A stretch of 64,000 nt of DNA from Ruminiclostridium josui JCM 17888 (GTDB lineage: Bacteria > Bacillota > Clostridia > Acetivibrionales > DSM-1351). The notes beneath the pieces were generated by a model. The model saw only the letters and a list, made by a program, of their open reading frames with translations. It did no database searches and was not told the DNA's origin. Made by a program: the position numbers and the translations under genes. The stretch covers positions 558,001-622,000 of the forward strand of contig NZ_JAGE01000002.1 of NCBI RefSeq assembly GCF_000526495.1, written 5' to 3'. Numbering within the stretch: the first letter of the stretch is position 1; every line of letters starts with the position of its first letter. Shown piece after piece: positions 1-64,000 of the stretch.

Positions 1-1317
1 GGCCACTTATGGGTATGTACTTTACGTCATGCAGGTGTTATTCATACGGGAAAAGGACCTCTTATAGCCCATGGGAAAAAGCTGAAGGAATGTAAAGATT
101 ATTTATCTCCACAACAGTATGGTTATCCATACAATTACGGAGAAGTACTACTTGTGCCAGAGGATGGATACGGTGCCAATATGATTGAGCCGGTTCTCAC
201 GTACACCATCAGTGGAAGAGAAGATAAGAATGACTTTGAAAAAGTCGGTGCCAGCAATGTCAGAATCGTAGCCTCAAAGGATTTGTGTCCTCATCTTTAT
301 CCGGAATATATAACTGACTGGGCATATTACTATGTAGGTGCATCTTGCCCCGGTCTGTCGGCAAGATTTATGGTTGCAGAAGATGGTGTGTACAAGCCGT
401 CCTGGCCCGTAAGTGCAACTAATTTTGGCGGTCAGATTGGCGCATCAAATACCGGCAGTACTCTGGGAACTCCATACAGGCTACTTGGAGGCGTAGTTTT
501 ACGCAAAAAAAATGAAACACCCATGTATGGTGATTATATTTCCAATGCATTTATTATATCTAAAGGCTCTGAAGCACGAGTTATCAAAGCTGGAGAAGAA
601 CTTTTGGTAGGAGCAAAAGGAGCGAAATTCAGGTACTATATTATCTCTCACCGTCCTGGATTGCTCTACGAACAAGACTACTTGTTCTGGCCATATTTGC
701 AGATGGATCCTATTGTTCCGGCGCATATAAATTATACACTAACATATCCTGATGGCAGAAAAAGGACTGTTCAAGGAAGTGCCGATAGTAAACTGGGGTA
801 TTTTATGTCACCTGAAAGGTTTCCTCTTGACCAACCAGGCGTATACAGAATCAATTTTGAGTCAAATTGGAATGGCTACAAGGGAAGTATGCCTGGTATG
901 CCCAAAGATGGAGCTTATATCTTTGTATATGAAAAGGAAAGACCTGCTAATTTCAGTTATATCAAATTGAACCTTAGAAAACAGCAGAAATTTGATATAG
1001 AGGAAGGATTGATTATTGAAGGAGTAAGCAGTGCCAAGAAGGTATATTATGCTTCTATTACACCGGGGGCATTGGTAGAGCAAGGGGAAATTCCAGTGGA
1101 GAATGGCCGCTTTAAGTACCACTTTTCACCAGAGGCAGCCAATAATAATGTTCCTATTTATGACATAAAAAATGTTGTTACCGGACGAAAAGAGACTGGT
1201 AGAATTATTCATCTGACATTTTTTGCTCAGGAAGAAGATGGAAATGGTGGAATATGGCACTCTTATGCAAGGGTAATTATCAGAGGGACAATGGCATTTT
1301 ATACATATGACTGTTAA
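1..1317 (+). CDS. Unknown protein, 5'-truncated by the window edge
   Basis: The reading frame is open from base 1 (GHLWVCTLRHAG...), so the gene begins upstream; the GTG at 154 is internal. At least 438 residues are visible. I recognise no family. The sequence is rich in Gly, Tyr, Pro and beta-type stretches, with no membrane segment in the visible part, and ends in YTYDC. It lies 20 bp before a polyketide-type methyltransferase on the same strand, so it is probably part of the same operon. A role in natural-product tailoring is inferred only from that position. Confidence 0.75.
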   Translation, partial: GHLWVCTLRHAGVIHTGKGPLIAHGKKLKECKDYLSPQQYGYPYNYGEVLLVPEDGYGANMIEPVLTYTISGREDKNDFEKVGASNVRIVASKDLCPHLYPEYITDWAYYYVGASCPGLSARFMVAEDGVYKPSWPVSATNFGGQIGASNTGSTLGTPYRLLGGVVLRKKNETPMYGDYISNAFIISKGSEARVIKAGEELLVGAKGAKFRYYIISHRPGLLYEQDYLFWPYLQMDPIVPAHINYTLTYPDGRKRTVQGSADSKLGYFMSPERFPLDQPGVYRINFESNWNGYKGSMPGMPKDGAYIFVYEKERPANFSYIKLNLRKQQKFDIEEGLIIEGVSSAKKVYYASITPGALVEQGEIPVENGRFKYHFSPEAANNNVPIYDIKNVVTGRKETGRIIHLTFFAQEEDGNGGIWHSYARVIIRGTMAFYTYDC

Positions 1318-1337
1318 TCAATCATGTCACAAAGGAG

Positions 1338-2579
1338 ATGATGGTAATAATTACAACAAACAGAGAGCAAGAAGTACCGAATAACGAATCTATCTTTAAC
1401 AAGGAACAGCCAAGCAGTTATGAAGGACAAGCCCGGCTAGAAGCCTTGACAGAAACTATGAATGAATACATGGTACCCAGTAAGGAGTTTAATAGGTTTC
1501 AAGAGGCAGCCACAGAATTAGAAAATATATCTAAGCTACTATTATTCAATGCTTTTAGGGAAATGGGAGTTTTCTGTGATGCAGGAGAAAGGTACCATGA
1601 AGATGAGTTAAAAAGCAAACTGAATATCATTTACCAATACGGCCGCCTTTTTGGTGCACTTTTAGGCATGGTAGAAGATGCTGGGTTTGTTTACAGGGAA
1701 GGTAAATATGTATTTTTGACCAGAAAGGCAGAGGACGAAAGCATAAGATATAAGCTGAATAATAAAGAAAGAATGTTTGGCGATTATCTTTATGCTTATC
1801 CTGAAATGAAGGCTCAAATAAAGTTCCTGGGAGCTTGTGTAGAGAATTATCCAAGGATTCTTACAGGGAAAATACACCCTGCACAAATCATGTTTCCTAA
1901 GGGGTCCATGGAGCTTGTTGAGAATATCTATAAACATAATGCCAGCTCGGATTACTACAATGGCTTAGTTACACACAGCGTAGAGAATTACATCGAAAAA
2001 CAGCTTGATTTTAATAAGACTGGGCAAATAAGGATTTTGGAAATCGGAGCAGGTACAGGAGGAACCAGTAAGCATGTGCTTATGGGTATATCAAAGTATA
2101 ACGGACATATAGAGTATGTTTACACCGATATAGCTAAAACCTTTATACAATATGGTAAAGGTATGTTCGGAAATACCTATGGGTTTGTTGATTTTAAGGA
2201 ATTGAATATTGAAAATGACATAGAAGTTCAGGGATACAGCCCTTATTCCTTTGATATTGTCATTGCAGCCAACGTTCTGCATGCTACAAAATATATTGAA
2301 AAAACATTGAAAAATACTAGAAAACTTTTGAAGCCCCGGGGGTTGCTTATTTTAAATGAAATAACAGCGTTTAGCAGCTTTCTGACGCTTACCTTCGGAC
2401 TGCTAGATGGCTGGTGGCTTTATGAGGATGAAGACCATCGAATTTCAGGTTCACCACTGCTGAGTTGTAAAATGTGGGCAAACCAGTTAGAAAGGGCTGG
2501 ATTTGCAGCAGCTTTAGCGTTACACAGCAAGGATACGACTGGTTTAAAGCTTCCTCAGGACATTATACTTGCCATGTAA
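1338..2579 (+). CDS. Polyketide-synthase-type SAM-dependent C-methyltransferase, stand-alone
   Basis: A 413-residue class I methyltransferase. The SAM-binding motif I is LEIGAGTGGTSKHVL (about residue 235), followed by an acidic YTDI motif and the IVIAANVLHAT and LLILNEI motifs that are characteristic of C-methyltransferase domains of trans-AT polyketide synthases; the GLLDGWWLYEDED stretch also fits that group. The first ~200 residues are helical and precede the fold. AAAGGAG at 1331-1337 abuts ATG 1338, so ATG 1341 may be the true start. As a free-standing protein it would methylate a carrier-bound beta-keto intermediate supplied in trans; that substrate is inferred. No synthase is in the window. 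Confidence 0.8.
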   Translation: MMVIITTNREQEVPNNESIFNKEQPSSYEGQARLEALTETMNEYMVPSKEFNRFQEAATELENISKLLLFNAFREMGVFCDAGERYHEDELKSKLNIIYQYGRLFGALLGMVEDAGFVYREGKYVFLTRKAEDESIRYKLNNKERMFGDYLYAYPEMKAQIKFLGACVENYPRILTGKIHPAQIMFPKGSMELVENIYKHNASSDYYNGLVTHSVENYIEKQLDFNKTGQIRILEIGAGTGGTSKHVLMGISKYNGHIEYVYTDIAKTFIQYGKGMFGNTYGFVDFKELNIENDIEVQGYSPYSFDIVIAANVLHATKYIEKTLKNTRKLLKPRGLLILNEITAFSSFLTLTFGLLDGWWLYEDEDHRISGSPLLSCKMWANQLERAGFAAALALHSKDTTGLKLPQDIILAM

Positions 2580-2629
2580 AATATAAAGTATAGGGGCATT
2601 AAAAATATATTAAGAAAAGGAGAATACAT

Positions 2630-3178
2630 ATGAGTGATTTTGAAAGCCGTTTCAGTAAGCCAGATTTTACACTTGCCGCAGTTTGTGGGCATTTTTGCAC
2701 CGCATGTTCATTGTTTATCGGCTCTCAGGAAGATCCCGAAAGGCTTAAAGGAATTTCAAAGAGAACGAACCGTACTATAGAAGAAGTTACATGTCACGGT
2801 TGTCGTTCCGATAATAAGTCCTTTTACTGTACGACAGTATGCAAAATGAGAGATTGTGCCGAGAAACATAAAGTTGATTTTTGCAGTTTGTGCGAAGAAT
2901 ATCCCTGTGAAGAGTTCAAAGCTTTTGAGTCCGAAGCACCGGATAGGATTGAAGTTGCAGGATGCCTAGAGCGAATCAAAAATATAGGATATGAAAAATG
3001 GTATGAAGAGATGGTGGCATGGTATTCCTGTCCTCAATGCAATACCATTAATTCAGCGTATGACATGTCATGTCGGAAATGTGGAGCAGAACCTAGCTGT
3101 AAATATGTAGAGGTAAACAAAGAAGAGATAGACAGGCGTACAAAAGATATGGCGTTAAAAAGTGGTAAAACCACTTAA
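2630..3178 (+). CDS. DUF3795 cysteine-rich protein
   Basis: A 182-residue cytoplasmic protein with many paired cysteines: CGHFCTAC near residue 19, CHGC and CTTVCKMRDC in the middle, CSLCEEYPCEEF, then a C-terminal CPQC...CRKCG zinc ribbon. The N-terminal two thirds match the DUF3795 pattern, a small metal-binding family of unknown biochemical role; the C-terminal ribbon (residues ~138-160) is an addition. AAGGAG lies 8 bp before ATG 2630. It is co-directional with the methyltransferase and hydrolase. Function unknown. Confidence 0.75.
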   Translation: MSDFESRFSKPDFTLAAVCGHFCTACSLFIGSQEDPERLKGISKRTNRTIEEVTCHGCRSDNKSFYCTTVCKMRDCAEKHKVDFCSLCEEYPCEEFKAFESEAPDRIEVAGCLERIKNIGYEKWYEEMVAWYSCPQCNTINSAYDMSCRKCGAEPSCKYVEVNKEEIDRRTKDMALKSGKTT

Positions 3179-3223
3179 AGCAAAGAAAAATAAATTTTAT
3201 AATTTTAAGGAGGTTACAAGAGT

Positions 3224-3814
3224 ATGCCAAACGTTGTTGTGTTAACCAATGATCTTCAGTATGGAATTATGGATGCAAAAAAAGAAAGATGGAACTGTGT
3301 TTTAAAATCCCAAACAAAATTAGCGGATTTCTATAATAAAATGCGTTCCCTAAACGTTCCAATTATACATCTGCAGCAAGTAAACGATCCTAACAGTCCA
3401 ACTCTAAAAAAACTTTACGGAGACAATATACCTATGCTTAAAGGCTCTCCAGATACCAAGATTATTGCTGAGTTTTTTGACGAAAAGGATATCCTAGTGG
3501 AAAAATCCAAACCAAGTGGTTTCTATAATTCCAGCCTTGATAAAGTTCTTGAAGAATTGGAGGTTAAGACTCTTATAATTACTGGATTCCAGACACAAAT
3601 TTGTGTTCAGACTACAGCTGCAGACGCATTTTTCAGAGGGTATAAAGTAGTTGTTCCAAGCGATGCAGTAATTTCAACTGAAGAAAAAGATACTGATAGG
3701 GCATTGGAATGGTTAAATGATTATTTTGCATTAATTATGACCTCAGAAGAAATTTATGAGCACTTACTGAAAAATGATGATTTTGCCCCAAAAACTACCT
3801 TTAAGGATATATAA
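3224..3814 (+). CDS. Isochorismatase-like cysteine hydrolase
   Basis: 196 residues with the isochorismatase/nicotinamidase fold. The presumed triad is Asp in VVLTNDLQ near residue 10, Lys in the VEKSKPSGFYNS segment (~95) and the nucleophile Cys in TGFQTQICVQTTAADAFFRG (~128). Members hydrolyse amides or vinyl ethers (nicotinamide, N-carbamoyl compounds, isochorismate); the substrate cannot be read from sequence. GGAGGT precedes ATG 3224. An N-carbamoyl substrate would fit the carbamoyl chemistry of the downstream HypE/HypF genes, but this is only a guess from context. Confidence 0.8.
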   Translation: MPNVVVLTNDLQYGIMDAKKERWNCVLKSQTKLADFYNKMRSLNVPIIHLQQVNDPNSPTLKKLYGDNIPMLKGSPDTKIIAEFFDEKDILVEKSKPSGFYNSSLDKVLEELEVKTLIITGFQTQICVQTTAADAFFRGYKVVVPSDAVISTEEKDTDRALEWLNDYFALIMTSEEIYEHLLKNDDFAPKTTFKDI

Positions 3815-3880
3815 AAGCTGCGGTTATTTGGGCTACATGGTTAAAAGTTTTAAATCAGCAGTAATATGACTATTGAGAAT

Positions 3881-3976
3881 ATGACAAAATGTTTATTTAG
3901 AAAGGAGAATAACAAGCAATTAGATTATGAGGATATCAAACTGTATTTACATAAGCTAAATCATAAGCTAAATTAA
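3881..3976 (+). CDS. Possible 31-residue small ORF
   Basis: ATG at 3881 opens a short frame ending in a repeated HKLNHKLN and TAA at 3974. There is no convincing ribosome binding site in front of it. It sits in the 246-bp gap between the hydrolase and hypE, which otherwise shows nothing clear. It may be chance. Confidence 0.15.
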   Translation: MTKCLFRKENNKQLDYEDIKLYLHKLNHKLN

Positions 3977-4060
3977 GATTAAATTTTTTAATTAGGTATA
4001 AAGCTAAAGAAAATGTTCTTTTGCAATTACAGTTTCATTTTGCTTGTTAACGTGAATGAT

Positions 4061-5071
4061 ATGAAAAACGATAAAATTGTTTTAGATCATGGAACAGGAG
4101 CAAAACTGAGTCATGAACTTATTTCACTGATTGTTGAAACATTGGGAGATGTTTACATCGGCAAAATGGAAGATAGTGCCGTACTTCCCATAACAGGAGA
4201 TAGAATTGCAGTTACAACAGATTCATTTGTTGTAACGCCTGTGTTTTTCGGGAATGGAGACATTGGAAAAATATCTGTTTGTGGTACTGTAAATGATATT
4301 GCCGTAAGCGGTGCAAAACCTCTATATTTAACATTGGCAATGATACTGGAAACAGGTTTTCCTATAGCTGATCTCGTAAAAATCCTTACATCAATTCGTA
4401 ATGCTTCAAAAGAAGCGAATATTAAGATTGTAGCCGGAGATACAAAAGTTGTCAATGAAGGTGAAATAGACAAGATATGTATCAACACAACTGGTGTAGG
4501 CATTTTTGAGAGAGAGCCTTTGAATATGAATAAAATTGAATCTGGCGATAAACTAATTTTAAGCGGATATATAGGTAATCACAGTATCCATCTTCTTTCC
4601 GTCCGTGTAGGTCTTGGCTATGAAAAGCGAATTATGAGCGATTGTGCACCACTTAACGGATTAATTGAGGAATTGTTAAATGCCGTACCTGCTGGAAGCA
4701 TTAAAACTATAAGAGATGTTACTCGCGGAGGGTTATCTTCTGTTTTAAATGAATTCTCAGGACACATAGGAAAGTCTATAGTTATAGAAGAAGAGAAACT
4801 GCCTATTATGCCTGAGACAGCTATGGCTAGTGATATGCTGGGCATCAATCCTATTCATCTTGCTAATGAAGGTTGTATTTGTCTTTTTGTAAAACCTGAG
4901 GTAGAAGAAAAGGTATTAGAAATAATGAAAAAACATAAGTACGGGCAAAAGGCAGTTACAATAGGAAGTGTATCTAATGAAAAATCCACAGATGTTGTTA
5001 TGATAAAGGTGGATGGTTCCTCCAAAATAGTCGAAGAATTAATCGGAATGGAACTGCCAAGATTATGTTAA
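4061..5071 (+). CDS. hypE: HypE carbamoyl-dehydratase (nickel-iron hydrogenase maturation family)
   Basis: HypE dehydrates a carbamoyl group on its C-terminal cysteine to a thiocyanate, the cyanide source for nickel-iron hydrogenase centres. The ~336-residue product has the AIR-synthase/PurM-like fold: DHGTGAK at the start, the DSAVLPI and TTDSFVVTPVFF segments, an internal AGDTKVV, and the hallmark C-terminal PRLC (canonical PRIC) with the acceptor cysteine last. I chose ATG 4061 because the family begins close to this point; upstream in-frame starts at 4013 and 4052 would add a non-homologous tail. No hypABCD genes or hydrogenase are adjacent, which is unusual. Confidence 0.88.
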   Translation: MKNDKIVLDHGTGAKLSHELISLIVETLGDVYIGKMEDSAVLPITGDRIAVTTDSFVVTPVFFGNGDIGKISVCGTVNDIAVSGAKPLYLTLAMILETGFPIADLVKILTSIRNASKEANIKIVAGDTKVVNEGEIDKICINTTGVGIFEREPLNMNKIESGDKLILSGYIGNHSIHLLSVRVGLGYEKRIMSDCAPLNGLIEELLNAVPAGSIKTIRDVTRGGLSSVLNEFSGHIGKSIVIEEEKLPIMPETAMASDMLGINPIHLANEGCICLFVKPEVEEKVLEIMKKHKYGQKAVTIGSVSNEKSTDVVMIKVDGSSKIVEELIGMELPRLC

Positions 5072-5125
5072 CATCAAGATATATCAGCTGATTCACCTAT
5101 GAATTCAACTAATATAGTCTGATTG

Positions 5126-5186
5126 GTATAAGATGAAGAAAACCTGCAATGAGCCATTTTCTTATAAAATTTTCTTCATCTTATAC
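5126..5186. repeat. 17-bp perfect inverted repeat between hypE and hypF
   Basis: GTATAAGATGAAGAAAA at 5126-5142 is exactly complementary to TTTTCTTCATCTTATAC at 5170-5186, with a 27-base loop. It ends 15 bases before the GGGGGAG ribosome site of hypF. It could form an RNA stem in the hypEF transcript (partial terminator or processing site) or be a protein-binding palindrome. Confidence 0.8.
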
Positions 5187-5213
5187 AAAATAAATTTTTT
5201 GGGGGAGATATGT

Positions 5214-7526
5214 ATGGAACTGCGTCGTTATCGTATAACAGGAATTGTTCAGGGCGTGGGGTTTCGTCCATTTATTCATAAGCTGACATCAAAATATGGG
5301 TTAACCGGGTGGATTTTAAATGATTCGGATGGTGTTCTGATAGAAGTTCAGGGGGAGGCTGAAGTATTATCTTCATTTATTAATGATGTTAAAACATCAT
5401 TACCTCCTATTGCAAGAATTGATAGTATTGTGCTATTGCTTCAAACGGAGCAATGTGAGCCATACACTAGTTTTGATATCAGAAGCAGTGTAAAGCTTGA
5501 CAAGACCAATACACTTATACCCCCGGATGCAAATGTTTGCGATGATTGTTTATCCGAATTATTTGATGAATCCAACCGTAGATATAGGTATCCGTTTATC
5601 AACTGCACTAATTGTGGACCTAGATATTCTATCATTGAGGACATGCCATATGATCGTCCTAAAACGACTATGAAGCATTTTAAGATGTGTCCCGAATGTC
5701 ATCACGAGTATACTGATATTGAAGATCGCCGTTATCATGCCCAGCCCAATGCGTGCCCTGTGTGCGGACCACAATTGGAATTGACTAATAATAAAGGAGA
5801 AACTATTGAAGTTGATGATATTATTGGTTTTAGTCAAGAGAAATTGCTAGAGGGCAAAATATTTGCGATAAAGAGCATAGGCGGTTTCCATCTTGCAGTT
5901 GATGCACAAAATGATGAAGCAATCCAACAACTGCGTAAAAAGAAGAAGAGGGATTTTAAAGCTTTTGCCCTGATGGTTAAGGACATTGACACGGCAAATA
6001 AAATCGCCTATTTATGCGATAAAGACATAGAACTACTAAAAAGCACCCAAAGACCCATTGTTATTTTGAAAAAAAAGCCAGGGGTATTGCCCGAATCTAT
6101 TGCACCTAATAACCCTAGTTTAGGTATTATGCTTCCGTCAGCACCATTGCATTATCTTTTACTAGAAAACGAGAAATTACCTGCATTGATTATGACAAGC
6201 GCTAATATTTCTGGTCACCCGATTGTTTATAAAAACAAGGATGCATTAGAGCAATTAAACAGTATTGCAGACTATTATATATTAAATAACAGGGATATCT
6301 GTATACGTGTAGATGATTCTATAGCAAGATGTACTGATTATAAGCCATTAAAAAAGACTATCGTATCCCATATAAGACGTGCCCGTGGATTTGCTCCGTA
6401 TCCCATAACCATACATAAAAATATAAAACCAATATTGGCTCTAGGCTCTGAGCTAAAGGCAACTATTGCATTAAGTAAAGATAACCAGGTATTTGTTAGT
6501 CAACATATTGGCGATATCAAAAATGATACTACATTTAAATCTCTTATGGATTGTTCCACACATATGCAGAACCTACTTTCTATTAAGCCGGAGCTTATTG
6601 CTTGTGACAGTCATCCTGCTTTTAGGTCCACAGTTGCTTCTCAAAATCAAAAGGAATTACCTGTTGTATTAGTTCAGCATCATCATGCACACATGGCTTC
6701 ATGTATGGCAGAAAATAAGCTGGATGGAAAAACAATCGGTGTCATATTTGACGGTACCGGATATGGATTGGATGGGACAATTTGGGGAGGAGAATTTCTG
6801 ATTGGTGATTATAGTGATTTTAAGCGGGTAGGTACTTTTTCTCCTTTATATTTACTTGGTGGAGATAAAGCTGTTAAAGAACCTTTCAGAGTTGCAATAG
6901 ATATGCTTTTCCGAACTTATGGTGAAGAATTTTTAAATCTTCCTCTTGATATTATTAAAAATAGAAAGCCAGAAGAATTACATGTGCTCTTTAAAATGGC
7001 AGAAAATAAAATCAATGCTTTCCAAACTTCAAGTATGGGCCGTATATTCGATGGAATCTCTGCAATCTTGAATATTTGTTCTATTATAGATTATGAAGCT
7101 CAAGCTGCAGTTGAACTTGAGGGGCTTTTAAATAGAAATTTTGATCTTTTGGAAGCATTTCCGTATGAAATTATCGAAAAGGACGAAATTTTAAAGATTG
7201 ATTATAGACCTATAGTAAAAGATATTGTAAGTAATATTCTCAGTAAAAATCAAGATGTAGCTACTTTAAGCAGACGTTTCCATACAACTATTGTTGATAT
7301 CGTTGCAAATATGTGTGTAAAACTACGGGATATATATTTGGTAAATGATGTTGCATTAAGTGGTGGGGTATTTACTAATGAATACCTTTTAGTAAACTCA
7401 ATTTTATCATTGAGGAAATTGGATTTTAACGTTTATTACCACAGTGCAGTACCATCAAATGACGGAGGGTTATCTCTCGGACAAATTATGATTGCCGACG
7501 CCAAGCATAAAAATGCGGCAAAGTAA
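5214..7526 (+). CDS. hypF: HypF carbamoyltransferase (nickel-iron hydrogenase maturation family)
   Basis: HypF makes carbamoyl-adenylate from carbamoyl phosphate and ATP and hands the carbamoyl group to the HypE cysteine. Starting at ATG 5214 after GGGGGAG gives 770 residues, the normal length. Domains: acylphosphatase (1-90, VQGVGFRPFIHKL), two zinc fingers (CDDCLSE, CTNCGPRYS, CPECHHEY, CPVCGP), YrdC-like domain (~200-390), and a Kae1-like domain with HHHAHMASCMAE and DGTGYGLDGTIWGGEF. An upstream in-frame start at 5133 lies within the inverted repeat and is rejected. It forms a two-gene unit with hypE. Confidence 0.92.
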   Translation: MELRRYRITGIVQGVGFRPFIHKLTSKYGLTGWILNDSDGVLIEVQGEAEVLSSFINDVKTSLPPIARIDSIVLLLQTEQCEPYTSFDIRSSVKLDKTNTLIPPDANVCDDCLSELFDESNRRYRYPFINCTNCGPRYSIIEDMPYDRPKTTMKHFKMCPECHHEYTDIEDRRYHAQPNACPVCGPQLELTNNKGETIEVDDIIGFSQEKLLEGKIFAIKSIGGFHLAVDAQNDEAIQQLRKKKKRDFKAFALMVKDIDTANKIAYLCDKDIELLKSTQRPIVILKKKPGVLPESIAPNNPSLGIMLPSAPLHYLLLENEKLPALIMTSANISGHPIVYKNKDALEQLNSIADYYILNNRDICIRVDDSIARCTDYKPLKKTIVSHIRRARGFAPYPITIHKNIKPILALGSELKATIALSKDNQVFVSQHIGDIKNDTTFKSLMDCSTHMQNLLSIKPELIACDSHPAFRSTVASQNQKELPVVLVQHHHAHMASCMAENKLDGKTIGVIFDGTGYGLDGTIWGGEFLIGDYSDFKRVGTFSPLYLLGGDKAVKEPFRVAIDMLFRTYGEEFLNLPLDIIKNRKPEELHVLFKMAENKINAFQTSSMGRIFDGISAILNICSIIDYEAQAAVELEGLLNRNFDLLEAFPYEIIEKDEILKIDYRPIVKDIVSNILSKNQDVATLSRRFHTTIVDIVANMCVKLRDIYLVNDVALSGGVFTNEYLLVNSILSLRKLDFNVYYHSAVPSNDGGLSLGQIMIADAKHKNAAK

Positions 7527-7543
7527 AAGTAGATGGAGATTGA

Positions 7544-8296
7544 ATGATTATGAAATCGGTAGTATATATTGAGCAATTGGGACAAGGAATTGTACTGATT
7601 AAAATGGAAGACAGAGAGAATAAAAATACTTTTTCTGATGAATTAATGCTTGGTTTAAAAGAAGCTTTTGAGTCTATAAAGAATGATATTACCTGTAAAG
7701 TGGTCATTATGACAGGATATGATAACTATTTTTGTACAGGTGGAACAAAAGAGGGACTGTTGGCATTGAATGAGGGCAAGGAAGTATTCACCGACAAAAG
7801 TCTTTACAATCTTCCATTGAATTGTGAAGTTCCAGTTATTGCAGCTATGCAAGGTCATGGAATAGGGGGTGGATTTGCATTAGGATTATTTGCTGACTCT
7901 GTCATTTTGGCAAGAGAAAGTATTTATAGTGCTAATTTTATGCGATACGGATTTACTCCCGGCTTTGGTGCGACATTCATCTTACCTAATAAATTGGGCA
8001 GCAGTCTTGCCCAGGAAATGTTATATAGTGCTGATAATTACCGTGGGGCTGAACTTGAAAGACGTGGAGTTCCATTTCCGGTACTTCCCAGATTAGAGGT
8101 TCTTGATCATGCTTATAATTTGGCGAAAAAAATAGCGGAAAAACCAAGACTTTCATTAATTACATTAAAAGAACACTTTGTTGCTCCATTAAGAATACAG
8201 TTGAATGAAATAATTAGACAAGAGCTTATTATGCATGAAAAAACCTTTCGGCAGGATGAAGTAAGACAAAACATTATAAAATTATTTGGAAACTAG
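7544..8296 (+). CDS. PksI-like enoyl-CoA hydratase/isomerase (polyketide beta-branching decarboxylase family)
   Basis: A 250-residue crotonase. FCTGGTKEGLLALNEGKEVFTD and VPVIAAMQGHGIGGGFALGL (oxyanion-hole region), then ESIYSANFMRYGFTPGFGAT and NYRGAELERRGVPFPVLPR, closely resemble PksI-type ECH2 proteins, which decarboxylate the glutaconyl intermediate during beta-methyl branching on trans-AT polyketide synthases. It starts 18 bp after hypF, behind GGAG, so the three genes are likely co-transcribed. The partner HMG-CoA-synthase-like and ECH1 enzymes are not in the window. A general fatty-acid crotonase is less likely given these motifs. Confidence 0.78.
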   Translation: MIMKSVVYIEQLGQGIVLIKMEDRENKNTFSDELMLGLKEAFESIKNDITCKVVIMTGYDNYFCTGGTKEGLLALNEGKEVFTDKSLYNLPLNCEVPVIAAMQGHGIGGGFALGLFADSVILARESIYSANFMRYGFTPGFGATFILPNKLGSSLAQEMLYSADNYRGAELERRGVPFPVLPRLEVLDHAYNLAKKIAEKPRLSLITLKEHFVAPLRIQLNEIIRQELIMHEKTFRQDEVRQNIIKLFGN

Positions 8297-8350
8297 CTGA
8301 TGTTATTTTTATCATATATTAATACATTTAATTAATGATAGACGATTTAT

Positions 8351-8428
8351 GCGGAGATGTATCCCAATGTATATTTTGGTGTGGTAACTTAAACATACAC
8401 TTGGATACATTCTTCGCATTATTTTTTT
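8351..8428 (+). terminator. Imperfect hairpin plus T-run after the crotonase gene
   Basis: GCGGAGATGTATCC (8351 on) pairs imperfectly with GGATACATTCTTCGC (ending at 8417), extended inward by CAATGTAT / ATACACTT. A seven-T run follows at 8422-8428. This probably ends the upstream operon; the rest of the 273-bp gap shows only AT-rich sequence. Confidence 0.6.
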
Positions 8429-8569
8429 GCTTATCCTTTTGCATCTAATATTTAAATAATAACCTTGACTCAGATTATATATGTATGTTATTGTAAAGTT
8501 TGGTATATATTTCATAATTTTTATATTGCTTCTGATTAGCAGTATTGAAATAGTGGGAGGATAAGAAAA

Positions 8570-9607
8570 ATGAATATAAAACGTATGATAGGTATTGTTT
8601 TAAGCATGGTGATGATTCCTTATCTCGTAGCATGCAGTAATACTAAGGACAGTGCTAATGAAGTTGCTAAGGTAAACTCGTCACCAACCAAATCATCAAC
8701 CTCACCATCAACCCAATCAGCAACCAATTCACAGAAAGAGACTCCAATCGTGTATATGACCACTGATATCAGCTCTAAAGGCTTAATGGCAGCTTATAAT
8801 GCGCTGAACTGGGCACCGGAGGGTAATGTTGCAGTAAAGCTAAGCACTGGTGAGCCGCCGTCTAGTAACTATCTGGATCCTAAATTGATTAAAGATTTAG
8901 TGCAGTCAGTCAATGGTACAATTGTAGAATGTAATACAGCGTATGGAGGATCTCGAATCAGTACAGCCATGCATATGCAGGTTGCAAAGGACCATGGTTT
9001 TACTGAGATTGCAAAAGTAGATATTTTGGATGCCGATGGTTCAATGAGTCTTCCAGTAGTAGGGGGAGCCCATCTGAAAGAAGATCTTGTAGGATCACAC
9101 TTTTCCAACTATAATTCTTATCTAGTATTATCTCATTTTAAAGGACATGAAATGGCTGGATTTGGAGGAGCTATTAAGAATATTTCCATAGGTCTTGGTT
9201 CAAGCGAGGGAAAATGTCTAATCCATACAGCCGGAAAATATAATTCAACCATATATGGCGCAAATCAGGATGACTTCCTTGAATCCATGGGTGATGCAGG
9301 TAAGGCAGTTTCTGACAGCCTGAAAAACGGAAAGAATATTGTTTACATAAATGTAATGAATAATCTTAGTATAGATTGTGACTGTAACGGCTATCCAGCA
9401 GAACCGGAGATTGATGATATTGGAATACTTGCATCTACTGATCCGGTAGCGTTGGACCAGGCATGTATTGACCTTGTATATGCTGCAAAAGGTAATGAAT
9501 CCCTGGTAGGAAGAATTGAAGATTTGAATGGATTACATACATTGGAACACGCAGAGAAAATTGGTCTTGGTAGTCGCAATTATAAATTGGTGAACATTAA
9601 TGATTGA
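8570..9607 (+). CDS. DUF362-domain lipoprotein
   Basis: 345 residues. The N-terminus is a lipoprotein signal with lipobox-like YLVAC, cysteine near residue 22, followed by a Ser/Thr/Pro linker to ~residue 58. The rest fits the DUF362 family: LSTGEPPSSNYLDP, VECNTAYGGSR, VLSHFKGHEMAGFGGAIKNISIGLGS and STDPVALDQACIDLV. DUF362 proteins are often linked to iron-sulfur ferredoxin domains; none is present here. GGGAGG precedes ATG 8570. Its stop overlaps the permease start by 8 bp, indicating translational coupling and a shared job, perhaps metal or anion handling at the membrane (inferred). Confidence 0.82.
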   Translation: MNIKRMIGIVLSMVMIPYLVACSNTKDSANEVAKVNSSPTKSSTSPSTQSATNSQKETPIVYMTTDISSKGLMAAYNALNWAPEGNVAVKLSTGEPPSSNYLDPKLIKDLVQSVNGTIVECNTAYGGSRISTAMHMQVAKDHGFTEIAKVDILDADGSMSLPVVGGAHLKEDLVGSHFSNYNSYLVLSHFKGHEMAGFGGAIKNISIGLGSSEGKCLIHTAGKYNSTIYGANQDDFLESMGDAGKAVSDSLKNGKNIVYINVMNNLSIDCDCNGYPAEPEIDDIGILASTDPVALDQACIDLVYAAKGNESLVGRIEDLNGLHTLEHAEKIGLGSRNYKLVNIND

Positions 9608-10502
9608 TATACTGTATCGTGAATTTATATATTTACTCTATTACTTTAGTGTTCAGCTTGAACAGATTTTTACATATTGGCTGTTAGGTATGCTCATAGG
9701 GTCTACAGTGTCAGTGTTTGGCAAAGAACGGATACACCGGCTGTTTAGCGGCATGCAGAATAAGAGACTTGGTGTTTTAGGCATTTTTCTAGCCTGTTGC
9801 CTTGGGATAGCTTCTCCGCTTTGCATGTATGGAACGATTCCAATTGCCGCTTCCTTTTCACAGAAGGGCATGAGAGACGACTGGTTGGCCGCTTTTATGA
9901 TGTCATCGATTTTATTAAATCCTCAGCTGATTATTTACAGTGCAGCATTGGGAACTACAGCATTTATTGTACGAATTGTCTCATGCTTACTATGTGGATT
10001 TATAGCAGGGTTGCTAATAAGAATATTTTACAAGGAAAAATCTTTTTTTAATTTCAGTGGTTTTTATGAAACGAAAAACCGTGATACAGATCCTAATATA
10101 TTACTACGTTTCCTCAAGAATTTTGGAAGAAATGTGAAAGCAACCGGTCTGTATTTTCTTCTGGGAATTTTATTGTCCGCGCTGTTTCAGAGGTATGTAC
10201 CGGCAAATGCATTTGCTAATCTATTCGGCAGCAACAGAGGATTCGGTATACTGATGGCAGCCACCATTGGTGTTCCGCTTTACATGTGCGGCGGAGGAAC
10301 AATACCGCTTTTGAGGCAGTGGTTATTTGACGGTATGAGCTTGGGCTCTGCAGCAGCTTTTATGATTACAGGGCCAGCCACAAAAATAACTAATTTAGGT
10401 GCTGTAAAAATTGTATTGGGTACTCGACGATTTGTGCTGTATTTATCATATGTTATAATTTTTGCACTTTTAGTTGGATTCTTATTAAATGTTTGCATTT
10501 AA
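9600..10502 (+). CDS. YraQ/DUF318-type permease
   Basis: 300 residues, strongly hydrophobic, about eight membrane segments. Two similar halves contain conserved glycine/proline/cysteine motifs: CCLGIASPLCMYGTIPIAAS and AATIGVPLYMCGGGTIPLLR, each with a Pro-Leu-Cys/Tyr-Met-Cys signature typical of DUF318 permeases (the group that includes ArsP-like exporters). The transported substrate is not known. ATG 9600 overlaps the DUF362 gene, with no strong ribosome site of its own, so it depends on translational coupling. Confidence 0.8.
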   Translation: MIDILYREFIYLLYYFSVQLEQIFTYWLLGMLIGSTVSVFGKERIHRLFSGMQNKRLGVLGIFLACCLGIASPLCMYGTIPIAASFSQKGMRDDWLAAFMMSSILLNPQLIIYSAALGTTAFIVRIVSCLLCGFIAGLLIRIFYKEKSFFNFSGFYETKNRDTDPNILLRFLKNFGRNVKATGLYFLLGILLSALFQRYVPANAFANLFGSNRGFGILMAATIGVPLYMCGGGTIPLLRQWLFDGMSLGSAAAFMITGPATKITNLGAVKIVLGTRRFVLYLSYVIIFALLVGFLLNVCI

Positions 10503-10629
10503 TCACTTTATGGATTTGGATGGATTATGTGTATTCTAAATGTATTTATTGCTTATCATAATCCTTTTATAGAATATTAAATGTGGCCTATAAAATTCCT
10601 TCCAAAACATAGTGTTTCTGGGTTATATT

Positions 10630-10655
10630 AATATTCTATAATGTTATAGAATATT
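10630..10655. repeat. 26-bp perfect palindrome left of the recombinase module
   Basis: AATATTCTATAA (10630-10641) and TTATAGAATATT (10644-10655) with a 2-base centre. A third half-site, TTATAGAATATT, occurs at 10567-10578. It lies 108 bp before the first recombinase gene. It may be a recombinase or repressor binding site near the left element end; no direct evidence. Confidence 0.6.
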
Positions 10656-10762
10656 TGTAAATGATGTGCTATCATAAAATGCATATATATACGAAATAGT
10701 AGCGATTTTTGCTTCAATGGTAATTGTTGCTACTATATATTTTGAAAAAGAAGGGATAGCAC

Positions 10763-11104
10763 GTGATTATTTACAAGACCAAGGACATAACTGTCTACGA
10801 CGAACTTCAAAAGGAAAGAAATAAGCAAATCTTTATTGTGAAATTTTGTACAGATTCTCCTGATTTTGTTTTACCAAGTCCATTAACACATTTTGTAATA
10901 AAATATGGTAAGTCATATAATTCACAGAGGAAGTATGCAAATGAATTGTGTTTGTTTATTAATTACATAATTGATAATGTACAAAGTAGCCAGAATGAAA
11001 TATTTGAACCTTTAAAGACTCAAGGGCTTTCTGGCTTAACCTTTTATCATCTGGCTCATTATTTAAATCACATTTCAAATAACCCTGAAAAACCGGTATT
11101 ATTA
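10763..11104 (+). pseudogene. Tyrosine recombinase (TnpA-like), 5' part, split by the Tn3-family element
   Basis: GTG at 10763 behind AGAAGGG opens the N-terminal, core-binding part of a tyrosine recombinase (YNSQRKYANELCLFINYI is typical of the SAM-like domain). At base 11105 the frame runs into the transposon terminal repeat and stops at 11143 after 126 codons, the last dozen from the transposon. Joined to 17316-18263 with one TATTA copy, the frame is continuous (…KPVLL-STAKIKEN…), giving a protein of about 430 residues. In the present state it cannot yield the full enzyme. Confidence 0.88.
11100..11104. repeat. Target-site duplication, left copy (TATTA)
   Basis: TATTA immediately left of the left GGGG terminus; the same five bases follow the right terminus at 17311-17315. 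Five-base duplications are the Tn3-family norm. Confidence 0.92.
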
Positions 11105-11145
11105 GGGGTAGTGGGAGCATCCGTGTCACTAGGGGCAAAGTAGAT
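11105..11145 (+). repeat. Left terminal inverted repeat of the Tn3-family element
   Basis: Starts GGGGTAGTGGGAGCATCCGT and ends GGGGCAAAGTAGAT. It matches the reverse complement of 17270-17310 with one mismatch (CACT versus CACC). Confidence 0.93.
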
Positions 11146-11329
11146 TCCATTATATTATAGTGCGTTTTCAATAGGTATTCTTTCATTCATAGGGTAATCT
11201 ATACTGAAAAGTAATGTAATTGTGTAAATGAATTTTGGAAACTATACTTAGTAAAAGTGTAACATGGGTAATTAGTGGTAACAATTAAGTATATCAATAA
11301 AATGTAGTTTACTGGAGGAAGGTGATTAT

Positions 11330-11509
11330 TTGAATATAGGGGAATTCGGACAAGTATGGGAAGGTGAGTATATTTGTTCAAGAGTAAATCGAATTATAGA
11401 AGCTGTTAAGAACGGTAATTATGAAAATGCACTTGATTATTTGGCGATGATACAAGATAAAGCAAAAGCAGCTGAAAAATTTATCAAAACTGAGACTAAT
11501 AATAAATAA
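11330..11509 (+). CDS. Small acidic-basic helical protein, 59 residues, TTG start
   Basis: GGAGGAAGG at 11314-11322 stands 7 bases before TTG 11330. The product begins MNIGEFGQVWEGEYICSRVN and continues as helix-prone sequence rich in Ala, Lys and Glu (ALDYLAMIQDKAKAAEKFI), ending at TAA 11507. The strong ribosome site and codon pattern support a real gene. No family is recognised. It is the only gene between the left terminus and tnpA, so it could be an accessory or regulatory protein of the transposon. Confidence 0.55.
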   Translation: MNIGEFGQVWEGEYICSRVNRIIEAVKNGNYENALDYLAMIQDKAKAAEKFIKTETNNK

Positions 11510-11532
11510 GTTATGTTTAGCCTTAGTAAAAC

Positions 11533-11585
11533 GAAACGGCTATAAATGTAATAAATTCATACTCTTGGTAGCCGTTCTCTGTTTC
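11533..11585. terminator. Hairpin between small ORF and tnpA
   Basis: AACGGCTA (11535-11542) pairs with TAGCCGTT (11569-11576); flanking GAAAC/GTTTC extend it. It lies between two convergent genes and could stop transcription from both sides, although T-runs are poor. Confidence 0.45.
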
Positions 11586-11611
11586 ACTACGATACACTTT
11601 CTCCAATGTAA

Positions 11612-14577
11612 TTATATGGCAATGTCGATTAAAAGTCTTTCATTCATATTGAGATCAAAATTACCGTATGGGTTGATATGTGTATATATAAGTGGTGTAA
11701 GTGCCCTGAAATCTTCATGTGTCATTAATTCATACCATTTTTTCTGTGATAGAACCTGTTGAATCATCAGGGTATTTATATAGACAAGGCAATTTTGTAA
11801 TAAATGAAGGCATAGAACGGAAAGCTCCTGATCTTCTATCCTGTTGGTGGATATTTCTCCACCTTTTCCATAGAAAATAAAGCTATTTGCTGAATTCCAG
11901 TTTTCAACCACATTAAGACCTTCGTGTATTTCTATTCTTAATTCCTCAGAATTAAGGTATTCACAAAGAAATATTGTCTTTATGGCTTTTCCAAGTTCGG
12001 CAAGGGCAAGATATGTAGGATGTTTTATGTTATTTCTAGTGAACCTTTTCATTATTGCCTCGGTTTCAGCCGTACCTAACCGTAATGCGGTAGCATATTT
12101 TACCATTTGGTCATACTGCTGCCGAATAAGTTCCCAATTAATTGGGCGTGTAAGAATTGCCTGTAAGTTTGGGAAAGCATCAGATATACCAGTGTCTGGA
12201 CGGTATAATTTTTGTGAGCCGATGTTTTTTAAACGGGGCATTAAATTAAAGCCTAACAGATGGCAGAATGCAAAAGCCACTTCACTTTGTCCATGCGTAT
12301 CAACGTAGTTTTTCTCAATTTCCATGTCTGTGCAATGTTTTAATAGTCCTTCAATCATAGCGGATACTTCTGAGGATGAACAAGACTTCAGTTGAGAATA
12401 AATACAGGTTGAATTTTTTCTACATGCCAATAAATCATAACCCCACGGCCACGGTAGCGAATATGCCATTCAGTCATCAGGTTCTGATCCCAGGCACCGA
12501 ATTTTTTAGAGTCTGATGCACAGGTTGTAGTTCCTTCACCCCAAACATCTTGAACACGGCTCTGAAGTATTGCATTAACTACAGAGGATATTGCATTGCG
12601 TAAATTATCTTTATTTATAAACTTCCTTCTGATGTAAAGCAAGTCTTGGTAGCTTTCTCCATGATTGCCGGCGGATACACGTTTTAAACCCGTATTCGTG
12701 CCAAGCCCATATAGAGCCAGTATTAAACGTTTTTGAATTACTGACCTTTCCAATCGTTCATGTGAAGCTACTGTTTTTAAATGGTCTGTAAAATTTATCC
12801 TCAAATCTGTTTCTTTCAATACATCAAGTAAATTTGTCATAGGCCAATGCCGCATAATTTCTGCTTTTAATTTTGACAAATTCATTGATTCTTGCTGTGG
12901 TTCACTTGGAGATATTGTTATCCAACCATTACCCCTATCAGTAAATCTGACTTTGGAATTTCTGGGCATACCTACATCTAGTTTAGATAAACCATCGTAC
13001 ATTGCTTGACGGATTTTATCTATAAATTCTTGTGCATCCATCGGCTGCTTTAACGCCTTGTAATTTTCCTCCCTACGTTCTTCAAAGTCGGTTGGCAAAT
13101 CATCATCAGGATTCCTGTATCTGTTAGCACCAACTACCCATATTTCTTTACAGCGTAATTTATCCCTGAGAGACTGTAAAGCAACAATTTCATAGTTCAT
13201 TCTGTTAATTCGTTCAATTCCTTTTTCGCTATCTTTTTCAATGACAGCATCCTTCATGCCGGAGCGTATAACACCTTCAATAGGAATATTTTCTGCATCA
13301 GAAAAATAATGAGTACGAATGTCATAGTACTTTCTGATTACGTCTAAAGCTTTTATTACTGGTTGGTGAACTTCGTTGTTAGAACGGAATTCTAATGTAT
13401 TAAGTAATTCAGGAACCATTCGTCTATAATGAGTAGCGTAGGAAGCCCTCATTATGGTATAAACCTTTTGACGGTACTGAGCACCGGTATTTTTGAATTC
13501 TTTTACCAATGCTCTTAATGTATTTTCACTGACTACCGGGAATAATACTTTTTTAATTATCCCATCAGGATTATTTAAAGCAGCATCAGCCATTTGGAAC
13601 AAAATATTTGTCTTACCATTAACTTTCCTGAAATCATTAATAAGCTGCTTTTCAACCTTTCTTTCAGCTCTGACACTTATTCTGTGTATTATTTGTATTA
13701 GCAGCTCAATGAGATTATCAGTTATTTCTCTACACCTGAGCCAGAAGAAAGCAGCAAGAATTGTGTACCTTACATGATCTGGATGCCGACGAAGCTCAGG
13801 TAGCTTTTCTGATACCGCCCTGAGCTTATACCTTTTTACTATTTTTTGAGGTATATTGTTAAAAAGATTATTAGGAAGTTCCAGTTGCTGAATTGTCCTC
13901 AATTTTGCTATTTCTCTAAAAACACTGTCTATTCCTATTCGTCCAGGATCAGCTCTTAATTCGCTAAATGTCATGGAATCACCATTAGATGTATAATCAA
14001 CTTCTGTTTCGTCGTATGTAGTAAGGGTTGTAATTAGTTCATCCATCTTCAGAATTGTTTCTTTTGCTAGCTTTGCATATGTTTCCTTAAAGAATTGATT
14101 TTCATATGCAAAAACAGCAGATCTGGTAATGCGGTCAATACGATCGGCGGTAGGTGGTTCGATATGAAGTTCCCTGAAACGCTTATATGCTTCTTCTTTT
14201 AAACTTTCTACTTCTGCATCGTGATAAAACACGTGCTTTGATAGCCAACTGGTAATTGATTGGATGTCTTCGGTATTGACTTCTCTAAAACCGAAGAATT
14301 CTCTTATTTGTGCCCTGTGATACTTTCTGGTTCTTCCGTTCCAGTCATAATTTTCAATAGAACAATCATCAAGATTCAATTGCTTAGCTATATATAATAA
14401 TACTTCTTTGGGAATTTCATTTTTGTTACTTGGAAACCTTGCTTCATATTGAAAGTATTTAAATAATACAGCAAAGCCAAGGCGAGTTGTTCCAGTTTTA
14501 TTACTTAACTCAGTAAGCTCATTAGGTAGAAATGTAAAGTTTTCAATAAGTTCGTCTATTTCCCAATGTCTTTTCAA
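11612..14577 (-). pseudogene. tnpA: Tn3-family transposase TnpA with a single-base frameshift
   Basis: Translating from TTG 14577 (GGAGG upstream) and changing frame at 12414-12419 gives ~988 residues, the usual Tn3 transposase length. The N-terminal part holds the DNA-binding DUF4158-like region; the catalytic part has [14 protein letters not shown] (first Asp), then after the shift [12 protein letters not shown] (second Asp), [16 protein letters not shown] and [16 protein letters not shown] (Glu). The run reads A6 on the coding strand where A7 keeps frame ([11 protein letters not shown]). As written, the two frames give products of 729 and 285 residues, and the first lacks two catalytic acids. 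Possibilities are decay, slippage on the A-run, or a sequencing error. Confidence 0.9.
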
Positions 14578-14779
14578 AAGAATACCTCCACTACTGAATT
14601 TCGTCTATTTCAGTATATCATAACATACGGTAGTTATGGATATATTTGCAATTGAAGAATATTTTATATCCTTTAAAATATGAACAGATTTTTTATTTTA
14701 TAAGGAATAAGTATGGGAAATTTGTAATTTAGAGGTAATAGTATAAAATTGATTTATAGTAATATCTTTGGAGGGAACT

Positions 14780-15415
14780 ATGAGATTAAAAAAGATAATG
14801 CTCGTCATCGCCTTATGCACTACCATCATAACTATTTTATGTATAACCTCAATTTACGGGATAAAGAAAGAAAAAGATACTGTATTAATAGATTTACAAC
14901 AAGCAATTAATATTTCTTCTAAAAGAGCTATTGAGTGGAATAATCAAGCTTCCTTATATTTTTTGACAAGCGTTGATAATCCTAATTATAAAAATAACGA
15001 ATCTGGTAAGAATGGCAGGAGAAGATATTGGAATATAGATTATGCAGTAAAAAATACAAACCACCATCTGCTATTAACGATACATGACGGTGTAATAATC
15101 AACTGTAACCAGGTTAATTCCCTAACCCTAAATGAAAACTTAATTAATTACAGTGAGATAGAAATGAATAGTACCTATGCTGTAAAAGCGGCGATAAAGA
15201 AGTATAATTTGAATCCGGGAAAAGAGTGGGCCCAAGGGTACCACTTCGTTTTGAATAAAATCGGTGGAAAAACACTATTAACTGTTGTAGGACTAGATTC
15301 CAATGGCAATTTTGCTAAAGTTAATTTTAATACATTAATTGGAAATGTAGAATCAGCATTTTATAAACAAATTGATAGTGGAACTAGTCAATGGATGAAA
15401 TGGGAGGTGGTTTAA
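14780..15415 (+). CDS. Membrane-anchored protein of unknown function (transposon cargo)
   Basis: ATG 14780 follows GGAGGG; an in-frame TTG at 14768 lies before that site and is rejected. 211 residues with an uncleaved-looking signal anchor (residues 6-27, IMLVIALCTTIITILCITSI) and a mostly polar extracytoplasmic domain containing two similar stretches, HHLLLTIHDGVIINCN and GGKTLLTVVGLDSNGNFAKV, suggesting a PepSY-like or beta-rich fold (weak). Same strand as the next secreted protein gene, with an 85-97 bp gap. Function unknown. Confidence 0.65.
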   Translation: MRLKKIMLVIALCTTIITILCITSIYGIKKEKDTVLIDLQQAINISSKRAIEWNNQASLYFLTSVDNPNYKNNESGKNGRRRYWNIDYAVKNTNHHLLLTIHDGVIINCNQVNSLTLNENLINYSEIEMNSTYAVKAAIKKYNLNPGKEWAQGYHFVLNKIGGKTLLTVVGLDSNGNFAKVNFNTLIGNVESAFYKQIDSGTSQWMKWEVV

Positions 15416-15512
15416 ATGTAAAAAATCTCTTTTAAACAGTGTTATGAACGCTTGGCGACGTTCTTAAGCTACTTGCACAAAAAATACAGATGAAAAGAAG
15501 GTGGTTTTTGCT

Positions 15513-15941
15513 TTGAAAAAACGAATAATTGTACTATTTTTACTAGTTGCGGTATTATCTAATGCTTTCTCGGTATGTTATGCTACGTCATATTCTTATT
15601 CCAATCAAGATGTAACAGCATATACGGCTTATTCAAGTGCACTCACGGCAAGCGGAGCAACCCCAGAAGTAGGTTATGTTGCTGTTCATCCTAAAACTTG
15701 GGGTAGTCATACCAATCCACTATTCCCATTTGGAGCATTTATAACAACTACATCGGAATTATATCTTCCAAATGCAGGCGATGGTATGACAGTATTTCAA
15801 GTACAAGACATCGGGGATGTAAATAATACGAGGGGGCTAACGAAGTATTGGTTTGATTGCTATGTTGGATTGAAACCTACATATGATCAAGCAGCAATAA
15901 ATTTTGGAAAGCAGAAATGTAATTATACAGTCAGATGGTAA
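15513..15941 (+). CDS. Secreted 3D/RlpA-like double-psi barrel protein (transposon cargo)
   Basis: TTG 15513 is preferred over GTG 15501, which overlaps the GAAGG ribosome site. 142 residues: signal peptide (~1-25, VLFLLVAVLSNAFSVCYA), then VTAYTAYSSALTASGATPEVGYVAV and FQVQDIGDVNNTRGLTKYWFDCYVG, which follow the pattern of the 3D domain (conserved aspartates at the barrel mouth, as in Bacillus YocH/resuscitation-type proteins), ending FGKQKCNYTV. Such domains occur in cell-wall lytic enzymes. The aspartate set is QD, GD and FD; activity is inferred. Confidence 0.65.
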   Translation: MKKRIIVLFLLVAVLSNAFSVCYATSYSYSNQDVTAYTAYSSALTASGATPEVGYVAVHPKTWGSHTNPLFPFGAFITTTSELYLPNAGDGMTVFQVQDIGDVNNTRGLTKYWFDCYVGLKPTYDQAAINFGKQKCNYTVRW

Positions 15942-15964
15942 TGTATTAATTACTTAATTAAAGA

Positions 15965-16003
15965 AATAAGGCTAGGTAAATGGGAATTTTACTTAGCCTT
16001 ATT
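15965..16003. terminator. Bidirectional terminator between convergent genes
   Basis: AATAAGGCTAGGTAAA (15965-15980) pairs with TTTACTTAGCCTTATT (15988-16003), with one G-U pair; T-rich on the right and A-rich on the left. It serves the 3D-domain gene and, from the other strand, the DUF3888-like gene. Confidence 0.85.
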
Positions 16004-16011
16004 TTATTACC

Positions 16012-16455
16012 TTAATTAGAAGACCTATCAATATAATCACTATGTTTAAAGTCCGTAACTCTAATACCTTTGTAGTCTTGACGAATAGTTACTGTTTCAA
16101 GTCCATATGGGGGATTATGTGCTCCCTCATATGTTATTACTTGTATTATAATATTAAAATAAAAAGATCCTTTTTCTAATCTCTTAATTTCCAGTACTTT
16201 GGCATCAAATAAATCAAAACTTTTGGGATAACCATAATAATTTTGTACAGCATCGCTAATAAGTGGTGAAAGCTGTGTAAGAAGAAAATCCCTGTAAAGT
16301 ATCTCTTTGGATTCAATTCTACTAGGGTCGGCAACAACATAATTTTTACCTTGCGTTTGAATAGATGCAGCTACATTATTGTATGTAGCTAGTAAAATTG
16401 TGATTAATAGTGTTCCAATAAGAATATTTATCTTTAAATTTTTAAAGTTTCTCAT
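16012..16455 (-). CDS. DUF3888-like exported protein (transposon cargo)
   Basis: 147 residues, start ATG 16455 with AAGGAGTG upstream. The N-terminus has a signal segment (ILIGTLLITILLATYNNVAA). The mature part, YRDFLLTQLSPLISDAVQNY and GAHNPPYGLETVTIRQD, fits the DUF3888 pattern known from Bacillus and clostridia; its function is unknown. It is transcribed toward the 3D-domain gene and divergently from tnpR, with the res region between. Confidence 0.65.
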   Translation of the reverse strand: MRNFKNLKINILIGTLLITILLATYNNVAASIQTQGKNYVVADPSRIESKEILYRDFLLTQLSPLISDAVQNYYGYPKSFDLFDAKVLEIKRLEKGSFYFNIIIQVITYEGAHNPPYGLETVTIRQDYKGIRVTDFKHSDYIDRSSN

Positions 16456-16547
16456 TTCTATTCACTCCTTATTTTTATTCAGTTTTTAGTTTATGTAAGT
16501 ATATTAAAATTATTTAAAACTAATTATATATACTATCCCAATAAGTA

Positions 16548-16665
16548 GGGGTTTTGTGTCAGAACAAAACTCTGTCACAAAAGTCACCAAAAATAATTTA
16601 TTGATATCACAAATAGCAATATAGTATTTTTGTGATACTTATGATATATTTACAACTGTAAAATT
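16548..16665. promoter_or_regulatory. Probable res (resolution) site upstream of tnpR
   Basis: Two inverted motifs lie in the gap before tnpR: TTTTGTGTCAG…CTGTCACAAAA (about 16552-16580) and ATATCACAAATA…TATTTTTGTGATAC (about 16604-16640). Both share the TTTTGTG/CACAAA core, as expected for subsites bound by resolvase dimers. Tn3-family res sites usually sit directly next to tnpR. Exact subsite limits are not determined. Confidence 0.6.
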
Positions 16666-16689
16666 GTTTTTTAGTAGGAGGCTTCAATA

Positions 16690-17265
16690 ATGTCTAAGAT
16701 CGGATACGTGAGAGTTTCGACATTTGAACAAAATACGGATAGGCAGGAAATAGCTCTATCTGAAATAGGGATGGATAAAATATTTTCTGAGAAAATTTCG
16801 GGAAAAAGTACAAATAGACTGGAGCTAAACAAAATGCTTGATTATATCAGAGAAGGAGATACACTCTATATTGAAAGCATTTCTCGATTAGCCAGAAGTA
16901 CAAGAGATTTGTTATCAATAGTAAATATACTGCAGGATAAAAAGGTTGATCTAGTTTCCCTAAAAGAAAATATTGACACTACAACCCCGCAAGGTCGCTT
17001 CGTATTGACTATTTTTGGTGCATTATCAGAATTAGAAAGGGAAAGTACACTTCAACGTCAGCGGGAAGGGATTGCTGCAGCCCGAATTAAAGGTAAAAAA
17101 TTTGGTAGGCCACTTATTGAGACACCAAAAGACTGGGATAAAGTAATAGAGCTTTGGAAAAAAGGGAATATAACTGCCATAGAAGCTATGAAACGATTAA
17201 ACCTAAATAGAGGCACCTTTTATAGAAGAGTTAAAGAGTTTGAGACAAAAATAAACGGTAATTAA
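16690..17265 (+). CDS. tnpR: TnpR serine resolvase
   Basis: 191 residues, ATG 16690 after TAGGAGG. Catalytic serine in YVRVSTFEQNTDRQ (residue ~10), arginines in ISRLARSTRDLLSIV, helix E with TTPQGRFVLTIFGALSELER, then GRPL and a C-terminal Hin-type helix-turn-helix (EAMKRLNLNRGTFYRRVKE). It resolves transposon cointegrates at res. It ends 4-5 bp before the right terminal repeat. Confidence 0.93.
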   Translation: MSKIGYVRVSTFEQNTDRQEIALSEIGMDKIFSEKISGKSTNRLELNKMLDYIREGDTLYIESISRLARSTRDLLSIVNILQDKKVDLVSLKENIDTTTPQGRFVLTIFGALSELERESTLQRQREGIAAARIKGKKFGRPLIETPKDWDKVIELWKKGNITAIEAMKRLNLNRGTFYRRVKEFETKINGN

Positions 17266-17269
17266 TTAC

Positions 17270-17310
17270 ATCTACTTTGCCCCTGGTGACACGGATGCTC
17301 CCACTACCCC
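17270..17310 (-). repeat. Right terminal inverted repeat of the Tn3-family element
   Basis: Reverse complement begins GGGGTAGTGGGAGCATCCGT; 41 bases matching the left repeat with one mismatch. TATTA follows at 17311-17315. Confidence 0.93.
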
Positions 17311-17315
17311 TATTA
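17311..17315. repeat. Target-site duplication, right copy (TATTA)
   Basis: Identical to 11100-11104 and placed directly after the right terminus. Confidence 0.92.
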
Positions 17316-18263
17316 AGTACTGCGAAAATAAAGGAAAATATATTGTTTATGTTCTATAAATTCCTAAGCCTATCCAATATAAATAATCTTAATGATGATA
17401 TCATTGAAAAAGTGGACCTACTAAACTCCCAAAATATTAATAAGAAATCCAAAAAAATATCTCCTTTCGACATGTGCCCAGATATTGTAATTTCATATCC
17501 AAAACAACTTACAAATTCTCAAAGTGTTTTAAAAGATATGCCGGAAGAAATATGGAATCTTTTTGTAGAATATGCAGAGGAATACTATCCTAATATAGCC
17601 ATTGGGGTTATAATCACAATCTGTAGTGGAATCCGGCGTGGGGGTTGTGTGAACTTACGTGTAAAGGACGTCAAATTACATAAACAAAATCATATGCTGT
17701 ATCTTAACATAAAAGATAATCAGTATGAATTATTTGGAGATAGAGACATAAATCTAAATAATTCACAAGTTAAAAAGCCACGTCAGAAACAACCCGTATT
17801 ACCACTCCATTCAAGAATAGTAGAAATTTTTGAAACTCATAAAAAATACTTAAGAAAAATATATAATAGTCGGTATATAAAGAATAAAGCACTTTTTGTA
17901 AATGCTTATGGACTGCCAATGTCAGGAGATTCCTTTAGTAATTATTTTAATAATTTGAAACATGATTTTATTAAGTTTTTAGAAAACGAAGGACTTCCAG
18001 CTTTGGCCCAGCAAATGAAGGAATATCGTTGGGGTACTCACATAGGAAGGCATATTTTCACTAACACCATAGTAAAAAAAGGATATGCTAATGGAAGTGG
18101 AAATAAACCCATTCCAAAGCTAGTTGCTCTTTTACGAGGAGACAGTTCAGAAGAATCATCTATGGTATACATTGACGAGTATACTTTAAGTGAAGCGGTA
18201 TCTAAAAATATAAATGACATCAGCAATATAGCAATGGGGTATAACAAAAATGAAAATGACTAA
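17316..18263 (+). pseudogene. Tyrosine recombinase (TnpA-like), 3' catalytic part
   Basis: Continuation of the gene at 10763-11104. It holds the catalytic domain: first Arg in ICSGIRRGGCVNLRVKDV, HIGRH (His-x-x-Arg-His) and the tyrosine in SSMVYIDEYT. The usual LGH motif reads LRGD, so the His/Trp position is Asp. The gene overlaps the next ORF by 14 bp. With the Tn3-family insertion the 5' third is detached; a frame from within the terminal repeat (17277) gives no proper N-terminus. Confidence 0.88.
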
Positions 18264-21200
18264 ATTTGAAGTAATGACCATGCTTGGCATTTCTACTCTT
18301 GAAAATGAAATAGCTGAAAATGTATTAGAACTATGCGATATAAATCCGGAATATGATGGCGAAGAAGTCTGTATATTTTATGCAAAAGCTGTAACCTTTT
18401 TTAAGGAGTACCTACCAGAGTATTATGTAGCTGAATTACTTGGCGTAAATGTTAATGACTTATTAAATATGAACTTAGAATATTTGAGAATGCCTGTTGA
18501 AATGCAGTGTTTGTTCTATGATAGTTATCCAGTAGGAAAATTTAAGTATTCAAAGTTTGTCTATAAGTCAATACAGGTATATAAGGTATTGGGCATTTTG
18601 AGTAAGTCAGTCTTTCTCAAAATACCAAGAAAATATGCAAAACATTATAATAAGAGCTTTGTTTCCATAGAAGCAGCTGTTTCTATCTTAGGGTTTACCA
18701 AGGTTCATCCTGCATTATACCACTTTTATTTAATGAAGCTTAATATAAGATATAACTGTACTGAAGGTAAAAAAAAATATCTAATTGACGACATTTGTAA
18801 TGTACTAGAAAAAGCTATAGAAGTACATGGTAAATATATATCGTTTAATGAGACTTGTGAATTATACTGTCATAATAGTATTCGCTATATATGTGTAAAT
18901 AACATTTCACTTAGCTATGGTGATAGTATTGCAAAATATGATGTTGTTTCTAGTGATACAAGATTTAAACATCAGTATAAAGAAAGTAAATCTTTTTTTG
19001 ATAAATATGATGTTCATGAAAGGTACTTGGGCTGGTTTAGCAGAAAATCAAGTAAAATGACTCATAAGTATATTGGCCTTTCGACAGGTAATTTTAATTT
19101 TTATGAAAATAACAACGAATATGAGACTTTAAATCTATTGTGTAAGATGTGGGATTTGGAAGGATTTGAGTACAATTCTGCATTTGAAAAAGCACTTAAG
19201 CGCCAAGGCAAATTAAAAAAAATTGAATCATTGCATCTCTATCGTATATATGATTTTGCAAAACAATATGAAAAAGCAATTTATTATATTGCTCTTAAGA
19301 ATTTAAATATAAAAACTTCTGAAAGTGATCAATATTTTTATTCAGCTAAAAATAGAGACTCACTTAGTTTTTATTTTATAAGAGCTAAACTATCTTCTCC
19401 GAACTGGATATGGTACATTAGTAGAGGGTTAAGGAAATACGTGTCAAATAGTATTTCCAAATATTGGCATAAAGTTAAAGATTATAGATATAACATAATA
19501 GAAGATACCATTAAAAATGATGAGCATCAATATGTCTCATTTACAGCACACAAACTTCAATGCTTAAAAATTTTTTATACTGCAGAGTTATTTAATTTAC
19601 ATAGTAATATTGGTTGTGCAAAAGAACATGTAAATCTTGATTATACTTGTTTATATAACTTTAACCAAAACTTACAATATCTTATCAACGATGATTATCT
19701 TACTGCGATGAACGTGAAAAATTTGTGTGCAGCGCAAATGATAGTTACTTTTTTACAACAAAAAAGAAAAAGTAATATTACTGTATGCGAATACCTTGAT
19801 AAATCAATAGAATACTGGCCAATATTAAAAGTTATAATGTATCTTAATTTAGACAAATATTCGATTACACTAACGTGGGCGATTCTTCATAATCTTGAAT
19901 TATCCTTATTTTATTATCGCGAAAATATATACATGATAGCTAAAGAAATTATTGCATTGAGAAATTACATTAATGATTTATTGGATGAATATATTCCAGT
20001 TAAAAATTTATATTATTTACTTCACAATAGTCGCCCAATCGTAAATGTAACTAATGAAATAGTTGCGCCACCAGCAATGTTTTATTTCTTGATGCCAGAA
20101 AATCATAGAGGCTTCTATCTAATTAAAAAAATTTCACAAAATCTTTTGGATGAAGTTTATAATGAGAGGGTCAATTGTGATACTTTGCTTACTGCAGCTG
20201 AAGTGCAGAATAATCTATACTTACTACCTTCAAAAATACCAAGTAGATTAGCTGTTCATCTGTTGCAGGTTGGAAATAGCCTTGACAAGCTGGAACGGAC
20301 GTACTCTTTGTTTGCTGATGGATCTAATGTTTTTTGTAGACGAGATTCTGTTATCAAATTAGTTGAATTACAAAAAGCTCATCAAACAAACTATGTTTTG
20401 GAGGATTATATACCCCAATTTTTAAACATTAACATTGAAAGTTTATCCGAAAAGGACAGGGAAATCTTAAAAACCATCAGTGTTTATAAGACACCTGATT
20501 ATATTATCAATATGACTAGTAACAAAAATCTTACAAATAATAGAGCTTACCTCAAAGAAGATGTTATTGGACTTCGAGATTTCTTCCATGTTTCTCGTAA
20601 CACTCAATATGATATCAAGGTGGATAATAACATTTCCGGAAAAGAACCTTATCAGACTTATTTAATGCGCCAGAAGCCATTAGGATTAGAAAAAACTTTA
20701 GAGCATATATCTCCTATATCAGCCGATATATGGGATGGATACATAAGGCTACAATTATCAACTCAGCAACGTTCTGAAGAAGGTGTAAATTCCATGATAA
20801 ATCAATGCATAAAAGCATTGAATATACTAGTCAATATGTTTCAGGACAATGAAATTGCAGAAATAAGTGACTTTCAGACAGGTGTAATAAACCGTAGTTT
20901 TAATTATATCGCTTCAGTAACATATTGCAGTATTCTAATGGGATTTTTTAAGTATGCAGCCATTATGTATGCTGAAATAGGAATTAAACCAAAATACCGT
21001 ATTGCTGAATTGAAAATACCAGTAACTAAAAAAGAAAATCCTGATGATATACTACCCGAGACCTATAGTTTTAGAGAGTATAGTAAGTTGTTTAATTATT
21101 GTAATGATTACTATATACATGTAGAAATAGCCGTAAGAGAGATTCTTGAAAAGGGCACATGTATTTATGCATCAACATGGTTCTATGTAATGTCACATTT

Positions 21201-22404
21201 AAACAACGCATGGAGAAGCAGTGATTTTTCAATGTTCCCGTACATTGATATCATGGATATAGTCTATAGAAATACATCTGATGATATAAATTGGTACCTT
21301 AATAACCGAATATCTAAAAGTGATGCAACTATAATAGTACTGCGAATACAGAACAACCCTAAGGTTATATCCAAAACAAAAAAATACACCAGGTTTACGT
21401 GTTCTGATGAGCTCCTTATTACATATGCAACTGTATATTCATTATTATCCTTATATACGGCAAAACATATAAGCTACAATATAGGTTTTGTAAGCCATTT
21501 TGAAAACAAGTACAACGGAGTCAGTAAAGCACAGCTAGATTACTTCTTTTTAAAGTTTGGGATAATTAACTTTCGATTTAAGTCAAAGAAGTTGAATAAA
21601 ACGCTTCTTTCACTGATTGATTTTCTTGAAAATTACTATATAGATAACGACATTGATACTGAGCGCAGGCAGGCAATGCTACTTAGAAGCCATGTAAAAC
21701 CTTCTTCAACCGCGTACTATATTAAGAAGTCAAAGGAGGTTTTTGACAGATTGACTAACATGATTTGTGCTCGGGGTGAGTTTGGCTATGCCTATGAAAT
21801 GATGATAAGAAGTGTTTTAGATACGGATAACAAACTGAGTTTAGAAGACATGACCGATAAAATCAGGAGAATACGATATATGATTCCTAATATGAAGGAC
21901 ATTGATATTTTATATGGATTTTTAAATTACACTCATCAGGAACAGGCTAGCTTAAATGAGTACGTAAACTCTTTGTCTTTGGAAGAATTACAGACTAAAC
22001 TTACAAAGCTATATCTGAACCATTTGGGTTCGAAAACAGATAAATATCTACCATGTATAAAAAATATTTGCAATTACAGTCATGGTAATAAGGATGAATG
22101 TATGTGTTGTATATTTCACATACCATCAATTTATTCATTGTCTGTCATATGTCAAAGTATTAAGGAAGATATTAATAGCTATAGAAGTGCAGTAAGTGAT
22201 ATAACTCGCAAAAAAATAATATCCAAACTGTTCAAGAAATCCAGAGATATTATCTGGGCCAAACAAAAATATGGAGATGAAATTTTAGGAGAAATCCTGG
22301 CAATTAACGGAACTGACTATGACCAGTTCTTACTAATTCTTGAGAATTTCTTAACTACACAAAAGAAAATGAATCAAATAGCAGGAGATAAGATAGATGC
22401 CTAA
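18250..22404 (+). CDS. Giant protein of unknown function in the recombinase module
   Basis: 1384 residues, ATG 18250 overlapping the upstream recombinase by 14 bp and the downstream one by 8 bp, so all are translationally linked. No complete known domain is recognised. The protein is lysine-, tyrosine- and asparagine-rich and largely helical, with no signal or membrane segment. Near residue ~1265 there is a cysteine cluster (CIKNICNYSHGNKDECMCC) whose position before a helical tail resembles the cluster near the C-terminus of the 571-residue recombinase. A stretch at ~1140 (RRQAMLLRSHVKPSSTAYYI) faintly recalls the His-Tyr end of tyrosine recombinases. I infer a DNA-binding or degenerate recombinase partner; it could also be something new. 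Confidence 0.75.
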   Translation: MKMTKFEVMTMLGISTLENEIAENVLELCDINPEYDGEEVCIFYAKAVTFFKEYLPEYYVAELLGVNVNDLLNMNLEYLRMPVEMQCLFYDSYPVGKFKYSKFVYKSIQVYKVLGILSKSVFLKIPRKYAKHYNKSFVSIEAAVSILGFTKVHPALYHFYLMKLNIRYNCTEGKKKYLIDDICNVLEKAIEVHGKYISFNETCELYCHNSIRYICVNNISLSYGDSIAKYDVVSSDTRFKHQYKESKSFFDKYDVHERYLGWFSRKSSKMTHKYIGLSTGNFNFYENNNEYETLNLLCKMWDLEGFEYNSAFEKALKRQGKLKKIESLHLYRIYDFAKQYEKAIYYIALKNLNIKTSESDQYFYSAKNRDSLSFYFIRAKLSSPNWIWYISRGLRKYVSNSISKYWHKVKDYRYNIIEDTIKNDEHQYVSFTAHKLQCLKIFYTAELFNLHSNIGCAKEHVNLDYTCLYNFNQNLQYLINDDYLTAMNVKNLCAAQMIVTFLQQKRKSNITVCEYLDKSIEYWPILKVIMYLNLDKYSITLTWAILHNLELSLFYYRENIYMIAKEIIALRNYINDLLDEYIPVKNLYYLLHNSRPIVNVTNEIVAPPAMFYFLMPENHRGFYLIKKISQNLLDEVYNERVNCDTLLTAAEVQNNLYLLPSKIPSRLAVHLLQVGNSLDKLERTYSLFADGSNVFCRRDSVIKLVELQKAHQTNYVLEDYIPQFLNINIESLSEKDREILKTISVYKTPDYIINMTSNKNLTNNRAYLKEDVIGLRDFFHVSRNTQYDIKVDNNISGKEPYQTYLMRQKPLGLEKTLEHISPISADIWDGYIRLQLSTQQRSEEGVNSMINQCIKALNILVNMFQDNEIAEISDFQTGVINRSFNYIASVTYCSILMGFFKYAAIMYAEIGIKPKYRIAELKIPVTKKENPDDILPETYSFREYSKLFNYCNDYYIHVEIAVREILEKGTCIYASTWFYVMSHLNNAWRSSDFSMFPYIDIMDIVYRNTSDDINWYLNNRISKSDATIIVLRIQNNPKVISKTKKYTRFTCSDELLITYATVYSLLSLYTAKHISYNIGFVSHFENKYNGVSKAQLDYFFLKFGIINFRFKSKKLNKTLLSLIDFLENYYIDNDIDTERRQAMLLRSHVKPSSTAYYIKKSKEVFDRLTNMICARGEFGYAYEMMIRSVLDTDNKLSLEDMTDKIRRIRYMIPNMKDIDILYGFLNYTHQEQASLNEYVNSLSLEELQTKLTKLYLNHLGSKTDKYLPCIKNICNYSHGNKDECMCCIFHIPSIYSLSVICQSIKEDINSYRSAVSDITRKKIISKLFKKSRDIIWAKQKYGDEILGEILAINGTDYDQFLLILENFLTTQKKMNQIAGDKIDA

Positions 22405-24112
22405 TAATTTACCACAGCAAGAACATTCAACCCAGGAACAAATAATAGATTATAAGAATCATATGGCTCTCTGGTTTAACAGTAGATATTGTCGCAGCGA
22501 TGATGTACGATCATTTACATTTGAATCAGAAGTATGGCTATTGAAAAAGGCTTATCATAATAATGACCGTGAAAGGATAGATTTTAGCTTATTTAGCAAG
22601 GTAATTTATAACCGAAACGATAAAGTACTTATAAAATGCTTTTTGGCTAACATGCTGATGGACGGGTATTCTGAGGCTACCGTTTATGCTTATTATTCTA
22701 TCCTTAAACAGTTTTACATATCCTCTCATGGATTGACGACTGTTAATGAATTGAGCGATGATGAAATAAAGTATTACTGTAGCCAAAACGATAAGATATA
22801 TTTATATATACCCATCAACTTTATAGAATTTATTATAGAAAATTCTTTCTATAGTACTAACTATAAAACTTTAGTAAAGGCAAAAAATAAGTTAAATTTA
22901 ATACATAACGTAAATAATAAAGCTAATGAAAGCCGTGAACTTCCAAGTAACAAGGATATTGCAATGTTTCAGTATTATCTACACAAGTTTGAAACAACAG
23001 AACAAGACAAGGATCTAAAAAATTTATTTTTGCCGGTAATAATATGGTGGAGAATATCTATTGTGATACCGATTCGCCCGTCAGAAATTACATATAATCT
23101 TAATAAAGACTGTATATTTAGGTTAAACAACGCCTGTTATATTCGCTTAAATCGAATTAAAGGTAGCTTAATTAAACGAATGCAGATACCAATTGCCAGA
23201 AAAATATGCATTTCTGAGGATTTGTATGATTTGATTAAGAGCTATCAGGATGTTGTTGCTTATGATACAAAATCGGTAACTCTATTTTCAATAGACTTTC
23301 TAAGAAATTGTTTTCTTAATGTAAGAGAAAAAGAAGATATGTTCCGGGATAAAGCAAATACTTTCCTGCGTTTTTATGAAGAATACACCCACTTTGAAAG
23401 TACAGACCTTAATCAGCTCATAGATCTTTTTTATGATTTTTATATAAATAGGCAGATAAATGCACCTAAAGAATACGACCGTCTACGTGCTGGGGATACA
23501 AGACATCTGGCTTTCTCATCGCTATTGCTTCAAAATTTAAATCCAATTGATATAGCCATGATAGGTGGACATACTTCATTGGAATCTCTTGGTTCCTATG
23601 TTAATCATGTGGATCTATATATAGATTCTGAAATATATCGCTATTATAACAATATTGATTTGAACACTTATAATTATAGTAAGAAACTTAAAGATATAAT
23701 TATGAATATGCCTTTTCAAGCGCCATCAAATTTTGAGGATTCTATTCCGGATGAATACGGAATAGGTTACTGTACAGACAGGTCATTCTCATGTGAAGAT
23801 GATTTATGTTTTTTTTGCAGTAAATGGTGGTGTCGTCCCAAAAATGAAAACTTAGTAAAGGCAGGACAATATATAAGTCGTCGTAGTATGGTACAACTCA
23901 AAAATGAACTTAGTACAAACAAAAAAATGCTGCATGCGTTATTAAATAAGGCTAGTATCGAACTTATCAATGGGAGCTTGATTCTAAAAGAAGAATACTA
24001 TTGTGAATATCGTCAGCTAATAAAATCCATTACCGGCAATGCAAACCGTTTAGAAATGCTCAAAGAAGCATTAATACTAAATTTTAATGGGGAGGGAAAA
24101 AAAGATGAATAA
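22397..24112 (+). CDS. Tyrosine recombinase, TnpB-like
   Basis: 571 residues, overlapping both neighbours by 8 bp. Catalytic domain: first Arg in VIPIRPSEITYNL, Lys in RIKGSLIKR, Arg-His in GDTRHLAFSSLLLQN, His in MIGGHTSLESLGSYVNH and the nucleophile Tyr in SYVNH. The position normally His in HxxR is Gly here (GDTR). A C-terminal cysteine cluster (CTDRSFSCEDDLCFFC) and ~100 helical residues follow. Order and size resemble TnpB of Tn554-type elements, which use two tyrosine recombinases together with a small TnpC. Confidence 0.82.
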   Translation: MPNNLPQQEHSTQEQIIDYKNHMALWFNSRYCRSDDVRSFTFESEVWLLKKAYHNNDRERIDFSLFSKVIYNRNDKVLIKCFLANMLMDGYSEATVYAYYSILKQFYISSHGLTTVNELSDDEIKYYCSQNDKIYLYIPINFIEFIIENSFYSTNYKTLVKAKNKLNLIHNVNNKANESRELPSNKDIAMFQYYLHKFETTEQDKDLKNLFLPVIIWWRISIVIPIRPSEITYNLNKDCIFRLNNACYIRLNRIKGSLIKRMQIPIARKICISEDLYDLIKSYQDVVAYDTKSVTLFSIDFLRNCFLNVREKEDMFRDKANTFLRFYEEYTHFESTDLNQLIDLFYDFYINRQINAPKEYDRLRAGDTRHLAFSSLLLQNLNPIDIAMIGGHTSLESLGSYVNHVDLYIDSEIYRYYNNIDLNTYNYSKKLKDIIMNMPFQAPSNFEDSIPDEYGIGYCTDRSFSCEDDLCFFCSKWWCRPKNENLVKAGQYISRRSMVQLKNELSTNKKMLHALLNKASIELINGSLILKEEYYCEYRQLIKSITGNANRLEMLKEALILNFNGEGKKDE

Positions 24113-24645
24113 AAATGGTACTGGAAGACCCAAGACACAGTATGATATCGAAGAGATAAATGAAATCATTGAAATGAAACTAAAGAGTGTTGACTATAAT
24201 ATAAGTAAGGTCACCTACAATTCAGTATTTAAATTCAACCAATATCTTGTTAATACAAAAAAACGAAATTCAAAGAACGAACTTTTTAAACTATATGGCT
24301 ACTCTTTCTGGGCTGCTGATTATAGAGGAGTACCAAATCACGGTAAGGAGCATATAGATTTATATAAACGCCATAATAATCCTATAATTGCCGGAGAATC
24401 ATTTGAAGTAGGTACAGATGATATAAAAGCAGTAATTGATACTAACTCAAACAATCCTCAGAAAATGAAACAGATTCTAATTAAGATTTTCCAAAAAGAA
24501 CGTAATGAAAATGCACGTAATGATAAAAAGTTCAATGAATTGCAGCAAAAAGTAAATACGTATAAAAAATTGGCGAGTCAATATAAACAAGCATTATTTA
24601 TGATGTTTTATAACAGTCGATTATCGGAAAATTCATTAAATGATG
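24105..24645 (+). pseudogene. TnpC-like accessory protein, main part, tail removed by IS66
   Basis: ATG 24105 follows GGGGAGGG (ATG 24087 lies before that site and is rejected). It overlaps the upstream recombinase by 8 bp. The product is lysine/asparagine-rich with a coiled-coil-like region (KKFNELQQKVNTYKKLASQYKQAL). It now ends three codons into the IS66 terminal repeat (…NDGKR). Joining 24645 to 27309 restores an in-frame tail of 58 residues. Whether the truncated protein still works is unknown. Confidence 0.85.
24638..24645. repeat. IS66 target-site duplication, left (AAATGATG)
   Basis: AAATGATG directly before the left IS terminus; repeated at 27301-27308. Eight-base duplications are typical of IS66. 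Confidence 0.93.
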
Positions 24646-24751
24646 GTAAGCGGTAAACCATGAGTACCTCGATAGACTCTCTTTAATATGAGATAATTCT
24701 TCCATGTTTTCACAAGCTACTTTAAAAAATTGTACAACTTTTTAAAGTTAG

Positions 24752-24780
24752 CTTGAAAAACTTTAATAAAGTTTTTCAAG
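24752..24780. promoter_or_regulatory. 29-bp palindrome next to the IS66 tnpA ribosome site
   Basis: CTTGAAAAACTTTA (24752-24765) and TAAAGTTTTTCAAG (24767-24780) around one base. The right arm runs straight into GGAGG (24780-24784), so an mRNA stem could limit translation of tnpA. Confidence 0.7.
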
Positions 24781-24792
24781 GAGGTTTTATCA

Positions 24793-25158
24793 ATGGAGAC
24801 TAAAAAAGTACAACAACAGTACCTTCTTTCAAAATGGGCTGCTACTATTCAGGAATGCCGTGCTACCGGAATGTCTGTGAAGGATTGGTGCTTGGAAAAC
24901 AATGTGAATATGGCTCAATTTTTTTATTGGCAGCGTAAAATACGTAAGCAACTCTGTTCATCGGTAGATAATTCAGCAAAGGATTCGTCAATCACTTTCG
25001 CACCCGTTCAACTCACGAATTCCCGTAATAAGTCCTTGCAAGAAGTATCTTTTAGCACAGAGATGATTGTTAACGTTGGAGGATGCCAATTACAAATTAA
25101 TAATGATACTAGCCCTAAGCTGATAGAGACAGTACTGAAGGTACTCCAAAATGTTTAA
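24793..25158 (+). CDS. tnpA: IS66 accessory protein TnpA (helix-turn-helix)
   Basis: 121 residues; ATG 24793 after GGAGG. The N-terminal half is a recruiting HTH of the IS66 orfA type (WAATIQECRATGMSVKDWCLENNVN, then AQFFYWQRKIRK). It is required with TnpB and TnpC for IS66 transposition. It overlaps tnpB by 8 bp. Confidence 0.9.
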   Translation: METKKVQQQYLLSKWAATIQECRATGMSVKDWCLENNVNMAQFFYWQRKIRKQLCSSVDNSAKDSSITFAPVQLTNSRNKSLQEVSFSTEMIVNVGGCQLQINNDTSPKLIETVLKVLQNV

Positions 25159-25507
25159 TAATGCTACTGGTTTTGACCAGATTTACATTGCATGTGGTTA
25201 TACCGATTTGCGCCAAGGAATTGATGGCCTTGCTGGGATGGTTCAAAATCAATTTCATTTAAATCCTTTTCAAAACATCCTGTTTCTTTTCTGCGGAAGA
25301 AAAACAACAAGGATAAAAGGTCTTCTTTGGGAAGGTGATGGTTTTGTATTACTATACAAGCGTTTAGAAGGCGGAAGATTTCAATGGCCTCGCAGTGAAG
25401 CAGAAATGAAAGAAATCACACCTAAACAATTCCGATGGCTAACAGAAGGTCTTGCCATTGAGCAAGCAAAAGCTGTTAAGAAAGTGTCTCCCAGCCGTAT
25501 TATCTAG
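25151..25507 (+). CDS. tnpB: IS66 Orf2 protein TnpB
   Basis: 118 residues with the IS66 Orf2 signature: IYIACGYTDLRQGIDGLA, LFLFCGRKTTRIKGLLWEGD, GFVLLYKRLEGGRFQWP and TPKQFRWLTEGL. Full length for the family. Translationally coupled to tnpA; 116 bp separate it from tnpC. Confidence 0.93.
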   Translation: MFNNATGFDQIYIACGYTDLRQGIDGLAGMVQNQFHLNPFQNILFLFCGRKTTRIKGLLWEGDGFVLLYKRLEGGRFQWPRSEAEMKEITPKQFRWLTEGLAIEQAKAVKKVSPSRII

Positions 25508-25623
25508 TGGATAACTCTTTTGAAATTGTGCAAAACCTCACATATTTTCCGTAATTATCCACGACTTTTAAAACTTGAGACTTTTCTATTCCATTGTGTC
25601 TTTTTTCATGATATTGTAGATTC

Positions 25624-27240
25624 ATGGATAAAACATTTACAGAACTGGAATTAACTAAATATAGTAAAAAAGATATTGTTCAGCTTTTTCTGAAGCAGCA
25701 GGCCATACTTGAAAAACAAAGCACTCAATTAGAAGAAATGAATAAAAACATCACTCTTCTGATTGAAGCAAATAAAATTGGAAAGCAGAAAAGATTTGGA
25801 CGTTCATCTGAAAAGATGGTATATGATGAGCAGATGGAACTGTGCTTTAACGAAGCAGAAGTAACTGCTGCCGGAAAGCTTATTGAAGAACCTGAATTTG
25901 ATGAAGTATGTCCTAAGCCATATAAGCGAAAAAAAGCAAAAGGAAAACGTAATGAGGACTTAAAGGATTTGCCTGTCAGTATCATTGAACATACTCTTAA
26001 TGACGATGAGTTAAGATCTATTTTCGGAGACACATGGAAACGACTGCCTGATGAAGTGTACAAGCGCCTTCAATTTCACCCTGCTACATTTGAGGTGGAA
26101 GAGCATCATGTTGCAGTATATGCAGGAAAGGACAATCAAACCATTGTAAAGGCAAACCGCCCTGTTGATCTATTGCGCAACAGTATTGTAACGCCAACTC
26201 TGGCAGCTGGTATACTAAATGGAAAATATATAAATGCTCTTCCTCTATACAGGTTGGAACAGGAGTTTGCCAGAAATGACATACATATATCCAGACAGGT
26301 AATGGCAAACTGGACAATACAATGTGCCGAGAGGTACCTGTCACTATTGTATGATAGAATGCATCAGGAACTCTATCAGTGCAGCGTATCACAGGCTGAT
26401 GAGACACCAGTGCTTGTTTCAAAGGATGGTAGATCTGCCGGTTCTAAAAGCTACATGTGGGTATATCGTACGGGCAAAATGTACGAGGCTCCGCCCATTA
26501 TCCTGTATGATTACCAGAAAACGCGTAAAGCTGATCATCCAAGAGAATTTCTCAAGGGGTATAAAGGGATTATTGTAACCGATGGATATGAAGTTTACCA
26601 CAAGCTTGAGAAAGAAGAACCAGACATAAAGATAGCAGGATGTTGGAGTCATGCCCGTCGTAGGTTTGCGGATGTTGTCAAGACAATGGACAAAGAAACC
26701 GCTAAAGATACATTAGCATATGCAGCATTAAAACAAATAGCTTTGATATATAAAACAGATAATGATCTTTTGGGGCTATCTCCACAAGAGAGAGTTGTCA
26801 GACGTAAGCTTCTTGTAAGGCCTGAAGTAGAAGCTTTCTTTGCATGGGTTAAAGAGCATAGAAGTGACGTTCCATCACAATCAGAAACAGGCAAAGGCTT
26901 TACCTATTGCCTAAATCAAGAAAAATATCTAAGAACATTTCTTGAAAATGGTTACGTACCTCTGGATAATAATGTTACAGAGGGAGCTATAAGGGGCTTC
27001 TGCATAGGAAAAAACAACTGGCATTTGATAGACACAGTTCAAGGAGCCCAGGCAAGCGCAATAATTTACAGTATTGCAGAAACAGCTAAGGCTAATAACT
27101 TAAAACCATACCATTACTTTAAATATTTACTGCAGCAGCTTCCCCAACATATGGATGATAAGGATACATCCTTTATAGACAAGCTGCTTCCTTGGTCAGA
27201 AGATTTGCCTGAAGAATGCAGAAAAGCAACTCAAAATTAG
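25624..27240 (+). CDS. tnpC: IS66 transposase TnpC (DDE)
   Basis: 538 residues. N-terminal coiled coil (~20-55, LEKQSTQLEEMNKN), then RFGRSSEKM, a zinc-binding-like region, and the catalytic core: Asp in SQADETPVLV, Asp in IIVTDGYEVY, Glu in NVTEGAIRGFCIGKNNW. Full length for IS66 TnpC. Start ATG 25624 has no strong ribosome site. Confidence 0.93.
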   Translation: MDKTFTELELTKYSKKDIVQLFLKQQAILEKQSTQLEEMNKNITLLIEANKIGKQKRFGRSSEKMVYDEQMELCFNEAEVTAAGKLIEEPEFDEVCPKPYKRKKAKGKRNEDLKDLPVSIIEHTLNDDELRSIFGDTWKRLPDEVYKRLQFHPATFEVEEHHVAVYAGKDNQTIVKANRPVDLLRNSIVTPTLAAGILNGKYINALPLYRLEQEFARNDIHISRQVMANWTIQCAERYLSLLYDRMHQELYQCSVSQADETPVLVSKDGRSAGSKSYMWVYRTGKMYEAPPIILYDYQKTRKADHPREFLKGYKGIIVTDGYEVYHKLEKEEPDIKIAGCWSHARRRFADVVKTMDKETAKDTLAYAALKQIALIYKTDNDLLGLSPQERVVRRKLLVRPEVEAFFAWVKEHRSDVPSQSETGKGFTYCLNQEKYLRTFLENGYVPLDNNVTEGAIRGFCIGKNNWHLIDTVQGAQASAIIYSIAETAKANNLKPYHYFKYLLQQLPQHMDDKDTSFIDKLLPWSEDLPEECRKATQN

Positions 27241-27300
27241 CAAAATTATATCCGCCGAAAGGCGGTATTTTTGTATAGGTACTCATGGTTTACCGCTTAC

Positions 27301-27308
27301 AAATGATG
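27301..27308. repeat. IS66 target-site duplication, right (AAATGATG)
   Basis: Identical to 24638-24645, directly after the right IS terminus. Confidence 0.93.
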
Positions 27309-27482
27309 TAATGGTTTTAAAAAAAGAAGGGGATACATATATTCAAAAGGAACTTTTGCATATTTTTGATAATAATCAAGAATTAATAGAAGAAATTGTA
27401 GGTCAAAAGGAAAACACCTATTTAAAAGAGATAAATAATAATATCGTTGATTTGGCAAAAATCCTTGGAATTAAAGATTAAT
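27309..27482 (+). pseudogene. Detached C-terminal tail of the TnpC-like protein
   Basis: In the frame continued from 24645 this reads VMVLKKEGDTYIQKELLHIF… to LAKILGIKD and stops at TAA 27480. It is cut off from its start by IS66. The helical, charged sequence fits the rest of the accessory protein. Confidence 0.8.
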
Positions 27483-27582
27483 ATTCAGAATACTAATAAT
27501 TTTTCATGTACCTATAGGGATACCGCTAACATCCCAATAAAACCACGCCAAAGGGAGAATTTGTATATAACTTGACATTTTT

Positions 27583-27639
27583 AACTAAACTAAAAAGCTG
27601 CAACCCTTTTTAAATTAGTTGCAACTTTTTATTAGTTTT
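27583..27639. terminator. Hairpin with T-runs beyond the recombinase module
   Basis: AACTAAACTAAAAAGCTGCAAC (27583-27604, given as two short halves: AACTAAACTAA, AAAGCTGCAAC) pairs with 27618-27639 (GTTGCAACTTT, TTATTAGTTTT) with few mismatches. Probably the terminator of the module or of the convergent protease gene. The remainder of 27483-27797 shows no gene. Confidence 0.65.
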
Positions 27640-27797
27640 GGATTTTAGGTAGTAATGGAACAGAAAACGGCTATAAGTGTGTGTATTTTACAGATTAGCC
27701 ATTTCAATTTATCCTATATTATGAAAATTTTTATTTTCTTGCAGTTAATATATAGTTTGTTCAAATTCATAATTGATTCACACAAATTCGGAATACT

Positions 27798-29085
27798 TTA
27801 TGACTTAAATGATGGAGGGGTAATAGTTGTATGGCACCCAAGGTAAAATTCTTGGTCAGATATAAATCTATCCCCTTTATTCCAGTTATCTTTAACTATC
27901 AAAAAATGATAAGTTGATGTACCATTTTTGTATATATTATACCCCTTAACTGCCACAGTGTGATTGTAATATGGCCTGGATGCTAATGAAAAGAGTGCTG
28001 GCCGACTGTTGTTAATTTGAGCTTCAAAAACAGCAAATGACCACGCATAGTTATTAGATCCGCTACCGTCTGTATAACCAAAACTTTTCCATGCTTCTTC
28101 AACTAGATTGTCAATGCTTGTAACGCTAATCCCGTCTGTATTATTATATCCTAATAGAATTGCTCTTTGCCTGAAACTGTTGTATATCTTTATTCTATCT
28201 AGAGGAATCTTTGAATAGCCATTTGCAGCATAATATATTAAAATATTTGCCAAAGCACTTAGGCTACAATTGTTAACACTGTTTCCAGTAGTAGCGCCGA
28301 CTCCATCGGTAGTTTCATATTCTTTCTGCAACCAATTACCAACATTAGATAAATTTCTTGACGTGTTCAAAGTATATGTATTGCTTTGACCAAATCTATT
28401 TTCTAAATAAGTGAGGATTATCTATTACATTGGCATATGTATTTTCATTTGACCCAGCTACAAACAACTCATTAATAGACTTTCTATCAATTTTTTTAAA
28501 TGATGACCATTTTCCCTTGTTTATGGTTTCTAATGTCCTTGTTGTCTTAAAATATTTCTTCATGTCTTTTTTATCTACTCTGTTTTTTAGAATAGATTTA
28601 AATTCTAATTTATTATTTTTGTCCTTAATTCCGACAAAATATTGTTGGTTTCCTAAATAATACTTTTTCTCGGCAGAACTTTGAGAATCACTTGCAATAA
28701 TAGAATCCATATAGTTAGCAGGAGTTGTTGATTCATATGAGAACTCTACTATAGGATTTAAACTACTGCTTGCTGAAATTATTATATAGCCTTTCTCTTG
28801 AACATCTTTAACAACTTTGCATTCGTACGCTGTGACATTATTATCAAGATCATATAACGGAGTTGTTATTGAAATCTTACAAGAGCTATCCCATTGAGAA
28901 TCCTGATTGTTTACAACATCACTCAGTAAAAATAAAGCCGCTACTTTTTCAGCATCAACTTGTATTATATCAAAGCTTGATATTTCAATCTGATCATTAC
29001 TGTTTTCAGCAAATACTGCTTGACCACATAATGTTGTTAATAACATAGTTAAAATTATAAACATACTTAATATTCTTTTTGTCAT
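27798..29085 (-). pseudogene. Secreted C39/C10-like cysteine protease, frameshifted
   Basis: Two frames form one protein of ~425 residues. The first (29085 down to ~28399) has a signal peptide (ending AVFA) and a propeptide (VVKDVQEKGYIIISASSSLNPIVEFS, shared with streptopain-type and related proteases). The second holds the papain-like core: Cys in NSVNNCSLSALANIL, His in YNHTVAVKGYN, Asn in IVKDNWNKGD. The frames join at a coding-strand A4 run (28399-28402) if one A is removed (LFR-NRFGQSNTYT). As written, the first frame stops at FRK before the catalytic domain. Decay or a sequence error. Confidence 0.78.
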
Positions 29086-29099
29086 CTTTTGACCTCATT

Positions 29100-29693
29100 T
29101 CATTTTTGGGGTTTACTGTTCATGCTATCAAATGAGCAATACTGCTCCGTTTCGGTATCAAACAAAACAATTGTTTCATATTGTGACTGACCTGCTGCTT
29201 CTCCTATTTCTTTATCCTTTTTATCCTTATAGATATAGTTCGTCAAGATGTGCATTTCTCCAATTTCACCATTTTTATATGAATCCAAATTACTTATACA
29301 CTTTTTTATATTCAAATCAGTTAAGTCACATTTAATGGAATAATCGGAACTTGTATCTACAGGGTTAAGCTTAGATTGAATAAGATCTTTATATTTATCT
29401 TGTAGTTCCTTTGAATTTTGTTTAATTACAAGATTATTATAAATTAATAAATATTTATCAAAATTTAAGTCAACAATTAAAAAACATTCATTGTCAGATT
29501 TATCAGTAAACAATACATAATAATTAAATTTTCCACCTAAAATCGGTGGTACTGTTTTATTTACTGATTTTATATCTTTATACCCAAAGGTATTTTGAAT
29601 ATAACTTTGAATGTCTTTTTTGGGTTGCTGTGAACATCCTACAAAGACTAACAAGGTAAATGTGGTTATAAAAATGTAAATTAACTTCTTCAT
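29100..29693 (-). CDS. Hypothetical lipoprotein
   Basis: 197 residues, ATG 29693 behind GGAGGAATTT. Lipoprotein signal with lipobox VFVGC (cysteine ~20), then a polar domain with no recognised family. It lies 14 bp upstream of the protease gene on the same strand, so the two may form an operon; a role as protease inhibitor or chaperone would be plausible but is unsupported. Confidence 0.7.
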   Translation of the reverse strand: MKKLIYIFITTFTLLVFVGCSQQPKKDIQSYIQNTFGYKDIKSVNKTVPPILGGKFNYYVLFTDKSDNECFLIVDLNFDKYLLIYNNLVIKQNSKELQDKYKDLIQSKLNPVDTSSDYSIKCDLTDLNIKKCISNLDSYKNGEIGEMHILTNYIYKDKKDKEIGEAAGQSQYETIVLFDTETEQYCSFDSMNSKPQK

Positions 29694-29859
29694 AAATTCC
29701 TCCTGTTTAACTTGTATTTATTATCATCTAACCTCCCTAAAATATGATTTTCATCCTGTTATACTGAACAACTAAATTATATCATGTAAAAATTAATAAT
29801 TTTGTTATAATATGTCAATTTACTATAATTTAAAATTTTTAATTATAGTATCCTGAGAA

Positions 29860-30195
29860 TCATTGGATAGACCACAACTCAGAAAAATGATTGAATTCAT
29901 AAATAAAGTGATACTGTATATATCGAAAGTATCTCTAGCTTAGCAAGAAGTATTAAGAACCTTCTTACAATTGTTCAACAGTTATAGGAAAAGTCAGTAG
30001 ACCTTGTTTCTTGAAAGAAAGTATAGATACAACTACTCCACTGGAAAGGTTTGTATTAACCATATTTGGCGCACTTGCTGTAGCAGCGGTTGTTGTTATC
30101 AGAATCTAAAGAAGTCTTTACAGCAGTTATAGGACCACTTGTTGAGGTGCCAGATAACTTTCTTGGTTTATCTGTTACAATAGGTTAGGAAAGTC
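29860..30195 (+). pseudogene. Relic of a TnpR-type serine resolvase
   Basis: Decayed coding sequence in several frames. Successive pieces read DRPQLRKMIEFINK, GDTVYIESISSLARSIKNLL, VDLVS…KESIDTTTP, ERFVLTIFGAL and PLVEVPDN, in the same order as TnpR at 16690-17265 (EGDTLYIESISRLARSTRDLL and so on). The first ~40 codons, including the catalytic serine, are missing, and there are several indels and stops. It fills most of the 633-bp gap before the helicase gene. Confidence 0.8.
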
Positions 30196-30257
30196 TAAAA
30201 ACAGATTGGAATTATCAAATTAAAATCAAAATTCCGAACAAATATTCTCTAATTATA

Positions 30258-30286
30258 TTAACACAATTACATAAATATAGTATAAT
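30258..30286 (+). promoter_or_regulatory. Promoter for the DinG-like helicase
   Basis: TTAACA at 30258-30263, a 17-base spacer and TATAAT at 30281-30286, 41 bp before the start codon. Close to the housekeeping consensus. Confidence 0.65.
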
Positions 30287-30326
30287 ATTTTAGTAAAGAA
30301 CGTAATAACCACTAAATATAGGAGGT

Positions 30327-32765
30327 ATGATGGATACTCGCATTGAAGAAATTCTTGACTTTTGGGAAAATAAGTTACCAGAATACTACAGTTCAGATGT
30401 TATTAGGTTAACACAGGTACAGATGTCGCTAGATATAGCTGATTTTCTACTTAATGAAAGCCGGCCCAATATTTTTATTTTAGAAGCTCCCGTAGGTACT
30501 GGTAAATCTTTGGGAGCGTTGATTCCTGCAATGCTTGAAAAAAAGCATAGAATTCTCTCATCTCAAGTTATATATGCTACAGCGACTATAAATCTTCAAG
30601 GTCAGTTGACTCGTGAAGAAGTCCCTCTTTTAAAAAAATATGGTTTAGTAAATAAGTATATTTTAGCTAAAGGAAAAGGGAATTATTATTGCCATGAACG
30701 TGCTATGGAATCATTACATCGGTACAAAAATTTGAAAGAAAGTCTAATTTCCTTTTTTGAACAGGCAGAAACGGGTCACAGAGATGAGTATGAAAATATT
30801 TATAGGCCTTTAGAAAATAAACTGTGGGAAAACTTTAACCTTGAAGCAAGTAGCTACGAATGTCGTAATTGTACATATAGCCTAAATTGTCCAACGCAGA
30901 AGCACCGTTCCCGTTTTTTGTCTTCGTCCAATGATCTCATTATCACTAATCATGATCAGCTAATACGCTCATTCCTTAATTTTCAAGACATGGAGTCTGC
31001 GAGTAAACCTATCCTGCCAACAAATCCCGGCATTATAATTATAGATGAAGCACATGATTTTTTAGAGAATTTTTTAGGACAAACAGAAGTATGTCTTAAG
31101 CTTAATACTTTGAGTAAAGTTAAGCATCTAATTCCGAAATTACTGAAAAACAAATATTCTAGACTCATGGAAAAATTTTGGAGCCTGTACACGGAAGAGA
31201 AATCATCTGTTGAATCAGCTCAGGGAAGATATAAGCTTTCAGAAAAAGCTCGGAGCATGCTAATATCTATGAAAAGCTGTATTGATGAGGCTATGTTAAA
31301 AGAGGAATCAAAAAATATAGGTAAAAATCTATTACTCTACAAAAATGAAGACAGTAAGATACAAGAACTAGAAGAAATTTCGGCAGCTATTAGAAAGATC
31401 ACATCAGCATCTTATGTTTCTTGGGTCTGCTATGAAGACAATACTGTTCATGCAGTAAACAAAGGGTTTACAAGTTCCTTTAGAAATTTCTTACTTGAAT
31501 TGGCTAAATACAACAAAGTTGTAATAATGTCTGGAACTCTAACTACAAATGGGGATTTCACACCTATGTTAGATTTATGGCATTTAACGCAAAAGGATGT
31601 CCGAAAACTTGCTCTACCAACTTCGTTTTCATATAGGGATCAAGCTAAAATATATGTGCCTGATGGTTTGGTATCACCTAAAGAGAGCGCTACACCAGAG
31701 TATACTGAAAATCAAGTTGAAAAAATTATCTCTATTATAGAAATGTGTGGAGGAAGAAGCTTGATTTTAGCAACATCCAAGACACACATGAACAATGTCT
31801 TTTCTGGTATTACACCTTACTTAGAAAAACAGGGGATTAATTCTTTTGTTCAAGATTCCAGTAGTGTTGAGGTTTTGTCAGATAAATTTAAGAAAGATGA
31901 AACCAGTGTACTTATAGGTTCTGGGAGCTTTTTTTCTGGAATATCAGTAAAAGGGGAATCACTTCTTTGTGTTATTATAACTCGTCTGCCATTTCCTGTT
32001 CCAGAAGATCCATATATAGATTTGCTAGGGGAGGGACTTGAAGGTTCAAAGTTTATGAGTGTATCCTTTCCGCATATGATGGTAAAACTCAACCAGGCTG
32101 TTGGAAGGTTAATTCGTGATATAAGTGATTATGGAATTGTTTCTATATTGGATGAACGCCTTTATACTAATAAGGAATATGGCTCAATAATATATGATTC
32201 ATTTGAGAAATTGGGATATATTATAACTCGTAATCATGACGAAGTTTCAACATTCATAAAAAGAGGAAAAGAGAATGTTAAGGATATAAGCTATGCAAAA
32301 TATAGTCGTGATAAGCTTACCATGCATAAAGCTCTCTCAAAGAAAATGCTGGCAAGGAAAACTACAAATTATGATATTTTGGGATACAATGTTGGGATGA
32401 ATAAAAAACTTGAAAAAAAGTATTTAAACCATCGCACGCAAAAAGTCAAAGAATTTATAGAATCAAATATTACTGACGAACAATATCAATTTGCTGAGAA
32501 CATACTAGCATCAAAGAAAAAAACTAAAAAGGATATCAAAAACATTCTAACATCAAAAAGATTATTCGAGTATTTGTTTGACTTGTTTTATAAGGATAAC
32601 GAGGATACAAGGGTGGTAACGGACCATTTTCCCTATAATAATGATGAACAACGTAAGGAGTTTGTTATATATAAAGGTGTCGGTTCGAGAACATATAAAC
32701 TTAAACCAGAAGAACTTGATGAACTGAATAGGAGGTTGGCTAAGCAGAACCGTTCATATATATGA
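30327..32765 (+). CDS. DinG/XPD-like ATP-dependent DNA helicase
   Basis: 812 residues. Walker A in EAPVGTGKSLGALIPAM (~55-70), DEAH in IIIDEAHDFLENF (~240), an iron-sulfur-type cysteine set between them (YYCHER, YECRNCTYSLNCP), ITNHDQL, and C-terminal helicase motifs GSGSFFSGISVKGESL and LNQAVGRLIRD (motif VI). DinG-like 5'-3' helicases unwind forked DNA or R-loops. It has GGAGGT right before ATGATG (30327/30330). It stands alone among mobile-element debris, so it may be an accessory gene. The C-terminal ~190 residues (after ~620) do not look like standard DinG. Confidence 0.85.
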   Translation: MMDTRIEEILDFWENKLPEYYSSDVIRLTQVQMSLDIADFLLNESRPNIFILEAPVGTGKSLGALIPAMLEKKHRILSSQVIYATATINLQGQLTREEVPLLKKYGLVNKYILAKGKGNYYCHERAMESLHRYKNLKESLISFFEQAETGHRDEYENIYRPLENKLWENFNLEASSYECRNCTYSLNCPTQKHRSRFLSSSNDLIITNHDQLIRSFLNFQDMESASKPILPTNPGIIIIDEAHDFLENFLGQTEVCLKLNTLSKVKHLIPKLLKNKYSRLMEKFWSLYTEEKSSVESAQGRYKLSEKARSMLISMKSCIDEAMLKEESKNIGKNLLLYKNEDSKIQELEEISAAIRKITSASYVSWVCYEDNTVHAVNKGFTSSFRNFLLELAKYNKVVIMSGTLTTNGDFTPMLDLWHLTQKDVRKLALPTSFSYRDQAKIYVPDGLVSPKESATPEYTENQVEKIISIIEMCGGRSLILATSKTHMNNVFSGITPYLEKQGINSFVQDSSSVEVLSDKFKKDETSVLIGSGSFFSGISVKGESLLCVIITRLPFPVPEDPYIDLLGEGLEGSKFMSVSFPHMMVKLNQAVGRLIRDISDYGIVSILDERLYTNKEYGSIIYDSFEKLGYIITRNHDEVSTFIKRGKENVKDISYAKYSRDKLTMHKALSKKMLARKTTNYDILGYNVGMNKKLEKKYLNHRTQKVKEFIESNITDEQYQFAENILASKKKTKKDIKNILTSKRLFEYLFDLFYKDNEDTRVVTDHFPYNNDEQRKEFVIYKGVGSRTYKLKPEELDELNRRLAKQNRSYI

Positions 32766-32790
32766 TATTAAATAAACTTTTTAATTTAAT

Positions 32791-32847
32791 AATTATTACA
32801 CCAAGTTATTAAACCAACACTCGGTGTAATAACTTGGTGTAATAATT
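32791..32847. repeat. 21-bp perfect inverted repeat between helicase and resolvase-like gene
   Basis: Arms 32791-32811 and 32827-32847 (core TTACACCAAGTTATTA / TAATAACTTGGTGTAA) with a 15-base loop that itself contains ACACTCGGTGT. Could be a strong hairpin terminating the helicase transcript, although a T-run is lacking, or a binding site for the neighbouring resolvase-like protein. Confidence 0.8.
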
Positions 32848-32916
32848 AAATTGACATCATATAATTTTTCGATATAGAATAACAATAGATAAATGAGAAG
32901 GGATAAAACATATTAA

Positions 32917-33495
32917 ATGATTTATGGATATTTACGAGCCATTGAGAATTGTTCTCCTGAGAGAGACATTAATATGCAAAAGCAGTTAGAAACTATGACA
33001 AATCAAGGGATTGAAATTATTTTTCAGGATTTAGTAACAAGAAAAACTACAGGTAATGAGCAATTTAATCATTTACTTGATATGTTAGAAGAAAATGATA
33101 TTGTAGTGATTGTCAAACTGTCCAGACTCGCGGTTAGCCTAAGCGAATTATCTGATATATGTGGCATTTTCTCTAACAAAAGAGCAATTTTAAAGGTCTT
33201 AGGATTAGGCGAAATATCAAGAAATGGTCATATTTCGAATGAAAAATGGATAAATGCATTAAAAGAATTTGAAGAAGATATAAGATATGAAAAAATTTGT
33301 AGGGGCCACTTGATTTCCAGGAAAAATCATCAATCAAATAGTGCAATTCCTTGTGGAAGACCTCCAAAATACTCTAAAAAACAATTAAGCGAAGCATTAA
33401 AATTGCGAGATCGTTATTCATTTCAAGAAATAGCTAATATTACGGGCATATGTAAAAGTACATTATTGAATGCAAGTAAAAAGATGCAAATATGA
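32917..33495 (+). CDS. Serine-recombinase-like protein lacking the catalytic serine
   Basis: 192 residues with resolvase layout: YGYLRAIENCSPERDINMQKQLE, VTRKTTGNEQFNHLLDML, VIVKLSRLAVSLSELSDI and a C-terminal GRPPKYSKKQ plus HTH (FQEIANITGICKSTLLNASK). In active enzymes the first motif reads Y-x-R-V-S; here Arg is followed by Ala-Ile-Glu, and the RLAR arginine is Val. It therefore should not cleave DNA, yet the frame is open throughout and the HTH looks intact, suggesting a DNA-binding protein derived from a resolvase. Weak ribosome site (AGAAGGG). The start may be ATG 32917. Confidence 0.75.
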   Translation: MIYGYLRAIENCSPERDINMQKQLETMTNQGIEIIFQDLVTRKTTGNEQFNHLLDMLEENDIVVIVKLSRLAVSLSELSDICGIFSNKRAILKVLGLGEISRNGHISNEKWINALKEFEEDIRYEKICRGHLISRKNHQSNSAIPCGRPPKYSKKQLSEALKLRDRYSFQEIANITGICKSTLLNASKKMQI

Positions 33496-33659
33496 CCTAA
33501 AAGAAATGTATATTATATTAAAAATAATTAATATTGAGTATATTTATGCATTTTCTATAACTTTCTGTTTTCTTAAAGTTATAGAAAATAGGATATAATG
33601 CTTAAACGCTACGTTTGTTAATTTTCTACAACAATTTTGATTATGATAAAAAAGGTTTG

Positions 33660-33713
33660 TTTGGTCACCCCAATTACGCGAAATTAAAATTTCGCGTAAT
33701 TGGGGTGACCAAA
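33660..33713. repeat. 54-bp near-perfect palindrome
   Basis: 26-base arms (33660-33685 and 33688-33713) separated by AA. The left arm starts TTTGGTCACCCCAATTACGC and the right ends with its exact complement. It lies in a 459-bp gap (33496-33954) with no gene. It looks like two abutted transposon ends or a miniature element; it could also form a cruciform. Confidence 0.88.
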
Positions 33714-33890
33714 TACAACATATGCCGTAATACTAGCTATTTCATGAAATGAATGCGCAAGCGCTAATAATCCCGCAATTTTAATGCTTCTCTGGTTTTT
33801 TTGAATACTTTTTTTCAAGTTTTTAATTATCAAACGCAGATTGAACAAGTTATATAGGAGGAATTATGAAGAAGTTAACTTTTTTATACT

Positions 33891-33921
33891 AAAAAAGTCG
33901 CAAAGTAATTGCGACCTTTTT
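33891..33921. terminator. Bidirectional hairpin terminator of the amino-acid ABC operon
   Basis: AAAAAAGTCGCAA (33891-33903) pairs with TTGCGACCTTTT (33909-33921), with A- and T-rich flanks. On the minus strand it follows the substrate-binding protein gene. Confidence 0.85.
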
Positions 33922-33954
33922 ACTATTTATTTAATTTTCTATCAGTACAGCCAG

Positions 33955-34803
33955 TTATTCTAATTTCCCACCTTCTATAACAAGGCTTTCTTTGTAATCT
34001 TCTCCATATACATCTGCTAATGTAGCATCATATGCTTTATGTATAAAATTCTCTTTTCCTAAAGCAGTGAGTTCATTATTAATCCAATCCAGGAGATCTT
34101 TATTTCCTTTCTTTACAGCAGGTGCTATTGTATCCTGACCACCCAATGATGGCACACCAACAGTGAAGCCAGGATTCTGTTTTGCCCATGCTATTACTTC
34201 AGTATTGTCGTTAACTATTGCAGCACCACGCCCATCTTTTAATGCTTCAAATATTTCTGTATATTGCTCAAACTTTAGTTGCTCTATGTCCGGATAATTC
34301 TTTGTTAAATATGTTTCAGCAGTTGTTCCTTTAGCGACAATAGCTTTCTTGCCCTTTAGTTGGTCAATTGAAGTAATTGGAGCACTGTCTGGAGATACTA
34401 TTCCAAGAGAAACCTTCATATATGGATTTGCAAAATCCACCTTTTGCTTTCTGTCTTCTGTAACCGTAAAGTTTGCCATTATTATGTCAACCTTGTTTGA
34501 TTCTAAGTATGCAACTCTGCTTGCTGCGTCTACCAACACAAATTCAACCTTAGACTCATCTCCTAGTAAATCTTTTGCAAATCTTTTGGCTATATATACA
34601 TCAAACCCTTGATTCTTGCCATCTGCATCCACGTAACCAAAAGGATTTTTGTCGCTGAATACACCAATCTTAATTTTTCCTCGCTCTTTTATTTCATCAA
34701 TTGAACTCTTGTTATTTGAAGTATTTGAACCGCAACCTGCCAATACCCCCAAAGCTAATACTATGCTTACTACTAATGGGATAATTCTTTTAATTTTATT
34801 CAT
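33955..34803 (-). CDS. Polar amino-acid ABC transporter substrate-binding lipoprotein
   Basis: ~282 residues from ATG 34803, 9 bases after AGAAAGGA; ATG 34812 overlaps that site and is rejected. Lipobox VLAGC. Family 3 solute-binding fold: IKIGVFSDKNPFGYVDADGKNQGFDVYIAK, VDIIMANFTVTEDRKQKVDFANPYM and KGTTAETYLTKNYPD. It would bind a polar amino acid, possibly glutamate, glutamine or a relative, outside the cell and deliver it to the permeases encoded upstream. Last gene of a four-gene operon. Confidence 0.9.
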   Translation of the reverse strand: MNKIKRIIPLVVSIVLALGVLAGCGSNTSNNKSSIDEIKERGKIKIGVFSDKNPFGYVDADGKNQGFDVYIAKRFAKDLLGDESKVEFVLVDAASRVAYLESNKVDIIMANFTVTEDRKQKVDFANPYMKVSLGIVSPDSAPITSIDQLKGKKAIVAKGTTAETYLTKNYPDIEQLKFEQYTEIFEALKDGRGAAIVNDNTEVIAWAKQNPGFTVGVPSLGGQDTIAPAVKKGNKDLLDWINNELTALGKENFIHKAYDATLADVYGEDYKESLVIEGGKLE

Positions 34804-34823
34804 TGCAATCATTCCTTTCTTTT

Positions 34824-35573
34824 TTAGTATTGAAATATATTTAAGAAGTGCTTAGCACGTTCTGTCTTAGGGTTTGTAAAAAATACATCCGGCTCTGATA
34901 TTTCACATATATTGCCTTTATCAATAAACACTATCTTATCGGCGACAGCATGAGCAAATGACATTTCATGAGTTACAATAACCATTGTCATTCCCTGCTT
35001 TGCAAGTCCCAATATAACTTCTAAAACTTCTCTTACCATTTCTGGATCAAGTGACGCGGTAACCTCATCAAATAACATAATGTCAGGATTCATGCACAAA
35101 GCCCTTACAATAGCTATTCTCTGCTTTTGACCACCTGAAAGCTGACGAGGATATGAGTTTAACCGGTCAAGTAATCCTACTCTGTCTAAAAGCTGCTTTG
35201 CTTGCTCCATAACCTCAGATTTATTTCTCTTTTGTACTTTAGTAGGGCCTAAAAGGATATTTTCTATGACTGTCATATGCGGAAATAAGTCATAGCTCTG
35301 AAATACCATCCCTATGTGCTGGCGGATTTCCTGCCAATTTACATCTTTATTTATGAGACTTTTATTCCTGAATATTATATCTCCGCCTTGAATACTTTCG
35401 AGTCCATTGAGGCATCGTAAAAGAGTACTCTTTCCACACCCCGATGGCCCTAAAACAACAACAACTTCTCCTTTTTTAACACTGAGATTTATATTTTCTA
35501 GTACCGATACTTCGTCATATTTCTTATGTAAACCTTTTATCTCAAGTAATACTTCGTTGCTCCCCTTATCCAT
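34824..35573 (-). CDS. Polar amino-acid ABC transporter ATP-binding protein
   Basis: ~249 residues from ATG 35573 (AGGGAGG 5 bases upstream); ATG 35591 is an in-frame alternative. Walker A GPSGCGKST, Q-loop MVFQSYDLFPHMT, signature LSGGQKQRIAIVRAL, Walker B IMLFDEVTASLDPE and H-loop VTHEMSFAHAV. GlnQ/HisP-type. Located between the permease and binding-protein genes. Confidence 0.93.
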   Translation of the reverse strand: MDKGSNEVLLEIKGLHKKYDEVSVLENINLSVKKGEVVVVLGPSGCGKSTLLRCLNGLESIQGGDIIFRNKSLINKDVNWQEIRQHIGMVFQSYDLFPHMTVIENILLGPTKVQKRNKSEVMEQAKQLLDRVGLLDRLNSYPRQLSGGQKQRIAIVRALCMNPDIMLFDEVTASLDPEMVREVLEVILGLAKQGMTMVIVTHEMSFAHAVADKIVFIDKGNICEISEPDVFFTNPKTERAKHFLNIFQY

Positions 35574-35583
35574 GATAACCTCC

Positions 35584-36261
35584 CTAACCATTCCATTTAT
35601 TTTCTAATCTCTTAGATAACATTGAAAGTGGATAACAAATTATAAAATAAAGTATAAATATGAAACCATAAACCCAAAAGGATGCTGTAGGCACTTCTAA
35701 ACGTGAAAGTTCTATAATTTGCTGGCCTACCTTTATAACATCTATAACTCCTATCAAAACTACCAGAGAAGTAGTCTTAACCATCCTTGTTGCTAAATTT
35801 ATGGCACCCGGTAACATTCTTCTTATTGCTTGGGGTATTAGAATGTACCTGTAAAGTCCTAAAAAACTAAGGCCTATTGCCTTTCCAGACTCAATCTGAT
35901 GTTTTGGCAGCGATTCCAGTGCACCTCTTACGATATCCCCCATTTCAGCTGCCCCCCAAAGAGTAAATACAATAATAGAAGTAATCTCTCCACTTATATG
36001 TAAATTTAGGGCGGTAGTAACTCCAAAATACATAATAAACAACCAAACAAGAATCGGTATTATTCTAAATACCTCTAGATATATTCGACAAAAGGAACGT
36101 ATCCATTTTGACTTTGAAGTCCAGATAACTCCTAAAACTATTCCTAGAAGCGAGCCTATAACAATTGAAATAAAAGCTATCCTTGCTGTTACCAGCAAGC
36201 CGTCAAAAAGGCGCTGCATATTCATTCCCTTAAAAAGCACACTAATTCCCAAACTCTGCAT
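35584..36261 (-). CDS. Amino-acid ABC transporter permease (HisM/GlnP type)
   Basis: 225 residues, several membrane segments, and the cytoplasmic EAA loop ALESLPKHQIESGKAIGLSFLG. AAGGAAGG precedes ATG 36261, inside the end of the preceding permease gene (20-bp overlap). Expected to pair with that permease as a heterodimer. Confidence 0.9.
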   Translation of the reverse strand: MQSLGISVLFKGMNMQRLFDGLLVTARIAFISIVIGSLLGIVLGVIWTSKSKWIRSFCRIYLEVFRIIPILVWLFIMYFGVTTALNLHISGEITSIIVFTLWGAAEMGDIVRGALESLPKHQIESGKAIGLSFLGLYRYILIPQAIRRMLPGAINLATRMVKTTSLVVLIGVIDVIKVGQQIIELSRLEVPTASFWVYGFIFILYFIICYPLSMLSKRLENKWNG

Positions 36262-36907
36262 AACGCACCTTCCTTTCCAACCATGTCAATAGTAATGATA
36301 ACGGCAAAATAATGAGCAAATATACTGCCACCAGCATAGAGAGAGCTTCAAAGGTTTGATAATACATACCTATTAAATCCTTTGTTACATTCATAAGGTC
36401 AACCACTGCAATAGCTCCTACTATAGAGGTTTCTTTCAGCAAAAAAATGCAATTTGCACCTAACAAAGGTATACTAACTGAAAATGCTTGAGGAAAAATC
36501 ACATATCTCACAAACTGGGCTTTGTTTAGTCCTATACTAAGGCCTGATTCAATCTGTATCTTGCTTATAGCTTCCAAACCACTTCTATATGCTTCTGCCA
36601 TATAGCTTCCTCCTAAAAAAGACAAACCAATAATGGCACATGCATTCTCGTTTAGTGTGATTCCCAGTTTTGTAAGTCCAAAGTATAAGAAGAACAACTG
36701 TATAAGCAGCGGAGTATTGCGGGATAACTCAATATAAGCTTGAACTATTGATTTTAGCACTTTGACCTTGAAGTACAGAACTATACTACAAATTAATCCA
36801 ATTATTAAAGAAAACAATATACCCCAAAATCCTAGTTTCAGTGTCGTCCATGCAGCCTCTAAGTAAAGAGGCAGGCTATCTGCTATGAATTGCCAATTAA
36901 TACCCAT
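36242..36907 (-). CDS. Amino-acid ABC transporter permease (HisQ/GlnP type)
   Basis: 221 residues with about five membrane segments, a conserved RNTPLLIQLFFLYFGL motif and the EAA loop GLEAISKIQIESGLSIGLNK. Start ATG 36907 behind GGGGTG. First gene of the operon. Confidence 0.9.
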   Translation of the reverse strand: MGINWQFIADSLPLYLEAAWTTLKLGFWGILFSLIIGLICSIVLYFKVKVLKSIVQAYIELSRNTPLLIQLFFLYFGLTKLGITLNENACAIIGLSFLGGSYMAEAYRSGLEAISKIQIESGLSIGLNKAQFVRYVIFPQAFSVSIPLLGANCIFLLKETSIVGAIAVVDLMNVTKDLIGMYYQTFEALSMLVAVYLLIILPLSLLLTWLERKVRYAEFGN

Positions 36908-37066
36908 CAGTTTTTCACCCCAATAAATACATTGAAAAAATATTCTTAAATAAAAAACTCCTACCCCCTATTCAGAGGCAAAAGTTAATTCTTTTTTCTC
37001 TCTGTAGATTTGCTTTAGCTTTTTTTACTATTATTACAATGTACACTATTCCTATCTGTTTACTAT

Positions 37067-37093
37067 GTTATAACACAAGAGAATTTTTGTCAA
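37067..37093 (-). promoter_or_regulatory. Promoter of the ABC transporter operon
   Basis: On the minus strand, TTGACA (37088-37093) and TATAAC (37067-37072) with a 15-base spacer, or TAACAT with 17. An exact -35 box and position ~160 bp upstream of the first gene. The leader between them contains no clear riboswitch. Confidence 0.55.
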
Positions 37094-37121
37094 TATATTT
37101 ATTTATTGATGATGGTATTAA

Positions 37122-37715
37122 TTAATCAATCAGCAAATCGGCAAGTTCTTTAAAACTGAAAACCGTTTTTCCATGGTACTGAACATTTCTGCTATTAAAT
37201 AAAATGGCATCCATTCCAAGGGATTCAGCAGCATCTAAATTATATATTCTGTCATCTACATAAATGCAATCAGATGCCTTAAGTCCAAGTTTATCAAGTG
37301 TATGCATGAATATTTGCATATCTGGTTTTTTTATTTTAAATTCCCCACTTACTGTTATAGCATCAAAATAATCATTAATTTTAAATTTATCACGTAAATA
37401 CCTGCTCCATTCCTTTAAATCGTTTGATATTAATGCTAAATGATAATGTTTCTTTAAGATGGGAGCAAATTCATAAAAAGAATCATCAATTTCTATTGTA
37501 TCTAAATATTCTTTTTCAATCTTATCTAAATCACCTTGAAATCCTAGATTTCTGAAAAGTTCTAAAGAAGATAGTTCACCAACATTAGCTTTTTTCCAAT
37601 GAAAATATACATCCTCCCGGCTCAAATTAGGAAATGTACGATTAATGAATGGCAAAAGACCTCCCTCCGGGTCTTTAATAACCACCCCATACATATCCAA
37701 AATTAATGCTCTCAT
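37122..37715 (-). CDS. HAD-superfamily hydrolase
   Basis: 197 residues from ATG 37715 (GGAGG in front; ATG 37730 overlaps the site). Nucleophile Asp in LILDMYGVV (the DxD second Asp is Tyr), Ser/Asn in LALISNDLKEW, Lys in FKIKKPDMQIF, and IYVDDRIYNLDAAESLGM. Subfamily IA-like, with a small helical cap. Variation at DxD suggests a non-phosphatase or weak phosphatase; substrate unknown. It follows the DinB gene closely. Confidence 0.85.
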   Translation of the reverse strand: MRALILDMYGVVIKDPEGGLLPFINRTFPNLSREDVYFHWKKANVGELSSLELFRNLGFQGDLDKIEKEYLDTIEIDDSFYEFAPILKKHYHLALISNDLKEWSRYLRDKFKINDYFDAITVSGEFKIKKPDMQIFMHTLDKLGLKASDCIYVDDRIYNLDAAESLGMDAILFNSRNVQYHGKTVFSFKELADLLID

Positions 37716-37736
37716 GCCAAAACCCTCCATTATAAA

Positions 37737-38222
37737 CTATTTCTTCGTCATCTCCGCCTCACCTAATCTTTCTCTAAAGTGAGTCAAATGGGTTCTCATA
37801 TGGCTAACATAGTGACTTAATAGGTTTTCAAAAGTAATAAATGGAGAATTCTCATCCCAATCTACATTCCACCTGTGTTTTAAACATTTGCTATCTAAAT
37901 TCAAAATTATATTTATTATTAATTTATTATAGTAATAAAACAATGAAAGAAGTTCTGATAAGCTCATATTCTGATAATTTTGAGTTTCTAGCCACTCATC
38001 ATTTTTGTAATCGGGAAATTCAAGAACTTCAGACAATTGTAATCTTACAAAACGTTGATGATTGTTTGAGGCTGAATCAATTAAATGGCCTATTATTTCT
38101 TTTAAAGTCCACTTATCCTTTGAAATTCTATACGATGATGTTTTTTCATCAATTTCAGAAAAGTCATTCCTAAATACATTAATTAGTTGCTCCAACTCTT
38201 TTGGGATAGTAATATTATCCAT
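37737..38222 (-). CDS. DinB-like four-helix protein
   Basis: 161 residues; AAGGAG before ATG 38222. Conserved histidines for a metal site: IIGHLIDSASNNHQRF near residue 45 and LLSHYVSHMRTHLTHF near 140, the DinB_2 pattern. These proteins are often metal-dependent thiol transferases, but the substrate is unknown. Probably co-transcribed with the HAD hydrolase gene. Confidence 0.82.
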   Translation of the reverse strand: MDNITIPKELEQLINVFRNDFSEIDEKTSSYRISKDKWTLKEIIGHLIDSASNNHQRFVRLQLSEVLEFPDYKNDEWLETQNYQNMSLSELLSLFYYYNKLIINIILNLDSKCLKHRWNVDWDENSPFITFENLLSHYVSHMRTHLTHFRERLGEAEMTKK

Positions 38223-38477
38223 AAATTCTCCTTATTTATACGAAATATTAATATTATTAATAAAATCTTACCATATAATGTTGCTGTTTGTAATATTACA
38301 TAGTCAACACTTATCATATTTTTCAATTAAAGTAAAATTCAAATTGAAATTAAACTAAAATTATGTTATATTTTAACTAAATATGTACTTCATTACATTC
38401 ATTTCGTCATTACATCCTGACAGCATTATTTCTTTTTATATTCGCAATAGGTAAAAAAATTTAAAAGGAGTGTTTTT

Positions 38478-40235
38478 ATGAAAAGAATTTTAGGGAGAGT
38501 TATGTCTCTTCTAACAGCGGTTGCATTGTCATGTACAGTCCTTACAACCGTTCCCTCTCCGGTACAGGCTGCTTATTCCGTACCTGTAGATGTTGAAGCA
38601 GAAGATTGTGCTCTCAGCAACGGTGCTACTGTTACTACAAATGTTTATGGAACTGAATATCCGGGGTATTCAGGGGATGGATTTGTATGGGTATCCAATG
38701 CAGGAACAATAACTTTAGAGGTAACAGTTCCTAAAAGTGCAATGTATGAACTTAAAACTCGTTGCTGGATGTATCTGGGCAATCTTGGTGAAACCAGACT
38801 TCAGACTGTAAGTATCAACGGTGTATCTAAAGGTAGCTTCTATATTCCCAACAAAGGCGACTGGATGGATTATAGTTTTGGATTCTTCTATCTTGAAGCT
38901 GGAACAGCTAAGATTGAGATTGGAACATCAGGAAGCTGGGGATTTATACTATATGATAAAATATCCTTTGACTATGCAGATATGCCTGATTTGAATATAG
39001 AGCCAACTCCATGTGATTCGAAGGCAACCCATGAAACAAAATCTCTTATGAAATATCTGACAAAGGTTTATGGGAACCATGTTATTTCAGGTCAGCAGGA
39101 AATTTATGGTAGTGGTAATAACGGAGATTACGAACTTGAATTCAACTATATACATGATAAAACCGGCAAGTATCCTGCAATCAGAGGCTTTGATATGATG
39201 AACTACAACCCTCTGTACGGATGGGAAGATGGTACAACAGACCGTATGATAGAGTGGGTAAAAGAAAAAGGCGGTATTGCAACAGCTTGTTGGCATATCA
39301 ATATACCGGCAGATTTCACAAGCTACCAGTTGGGTGAAAAAGTGGATTGGACAAAGTGTACTTATAAACCCACTGCCAGCTTCAAAACAGCCAACTGTCT
39401 AGATAAAACAACAAAAGAGTACGGTTACTTGATGATGGCAATTGATGAACTGGCTAAACAGCTCCTTATCCTTCAGGATGCAAAAGTTCCAGTGCTTTTC
39501 CGTCCTTTTCATGAAGCTGAGGGGTATAACAATACCGATGGCTCAGGAGCTTGGTTCTGGTGGGGTTCATCAGGTGCTGAGGTTTACAAGGAACTCTGGA
39601 AACTGCTTTATACTACACTAACAGAAAAATACGGTATTCATAATTTAATATGGGAAGTAAACCTTTATACATATGCGAATTCACTCCAATGGTATCCTGG
39701 TGACCAATATGTGGATATCGTTGCCTATGACAAGTATGAAGGCTCACCTTACACTTGGGAAACAAGTGCTGCAACAACAGCATTTCTCTCACTTGTAAAT
39801 GCTACAAACGACACAAAAATGGTGGCAATGAGTGAAAATGACGTTATACCTGACATTAAGAACATAGTTAACGAAGGAGCATGGTGGCTTTATTTCTGCC
39901 CATGGTATGGCGATTTCTTAACCAGTTCAAGATATAATGATCCGGTGCTCTTAAAGACTATTTACAACAGTGAGTACGTAATAACTCTGGATGAACTGCC
40001 TAAAGATATTTACGGTTCTGCACCTTCAGCCGGAGTAGCAGGAGATTTGAATTCAGACGGTGTTTTTGATGCCATAGATTTCGCCTTATTAAAAGCATTC
40101 ATACTCCAACTCCATAATGACTCACTTGACTTAACAAACGCAGACGTAGATGGAAATGGACAAATAAATGCATTGGACTTTGCATATATGAGGCAAAAGC
40201 TTCTTGGGATAATTGATAAATTCCCGGTTGAATAA
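38478..40235 (+). CDS. Cellulosomal GH26 beta-mannanase with CBM and dockerin
   Basis: 585 residues, GGAG at 38466-38469. Signal peptide (to VQA, ~31), a CBM35-like module (~35-165, DVEAEDCALSNGA…), the GH26 catalytic domain (~180-500) with acid/base Glu in FRPFHEAEG and nucleophile Glu in VAMSEND, then a C-terminal type I dockerin with two Ca-binding repeats (GDLNSDGVFDAIDFALLK and ADVDGNGQINALDFAYMR). It hydrolyses beta-1,4-mannan and attaches to the scaffoldin. Convergent with the GH18 gene. Confidence 0.93.
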   Translation: MKRILGRVMSLLTAVALSCTVLTTVPSPVQAAYSVPVDVEAEDCALSNGATVTTNVYGTEYPGYSGDGFVWVSNAGTITLEVTVPKSAMYELKTRCWMYLGNLGETRLQTVSINGVSKGSFYIPNKGDWMDYSFGFFYLEAGTAKIEIGTSGSWGFILYDKISFDYADMPDLNIEPTPCDSKATHETKSLMKYLTKVYGNHVISGQQEIYGSGNNGDYELEFNYIHDKTGKYPAIRGFDMMNYNPLYGWEDGTTDRMIEWVKEKGGIATACWHINIPADFTSYQLGEKVDWTKCTYKPTASFKTANCLDKTTKEYGYLMMAIDELAKQLLILQDAKVPVLFRPFHEAEGYNNTDGSGAWFWWGSSGAEVYKELWKLLYTTLTEKYGIHNLIWEVNLYTYANSLQWYPGDQYVDIVAYDKYEGSPYTWETSAATTAFLSLVNATNDTKMVAMSENDVIPDIKNIVNEGAWWLYFCPWYGDFLTSSRYNDPVLLKTIYNSEYVITLDELPKDIYGSAPSAGVAGDLNSDGVFDAIDFALLKAFILQLHNDSLDLTNADVDGNGQINALDFAYMRQKLLGIIDKFPVE

Positions 40236-40258
40236 CATTTTATATTTTTTATATAAAA

Positions 40259-40303
40259 AATGCTGTCCCATGAGGTGGTATATATCCCGCATGAGACAGC
40301 ATT
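40259..40303. terminator. Bidirectional terminator between GH26 and GH18 genes
   Basis: AATGCTGTCCCATG (40259-40272) pairs with CATGAGACAGCATT (40290-40303), with A-rich left and T-rich right flanks. Confidence 0.88.
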
Positions 40304-40323
40304 CTTTTTATCATACAATCTTA

Positions 40324-41754
40324 CTATAAAAATGGCTTTGGAGTAATCTTTTCCAATAAAATCATTTTCAGGTTTGTAAGGTCAATTGCATCAACATTAC
40401 CATCATTATTAACATCAGCAATAGCTATATTCTGTAAAGTACCTTTACCTAAAAGAAATGACTTGAGCATTGCAAAGTCAATAGCATCTAGTACACCATC
40501 CTCGTTAACGTCTCCATAGTATAGGATTACTTCTGGGGCCTTATTTATATTGAGATTACGAGCAATGACATTCTGAAGTACTAAATTTTTATCATAGGAG
40601 AATTCCCAGAACATTGCACCACCGAGAGCCATTTTCTTTATGTAATCTATCTTATAACTAATGGATTCTTCATCCTCGTATGTAATAAATGTACTTCCGT
40701 TATATAAATAAGGTACTTTTGCAACATCATCCCAATAGCGAACATAACTATTTTTATCTATATAATTTTCTACAATATCCCAATAATCAAATACAGCAGC
40801 TTCATATGTACCACTTCCGTAACCTGCAGAGGATGGGGCTTCTCCACTTTTAAAAAGGCCTGAGCCATTAGGATCATTTACGTTAACCCAACCTTTTCCG
40901 GAGAAAGCAAGACCCAGATTTAAATCAGTGGGTTTTACTCCTGCGGCAATATAATTCTCAATGGTTGTTGATACACAGAGATTACCTGGCTCTGCATACA
41001 GCGGAGTATTGTGATTGGTTATTTTATCCCATGTACCATGATAATCATAAGTCATGACATTTATGTAATCCAGATACTTCATCATTTCTGCAACTTTACA
41101 ATTAGCTATGAATTTAGCATCTGCCGCTCCTGCAATACTTAGCAGATATTTTTTTCCGTCTTTTTCTCCCTGTGCATCCAGTGCAGTTCTAATCTCTTTA
41201 AGCAGTAGAATATAGTTATCGCCGTCGTCTGCACGGTGAGGTATATTATCACCACCTTGAACGGGATATTCCCAGTCAAGATCTACACCGTCAAAATCGT
41301 ATTTTACAACAAAATCTACTGCGGACTGTGCACATGCCTTTCTCAGAGAATCTGAAGCCGCTACATCAGAGAAATTCTTTGACCACGTCCATCCTCCTAC
41401 TGATATAATTGTCTTAATATGAGGATGTTGCTGTTTCAATTTTATCAGTTGTCCAAAATGCCCCCTTAGTTCTGTTTCCCATGTGTCATCTCCATATGGC
41501 TTTTGGGTATCAATCCACGGATCTCCAACCGTAATAGTTCCATCAGCAGATAAATTGGCAAAAGCAAAGTTAATATGTGTCAACAAGGAAGGATTAATAT
41601 CTCCCACCTCTACGGCTCTCTGATAGCCGCTCCATGAAGTAAAATATGCCACATTTCTGTATGATTGTTCATTTGCGGCAACATTTGAAATAATGCCTAT
41701 ACAACTAAGCATTAGTGATGCAATTAACGAAAATGCCGTTAATTTCAGCTTCAT
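40324..41754 (-). CDS. Cellulosomal GH18 chitinase with dockerin
   Basis: 476 residues, GGGG ribosome site before ATG 41754. Signal peptide, then a GH18 barrel: SVGGWTWSKNFS, the catalytic DxxDxDxE as FDGVDLDWEYP, INVMTYDYHGTWD and GGAMFWEFSYD. C-terminal type I dockerin (GDVNEDGVLDAIDFAMLK and ADVNNDGNVDAIDLTNLK). It would cleave chitin, or fungal wall material in plant litter, as a cellulosome component. Confidence 0.93.
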   Translation of the reverse strand: MKLKLTAFSLIASLMLSCIGIISNVAANEQSYRNVAYFTSWSGYQRAVEVGDINPSLLTHINFAFANLSADGTITVGDPWIDTQKPYGDDTWETELRGHFGQLIKLKQQHPHIKTIISVGGWTWSKNFSDVAASDSLRKACAQSAVDFVVKYDFDGVDLDWEYPVQGGDNIPHRADDGDNYILLLKEIRTALDAQGEKDGKKYLLSIAGAADAKFIANCKVAEMMKYLDYINVMTYDYHGTWDKITNHNTPLYAEPGNLCVSTTIENYIAAGVKPTDLNLGLAFSGKGWVNVNDPNGSGLFKSGEAPSSAGYGSGTYEAAVFDYWDIVENYIDKNSYVRYWDDVAKVPYLYNGSTFITYEDEESISYKIDYIKKMALGGAMFWEFSYDKNLVLQNVIARNLNINKAPEVILYYGDVNEDGVLDAIDFAMLKSFLLGKGTLQNIAIADVNNDGNVDAIDLTNLKMILLEKITPKPFL

Positions 41755-41851
41755 TTACATTTCCCCTTTCTTAGGCTTTTAATTAAATTATATCATAATA
41801 TCCAAATTTTGTATTTTATTAGAATTTATTTGACTTTTTTTGCACATAAAT

Positions 41852-41882
41852 AAGCCTGGGATTATATTTAATTCCCAGACTT
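41852..41882 (-). terminator. Terminator after the GH120 gene
   Basis: AAGCCTGGGA (41852-41861) and TCCCAGACTT (41873-41882) form a stem; on the minus strand it is followed by a moderately T-rich stretch. Confidence 0.7.
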
Positions 41883-41901
41883 TATAAGTTAACTTTATAA
41901 A

Positions 41902-43836
41902 CTAACCCCAAACTTTAATGCGATTGAATCCGGATTTCAATCCTTCAATAGGCCCTACAACAGGCTTAGCGTTTCTGGAAGTTCCTGTATAGTCGGTGTC
42001 AATTACTATAGGATTTCCATTTGGATCATCAAAAATGGCATCAACAATACGCACGGTACCAAGGGTTTCTGTAGAAACAATTTGAGTTGGTATTTCAAGC
42101 ATATCATTTTCTATATTCATTTCCAGATAAACTTCATTACCTTCTTCAACAATTTTTACATTTGGATTAAAGTCCTTGTTAGTATAACTGTTCTTTTCAC
42201 GATTAAAACCTTCAGCTCCGTTTAAATAGGCATTTGATGAAATGTATACAGGTTGCTCAGTTAACATAAATACTTCAAGGTCGCCTACTCCGTGGCTAAT
42301 GATACTAGAAACATATTCTTCATATGAAGCAGTATTAGGATTATATCCTGCTGTTCCACTGTTTTCAATGCCTTCTCCGCCAACAAAGATATTATTGTAA
42401 AAACGGTCATCTCCACCGTAAACCACAGCTGTACCGGCTACCTCAGTAGTATGCGGGAAGTGGTACGGAGTAGATCTGTCAAGGACTTTTGTTAAATGAA
42501 GTTTACCACAGCAAAGATTATTTACATATGCTCCCCCCTGTGAGAAATTATCAAAGGAATAATCGGAAGCAAAAATATTGTTATCCACTAAGTATGGGCC
42601 ATGACTAACCTCTACCATCAAATCACGGTCATTGTTGTAATACAGATTATTACTCACTCGAACACCTTGCGCCTGCCAGTCAAGCCAAGTACCAAGAGTA
42701 CAGTTATGAATGCGGTTATGATGAATTTTAACGTCAATTGCCGCATGAAGCTTAATACCTGCAATCTCGTAGCCGAAAAACTCATGCTTAACTGCAATAT
42801 TATAAATATGGTTGTTGTATATTTCACTAAAAACTCCACCCATATGTCCTACAATTCCGTTTTGACCGCAATCATAAATTACATTGTTTCGAATTATATG
42901 GGAGCCTATCTTTTCCTTGCTCCAACCTATCTTCAGTGCACGGAAAACAGCTTCCATCTGGTACTGATAACCCGGCTTCTGATGTCTTCTGGAACATAGA
43001 TTGTGTCCCGTTGAAGCTTCTTTTCCTATACTGATGGCACTGCACTTAGCATCGTGAATTATATTGTTTTCTATAATCCAGCCCTTGCTCCAATTTGCAC
43101 CTAACAGACCGGGTTGATCTGCTGTAGGCGGTGTCCATGGACATGCAGCCTGAGCCATCTCAAACCCTCTTACAGTAATATAATTCATACCTGATTTAAC
43201 TGGATAGAAGCAGCATTTTCTTACATTGATTTCAACAAGCTCTTTATTTGGATCTGCACCATGAAAGTTAGCATAAATAGTTGTTTTCTCTTCGTCTACT
43301 TCACTGAACCAACGATAAATTGTTTGTTCAGGATGCAGAATTTTTTCAAATTTTTGAGTCCAAGGAATATCTACAACCCCGGTTCTCTCAACAGGGTTTT
43401 TAACTTCATCCAAGGAATCAGCCTCGTAAAATGAAACTCCGTTTAAATAGACATCTCCTGGATGCCGATAAACTCCCGGCTTATATATTAACCAGTCACC
43501 GCTGAGAATTTCTTTGTATGGATTGTAATCACCAAAAAAAGAATTTGGAAGAACAGCTTTCCATACTGTACCCTCAACCTTTTCCCAGCTCTGGATTCTC
43601 TCTGAACCTTTAATAATAACCTTTTCACCCTCGGCAGCTTCGTATACAATTCTGCTTAGATTGCTGTATCCGCTATGCTCTGGCTTTACCCATTCACGGT
43701 ACACGCCTTCGTGAACAATTATTTTGTCTCCTGCTTCAGCCACATTTGCAGCTTTTGAAATAGTTCTGAAAGGATGTTCTTTGGTACCCTCTGCTAAATC
43801 ACATCCGGTTACCGCAACATGAAATTCTTTTTTCAT
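41902..43836 (-). CDS. GH120 beta-xylosidase (XylC-like), cytoplasmic
   Basis: 644 residues without signal peptide. A right-handed beta-helix protein that agrees along its length with GH120 XylC from Thermoanaerobacterium as I recall it: FRTISKAANVAEAGDKIIVH, EGVYREWVKPE, GSHIIRNNVIYDCGQNGIVG, HRIHNC-like coils. The proposed nucleophile Asp is in GTWLDWQAQG and the acid/base Glu in DLMVEVSHGPY. It removes xylose from short xylo-oligosaccharides taken into the cell. AGGAGG precedes ATG 43836. The divergent AraC regulator is probably its controller. Confidence 0.85.
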   Translation of the reverse strand: MKKEFHVAVTGCDLAEGTKEHPFRTISKAANVAEAGDKIIVHEGVYREWVKPEHSGYSNLSRIVYEAAEGEKVIIKGSERIQSWEKVEGTVWKAVLPNSFFGDYNPYKEILSGDWLIYKPGVYRHPGDVYLNGVSFYEADSLDEVKNPVERTGVVDIPWTQKFEKILHPEQTIYRWFSEVDEEKTTIYANFHGADPNKELVEINVRKCCFYPVKSGMNYITVRGFEMAQAACPWTPPTADQPGLLGANWSKGWIIENNIIHDAKCSAISIGKEASTGHNLCSRRHQKPGYQYQMEAVFRALKIGWSKEKIGSHIIRNNVIYDCGQNGIVGHMGGVFSEIYNNHIYNIAVKHEFFGYEIAGIKLHAAIDVKIHHNRIHNCTLGTWLDWQAQGVRVSNNLYYNNDRDLMVEVSHGPYLVDNNIFASDYSFDNFSQGGAYVNNLCCGKLHLTKVLDRSTPYHFPHTTEVAGTAVVYGGDDRFYNNIFVGGEGIENSGTAGYNPNTASYEEYVSSIISHGVGDLEVFMLTEQPVYISSNAYLNGAEGFNREKNSYTNKDFNPNVKIVEEGNEVYLEMNIENDMLEIPTQIVSTETLGTVRIVDAIFDDPNGNPIVIDTDYTGTSRNAKPVVGPIEGLKSGFNRIKVWG

Positions 43837-43902
43837 TTTACCTTCCTCCTTGTAATGCCGGTTTTTAGAATTTGGTTAGAATAGTTAATTTCATTTTTAC
43901 AA

Positions 43903-43931
43903 TTGAATTTTAGCATAGAACAATTTATAAT
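43903..43931 (+). promoter_or_regulatory. Promoter of the AraC-type regulator
   Basis: TTGAAT (43903-43908), 17-base spacer, TATAAT (43926-43931). The predicted transcript starts near 43938, which excludes a start codon at 43934 and supports TTG 43988. Confidence 0.65.
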
Positions 43932-43987
43932 ACTTGACATATAGAATAAATTTTTGGCCAAATATTGCAGTGTGTGAGGGTAAAACA

Positions 43988-44818
43988 TTGATTCCTTTTT
44001 ATGAAAACAGAGTTGAGGATTTACTTGTCTTTAGAGAAAACGGGCTTGATTTTCTACCCCATCTTCATGCTCAGTTTGAACTGCTGTACGTGGAGGATGG
44101 AGAAATTGAAATAACAGTCAATGGTTGCACTGGGCTATTGAAAAAAGGAGACCTCTCCATCTCTTTTCCTAATAGCGTACATAGCTACCGTACTCCAACC
44201 AATCAAGAAAACATGAATTGTATCGTAGTAATACTTAATCTGGCCCTTGCAGGTGATTTTATAAATACTCTTTTGAAATTTCACCCAAAAGAACCTTTTA
44301 TTTCTAGTGTAAATCTGCATAAGGATGTTCCATATGCTATAAATACACTCTTTGAGGAATATAACCATGCTCGAAGTAATCCTGTTTGTACTCCTATTTG
44401 TAAAGCGTATATACAGATAATTATTTCAAGGCTGCTTCAGCAAGTAGAACTCATTGCCAACACCGACGTGAACTACTTTGATATAATTTTTGATATTATT
44501 AATTATATTAACGAGAATTATATGCAGCCTATTTCACTCAATGACATGTCTAGAGCTTTAGGCGTTGGAAAATATCATTTATCCAGAGTGTTTTCAGATA
44601 AAATAAACGTAAGCTTCAGCGATTACATAAATGGTATTCGTGTAAGTTGGGCAAGGAACATGCTTTTAAATACTAATAAAAATATTACACAAATTGCCTA
44701 TGATTGTGGTTTCCAAAGTATCCGAACATTCAATAGGGCCTTTAGTAAAGTTTATCTTGTTAGTCCTAGAGAATTCAGGAAATCCCAGGAGGCAGCAAAT
44801 ATTTCTAAAACTCTTTAG
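43988..44818 (+). CDS. AraC-family regulator, divergent from the xylosidase
   Basis: About 276 residues from TTG 43988, 5 bases after GAGGGT. N-terminal cupin sensor (LPHLHAQFELLYVEDGEIEI… GDLSISFPNSVHSYR), C-terminal AraC DNA-binding domain with two HTHs (ISLNDMSRALGVGKYHLSRVF and ITQIAYDCGFQSIRTFNRAF…VSPREFR). The cupin would sense a sugar. It shares a ~150-bp intergenic region with the GH120 gene, so it likely controls it. Confidence 0.88.
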   Translation: MIPFYENRVEDLLVFRENGLDFLPHLHAQFELLYVEDGEIEITVNGCTGLLKKGDLSISFPNSVHSYRTPTNQENMNCIVVILNLALAGDFINTLLKFHPKEPFISSVNLHKDVPYAINTLFEEYNHARSNPVCTPICKAYIQIIISRLLQQVELIANTDVNYFDIIFDIINYINENYMQPISLNDMSRALGVGKYHLSRVFSDKINVSFSDYINGIRVSWARNMLLNTNKNITQIAYDCGFQSIRTFNRAFSKVYLVSPREFRKSQEAANISKTL

Positions 44819-44902
44819 TTGGTCATAGATACTCTTATTGACTCTATTCCCATAAATTGTTATCATGAGATAAATTAGTCTTCAATGGAATGGAGGTTAA
44901 GT

Positions 44903-44944
44903 ATGCCTAAATTAAAAGACTGCAATATAAGCAATGGCGATTAA
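44903..44944 (+). CDS. Possible 13-residue peptide with strong ribosome site
   Basis: GGAGG at 44892-44896 is followed by ATG 44903 and MPKLKDCNISNGD, then TAA. It could be a leader peptide, a remnant of a deleted gene (the start of some longer protein) or chance. Otherwise the 262-bp gap 44819-45080 holds nothing clear. Confidence 0.25.
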   Translation: MPKLKDCNISNGD

Positions 44945-45080
44945 TTGCATGGAGCTAAAATGTAATATGACAAGCTTTTTATGTAAATACAAATACTACC
45001 CGTTTTTTATATATTTTCTGTTTTCCCAATGTTTATAATTATTCTATAGAAGTAAGTATATATTTATGTGGAGGTACACC

Positions 45081-45992
45081 ATGAAAACATATCATCGAAA
45101 TTTTATATATGAAAGTAATGATTTTGAAAATTTATGCAAATTTATTATTCAAGAAAATTCAATTAGGAAGGAATTTTTTGACTGGCATATTGGGCGAATT
45201 GTTGATTGGAAATATAACCTTTCAAATTTTAAAAGGCACTTTCCAGATAATTTCAATAAAGCTGCCCATCTATGGTTTGATTATTTTCATAACCTTATTG
45301 GATTTGTAATTTCGGAAGAATTTAATACTGAATTTTCCATTTTATTGAGAAAGGAATATTTACATTTATATCCGGAATTACTTAATTGGGTTAAAACAGA
45401 ATGGGGAAATAAATACGATAAATTAGTTACTCAAGTAATAGAAAACCAAACAGAATATATTAAATTTCTTGAAGATGCAGGATATAAAAGAAATAATTGT
45501 ATTGAGATGACAAGAGTCTTTAATACAAGGTCTTACAAGGATTTTACTATTGAAGATTCATCGGTTTCATTTCAAAGCATGTTTCAAAATGGTGATTATG
45601 AAGAGCAGGCTAATCTAAGGACTAATGCTTGGCCAAAGCCTTACAGCCGTGAAATAGATTTGCAAATTAGAGAATATACAAGGCGAAGTCCTATTTATAA
45701 TCCTAATTTTGACTTTGTATTAGTAAATAATGAAGGAAGACATATATCCGGCTGTGAAGCCTTTATTGATTATGAAAACAACACAGCCGAAATAGAAAGG
45801 GTTTGCACACATTCAGACTTTTATAATAAAGGGTATGCACAAATGGTTCTTAAAGCCTGCATGAGAAAACTATATGAACACAATATAAATACAGCTTTTA
45901 TTGGTGGCTCATATGACAAGACTATTCATCTATACGGTAAATTAGGTCATGTGGCAGAATACGCAAGGTTCTTTTTTGAATTACAAAGATAA
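45081..45992 (+). CDS. GNAT-family acetyltransferase
   Basis: 303 residues from ATG 45081 behind GGAGG; ATG 45066 lies before that site. The C-terminal half is a GNAT domain with VLVNNEGRHISGCEAFIDY and the acetyl-CoA loop HSDFYNKGYAQMVLKACMRKL, then IHLYGKLGHVAEY. The N-terminal half is a diverged second GNAT-like unit. Substrate unknown. Confidence 0.82.
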   Translation: MKTYHRNFIYESNDFENLCKFIIQENSIRKEFFDWHIGRIVDWKYNLSNFKRHFPDNFNKAAHLWFDYFHNLIGFVISEEFNTEFSILLRKEYLHLYPELLNWVKTEWGNKYDKLVTQVIENQTEYIKFLEDAGYKRNNCIEMTRVFNTRSYKDFTIEDSSVSFQSMFQNGDYEEQANLRTNAWPKPYSREIDLQIREYTRRSPIYNPNFDFVLVNNEGRHISGCEAFIDYENNTAEIERVCTHSDFYNKGYAQMVLKACMRKLYEHNINTAFIGGSYDKTIHLYGKLGHVAEYARFFFELQR

Positions 45993-46007
45993 TAAATATA
46001 AATCCTT

Positions 46008-46952
46008 CTATTCCCCCACCATACCATCTCCATCACGGTCATCCATATATTTATACAACCAGTGCTCCTTTGTGATTGGCAGCTTAATACCAGCTGCTTT
46101 TGCTTCAGCGATGGATACCTTACCGTTATGATTTTTATCTATAGCATCAAGGTTATGGTTCTTGTCAGAAGTAGACGTTTTAGGTGTAGTAGTCTTTGGT
46201 TTTTCTGAAGTTTTTTCAATTAAAGACTTATTTACTTTATCAGGATTCACATTATCAAAATCTTCAGTTATAACATTTCCCTTTAATGTATAGGTGTAAT
46301 GATAATGGCTGGGAATTTGAGTTTTTGTATTGGGATAAGTAATTATAGCTTCAAAATTGGTGCAACCACCTGCGTCTCTGATATTCTTTTCCATATATGC
46401 CTGATCGCCGTAGCGGTTTAAGGTACTGTCCTGGGGTGTTATATTGTAGGCGTTGGAGACACCACCCAAGGAGTCTGCAATAACATGCCCCTCATCCAAA
46501 TCTTTCCTCTCAGTACCAGGAACCTTTGCTTCATCATTATAGTAGCGACCATTATTCAACACTGGCTCCGTTTTTGGATTCTGAAGAACAATTTTTTTAG
46601 CCGTAACCCTGATTAATTGTCCGTATTCATTGGTATAGGCCCAGTATTCTCTGCTGCCATATCCAACATCGACTACCACCATGGGTTTTCTGGTTCCGGT
46701 GGTATCACCTCCATCAACTTTAATTTCCTTGTACTTTCCTTTAGATGGAGACGATTGAGTTGGTTTACTTGGCGCTTGAGCAGTAGTCTTGCTTGGTAAT
46801 TTTCTTTGATTTTCACTGGGTATTGCGGATTTTATAGCAGTACTATTTTCTGTTAAAGTCGAAGTTGAATTAATCTGCTCAGGAGCATTCTGTACAGTAC
46901 AACCTGTTAATAACGCTATTATAAGAAAATAAGCAATTATGTGTTTTCTCAA
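46008..46952 (-). CDS. DNA/RNA non-specific endonuclease-like lipoprotein
   Basis: 314 residues from TTG 46952 (AAAGGAG in front). Lipobox LLTGC; low-complexity Ser/Thr/Pro linker to ~75; nuclease domain with DLDEGHVIADSLGGVSNAYNITPQ, where the DxGH replaces the DRGH catalytic motif, and Asn-rich NRYGDQAYMEKNI; C-terminal Ca-binding EF-like segments (DKNHNGKVSIAEAK, DDRDGDGMVGE), Excalibur-like but without cysteines. Likely a surface nuclease for DNA scavenging or uptake. Confidence 0.82.
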   Translation of the reverse strand: MRKHIIAYFLIIALLTGCTVQNAPEQINSTSTLTENSTAIKSAIPSENQRKLPSKTTAQAPSKPTQSSPSKGKYKEIKVDGGDTTGTRKPMVVVDVGYGSREYWAYTNEYGQLIRVTAKKIVLQNPKTEPVLNNGRYYNDEAKVPGTERKDLDEGHVIADSLGGVSNAYNITPQDSTLNRYGDQAYMEKNIRDAGGCTNFEAIITYPNTKTQIPSHYHYTYTLKGNVITEDFDNVNPDKVNKSLIEKTSEKPKTTTPKTSTSDKNHNLDAIDKNHNGKVSIAEAKAAGIKLPITKEHWLYKYMDDRDGDGMVGE

Positions 46953-47126
46953 AGTAGTTTCTCCTTTAATTGCATTATTATTTTATAGGTTTCGGTATAT
47001 ATAATTAAGATTTCACTATATTAAAATATCTTTTTTAACAATAAAATATTCATTTTTATGGCTATGGTGGACTCGTTTTATGTCAAAAATTCCTTAAATT
47101 TATATTATATGTAAATAGGTAATCAC

Positions 47127-47152
47127 TATAATATTTGTAACAAAGCGCTTTG
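47127..47152. promoter_or_regulatory. TATAAT box with cre-like palindrome downstream
   Basis: TATAAT at 47127-47132 and the palindrome CAAAGCGCTTTG at 47141-47152, close to the AAAGCGCTTT core of CcpA operators. The site lies just before the SPRY-like gene and could repress it. The -35 region is poor. Confidence 0.35.
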
Positions 47153-47176
47153 AATTTAATTAATAAGGAGATTATT

Positions 47177-47711
47177 ATGAAAATTAAGTTTAAGAAAGTA
47201 ATATCTTTTGTGACTTTGTTTATTCTAATATTTTCACTTTCAGTTAATACATTTGAAGTAACTACATATGCAGCTACAAATCCTGTAACTTGGAATCCAA
47301 CGGATAAAGAATGGGGTGTTACTCTATCTAATGGCAATTTAACAGCTACTATTTCTGGTTTATCATCAGGAGTTAGAGCAAGTCTTGGAAAAAGCAGTGG
47401 AAAGTGGTATTGGGAATGTACTGTCGATAATAGGGGCTATAGTGAAATAGGCATAGCTAATAAAAGTATCGCTCCCAGCTGGGTACACAATGGTGAATGC
47501 AGTGGATTTAGCAGTTGGGGATACATGTAGACTTACTGTCGGAGATTTAAAAAATACGACAAAAACAACTTGGACTTCTTATGATTCTGAAATAGCAACA
47601 GTATCTAATAAAGGTAAAGTAACTGCTGTAGATGAAGGTTTAACATATATAACAGCTACAGATGAGCAAGGTAATGAACTTGGAAGAATATATATAAGAG
47701 TAAGAAATTAA
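47177..47711 (+). pseudogene. Secreted SPRY-like / BIG2 protein, broken at the domain junction
   Basis: ATG 47177 (AAGGAG upstream) encodes a signal peptide and the first ~80 residues of a SPRY-like domain (GVRASLGKSSGKWYWECTV), which ends at TAG 47528 after an unrelated HNGECSGFSSWGYM. From ~47490 another frame encodes a bacterial Ig-like (BIG2) domain: VDLAVGDTCRLTVGD, WTSYDSEIATVSNKGKVTAVDEG, ending IYIRVRN at 47711. The overlap suggests that a deletion joined a truncated SPRY domain to a downstream BIG2 domain out of frame. Confidence 0.6.
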
Positions 47712-47759
47712 GAGTTTTGGTGTTTGGATTAGAAAAATCATTATTAAATTATTAAATTA

Positions 47760-47775
47760 AAAATATTGCCAGATT
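47760..47775. terminator. Left half of a terminator stem split by the IS256-type element
   Basis: AAAATATTGCCAGATT at 47760-47775 is complementary to AATCTGGCAATATTTT at 49259-49274. Without the IS and one target copy, these would form a 16-bp stem with a ~19-base loop and a T-run. Confidence 0.8.
47768..47775. repeat. IS256-type target-site duplication, left (GCCAGATT)
   Basis: GCCAGATT precedes the left IS end and recurs at 49232-49239. Confidence 0.88.
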
Positions 47776-49231
47776 GAGCCTGTGAAGAAAAGTCTGTAAA
47801 ATCAGCTTTCTATGATAAAATCAAATTATCATAGGAGGCTATTTTTTATGGCAAGAAGAAAGAATTCGATGAGCGAAGGAAAAAAGAACATTATTGCATC
47901 CCTACTTCAAGAGTATGACATCAAGACTGCAGAAGACATCCAGGAAGCACTTAAAGACTTGTTAGGGGGTACCATTCAGAGCATGTTGGAAGCCGAGATG
48001 GATCAGCATTTAGGCTATGAACCATACGAACGTTCCAATAACACCAATTACAGGAACGGAAAAAATCCAAATCAATACAAAGTACATATGGTAAGATGGA
48101 AATTGACGTTCCACAAGATCGAGAATGTTCCTTTGAGCCTCAAATCGTGAAGAAGCGTCAAAAGGATATCTCAAGCATTGACCAAAAGATCATTGCTATG
48201 TATGCAAGAGGTTTGACAACTCGCCAGATCTCTGACCAGATCGAAGAAATCTACGGATTTGAAGTTAGTGAAGGCATGGTATCCGATATCACAAACAAAC
48301 TGCTTCCAGAAATTGAGGAATGGCAACAACGTCCACTATCCAGCGTTTACCCAATTGTATTCATAGATGCTGTGCACTTTTCTGTTAGGGACAACAATGT
48401 CATCAAGAAGCTGGCTGCATACATCATTCTTGGAATCAATGAAGAAGGCCAAAAGGAAGTGTTAAGCATTCAGATAGGCCAAAATGAAAGCAGTAAATAT
48501 TGGCTTAGTGTCCTAAATGAACTGAAGAACCGTGGAGTCAAGGATATTCTTATACTTTGTGCAGATGGCCTGAGTGGCATCAAGGAATCCATTGCTGTAG
48601 CTTTTCCGGAAACAGAGTATCAACGCTGCATAGTCCATCAGGTAAGAAACACACTAAAATATGTTGCAGACAAAGATAAGAAGGAGTTTGCTAATGACCT
48701 GAAGACAATCTACCATGCCCCTACAGAGGAGACCGGATATGAGCGTATGATGCAAATTACGGACAAGTGGCAGGACCGTTATCCTAACGCCATGAAGAGT
48801 TGGTCTACGAACTGGGATATCCTAAGCCCGATTTTCAAGTTTTCTACGGATGTTCGCAAGGTAATCTACACAACCAATGCTATAGAAAGCCTGAACAGCA
48901 CATATCGTCGTCTGAATCGTCAAAGAAGCGTATTTCCAAGTGACACAGCCCTCTTAAAGGCCCTATATCTAGCAACCTTTGAGGCAACCAAGAAGTGGAC
49001 TATGACTCTCCGTAACTGGGGTAAAGTCTACGGTGAGTTGTCCATCATGTATGAGGGCAGGCTTCAGCAATAAAATCAGGACAATCAAAAACACCCTTTT
49101 GGAAGGGTGCTATTGACATGCCATTAATTTACTATTATATTGTAGACAAGTTATGAAAGCCAGCATCTGGCCTTCACAACTCTAATAAAATTATCATAGA
49201 AAGCTATTTACAGAGATTATTTCACACACTC
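47776..49231 (+). mobile_element. IS256-family insertion sequence, 1456 bp
   Basis: Ends are imperfect inverted repeats: GAGCCTGTGAAG… at 47776 and the complement of GAGTGTGTGAAA… ending at 49231, with CTGTAAA and AGCTTTCTATGATAA shared further in. Flanked by GCCAGATT. Encodes one IS256-type transposase, frameshifted. Confidence 0.9.
47848..49073 (+). pseudogene. IS256-family transposase with a single-base frameshift
   Basis: ATG 47848 after AGGAGG. The first part (MLEAEMDQHLGYEPYERSN…NYRNGK) and second (MEIDVPQDRECSFEPQIVKK… to FEATKKWTM) make one ~409-residue mutator-type transposase. DDE residues: Asp in PIVFIDAVHFSV, Asp in LILCADGLSGIKES, Glu in YTTNAIESLNSTYRR. The frames meet at an A6 run (48060-48065), where A7 would be in frame. 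In the present frame the heptamer A AAA AAT fits a -1 slippery site, so a fusion product is conceivable. Confidence 0.88.
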
Positions 49232-49239
49232 GCCAGATT
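49232..49239. repeat. IS256-type target-site duplication, right (GCCAGATT)
   Basis: Identical to 47768-47775. Confidence 0.88.
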
Positions 49240-49258
49240 TTATCTAATTAAATAGAAT

Positions 49259-49276
49259 AATCTGGCAATATTTTTC
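49259..49276. terminator. Right half of the split terminator stem
   Basis: AATCTGGCAATATTTT plus a T-run. Complement of 47760-47775, as described there. A stem can also form with the right copy GCCAGATT (49232-49239). Confidence 0.75.
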
Positions 49277-49324
49277 AATATAATATTAAATTTTAATACA
49301 CAAAACTATCTGCAGTCCCAGTTA

Positions 49325-50770
49325 TTACTTATATCCCCAACATTCTATACCAAAAATTCTAGCCATATTATCTATTTTGGATGGTTTAGTAATATAAACA
49401 CGATAGTACCTATATTTTTGTCCATCTATGTAATTTGTGGTCTGCTCTTTAGTATTTCCTTCTATTTTTGCTAGGTTTACCCAATCAGTCATATTATTAC
49501 TGCCTTGAATGCAATAATCAATCAAGTACAAATCAGTTGAACGAAAGTCATGTATAACTACAAACTTAGAAATAGATTGCTCTTTCTTTAAGTCTAGCAT
49601 TAACCACTGAGGATCTGCTATATCATTTGATATCCACATATCAGTGTCAAACCCATTGTATTTACCGTTTATCACTCTTTCCGCTTTAAAGCATATACCA
49701 TATGCGTCCAACTCACTGCTTGCAGTTACTAAAGCATCAGTAGCATAGTTTATAAGTTCTTTTTCTTCCCCACACTGCATTAAAATATCATCAGACATGG
49801 TTGTACAATATTGTGAGTATAACTCATTAATCAATATACGAAAATCATTATTAGAGGATTGTATTTCTTTGGTATATTTAGTTATGGAGTTTTCATCAAC
49901 GTTTTTCTTAATAGCTTTTCTAAGAAAACTATTAAATACTATTAACCTTTCATTCGAATATTTCACTTTAAAATCTTCATAATTTTTTTTGCTTGTACTA
50001 TCCTCACCTAATTGATCATATAATCTGTCCAATATTTTAAAAATACTCTGTGTAGAATCAACAAGGTCCCTTTTATATAGTTCGGCAGCGGTTATATCAA
50101 AGTTCTTATTTTGAATTACGTTTCTTATCAAGTTATCATTTTCAACAATATAGTTATTATCTACTACATCTTTCAAAAAAATAAAATCACTATAATTAAC
50201 TTTTTTAGCATTTCGGGGTCTAATATAGTAGAATCTATTAGCATAATTAGAGATATTTTCAATGAAGTATTTGTTTCCTTCTTCCCATATGTCTAAGAAA
50301 ATCTCTTCTTTGAGTGTTAAGCAATAAAAAGGATTATCAAAACCAACATGTGAGCAATCCATAATGGTAATAGTAGATGTTTCTTCATTATAGCCATTAA
50401 TAATAATTCCATGAGGTCCATGTGCTTTTCTATAATTGAAATCACAATAGAACATACTGAAATAATCAAAATATAAAACTATAGGATATTTTTCATCTAG
50501 AACAGATTTTAGAGTGCTAAGAAGTGACTCTCTATTTGTAATATTTACTGTCACTAATTCTAAAACTAATTTATTTAGCTTTATGTTCATTGATTCAAAT
50601 CGCTCGACATTAGTTTCCCATATTAGACGTAATGAATAATACGCACAAAAATAAAAATAATTCTCATATTCGAAATATCCTGATGCTATAGCCATGGGAG
50701 CATCCACGCAGTTTATAGTTTTATAATAATAGCTGTCATTTGCATAATTAGGTATATGTAGTCTTTGCAT
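49325..50770 (-). CDS. BtrH-like protein with C-terminal discoidin (F5/8 type C) domain
   Basis: 481 residues from ATG 50770 (AGGAGGAATTTT in front). The first ~190 residues fit the BtrH N-terminal fold, a cysteine-protease-like acyltransferase domain: a Cys in KTINCVDAPMAIASG, then HGPHGIIINGYN and ITIMDCSHVG. A helical middle (200-340) leads to a discoidin-like domain (ASSELDAYGICFKAERVING… WLMLDLKKEQSISKFVV… YRYYRVYI). No signal peptide. BtrH-type enzymes act in peptide/aminoglycoside natural-product assembly; pairing with a carbohydrate- or surface-binding module is unusual. Function unknown. Confidence 0.65.
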   Translation of the reverse strand: MQRLHIPNYANDSYYYKTINCVDAPMAIASGYFEYENYFYFCAYYSLRLIWETNVERFESMNIKLNKLVLELVTVNITNRESLLSTLKSVLDEKYPIVLYFDYFSMFYCDFNYRKAHGPHGIIINGYNEETSTITIMDCSHVGFDNPFYCLTLKEEIFLDIWEEGNKYFIENISNYANRFYYIRPRNAKKVNYSDFIFLKDVVDNNYIVENDNLIRNVIQNKNFDITAAELYKRDLVDSTQSIFKILDRLYDQLGEDSTSKKNYEDFKVKYSNERLIVFNSFLRKAIKKNVDENSITKYTKEIQSSNNDFRILINELYSQYCTTMSDDILMQCGEEKELINYATDALVTASSELDAYGICFKAERVINGKYNGFDTDMWISNDIADPQWLMLDLKKEQSISKFVVIHDFRSTDLYLIDYCIQGSNNMTDWVNLAKIEGNTKEQTTNYIDGQKYRYYRVYITKPSKIDNMARIFGIECWGYK

Positions 50771-50851
50771 AAAATTCCTCCTAAAATACAAATAACTGTA
50801 CTTCAGTTACATTTTTTTCCACGTTATAATTTAAGTATATTGTATAGATAA

Positions 50852-51271
50852 TTACATGTCAATGTCTCTTTTATATAAAGAACCAACTCCATTACTAAAG
50901 TTAATATCTGTAGCCTTTATAGTTTCCTTTTTATATTTTAGAGTTCCATCTTCTTTGAGTACTTGCGGTGATAAGATTGATGAATTACTAGCTGAGATAT
51001 CTCTATCTATAACCGCTATATTCTGGAATTTACCAGTAGAATATTTGTGGAGTGTATTATTTTCAGTATTCCAACCGTATTCACTATGTGGGACTGGTTT
51101 ATAATACAGAATAAACAAAGCATAAAGAATTGTAATCACTGTTATAACCAAACTAATTTTTTTCAGTAAGTTATGTAAGTTTGGCTCTATTCTTTTTTTT
51201 AGATATCTGCCTATAGAAATTGATAAAATCATTGGAATAAATATAATTAACGTTAAAAAATTATCTTTCAT
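50852..51271 (-). CDS. Small membrane protein of unknown function
   Basis: 139 residues from ATG 51271 behind GGAGGAAT; a longer frame to 51400 runs into the GH43 gene and lacks a ribosome site. Two membrane segments (LTLIIFIPMILSISIG and ISLVITVITILYALFILYY) and a polar C-terminal domain. Lies between the GH43 and BtrH-like genes on the same strand. Confidence 0.6.
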   Translation of the reverse strand: MKDNFLTLIIFIPMILSISIGRYLKKRIEPNLHNLLKKISLVITVITILYALFILYYKPVPHSEYGWNTENNTLHKYSTGKFQNIAVIDRDISASNSSILSPQVLKEDGTLKYKKETIKATDINFSNGVGSLYKRDIDM

Positions 51272-51362
51272 AATAATACTATTCCTCCTCCAGAACTCGC
51301 CATTATTGCTGCATAATCTAGTTATTTTCATATCCCATGCGCAGTTATATATACGTAGTTGA

Positions 51363-53022
51363 TTAATTAATTTTACTTCCCCAAATTGCAACATTGCCAT
51401 TTTTAGCTATTGCACTGAACGTCATAACAAATTTTTTGAGACTATTCTCCCATTGTCTTAGCACAACACCTGAATAATCAACTCCATTTACAGTTAATTC
51501 AATGTTCTCGTCACTTAGCTTCCATTTTCCATTTACACTACCAGAAATTGTACCTTCTTTATTTAGTGTTATTTTTACAGAGTTTTTAATGGCAGAACTA
51601 ATTTCATTACCATGATTAATAAATGCATAGTCTCCGTAAACTTCGTCTGCAATATATTTTGAAATAGTTTCACCACCATAGCGATGTGGTGCAACAACAG
51701 GCCATCCATCCTCATTTATAAACATTTGATGTACTCGCACCTGATGAAATTCTCCCTGACCAGGAAATCTGGTATGGAAAATAAGATAATACTTTTTTGT
51801 CTCTGCATCGTAATATGCTGAATTATGGCCTGGAGAAACATAGCCTACTCCATTTTCAGTAAACTTGAAATTTCCCATAACTTTAACACCATAAGGTTCG
51901 ATAGACCTATCATCAAAGATTGTACCAGCAGCACCTTGACAGTCAATCATATTTTTTCCTTTACCATCTACAAAAGGGCCATCAGGGTTTTTAGAGCGCG
52001 CAACCCTAATATTATAACCACCAGTAGAATCAAGACCGCCAAAACTTAAAAACAAGTAATAATAATCCGATTGAGGACTATATAGCATATAAGGAGCTTC
52101 AATTCTACTGTGATTTCCTCCTAACAATTTCTTTCCATAGCCTTGACCTGGATAAGGCTTTCCTGTTTTAGGATCCATCTTCATAATGAAGATACCTCCT
52201 GAATACGATCCATAAACCATCCACAGATTTCCGTCTTTATCAAAAAATGTATGAGGATCAACAGTATTAGGATCTCTCGTAGCATTATAAACTGTTCCAG
52301 CTTCACCTATTCCATTCATTCCAGATTTCAATAGAATGCCTGCATTTTTATAAGGACCTGTTACATTATCAGATACTGCCAAACCGAGAGTAGACCTTGG
52401 GGAATCACCTTTACATAAGCAATAATACATGTAAAATTTCCCATCCTGAAGCTGGATTATATCGCCTGCCCACATTGTATCGGTTTGCGCCCAGTCAAAT
52501 GATTCTTTTAATTCTGTAAATACATTCGGTATTAAAGGATTTGTGTTACTCACACTTGAAGAAATTTGATACCATTGCATTAAGTCATTAGTTTTTGCAG
52601 AAGCTAGATGTGAACCAATAACATAATAAGTTCCATTTGTCTTGATAATTGAAGGATCATGCACTGTTACATCTTTAAACGTAGGTATAATTGGAGTTTG
52701 AGGCAAATTCTCAACAGGAAACACAGATATTATCCCTAATAAAAACTGTTTATATATAGCAAAGTCAATTGCATCAACTAAACTATCTCCATTTACATCC
52801 GCTGCCTTAAAAGCGTCTGCTGTTAGGGTAACATTCCCCAGCAAATATTTCTTTATTTGTGCAAAATCTATCGCATTGATCTGACCATCCCCGTCTACAT
52901 CACCATATTTTACCGAATTATTTTTCAAGTGACGATGCATTTGTTGATGTAAAAATACTAGCTAATAAAACAAAAAGCACCATTGCAAAACTTATTTTCT
53001 TTGATATCAATTTAATTTTCAC
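51363..53022 (-). pseudogene. GH43 endo-arabinanase with N-terminal dockerin; signal peptide out of frame
   Basis: GTG 53022 (GGGGGAG upstream) encodes a signal peptide that ends …STNASSLEK and stops. In the next frame a type I dockerin (GDVDGDGQINAIDFAQIK and ADVNGDSLVDAIDFAIYK), a short linker and a GH43 five-blade domain follow, with catalytic Asp in VHDPSII, Asp in VDPHTFFD and Glu in SRIEAPYML, plus a C-terminal beta domain. The frames join if one A is removed from the A5 run (52921-52925). As written the enzyme would start at MHRHLKNN (52940), lack a signal and stay in the cell. Subfamily by motif: arabinan endo-1,5-arabinanase. Confidence 0.85.
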
Positions 53023-53183
53023 AAAGCTCTCCCCCTTTAAAATACCTACTACTTATGAGTACCCTCCAAATTTATTCTATAATAAAAAGGCGAAAAATCA
53101 AGTATATAATGGCTATTATTACAAAATATTCCACATACTACTTTGTTTATTATGCTATAACACCCATAACCTCCTTATATAGC

Positions 53184-53213
53184 AAAAGAACCTACCCATT
53201 GGTAAGTTCTTTT
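53184..53213. terminator. Hairpin terminator
   Basis: AAAAGAACCTACC (53184-53196) and GGTAAGTTCTTTT (53201-53213), one mismatch. It lies downstream (minus strand) of the decayed cohesin-like fragment. Confidence 0.75.
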
Positions 53214-53229
53214 ACTTAAAAATATTTAA

Positions 53230-53416
53230 TTATTTATTAGCAGTATAGTTGGCATTAGCCAGTATTTGAGCAACTACTTCCGTTAAATCATCATCGTCAA
53301 TCTGCAATACGTACGTTAGTGATATCAATCATTGCTTCACCTTTATCAATAGCTTTGAACTTCAATTTGAGTAATACTTTATCTCCATTTGCTGCGTTGT
53401 CTTTAATGCTATAGGG
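53230..53416 (-). pseudogene. C-terminal fragment of a cohesin-like domain
   Basis: Minus-strand reading gives SIKDNAANGDKVLLKLKFKA, IDKGEAMIDITNVRIAD, then a stop; removing one base at ~53299 continues to DDDDLTEVVAQILANANYTANK and TAA. The beta-strand pattern resembles the end of cohesin domains. There is no start codon; the fragment begins 7 bp after a hairpin of the RiPP locus. Remnant of a gene disrupted by arrival or rearrangement of that locus. Confidence 0.45.
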
Positions 53417-53422
53417 TTAAAC

Positions 53423-53461
53423 AAAGACTCGCATGAAAGACTTCCTTCCCTGCGAGTCTTT
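53423..53461. repeat. Hairpin, second copy (AAAGACTCGCA)
   Basis: AAAGACTCGCA (53423-53433) pairs with TGCGAGTCTTT (53451-53461). It is nearly the same as the hairpin at 56751-56790, which lies directly behind the intact precursor gene. Confidence 0.88.
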
Positions 53462-53492
53462 GGGTTGCATATGCTAATAAATAATCTAGCCC

Positions 53493-53624
53493 CTAACTCC
53501 GTGCTGCTTTTGCAAGATTATCATTAGAATTATAATTCGTGGAGCCGTAACTGCATTGACAAGCACATGCTGCATACATGCTTCCACCATAACTTTGATT
53601 TTCAGATAGTATACTTTGATATGT
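53493..53624 (-). pseudogene. Leaderless remnant of a second Cys-rich precursor
   Basis: An open frame of 43 codons reads …SENQSYGGSMYAACACQCS… and ends …NLAKAARS. The CACQC core parallels the PCSCTC core of the intact precursor. A stop lies just before the frame (53625-53627), and the only ATG (53579) is inside the core region, so there is no leader. It overlaps the end of the M16 gene by ~23 bp and is followed by the second hairpin copy. Confidence 0.6.
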
Positions 53625-54933
53625 TTAATGTGTTTGAATAATTTTTTGCTACATTTACAGCAATAGCTGTATTACAACTAGATAATAATCTTTTTATATA
53701 AGAATCCACATTTAGAATTGTCATTTCATTTATAAATCCAAGGCTTATATTATATTCATCCTCCAATGATAAAACCGGTTCATCATACAGAAATTCATTA
53801 ATGTATTCCTTCATCAAATTTTCAGTTCTGAGAATATATCTATTTGTATAATTGTTATTTATACTCTGTATAAATAAATCCTTGCAGTATATGAACTCAT
53901 CAAAAGTAAATCCTTCAGAGTATAATCTCTGTAATTCTCGAAGCACCACAACTAATATATCCTGTATATTATCCTTTATTTTTATATCAAGTACACTAAA
54001 AGCGTACTTTCTTAAAAATCTATTCTTTATACATATTAAATTTATTAATTTCAGTCCAGCTTCTTTTATGGTATTGATTATCCGTCTTTCAATCAAATAA
54101 TTAGCCGTATTCTCAACTATTTTTTGCTTAAATCCTGAGATGGTGTTTTCACAATACCTTTCTTGCATATAGTATATTTGAACTTCTGCACAATCTAATT
54201 TTTCATATGTGTTTAAAGTATATCTCTTACTCTGATAATCCGAAATTTTCTGGTATAATCTATTATGTTTTTCATTATTGGGTAATGTACTAAAAGTTTT
54301 ATTAACTATTGCTTCCATTTTCAAAGGGTCTATATCTCCACAAACTATAATTGCCATTAACTCGGGTTTATACCAATTTCTGTGAAAATTCACCAAATCC
54401 TCATATGTAAAATTCCTTACATTCTCAATTTGTCCAATAGGCATTCGTCTACAATAATCAGACTCATTTAATATATGTGGTAAAATGTTTTGCTTTTTTA
54501 TGAACTCAATCGTCTCTTCAGTATTGTACCACTCATTTATAATTCCTTTTCGGACGCTTTCAATATGCTCTTTATTAATTGCATTTCCCTGCAAAATTCC
54601 GTTAAGAATAAAAATACATTTTTCAATGTTTTTTGCTGTTGAAGAGCATTTCAGTTTAAATACAGTTTCATCAAAATTCGTATATCCATTTGGAATAATG
54701 CCATTGTGAGTCTCGTCACCCGAGGAATAGCATTCAGTGTAATTGAACAAACATATATGTTCAATAAAATGTGCAATCCCACACTGCTCTTCTGTTTCTA
54801 CTGCCGAACCCACCTTAATTGCCAGACTAAAAGTTACATATCCTATCGGATTGTTATTAGGATAAATATAATACGTCAGGCCATTTTCTAGAGTCCTTTT
54901 AATCAAATTTTTATCCATTAGATATTTTTGCAT
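53602..54933 (-). CDS. M16-family (insulinase-like) metallopeptidase of the RiPP locus
   Basis: 443 residues. Inverted zinc motif HxxEH in GIAHFIEHICLF (~60) with the third ligand Glu in GIINEWYNTEE, then the typical middle YEDLVNFHRNWYKPELMAIIVCGD. Single-chain peptidases of this kind occur in RiPP loci and trim leader peptides. Start ATG 54933 with a weak ribosome site. It lies 39 bp after the radical SAM gene and is co-directional with the precursor. Confidence 0.87.
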   Translation of the reverse strand: MQKYLMDKNLIKRTLENGLTYYIYPNNNPIGYVTFSLAIKVGSAVETEEQCGIAHFIEHICLFNYTECYSSGDETHNGIIPNGYTNFDETVFKLKCSSTAKNIEKCIFILNGILQGNAINKEHIESVRKGIINEWYNTEETIEFIKKQNILPHILNESDYCRRMPIGQIENVRNFTYEDLVNFHRNWYKPELMAIIVCGDIDPLKMEAIVNKTFSTLPNNEKHNRLYQKISDYQSKRYTLNTYEKLDCAEVQIYYMQERYCENTISGFKQKIVENTANYLIERRIINTIKEAGLKLINLICIKNRFLRKYAFSVLDIKIKDNIQDILVVVLRELQRLYSEGFTFDEFIYCKDLFIQSINNNYTNRYILRTENLMKEYINEFLYDEPVLSLEDEYNISLGFINEMTILNVDSYIKRLLSSCNTAIAVNVAKNYSNTLNISKYTI

Positions 54934-54972
54934 ATCAATATTCTCTCATCATACAAAGTCTGTAATAAGGTG

Positions 54973-56571
54973 CTATAATACCTGCAGATCATTTAGGTAT
55001 TTTAATTTTTCCGGATTTTTTTCAACGCACTCGTGGTATAAGATTAGTCCCTCTAATATGTTTTTTCGAGTAATTTCACAAGTCATAATCTTCTTTTTCA
55101 TATCCAATTGATCATTTGTATAACAGCTTGAATAGCATATGCCGCACATTCTGGCTGCCCAACATTTAGAACAGTACTTTAATGACTCCTCTGCATATTG
55201 CTCTATATATACAGATCTAATCCTGTCAATATCAATACCTGTAAATACATTACCTATGGTTATTGCACCTCCTACCTTCTCACATACCAGAAAATCTCCA
55301 TCAATATTCACATACAATCTTCTTTGTCCAGGCAAGCAATTACCATTAAATCCTATTTTGTCACTTGGTTTATCTACTAACGTTCTTCTCTGTATTCTAA
55401 GCAGCATTTCTTCTATCCCTTTTTTTGTAAAGAAATCTGCTTCTTGATTATTTAAAATTTGATTTAGATACTTTTCTCTGGACCATCTGGACATAGTATA
55501 GTCTGCTTTGATTTCCAACAAGTCATTTTGATACTCTACATACTCTGTATCCATAAAATGATAACGTCTCTCATCAGCCACAGACCCCTCTGATGGATAG
55601 CTAACTGACTTTGCCATTTTTTTAGGGAACCAATCAAGCCCTTCAATAAACTTTTCAATCTCCGTCAATTTTCCTGTACTATATGGAGGGGTAAAAACCA
55701 TGCTAAGACTTAGTCTGTGTTCTGCTGAATCACCAAATGCTTCTACTATGTTTTTTAATCCTCTTATTGCTCTGCTAAAGCTACCATTTCCATTTATATC
55801 TTTTCTATAGCTATCATGTATGTTTTCAGGGCCATCAAGGCTGCAAACTACTGATAATCCTTCAATAGAAGCTAAATATTCTGCTATATCCTTAGTTACA
55901 AGTGTTAAGTTGGTTGTTAACGAGTATGTTATTTCCCTATCCTTAATTACTTCTCTCGAATAATCGATGCTATACTTCAATAAATCAAATCTTAAAAGAG
56001 GCTCTCCGCCATAGAATGTAACCGCTACAGTCTTTTCATTTTTTCCATGCTCTGCAATGTAATCAATAGCTGCCCTTATAGTTTCTTCAGACATATCTCT
56101 TTGACCAAAGTCTCTTTTTTGCTCATAATCAGGGTTATATATGCAATAACCACATCGTAAATTACATCGTTCAGTTAATTCCAATATAATTTGCCTTAAA
56201 TTACCGTTTATTTTACTTTCAATATCATCAAAATGTAATGGCGAATAAAATTCATTGTAACGAGTTAACTGGAGGATTTTTTCATTTTCTATTGCATATT
56301 TCACATTTTCACATGCATCAATTAACTCTTTTTCACCCAACTGTTCTTGAAGCTTACACAATTCTTGTTCAATGTTATTTTTTAATATAGCTTCCAAGAC
56401 TTTATACTCTACCTTATTACATTCCAGAACCTTACCAGTTCCCGAATCATAAATATAATCATTAGAGCTAGTCCTAAACAACTTTGCTAATGGTTTTTCC
56501 CCTTTATTCAAGCTGTTAAAGTACTGTATGTATTTATAAACTTCTTGTGAAATATGTTCCTTTACATTCAC
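54973..56571 (-). CDS. Radical SAM/SPASM peptide maturase
   Basis: 532 residues from GTG 56571 behind GGAGGG; the open frame to 56715 has no site. N-terminal ~130 residues are RRE-like/helical. Radical SAM motif CNLRCGYCIYN at ~150, then a C-terminal SPASM domain binding extra Fe-S clusters (CLPGQRRLYVNIDGDFLVCE…, CSKCWAARMCGICYSSCYTND). Such enzymes install thioether or related crosslinks on cysteine-rich precursors. The family resembles the clostridial Cys-rich-peptide maturases. The intact precursor gene lies upstream, across the hairpin at 56751-56790. Confidence 0.9.
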   Translation of the reverse strand: MNVKEHISQEVYKYIQYFNSLNKGEKPLAKLFRTSSNDYIYDSGTGKVLECNKVEYKVLEAILKNNIEQELCKLQEQLGEKELIDACENVKYAIENEKILQLTRYNEFYSPLHFDDIESKINGNLRQIILELTERCNLRCGYCIYNPDYEQKRDFGQRDMSEETIRAAIDYIAEHGKNEKTVAVTFYGGEPLLRFDLLKYSIDYSREVIKDREITYSLTTNLTLVTKDIAEYLASIEGLSVVCSLDGPENIHDSYRKDINGNGSFSRAIRGLKNIVEAFGDSAEHRLSLSMVFTPPYSTGKLTEIEKFIEGLDWFPKKMAKSVSYPSEGSVADERRYHFMDTEYVEYQNDLLEIKADYTMSRWSREKYLNQILNNQEADFFTKKGIEEMLLRIQRRTLVDKPSDKIGFNGNCLPGQRRLYVNIDGDFLVCEKVGGAITIGNVFTGIDIDRIRSVYIEQYAEESLKYCSKCWAARMCGICYSSCYTNDQLDMKKKIMTCEITRKNILEGLILYHECVEKNPEKLKYLNDLQVL

Positions 56572-56750
56572 TGATATTTCCCTCCATCCTCGTATATGTA
56601 AATTTATTACTTTAATGCTAATATACAGCATTACATATCTTTTTGTCAACGAAGTACTTACTTTTGTCTCCAATGTTTTACAGCTCACTACACTGTGGCT
56701 ATTGGTTTCAAACATATATTCAAATTATTCAAATAAATAAAACTATTAGC

Positions 56751-56790
56751 AAAGACTCGCATGAAAGGCTTTGTTCCAATGCGAGTCTTT
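56751..56790. repeat. Hairpin, first copy, between precursor and maturase genes
   Basis: AAAGACTCGCAT (56751-56762) and ATGCGAGTCTTT (56779-56790). On the minus strand it follows the precursor stop by ~18 bases. It may act as a partial terminator, giving many precursor transcripts and fewer of the maturase. Confidence 0.88.
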
Positions 56791-56807
56791 GATCTCATTT
56801 AAATAAT

Positions 56808-56936
56808 CTAAAACATACCTGCACCATTACTTGCATCTTGAACTAATACACTCCCAACACAAGTACAACTACAGGGCAAATTAGCCTGTGTTTTAAATGT
56901 AGAAACATCTCTTTCAACTGGATTTATTAATTTCAT
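56808..56936 (-). CDS. Cys-rich RiPP precursor peptide, 42 residues
   Basis: ATG 56936 follows AGGAGG. The leader starts MKLINPVERDVSTFKTQANL, followed by a core with PCSCTCVGSVLV and ending NGAGMF. Three cysteines in CxCxC spacing next to a radical SAM/SPASM maturase and M16 peptidase are typical of thioether RiPPs (sactipeptide or ranthipeptide type). Too short for ordinary gene calling. The crosslink type and the exact cleavage site cannot be told. Confidence 0.85.
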   Translation of the reverse strand: MKLINPVERDVSTFKTQANLPCSCTCVGSVLVQDASNGAGMF

Positions 56937-56998
56937 GCTCATCCTCCTTTCTCATTTAATTTATGTAAATGCTACCGGTAACCAAAATTATTAGGGAA

Positions 56999-57190
56999 TT
57001 AATAAGCCTCAATTTGATTAATGTGCTTTAATATTTTTACTACATTTATAGCAAGAGGAATTGCCATGTCGTTTAATCTATTTTGAATTAAATTGCCTTT
57101 ATTGTATTTTGCATTTGCAAATTCAATCATTTGACATTTTTCATCACAGATGCTAATATTTTGCAGAGGGAAATTGTCATATTTAGGAGG
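56999..57190 (-). pseudogene. C-terminal fragment of a gene upstream of the precursor
   Basis: An open frame ending NDMAIPLAINVVKILKHINQIEAY with stop at 56999-57001. It has one Met (57130) without a ribosome site, and runs back to the SH3b gene start. The end has some likeness to the M16 C-terminus (NTAIAVNVAKNYSNTLN), which would make this a second M16 relic; another RiPP accessory protein is also possible. Low certainty. Confidence 0.4.
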
Positions 57191-57197
57191 ATAAATT

Positions 57198-57692
57198 ATG
57201 AAGAATTTATCAAAATTTAAGGTATTTTTATCTGTAATATGTATTTGCTTTTTAGCAATTCCCCAAGTAGCAACTGCTGCTAACGTTACTTATAGAGTTG
57301 TCTTAACGGATCCTGGATACAATTTAAATGTTAGAGAGAAACCGAATACATCATCAAAAGTGGTCGGTAAGCTACCACCTGGAGAAGTTGTATCAATTTC
57401 TAAAACTAGTGGAGATTGGGGCTATATATATGATGGCCGGATTTGTGATGGCTGGATTAACTTAAAATATACTGCTGTTGGGGTTAAACGTGTCTCAGGC
57501 AGTCGGAAAACTACTGATAACCTAAATTTAAGAGAAGGTCCTGGGACAAATTACTCTAGGATGTATACTATACCAAAAGGTTCTACAGTAGAGATTTGGT
57601 ATACATATAAAGATTGGACTTATGTCTTTAATTCTAGTGGAAATTTAGAATGGATTTGTGGATGGGTAAATAGTAGTTATTTAAAAAAATAG
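57198..57692 (+). CDS. Secreted protein with two SH3b domains
   Basis: 164 residues, ATG 57198 after AGGAGG. Signal peptide (cut near VATAA), then two bacterial SH3 modules: LNVREKPNTSSKVVGKLPPG and LNLREGPGTNYSRMYTIPKG, each followed by the usual W-x-Y/V positions. These bind peptidoglycan or proteins at the cell surface. No catalytic domain. Divergent from the RiPP locus, replacing the 5' part of the fragment at 56999-57190. Confidence 0.87.
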   Translation: MKNLSKFKVFLSVICICFLAIPQVATAANVTYRVVLTDPGYNLNVREKPNTSSKVVGKLPPGEVVSISKTSGDWGYIYDGRICDGWINLKYTAVGVKRVSGSRKTTDNLNLREGPGTNYSRMYTIPKGSTVEIWYTYKDWTYVFNSSGNLEWICGWVNSSYLKK

Positions 57693-57858
57693 GTACTTAA
57701 TCAAACAAGTGTCTGCTCCCTCCAGACGCTTATTTGATTTTGCTATTATTGAAGCATACTCAGTTGCTTCTTCTAACAATTGATCACACAATTCTTTTCC
57801 TTCTTTGGTTACACATATTTTCAGTATCCCAATTTTCCTCCATTCCGCTTGTATTTAC
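57681..57858 (-). pseudogene. Possible gene fragment, unidentified
   Basis: Minus-strand open frame without ATG: EWRKIGILKICVTKEGKELC then DQLLEEATEYASIIAKSNKR. It overlaps the end of the SH3b gene. It reads like coding sequence but no family is recognised. The rest of 57693-57978 shows only a hairpin. Confidence 0.3.
57706..57732 (+). terminator. Terminator of the SH3b gene
   Basis: CAAGTGTCTG…CAGACGCTTA stem (57706-57731) with a CTCCCTC loop, followed by TTTGATTTT. Confidence 0.7.
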
Positions 57859-57978
57859 TGGTTTAACTCCATAGCCCATGATTTTTAATCTGTAAATGAG
57901 TTTTGTAAATATTGCTTGCCAAACAGAATAATCTTTTTTCAGTAATGCATATAATCAAGTATCCGATTTATTAAAATA

Positions 57979-58009
57979 AAAAACCACAAGACTTTGGCCT
58001 TGTAGTTTT
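57979..58009 (-). terminator. Terminator of the tRNA-Ala gene
   Basis: AAAAACCACAAG (57979-57990) pairs with CTTGTAGTTTTT (57999-58010); read on the minus strand it ends in a T-run directly behind the tRNA. Confidence 0.85.
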
Positions 58010-58084
58010 TGGTGGAGATAGAGGGACTTGAACCCTCGACTTCAACACTGCCAGTGTTGCACTCTCCCACTGAGTTATACCCCC
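58010..58084 (-). tRNA. tRNA-Ala (GGC), CCA encoded
   Basis: Minus-strand cloverleaf of 75 bases: acceptor GGGGGTA / TATCTCC with the alanine identity pair G3-U70, D arm ACTC…GAGT, anticodon stem CAACA/TGTTG with loop CTGGCAG (anticodon GGC, codons GCC/GCU), T arm GAGGG TTCAAGT CCCTC, then ACCA. Confidence 0.92.
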
Positions 58085-58282
58085 ATCTATATGGAAAGCC
58101 TAGTATTTATACGACTTTCCAATTCTATAAAAATTTTGTGATTATCTTTTTCTTTTGGGGATGCACACCGGATTGCTTGCGCTCCCATCTGGGCTAATGC
58201 CCCACGCTAATTACGTGCTCAATCAAATATTAACATGTTTTTTTACTATTGGCAACCACATTTTTACTATACAATTGGCATA

Positions 58283-58918
58283 TTAATCACTTGACAGACA
58301 TGCAAGCAAAATTCCGCTTCCGATGGTAATTTTAGCGGTTTCTTCCTCAAATTCATTACTAATTCCCCATGAAGTGCCTAAAGTCATTGTTGCGTTAACA
58401 AGTGGATATTTCAACCCACTTGTACTTACCTCCGTAACCTTTTCTGTTATAGGAATCAAGGAGAGTTTTCGGCCCTCTTTTTTACTAAGGCAGAAACTTG
58501 AATTAAACATATATATTTCGTTATTTTCGTCTACAATAGAGCCTCTGAGACCAATATCTAGCATTTTTTTCAGAAGCATAATATTTGCAAAGGAATGATC
58601 AATTCGTGTACCCAAAGCCCCTATTAATACCACCTCGTGGGCTCCCAATTCCAATGCCTTTTCAATAGCAAGCTCGGAATCAGTCATGTCTTTCTCCACA
58701 GGGAATTTTGATACATTTATGCCTCTATTTACATAATAATTCAAATCCTGAGAATTTGCAGAATCAAAGTCACCAATAAGAATATCAGGGTTAACCCCCA
58801 TTTCCCTTAGGTGGCCGGCCCCTCCATCTACAGAAATTATATAATCTGATGCCAGTATGTATTTTTTTATTTTGTCATAATTACTGATTGAGCCATTACA
58901 AACACAAACAACTTTCAT
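58283..58918 (-). CDS. thiN: Thiamine pyrophosphokinase
   Basis: 211 residues, GGAGGT before ATG 58918. Motifs IISVDGGAGHLREMGVNPDI, LIGDFDSAN, FPVEKDMTDSELAIEKAL, IGALGTRIDHSFANIMLL of the ThiN/TPK fold: it transfers pyrophosphate from ATP to thiamine. Last gene of the rlmN-to-thiN run; 23 bp after rpe. Confidence 0.93.
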   Translation of the reverse strand: MKVVCVCNGSISNYDKIKKYILASDYIISVDGGAGHLREMGVNPDILIGDFDSANSQDLNYYVNRGINVSKFPVEKDMTDSELAIEKALELGAHEVVLIGALGTRIDHSFANIMLLKKMLDIGLRGSIVDENNEIYMFNSSFCLSKKEGRKLSLIPITEKVTEVSTSGLKYPLVNATMTLGTSWGISNEFEEETAKITIGSGILLACLSSD

Positions 58919-58941
58919 TTTACCTCCGGCCAGTATAAGAA

Positions 58942-59610
58942 TTACAATGCACTTCTATTAAAAGAATTCAGTTTTAAAATCCTTATCGCTGCTCCAACAT
59001 CATCTTGTTTAAAAACGGCGGAACCTGCAACAATTACATTGGCACCTGCTTTTGTTACGATGTTTACATTGTTGGCATCAATTCCTCCATCTACTTCAAT
59101 ATCTACTTCAAGTGCATTTCTTAACATCATGTTTTTTAAGTCTGAAATCTTTTTTGTAGAGTGAGGCAGATAAGATTGGCCTCCGAAGCCAGGATTAACC
59201 GTCATTATTAGTACCATATCCACGTCCTGCAATACATAATCCAATACAGTCAGAGGAGTTGCCGGATTCAAAGCAATACCTGCTTTCTTTCCACAATTCT
59301 TTATCATTTGAATTGTTCTATTTAGATGTTTTACAGCTTCAGCATGTACGGTTATGATATCAGCACCTGCTTGTGCAAATTTCTCTATATATTCATCGGG
59401 ATTTGATACCATCAGATGAACATCAAAAGGTTTTTTTGTATATTTACGTAAACATTTAACAACACCCGGTCCGATAGTTATATTTGGCACGAAATGTCCA
59501 TCCATAACATCGATATGAATAATATCAGCACCATTTTTATCAATTTTTTCAATTTCACTGCCAAGACATGAAAAGTCGGCTGATAAAATTGAAGGTGCAA
59601 TTTTAATCAT
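58942..59610 (-). CDS. rpe: Ribulose-phosphate 3-epimerase
   Basis: 222 residues, AGGAGAG before ATG 59610. TIM barrel with [11 protein letters not shown], the metal-binding [42 protein letters not shown] and [10 protein letters not shown]. Interconverts ribulose-5-phosphate and xylulose-5-phosphate in the pentose phosphate pathway. Start overlaps rsgA by 4 bp. Confidence 0.95.
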
Positions 59611-60524
59611 TTTATCACTCTCCTAGATTCGTTCTTTTTCCCTTTATATTGTGGAATATCTTTTAACGTTTTGTATAATTGAATATATCTTTGATATCTG
59701 TTTTTGTCAATTTCGCTTCGTTCTAGTGCTTCTATGATCTTGCATCCAGGTTCTGTTATATGACTGCAGGAATTAAACCTGCAGGTATTAATATATGGCC
59801 GGAACTCGGGATAATAACTTTCCAGTTCATTATACGGGATATCTGTAATCTCAAAAGAACTAAATCCGGGAGTATCTGCAACATAACCGCCATATTTAAG
59901 TTCAAGAAGTTCTGCATGCCGAGTAGTATGCTTCCCTCGTTCTATTTTGTTACTCACACTTCCGGTTTCCATAACCCATGAGTCCATAATATGATTTAAA
60001 ATGGTTGATTTACCTACTCCTGACTGGCCCGCAAAAACAGTAATATGCCCTTTTAGCTCTTCCTTTAACAACTTGTAGCCTACATTTCGGACAGAACTTA
60101 TTTCTACTATTTCATAACCTGCCAGAGAATATGCGTTTCTTACAATTTTAGCATTACCGTCATCAAGGTCAATTTTGTTAATACATATAATAACTCTGAT
60201 GTTTTTCATTTCTGCGGTAATTAAAAGCTTGTCCAGTAACATATAATCCGGGTTTGGTGCTTTTGCAGCTACAACAATGGCTATTTGATCAACGTTGGCA
60301 ACAGCCGGGCGTATAAGCTCTGACTTACGCGGAAGTATTTCATCAATATTTCCAAGCTTTTTAGCTTCGTCAATAATGCTAAAGCCCACCTTATCTCCCG
60401 GAAGGGGCGTAACAGAATTTTTTCTGAACACCCCTCTAGGTTTACACTCATAAATATCTTCTGTTCCTTCTTGTTTAACGTAGTAAAAACCACCAATTCC
60501 CTTTAGTATTATACCAAGCGGCAA
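59607..60524 (-). CDS. rsgA: Ribosome small-subunit GTPase RsgA
   Basis: 305 residues from TTG 60524 with AGGAGG in front. OB-fold start ([13 protein letters not shown]), circularly permuted GTPase motifs: INKIDLD (G4) first, [15 protein letters not shown] (G1), [10 protein letters not shown] (G3), and a C-terminal zinc site ([16 protein letters not shown]). Acts in late 30S assembly. Confidence 0.95.
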
Positions 60525-60539
60525 ATTGAACCTCCTATT

Positions 60540-62408
60540 TTACTTTCCATCAGGGTTTGTTTTATTATCTCCTTCTGCGGAGCCGTTATCAGGCTGCTGT
60601 GTACCTGCATTTTCCTGATCTCCGGATGTATTTCCTTTACCTTCACCTTTTGAATTATCTCCACCTGCATTACCGTTTGTTTGAGTATCAGATGGCTGAC
60701 TCTGGCTTGGACTTGAAGGTGCCTGCTGTTCCTGAGGTGTAAGCCATATTGTTACAGCTTCACCCGGGGCTACTTCTGAATATGCTTCCGGTGCCTGTTT
60801 ATTGACTATTCCTTTTGTAACACCTGATGGTAATACGCTTCCAAGAGATAGTTTTGCATCTTTAAGAAGTTGCATAGCCGCACTCTCTGTTTTTCCAACC
60901 AGATTTGGCACTTTTATTAACTTAACTTCCGCACCTTTGCTAACAAAAATCGTTACTACTGTTTCCTCGGTAATTTCTTCATTAGCTTTTGGCTCTGTAC
61001 GGATTACATAATCTTCCTTAACATTATCACTAAACTCTTCTTCAATTCTATATTTTATATCCTGACTTTCAAGTTGACTTTGAGCATCTCTATAATCCCT
61101 ATTTGTAACATCTGGTACTTTTTTACTCTTAGGACCATTACTAATGGATAGCTCAAGATTTGTAAAACTACCGTCCCTATACTCCGTTCCCGGTTCGACA
61201 CTCTGAGCAAATATTACACCTTTATCTACTGCATCATTATCCTGCCAGTTCTCGGTATAATTAATTCCTCTTTTTATCAAATCTTCCTTGATATCTTCGA
61301 ATTTTTTATTGCGATAATCAGGCATAGTATTTACAGCATCATTTCCTTTTGTTAGCAATCCGATAGTTATAAATAGTAATACTCCTATAACAAGTACACT
61401 GGCAATCCCCGCCAACCAATAAGTCGTATTGTTTTTCTTTTTTTGCTTTTCAGATTCATATTTTTTATTATTTACATTGGTGGTCCTTGTACTTACTCTC
61501 ATAGTTCTGTCAATATCGTCTGAATTTACTGATCTCATTCTTATTGTTGATTTATTTGAAACAGAATTATGCTCTACAAAGCCACCCTGAGGCTGTACAA
61601 GAACAGTGTTTAAATCATTAAGCATTTCAGTTGCTGACTGATAACGCATATTTTGCTCTTTTTGAATAGCCTTCATTATTATTTCATTTACACCATAAGG
61701 CAAACTTGGAACAAGCTTGTGAGGATCTAAGGGCATTTCTTGTATATGCTTCAACGCCACTGCTACCGGTGAATCACCGTCAAAAGGTACCTTTCCAGTA
61801 ACCATTTCATAGAGTGCTATTCCCAATGAGTAAAGATCGGATTTTTCATCTATAAATCCGCCTCTTGCCTGTTCCGGAGAAAAATAATGCACCGAACCAA
61901 TCGTACTTCCAACCATAGTGATTGTAGAAGAGGTTACTGCTCGTGCTATTCCAAAATCCGTAACTTTCGCAATACCTTCTTTGGTCAGCAGGATATTGTG
62001 AGGCTTTATATCTCTATGTACAATGTTATTTTTATGAGCATGTTCAATTGCAGAACAAATCTGGATGGTTATTTTTACTGCATCTTTCCAGTTTAACGCA
62101 CCATGTTTGTTCAAATAGTCCTTTAAAGTCATGCCATCGACATATTCCATAACAATGTAATGGATATCGTCCTGATGTCCTACGTCATAAATTGATACAA
62201 CATTTGGGTGTGAAAGGCTCGCAACAGCTTGAGCTTCTACTTTAAACCTTTTAACAAACTCATCATCGTTTGTAAATTCTGTCCGTAATACCTTTACAGC
62301 CACAAATCTGTTTAAAAGTGTGCATTTTGCTTTATATACGACAGCCATTCCACCGCCGCCTATTTTTTCCAGTAAAAGATACCTGTTTCCTAAAATTTGA
62401 CCTTCCAT
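60540..62408 (-). CDS. prkC: PASTA-domain Ser/Thr protein kinase (PrkC/Stk)
   Basis: 622 residues from ATG 62408 (AGGTGGAGT ribosome site); an in-frame ATG 62420 lies before it. Kinase domain with glycine loop IGGGGMAVVYKAKC, catalytic HRDIKPHNILL and DFG in KVTDFGIARA; one membrane segment (~345-370, VLVIGVLLFITIGLL); then three PASTA repeats (~375-575, e.g. VPDVTNRDYRDAQSQLES, VPNLVGKTESAAMQLLKD) outside the cell that sense muropeptides; a Gly/Ser/Gln-rich tail of ~50 residues. Paired with the adjacent phosphatase. Confidence 0.95.
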   Translation of the reverse strand: MEGQILGNRYLLLEKIGGGGMAVVYKAKCTLLNRFVAVKVLRTEFTNDDEFVKRFKVEAQAVASLSHPNVVSIYDVGHQDDIHYIVMEYVDGMTLKDYLNKHGALNWKDAVKITIQICSAIEHAHKNNIVHRDIKPHNILLTKEGIAKVTDFGIARAVTSSTITMVGSTIGSVHYFSPEQARGGFIDEKSDLYSLGIALYEMVTGKVPFDGDSPVAVALKHIQEMPLDPHKLVPSLPYGVNEIIMKAIQKEQNMRYQSATEMLNDLNTVLVQPQGGFVEHNSVSNKSTIRMRSVNSDDIDRTMRVSTRTTNVNNKKYESEKQKKKNNTTYWLAGIASVLVIGVLLFITIGLLTKGNDAVNTMPDYRNKKFEDIKEDLIKRGINYTENWQDNDAVDKGVIFAQSVEPGTEYRDGSFTNLELSISNGPKSKKVPDVTNRDYRDAQSQLESQDIKYRIEEEFSDNVKEDYVIRTEPKANEEITEETVVTIFVSKGAEVKLIKVPNLVGKTESAAMQLLKDAKLSLGSVLPSGVTKGIVNKQAPEAYSEVAPGEAVTIWLTPQEQQAPSSPSQSQPSDTQTNGNAGGDNSKGEGKGNTSGDQENAGTQQPDNGSAEGDNKTNPDGK

Positions 62409-62421
62409 ACTCCACCTCATT

Positions 62422-63147
62422 TTATATTTTCCCTATGATTACGGTTACGTTGTCTTCCCCGCCTTTATTATTTGCATTTTGGACTAAAGTATCACAAGCT
62501 TCTTGAGGATCTTTCGTATTAATAATTATGTCCAAAATTTCGTCTTCTGCTATCATATTGCTTAGTCCGTCAGTGCATAAAAGTATAACATCATCTTCTT
62601 CAACGTCTATTTCATATGTATCAACTTGTAATTCTGGTTCACATCCTACGGCACGGGTAATGAGATTTTTTTTGGGATGGTTTAGCGCTTCATCCTTTGT
62701 TATAGAGCCATTTTTAAGCATTTCTTCTATAAATGAGTGATCCCAGGTTATTTTCTCGATAGTCTTGTTTCTTATCAGGTAAACCCTGCTATCTCCAACA
62801 TGGCCGATATAGAGTTTCCTGTTTTTGAGTACAGTTATAATAAGTGTGGTCCCCATACCCTGGGTAGAAATGTCGAGCAGTGAAAAATTATATATTTCAT
62901 TATTCACTGTCGTTATTATGTTTTTTAATAACTCAGGAATATCTTCTGTCGACCAATCAGATTTTAGAAGGTGATTGCAGACCGAGTCAACTGCCTGTTT
63001 ACTTGCAACCTCACCGCACTGGTGACCGCCCATTCCGTCAGCTATGACGAAACAAACAGGAATTCCTGGATAACCTACTAGAACATTACAATTGTCCTCG
63101 TTTAACTGTCTTTTCAATCCCCTATCAGTTTTAATACCATACTTCAA
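62422..63147 (-). CDS. prpC: PP2C-type Ser/Thr phosphatase (PrpC/Stp)
   Basis: About 241 residues from TTG 63147, behind AGGAGT; longer in-frame starts extend over the end of rlmN and are rejected. PP2C motifs: RQLNEDNCNVLV, FVIADGMGGHQCGEVASK, GHVGDSRVYLIR, LLCTDGLSNMI and NNKGGEDNVTVII with metal-binding aspartates. Reverses phosphorylation by the kinase encoded next to it. Confidence 0.94.
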   Translation of the reverse strand: MKYGIKTDRGLKRQLNEDNCNVLVGYPGIPVCFVIADGMGGHQCGEVASKQAVDSVCNHLLKSDWSTEDIPELLKNIITTVNNEIYNFSLLDISTQGMGTTLIITVLKNRKLYIGHVGDSRVYLIRNKTIEKITWDHSFIEEMLKNGSITKDEALNHPKKNLITRAVGCEPELQVDTYEIDVEEDDVILLCTDGLSNMIAEDEILDIIINTKDPQEACDTLVQNANNKGGEDNVTVIIGKI

Positions 63148-63173
63148 ACAAATCACTCCTGAAATAAACACTT

Positions 63174-64000
63174 TTAAGATTCAAAAAGTAAATTGGCACT
63201 ACTGTTAATTTTGTTCTTCCTAAGCTGTCCACACGCAGCATTTATATCGCTGCCAAGCTCCCTTCTTACTGTAGTCTCAATACCTTTAGACTCCAAAATG
63301 TTCTTAAATTTATCTATGTGAATTCTTGAGCTTTTTTTATAACCATTACCTGTAACGGTATTTACCGGAATCAAATTTACATGACAAAGCATTCCCTTTA
63401 ATAGTCCCGCTAACTCTCTGGCATCCTGCTCAGAATCATTTTCACCTGAAATCATTGCATATTCAAATGTTATCCTTCTTTTTGTACTCTCTGTATATAT
63501 CTTACATGCTGAAATTAATTTGTCAATACAATAAGCCTTATTAACCGGCATCATGGCTGACCTTTTGTCATCCTTGGGACTGTGTAGAGAGACTGAAAGA
63601 GTAATAGGAATATTTTCCTGCGCAAGCTGCAATATTCTAGGAACTACACCACATGTTGAAAGAGATATATTACGCATTCCTATCATCAATCCATCCGGAT
63701 GATTTACTATTTTCAAAAATTTAATTACATTATCGTAATTATCCAAGGGTTCCCCGATACCCATTAACACTATATGTCCAATCCTGTTCCGCGAATCTTC
63801 CTGCATAGTCATTACCTGATCAAGCATTTCGCCGGGAGTCAGATTACGTGAAAAGCCTGCTCCTGTTGATGCACAAAACTTACAGCCCATCCTGCACCCT
63901 GCCTGAGAAGAAATGCAGGCTGTAAAGCCATGCTTGTACTCCATAAGAACACTTTCAATAATATTTCCATCCTCCAACTCAAATAAATACTTGACAGTTG
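63174..64000 (-). CDS. rlmN: 23S rRNA/tRNA adenosine C2-methyltransferase RlmN, 5' end beyond the window
   Basis: The frame is open to base 64000 ([12 protein letters not shown] precedes the first in-window start codon), so ~70 N-terminal residues are missing. Radical SAM motif [66 protein letters not shown] and the C-terminal [13 protein letters not shown] with the conserved cysteine. Methylates A2503 of 23S rRNA and A37 of some tRNAs. First visible gene of the housekeeping run. Confidence 0.95.

Follow-up and report, generated by a model that had tools for sequence, protein, structure and literature searches.

A probably decayed and duplicated sactipeptide cassette of the RumC/CA_C0660 type in Ruminiclostridium josui JCM 17888

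The cysteine-rich peptide locus of R. josui JCM 17888 is probably a decayed, once duplicated double-hairpin sactipeptide cassette of the RumC/CA_C0660 type, whose precursor copies have been cut to complementary halves. It lies in a window of 64,000 nucleotides (NZ_JAGE01000002.1, positions 558,001 to 622,000), to which all coordinates refer (Table 1). It resembles a known kind of system in decay, because the peptide gene holds only the first half of a precursor, the second half being a separate, leaderless fragment. The homology, gene order, truncation and motifs that carry this reading are observed in the data presented here. The original prediction was of a Cys-rich RiPP locus with peptide, maturase and peptidase on one strand. 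The RiPP locus and all three ORFs, on the (-) strand, were confirmed, but the second, start-less precursor fragment had been missed, as had the two stem-loop copies and, beyond the interval given, the copy of the peptidase tail.

Table 1. Features of the locus, in window coordinates
Feature	Coordinates	Strand	Description
Precursor copy A	56808..56936	(-)	42 aa, CSCTC; truncated, with leader and first CxCxC cluster only; NF035954 match
Stem-loop 3' of copy A	56750..56791	(-)	-20.8 kcal/mol; 0/200 shuffles as stable
RumMC-like radical SAM/SPASM maturase	54973..56571	(-)	532 aa; NF035951 match, cysteines intact
M16 metallopeptidase	53602..54933	(-)	443 aa; PF00675 and PF05193; HFIEH and distal Glu134 intact
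Precursor copy B fragment	53493..53624	(-)	Second CxCxC cluster (CACQC) and tail; without leader, start-less
Stem-loop 3' of fragment B	53422..53462	(-)	-24.4 kcal/mol; 0/200 shuffles as stable
Degenerate tail of second M16 peptidase gene, upstream of copy A	57000..57197	(-)	DNA match to intact tail at ~57012-57057
3'-end remnant of secreted-type gene adjoining cassette	53171..53405	(-)	Internal gap; blastn match to L115

Precursor remnants and intact relatives

The 42-residue CxCxC peptide with its strong ribosome site had been proposed as the precursor. The ORF (copy A) and its CSCTC motif are present, an AAGGAGG stands six bases 5' of the ATG, and the leader, MKLINP, is of the MK(L/V)(V/I)NP type. 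The family search suggested at the time returned NF035954 as the best family, but the match was partial (41.4 bits, E 1.1e-10, profile positions 1-32 of 64) and under the curated cut-off of 60 bits, so that copy A covers half of the 64-position model and does not qualify as a full-length member. With an own-genome profile, which includes copy A itself, it was recovered at E 6.8e-13, the match spanning positions 1-40 of 64, and two such searches found no further precursor of this kind in the genome. Judged from its sequence, copy A is best read as an incomplete precursor, one half only.

Fragment B matches the complementary half of the same model (32-62 of 64), weakly, with 14.8 bits and E 0.022. 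A six-sequence profile gave 9.3 bits (E 0.16), shuffled maxima being 4.7-11.2 in 20 sets, and the fragment was not listed in the two own-genome searches. Its pairwise scores against single relatives were reached by 0 (L017), 2 (L024), 8 (L016), 31 (L015) and 114 (L023) of 1000 shuffles; for L024 the alignment is with the first cluster. Moreover, it is placed behind the M16 gene and before a stem-loop, as is the precursor in L015. Within fragment B an ATG at 53579-53577 begins an open frame; it is preceded only by a weak GGTG that also encodes Gly-Gly. A frameshifted fusion to the M16 protein was considered, and nothing speaks for it beyond the frame overlap.

The two Cys clusters are thus not in one core peptide; one is found in copy A and one in fragment B, two distinct ORFs that lie 3.2 kb from each other. 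All six homologous precursors examined carry two clusters, either as two CxCxC (three) or as CxC plus a CxCxC-containing cluster (three), and none of them is split. The MK(L/V)(V/I)NP leader occurs in four of the six; L017 has MLKVVDP and L020 no such leader. An intact cassette in G008, of the same genus, consists of maturase, M16 peptidase, a 68-aa precursor with two CxCxC clusters, a stem-loop and an ABC transporter, and its precursor reaches 88.7 bits over positions 1-64 of 64, above the NF035954 cut-off. In L020 the order is maturase, M16, precursor and ABC-sized ORF and in L024 maturase, precursor, M16 and ABC-sized ORF, the likeness to a transporter being by ORF size only.

The intact pathway with an undescribed product that the original prediction implied was not borne out. 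The second Cys cluster, present in every homologous precursor examined, is absent from the 42-aa ORF, and the matching second half lies elsewhere without a leader or a convincing start. No ABC transporter was found adjoining the locus; the G008 transporter has 31 matches in the genome at E <= 1e-20, the best-scoring one 31% identical, and none is near the locus. In addition, PMC6779426 calls the nearest experimental analogue, residues 1-40 of RumC2, an 'extremely poor substrate' for the maturase of that system. Because this equivalent half is so poorly modified, the window locus would be expected to yield little normal product or none.

Enzymes, duplication traces and genomic site

The predicted thioether-type class agrees with our results, precursor and maturase being nearest to the sactipeptide system NF035954/RumMC. 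NF035951 (RumMC) is the best of all models for the maturase, with 540 bits (E 4.5e-162), nearly twice the next; this is below the equivalog cut-off of 720 bits, which none of 391 genomes of the class reaches either. This match in combination with that of the 42-aa ORF to NF035954 exceeds chance. CcpM/CLI_3235 and SCIFF identities were set aside as second and lower-scoring models. The start of the maturase was placed at a GTG at 56571, although the longest ORF begins at 56715. Its profile aligns, from profile position 27, to residues 10-251 of 5wgg, a stretch of that chain which includes an RRE. The CxxxCxxC and SPASM cysteines are intact. The published RumMC motif is CX3CX2C and CX13GX4CX36CX2CX5CX2CX18C (PMC6779426); all of its cysteines are present here, with a spacing of CX12G instead of CX13G (searched with a pattern allowing CX12-13G).

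The M16 peptidase has HFIEH at 55-59 and the distal glutamate at E134, is 37% identical to the G008 cassette peptidase and has YfmH as its closest NCBIfam model (51 bits of 250). From their sequences, both enzymes look full-length with intact motifs. These enzymes, along with the leader and ribosome site of copy A, fit either recent decay or continued use. A promoter-like site with 11 of 12 matches before the maturase was set aside because such sites (20) are no more frequent than in shuffles (mean 22.9).

The two stem-loops of the window are copies of each other. No other site in the genome carries their 18-base stem arm with up to 2 mismatches, which rules out a genome-wide repeat, and three further places appear at 3 mismatches. 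The intrinsic terminator scan found none, leaving an ordinary terminator reading unsupported. A stem-loop follows the precursor in five of the six relatives, weakly in L017 (the shuffle control covers the window stems only), and the G008 stem has CTCGCA and CATGCGAG in common with the window stems. Moreover, both copies share the 11-mer TAGATTATTTA: in A it begins with the stop codon itself, and in B it starts 4 bases after the stop. The peptidase-tail copy upstream of copy A scored 50 at the DNA level, the maximum in 500 mononucleotide shuffles being 38, although at the protein level it was not significant (134 and 377 of 500 shuffles reach the score).

From these traces we infer the duplication history, as well as the chemistry, the leader cleavage and a low or absent present-day product. 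The ancestral order would have been that of G008, from maturase through M16 peptidase, precursor and stem-loop to exporter. The upstream unit would have lost the maturase and most of the peptidase; in its precursor, copy A, a deletion of ~85 bases running from the middle of the core to shortly past the original stop codon would have removed the second hairpin. In the downstream unit both enzymes would have stayed intact, with copy B left without leader and first hairpin. Where such a system is intact, the MKL(V/I)NP leader would be bound by the N-terminal part of the maturase (an RRE in RumMC). In each half, the cluster's Cys would be joined to alpha-carbons by the radical SAM/SPASM core; removal of the leader would fall to the M16 peptidase and export of the product to the ABC protein.

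The cassette is placed behind tRNA-Ala, at a site which is variable. Beside thiN, neither maturase nor peptidase occurs in any of the eight same-genus stretches compared (one only 4.2 kb long); this comparison shows variability, not the time or manner of arrival of the cassette. The gene neighbouring the cassette is likewise truncated: its blastn matches to L115 (90% to 6998-7103 and 79% to 7299-7445) fall in the end region of an ORF of 782 aa that is intact there, and its homologue in G002 has fn3 and TSP_C domains.

Alternative readings

The intact leader, start and AAGGAGG of copy A, together with two enzymes intact by motif, would also suit a working, shortened single-hairpin precursor still made and trimmed by the operon. 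According to PMC6779426, the sactipeptides reported before RumC consist of one hairpin each, and in RumC each of the two hairpins is formed independently of the other. We nevertheless hold this reading to be improbable, given the two clusters of all six homologous precursors, the poor modification of RumC2 1-40 and the lack of an adjoining ABC transporter. That both remnants are translated and each modified, so that the product would be a pair of peptides or a mixture, is very improbable: the halves are complementary, B has its internal ATG and the leaderless second half of RumC2 (28-63) was modified efficiently in vitro (PMC6779426), but B has no leader, the GGTG before its ATG is weak and doubles as coding sequence, and no relative examined has a split precursor. 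There is a small chance that the first and second hairpins of a RumC-type sactipeptide come from separate genes flanking a shared maturase, or that a natural single-hairpin derivative has survived the loss of the second hairpin. The split may also stem from an assembly error.

The wording of the original prediction would also allow a new, unrelated class of thioether peptide rich in Cys, which could be argued from the fact that no window score reaches its curated cut-off (41.4 of 60; 540 of 720). This is very unlikely, since the best precursor and maturase models both belong to RumC-type sactipeptide systems and the G008 precursor exceeds its cut-off, although the maturase of G008, at 535.5 bits, likewise stays below 720.

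Since the 42-aa ORF is best taken for one half of a precursor, little would probably be gained by expressing it in search of a new product; a better candidate is the intact G008 precursor of 68 aa. The locus, read as a decayed duplicate, offers a legible example of RiPP cassette decay after duplication.

Relation to known systems

The bacteriocins of the CcpM/CLI_3235 type (TIGR04068, TIGR04065) give the second-best maturase model (274 bits of 500) and are present elsewhere in the genome, but they have another precursor family. An M16B peptidase serves the sactipeptide subtilosin A in AlbE/AlbF (PMC12731061; PMC4289311 for subtilosin as a sactipeptide), which resembles the M16 gene of the window cassette, although a pair is found there and one gene here. 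Among the relatives, RumMC-like maturases accompanied by an M16 peptidase are seen in this genus, in a Lachnospiraceae bacterium and in a Paenibacillus.

The putative sactipeptide family of CA_C0660 (NF035954) is the best precursor family and holds the G008 relative at full length over its cut-off, whereas the window ORF covers half of the model and falls below it. The radical SAM gene CA_C0658 is included in a table of putative sactipeptide clusters (PMC4289311); by tag number it is close to CA_C0660.

RumC with RumMC1 and RumMC2 of Ruminococcus gnavus, whose published operon has five precursors and two maturases, provides the best maturase model, with its radical SAM and SPASM cysteines, and the two Cys clusters seen in the precursors of the window's relatives. 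Among PDB chains the precursor profile also ranks RumC (6t33) first, though only at E 1.1. RumC is described with four core Cys, unlike the cluster patterns of the relatives, and with activation by trypsin, whereas the window cassette has an M16 peptidase; the window precursor is moreover in two remnants, and the SPASM spacing of the window maturase is shorter by the one residue given above. The system itself is best read as a known sactipeptide kind, of which the window copy would be a decayed member.

Layout of the locus and its two enzymes

The original prediction was of a three-gene RiPP locus, and its 42-aa ORF, maturase and peptidase are all present; fragment B, the pair of stem-loops and the upstream peptidase tail had been missed.

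Features of the locus in order of transcription
Feature	Coordinates	Strand	Remark
Degenerate peptidase tail	57197-57000	minus	first in transcription order
42-aa ORF (copy A)	56936-56808	minus	after degenerate peptidase tail
Stem-loop behind copy A	56791-56750	minus	after copy A
Radical SAM/SPASM protein, 532 aa	56571-54973	minus	GTG start inferred
M16 peptidase, 443 aa	54933-53602	minus	after radical SAM/SPASM gene
Start-less fragment (fragment B)	53624-53493	minus	behind M16 peptidase
Second stem-loop	53462-53422	minus	behind fragment B

The top NCBIfam model for the maturase is RumMC, the ruminococcin C maturase (NF035951; 540 bits, E 4.5e-162, cut-off 720), with a score nearly twice that of the next model, CcpM (274 bits). 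The motif check found CxxxCxxC and the SPASM cysteines (CX12GX4CX36CX2CX5CX2CX18C) all in place, as were HFIEH and E134 in the peptidase; the 5wgg alignment of the maturase profile starts at profile position 27. Subtilosin maturation is reported to involve an M16 pair (PMC12731061), so the association of an M16 peptidase with a sactipeptide has a precedent. Five further maturase genes of the same genome (G000 C1; L002, L003, L005, L006 and L007) are over the CcpM (TIGR04068) cut-off, and L005:1181-1363 codes for a CLI_3235 family precursor.

Two probable precursor pieces

The top model for copy A is NF035954, the CA_C0660 family putative sactipeptide (41.4 bits), aligned over positions 1-32 of 64, and in alignments to relatives the ORF stops about where their second Cys cluster starts. 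We read the 42-aa ORF as one half of a precursor gene. The 11-mer TAGATTATTTA starts with the stop codon of copy A, and at fragment B it lies 4 bases past the stop codon, with a stem-loop downstream of it in both; by a by-eye count, about 85 bases, from mid-core to the sequence behind the original stop, are gone from copy A relative to B. The two stem-loops reach -20.8 and -24.4 kcal/mol, and none of 200 shuffles was as stable in either case. As a stem also follows the precursor in five of six relatives (folded stretch -14.3 to -32.1 kcal/mol; weak in L017, -8.2 kcal/mol; all these energies without shuffle control), the stem-loop is apparently a feature of the precursor gene.

Fragment B has a single model match, to NF035954 at positions 32-62 (14.8 bits, E 0.022). 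With a six-sequence profile it scored 9.3 bits (E 0.16, not significant; shuffled maxima 4.7-11.2), and pairwise against five precursors its score was reached by 0 to 114 of 1000 shuffles, the pairing with L024 falling on the first Cys cluster and not the second. It was also absent from the results of genome-wide searches of its own genome. We read it as a precursor piece on four grounds: the NF035954 match, a CxCxC motif, its position after the peptidase gene and the stem-loop that comes next.

The end of the intact peptidase gene recurs upstream of copy A over 48 aligned DNA columns (score 50 vs 38 as the largest of 500 mononucleotide shuffles), a match significant at the DNA level and without significance at the protein level. 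In the same-genus genome G008 it is likewise the peptidase gene that precedes the precursor. The complementary precursor pieces, the paired stem-loops and the peptidase-tail repeat together indicate that the window contains what is left of two units of a single cassette; the sequence of events behind them is one that we infer.

Relatives and genomic surroundings

Maturase matches at E <= 1e-80 were obtained in 2 of 60 related genomes, the own genome and G008, and a family search across 58 genomes from the order returned only these two (E <= 1e-120). Among 391 genomes drawn from the class there were three matches at E <= 1e-120 (own, G310 and G409, G008 not being among them), and none of the 391 passed the RumMC family cut-off. 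The cassette of G008 runs maturase, M16 peptidase, 68-aa precursor, stem-loop and ABC transporter; its precursor carries CHCVC and CGCNC and is over the NF035954 cut-off along its full length (88.7 bits). The transporter has 31 matches in the own genome at E <= 1e-20, none near the locus, the best-scoring being 31% identical.

A profile scan of genome contigs with four aligned maturases showed that at least 80 of 437 loci encode a relative, and gene order was read for the six lowest-E loci among the matches listed (L020, L021, L022, L023, L024 and L028). Two of them, L020 (Lachnospiraceae) and L024 (Paenibacillus tuaregi), have an M16 relative downstream of the maturase, and blastp found none in L021, L022 and L023; this comparison leaves out L016 and L017, and the L028 sequence stops just behind the maturase. 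All six homologous precursors compared (L015, L016, L017, L020, L023 and L024) have two Cys clusters, the first being CxC in L016, L020 and L023. An ORF of L022 identical to the L016 precursor was left out of the count, and the pattern search applied gave no precursor in L021 and L028. The P. tuaregi precursor (L024:8571-8777; CNCVC and CGCGC) reaches 47.1 of 60 bits to NF035954 and is followed by the M16 relative and then an ABC-sized ORF. In Ruminiclostridium cellobioparum a 71-aa Cys-rich ORF (CECSSCSCTC; L034:6711-6926) precedes a distant radical SAM gene.

The thiN gene is present in all 11 genus genomes searched, own included, and tRNA-Ala(GGC) in six of eight fetched thiN neighbourhoods (window copy 58010-58084). 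The search beside thiN in those eight same-genus stretches, one of just 4.2 kb, gave no maturase and no peptidase; four of these (L112-L115) have different content, and some include ORFs that by eye look transposase-like or reverse-transcriptase-like. The other flank of the cassette is DNA that in genome G002 forms the end of a complete secreted-type gene of 782 aa with fn3 domains; the window keeps just the 3' end of this gene, interrupted by an internal gap. The site of the cassette looks like a rearranging site.

Behind tRNA-Ala(GGC), window DNA at 46000-58010 is widely unlike L112-L115. The domain scan found dockerin and GH43 domains near the locus, which suggest a cellulosome-forming clostridium. 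The ORF at 49325-50791 combines BtrH_N with an F5/8 type C (discoidin) domain at its C-terminus, to our knowledge an unusual pairing.

Expected product and known systems

In published work, RumC is described as having four alpha-thioethers in two hairpins formed independently; RumC2 1-40 (leader and first hairpin) is an extremely poor substrate and RumC2 28-63 (second half, no leader) is modified efficiently (PMC6779426; PMC8188230). Copy A is built like RumC2 1-40, so the best expectation, carried over from another enzyme, is that the locus would give hardly any normal product, if any. For Clostridium cellulolyticum H10, a putative sactipeptide cluster of thuricin-like type is listed in which two precursors go with a single radical SAM gene (PMC4289311). 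Among the matches listed in the literature search, as far as their accessible text goes, no publication on a RumC-like locus of Ruminiclostridium or on split RumC-type precursors was recognised. The locus is probably a degenerate member of an already known kind of system.
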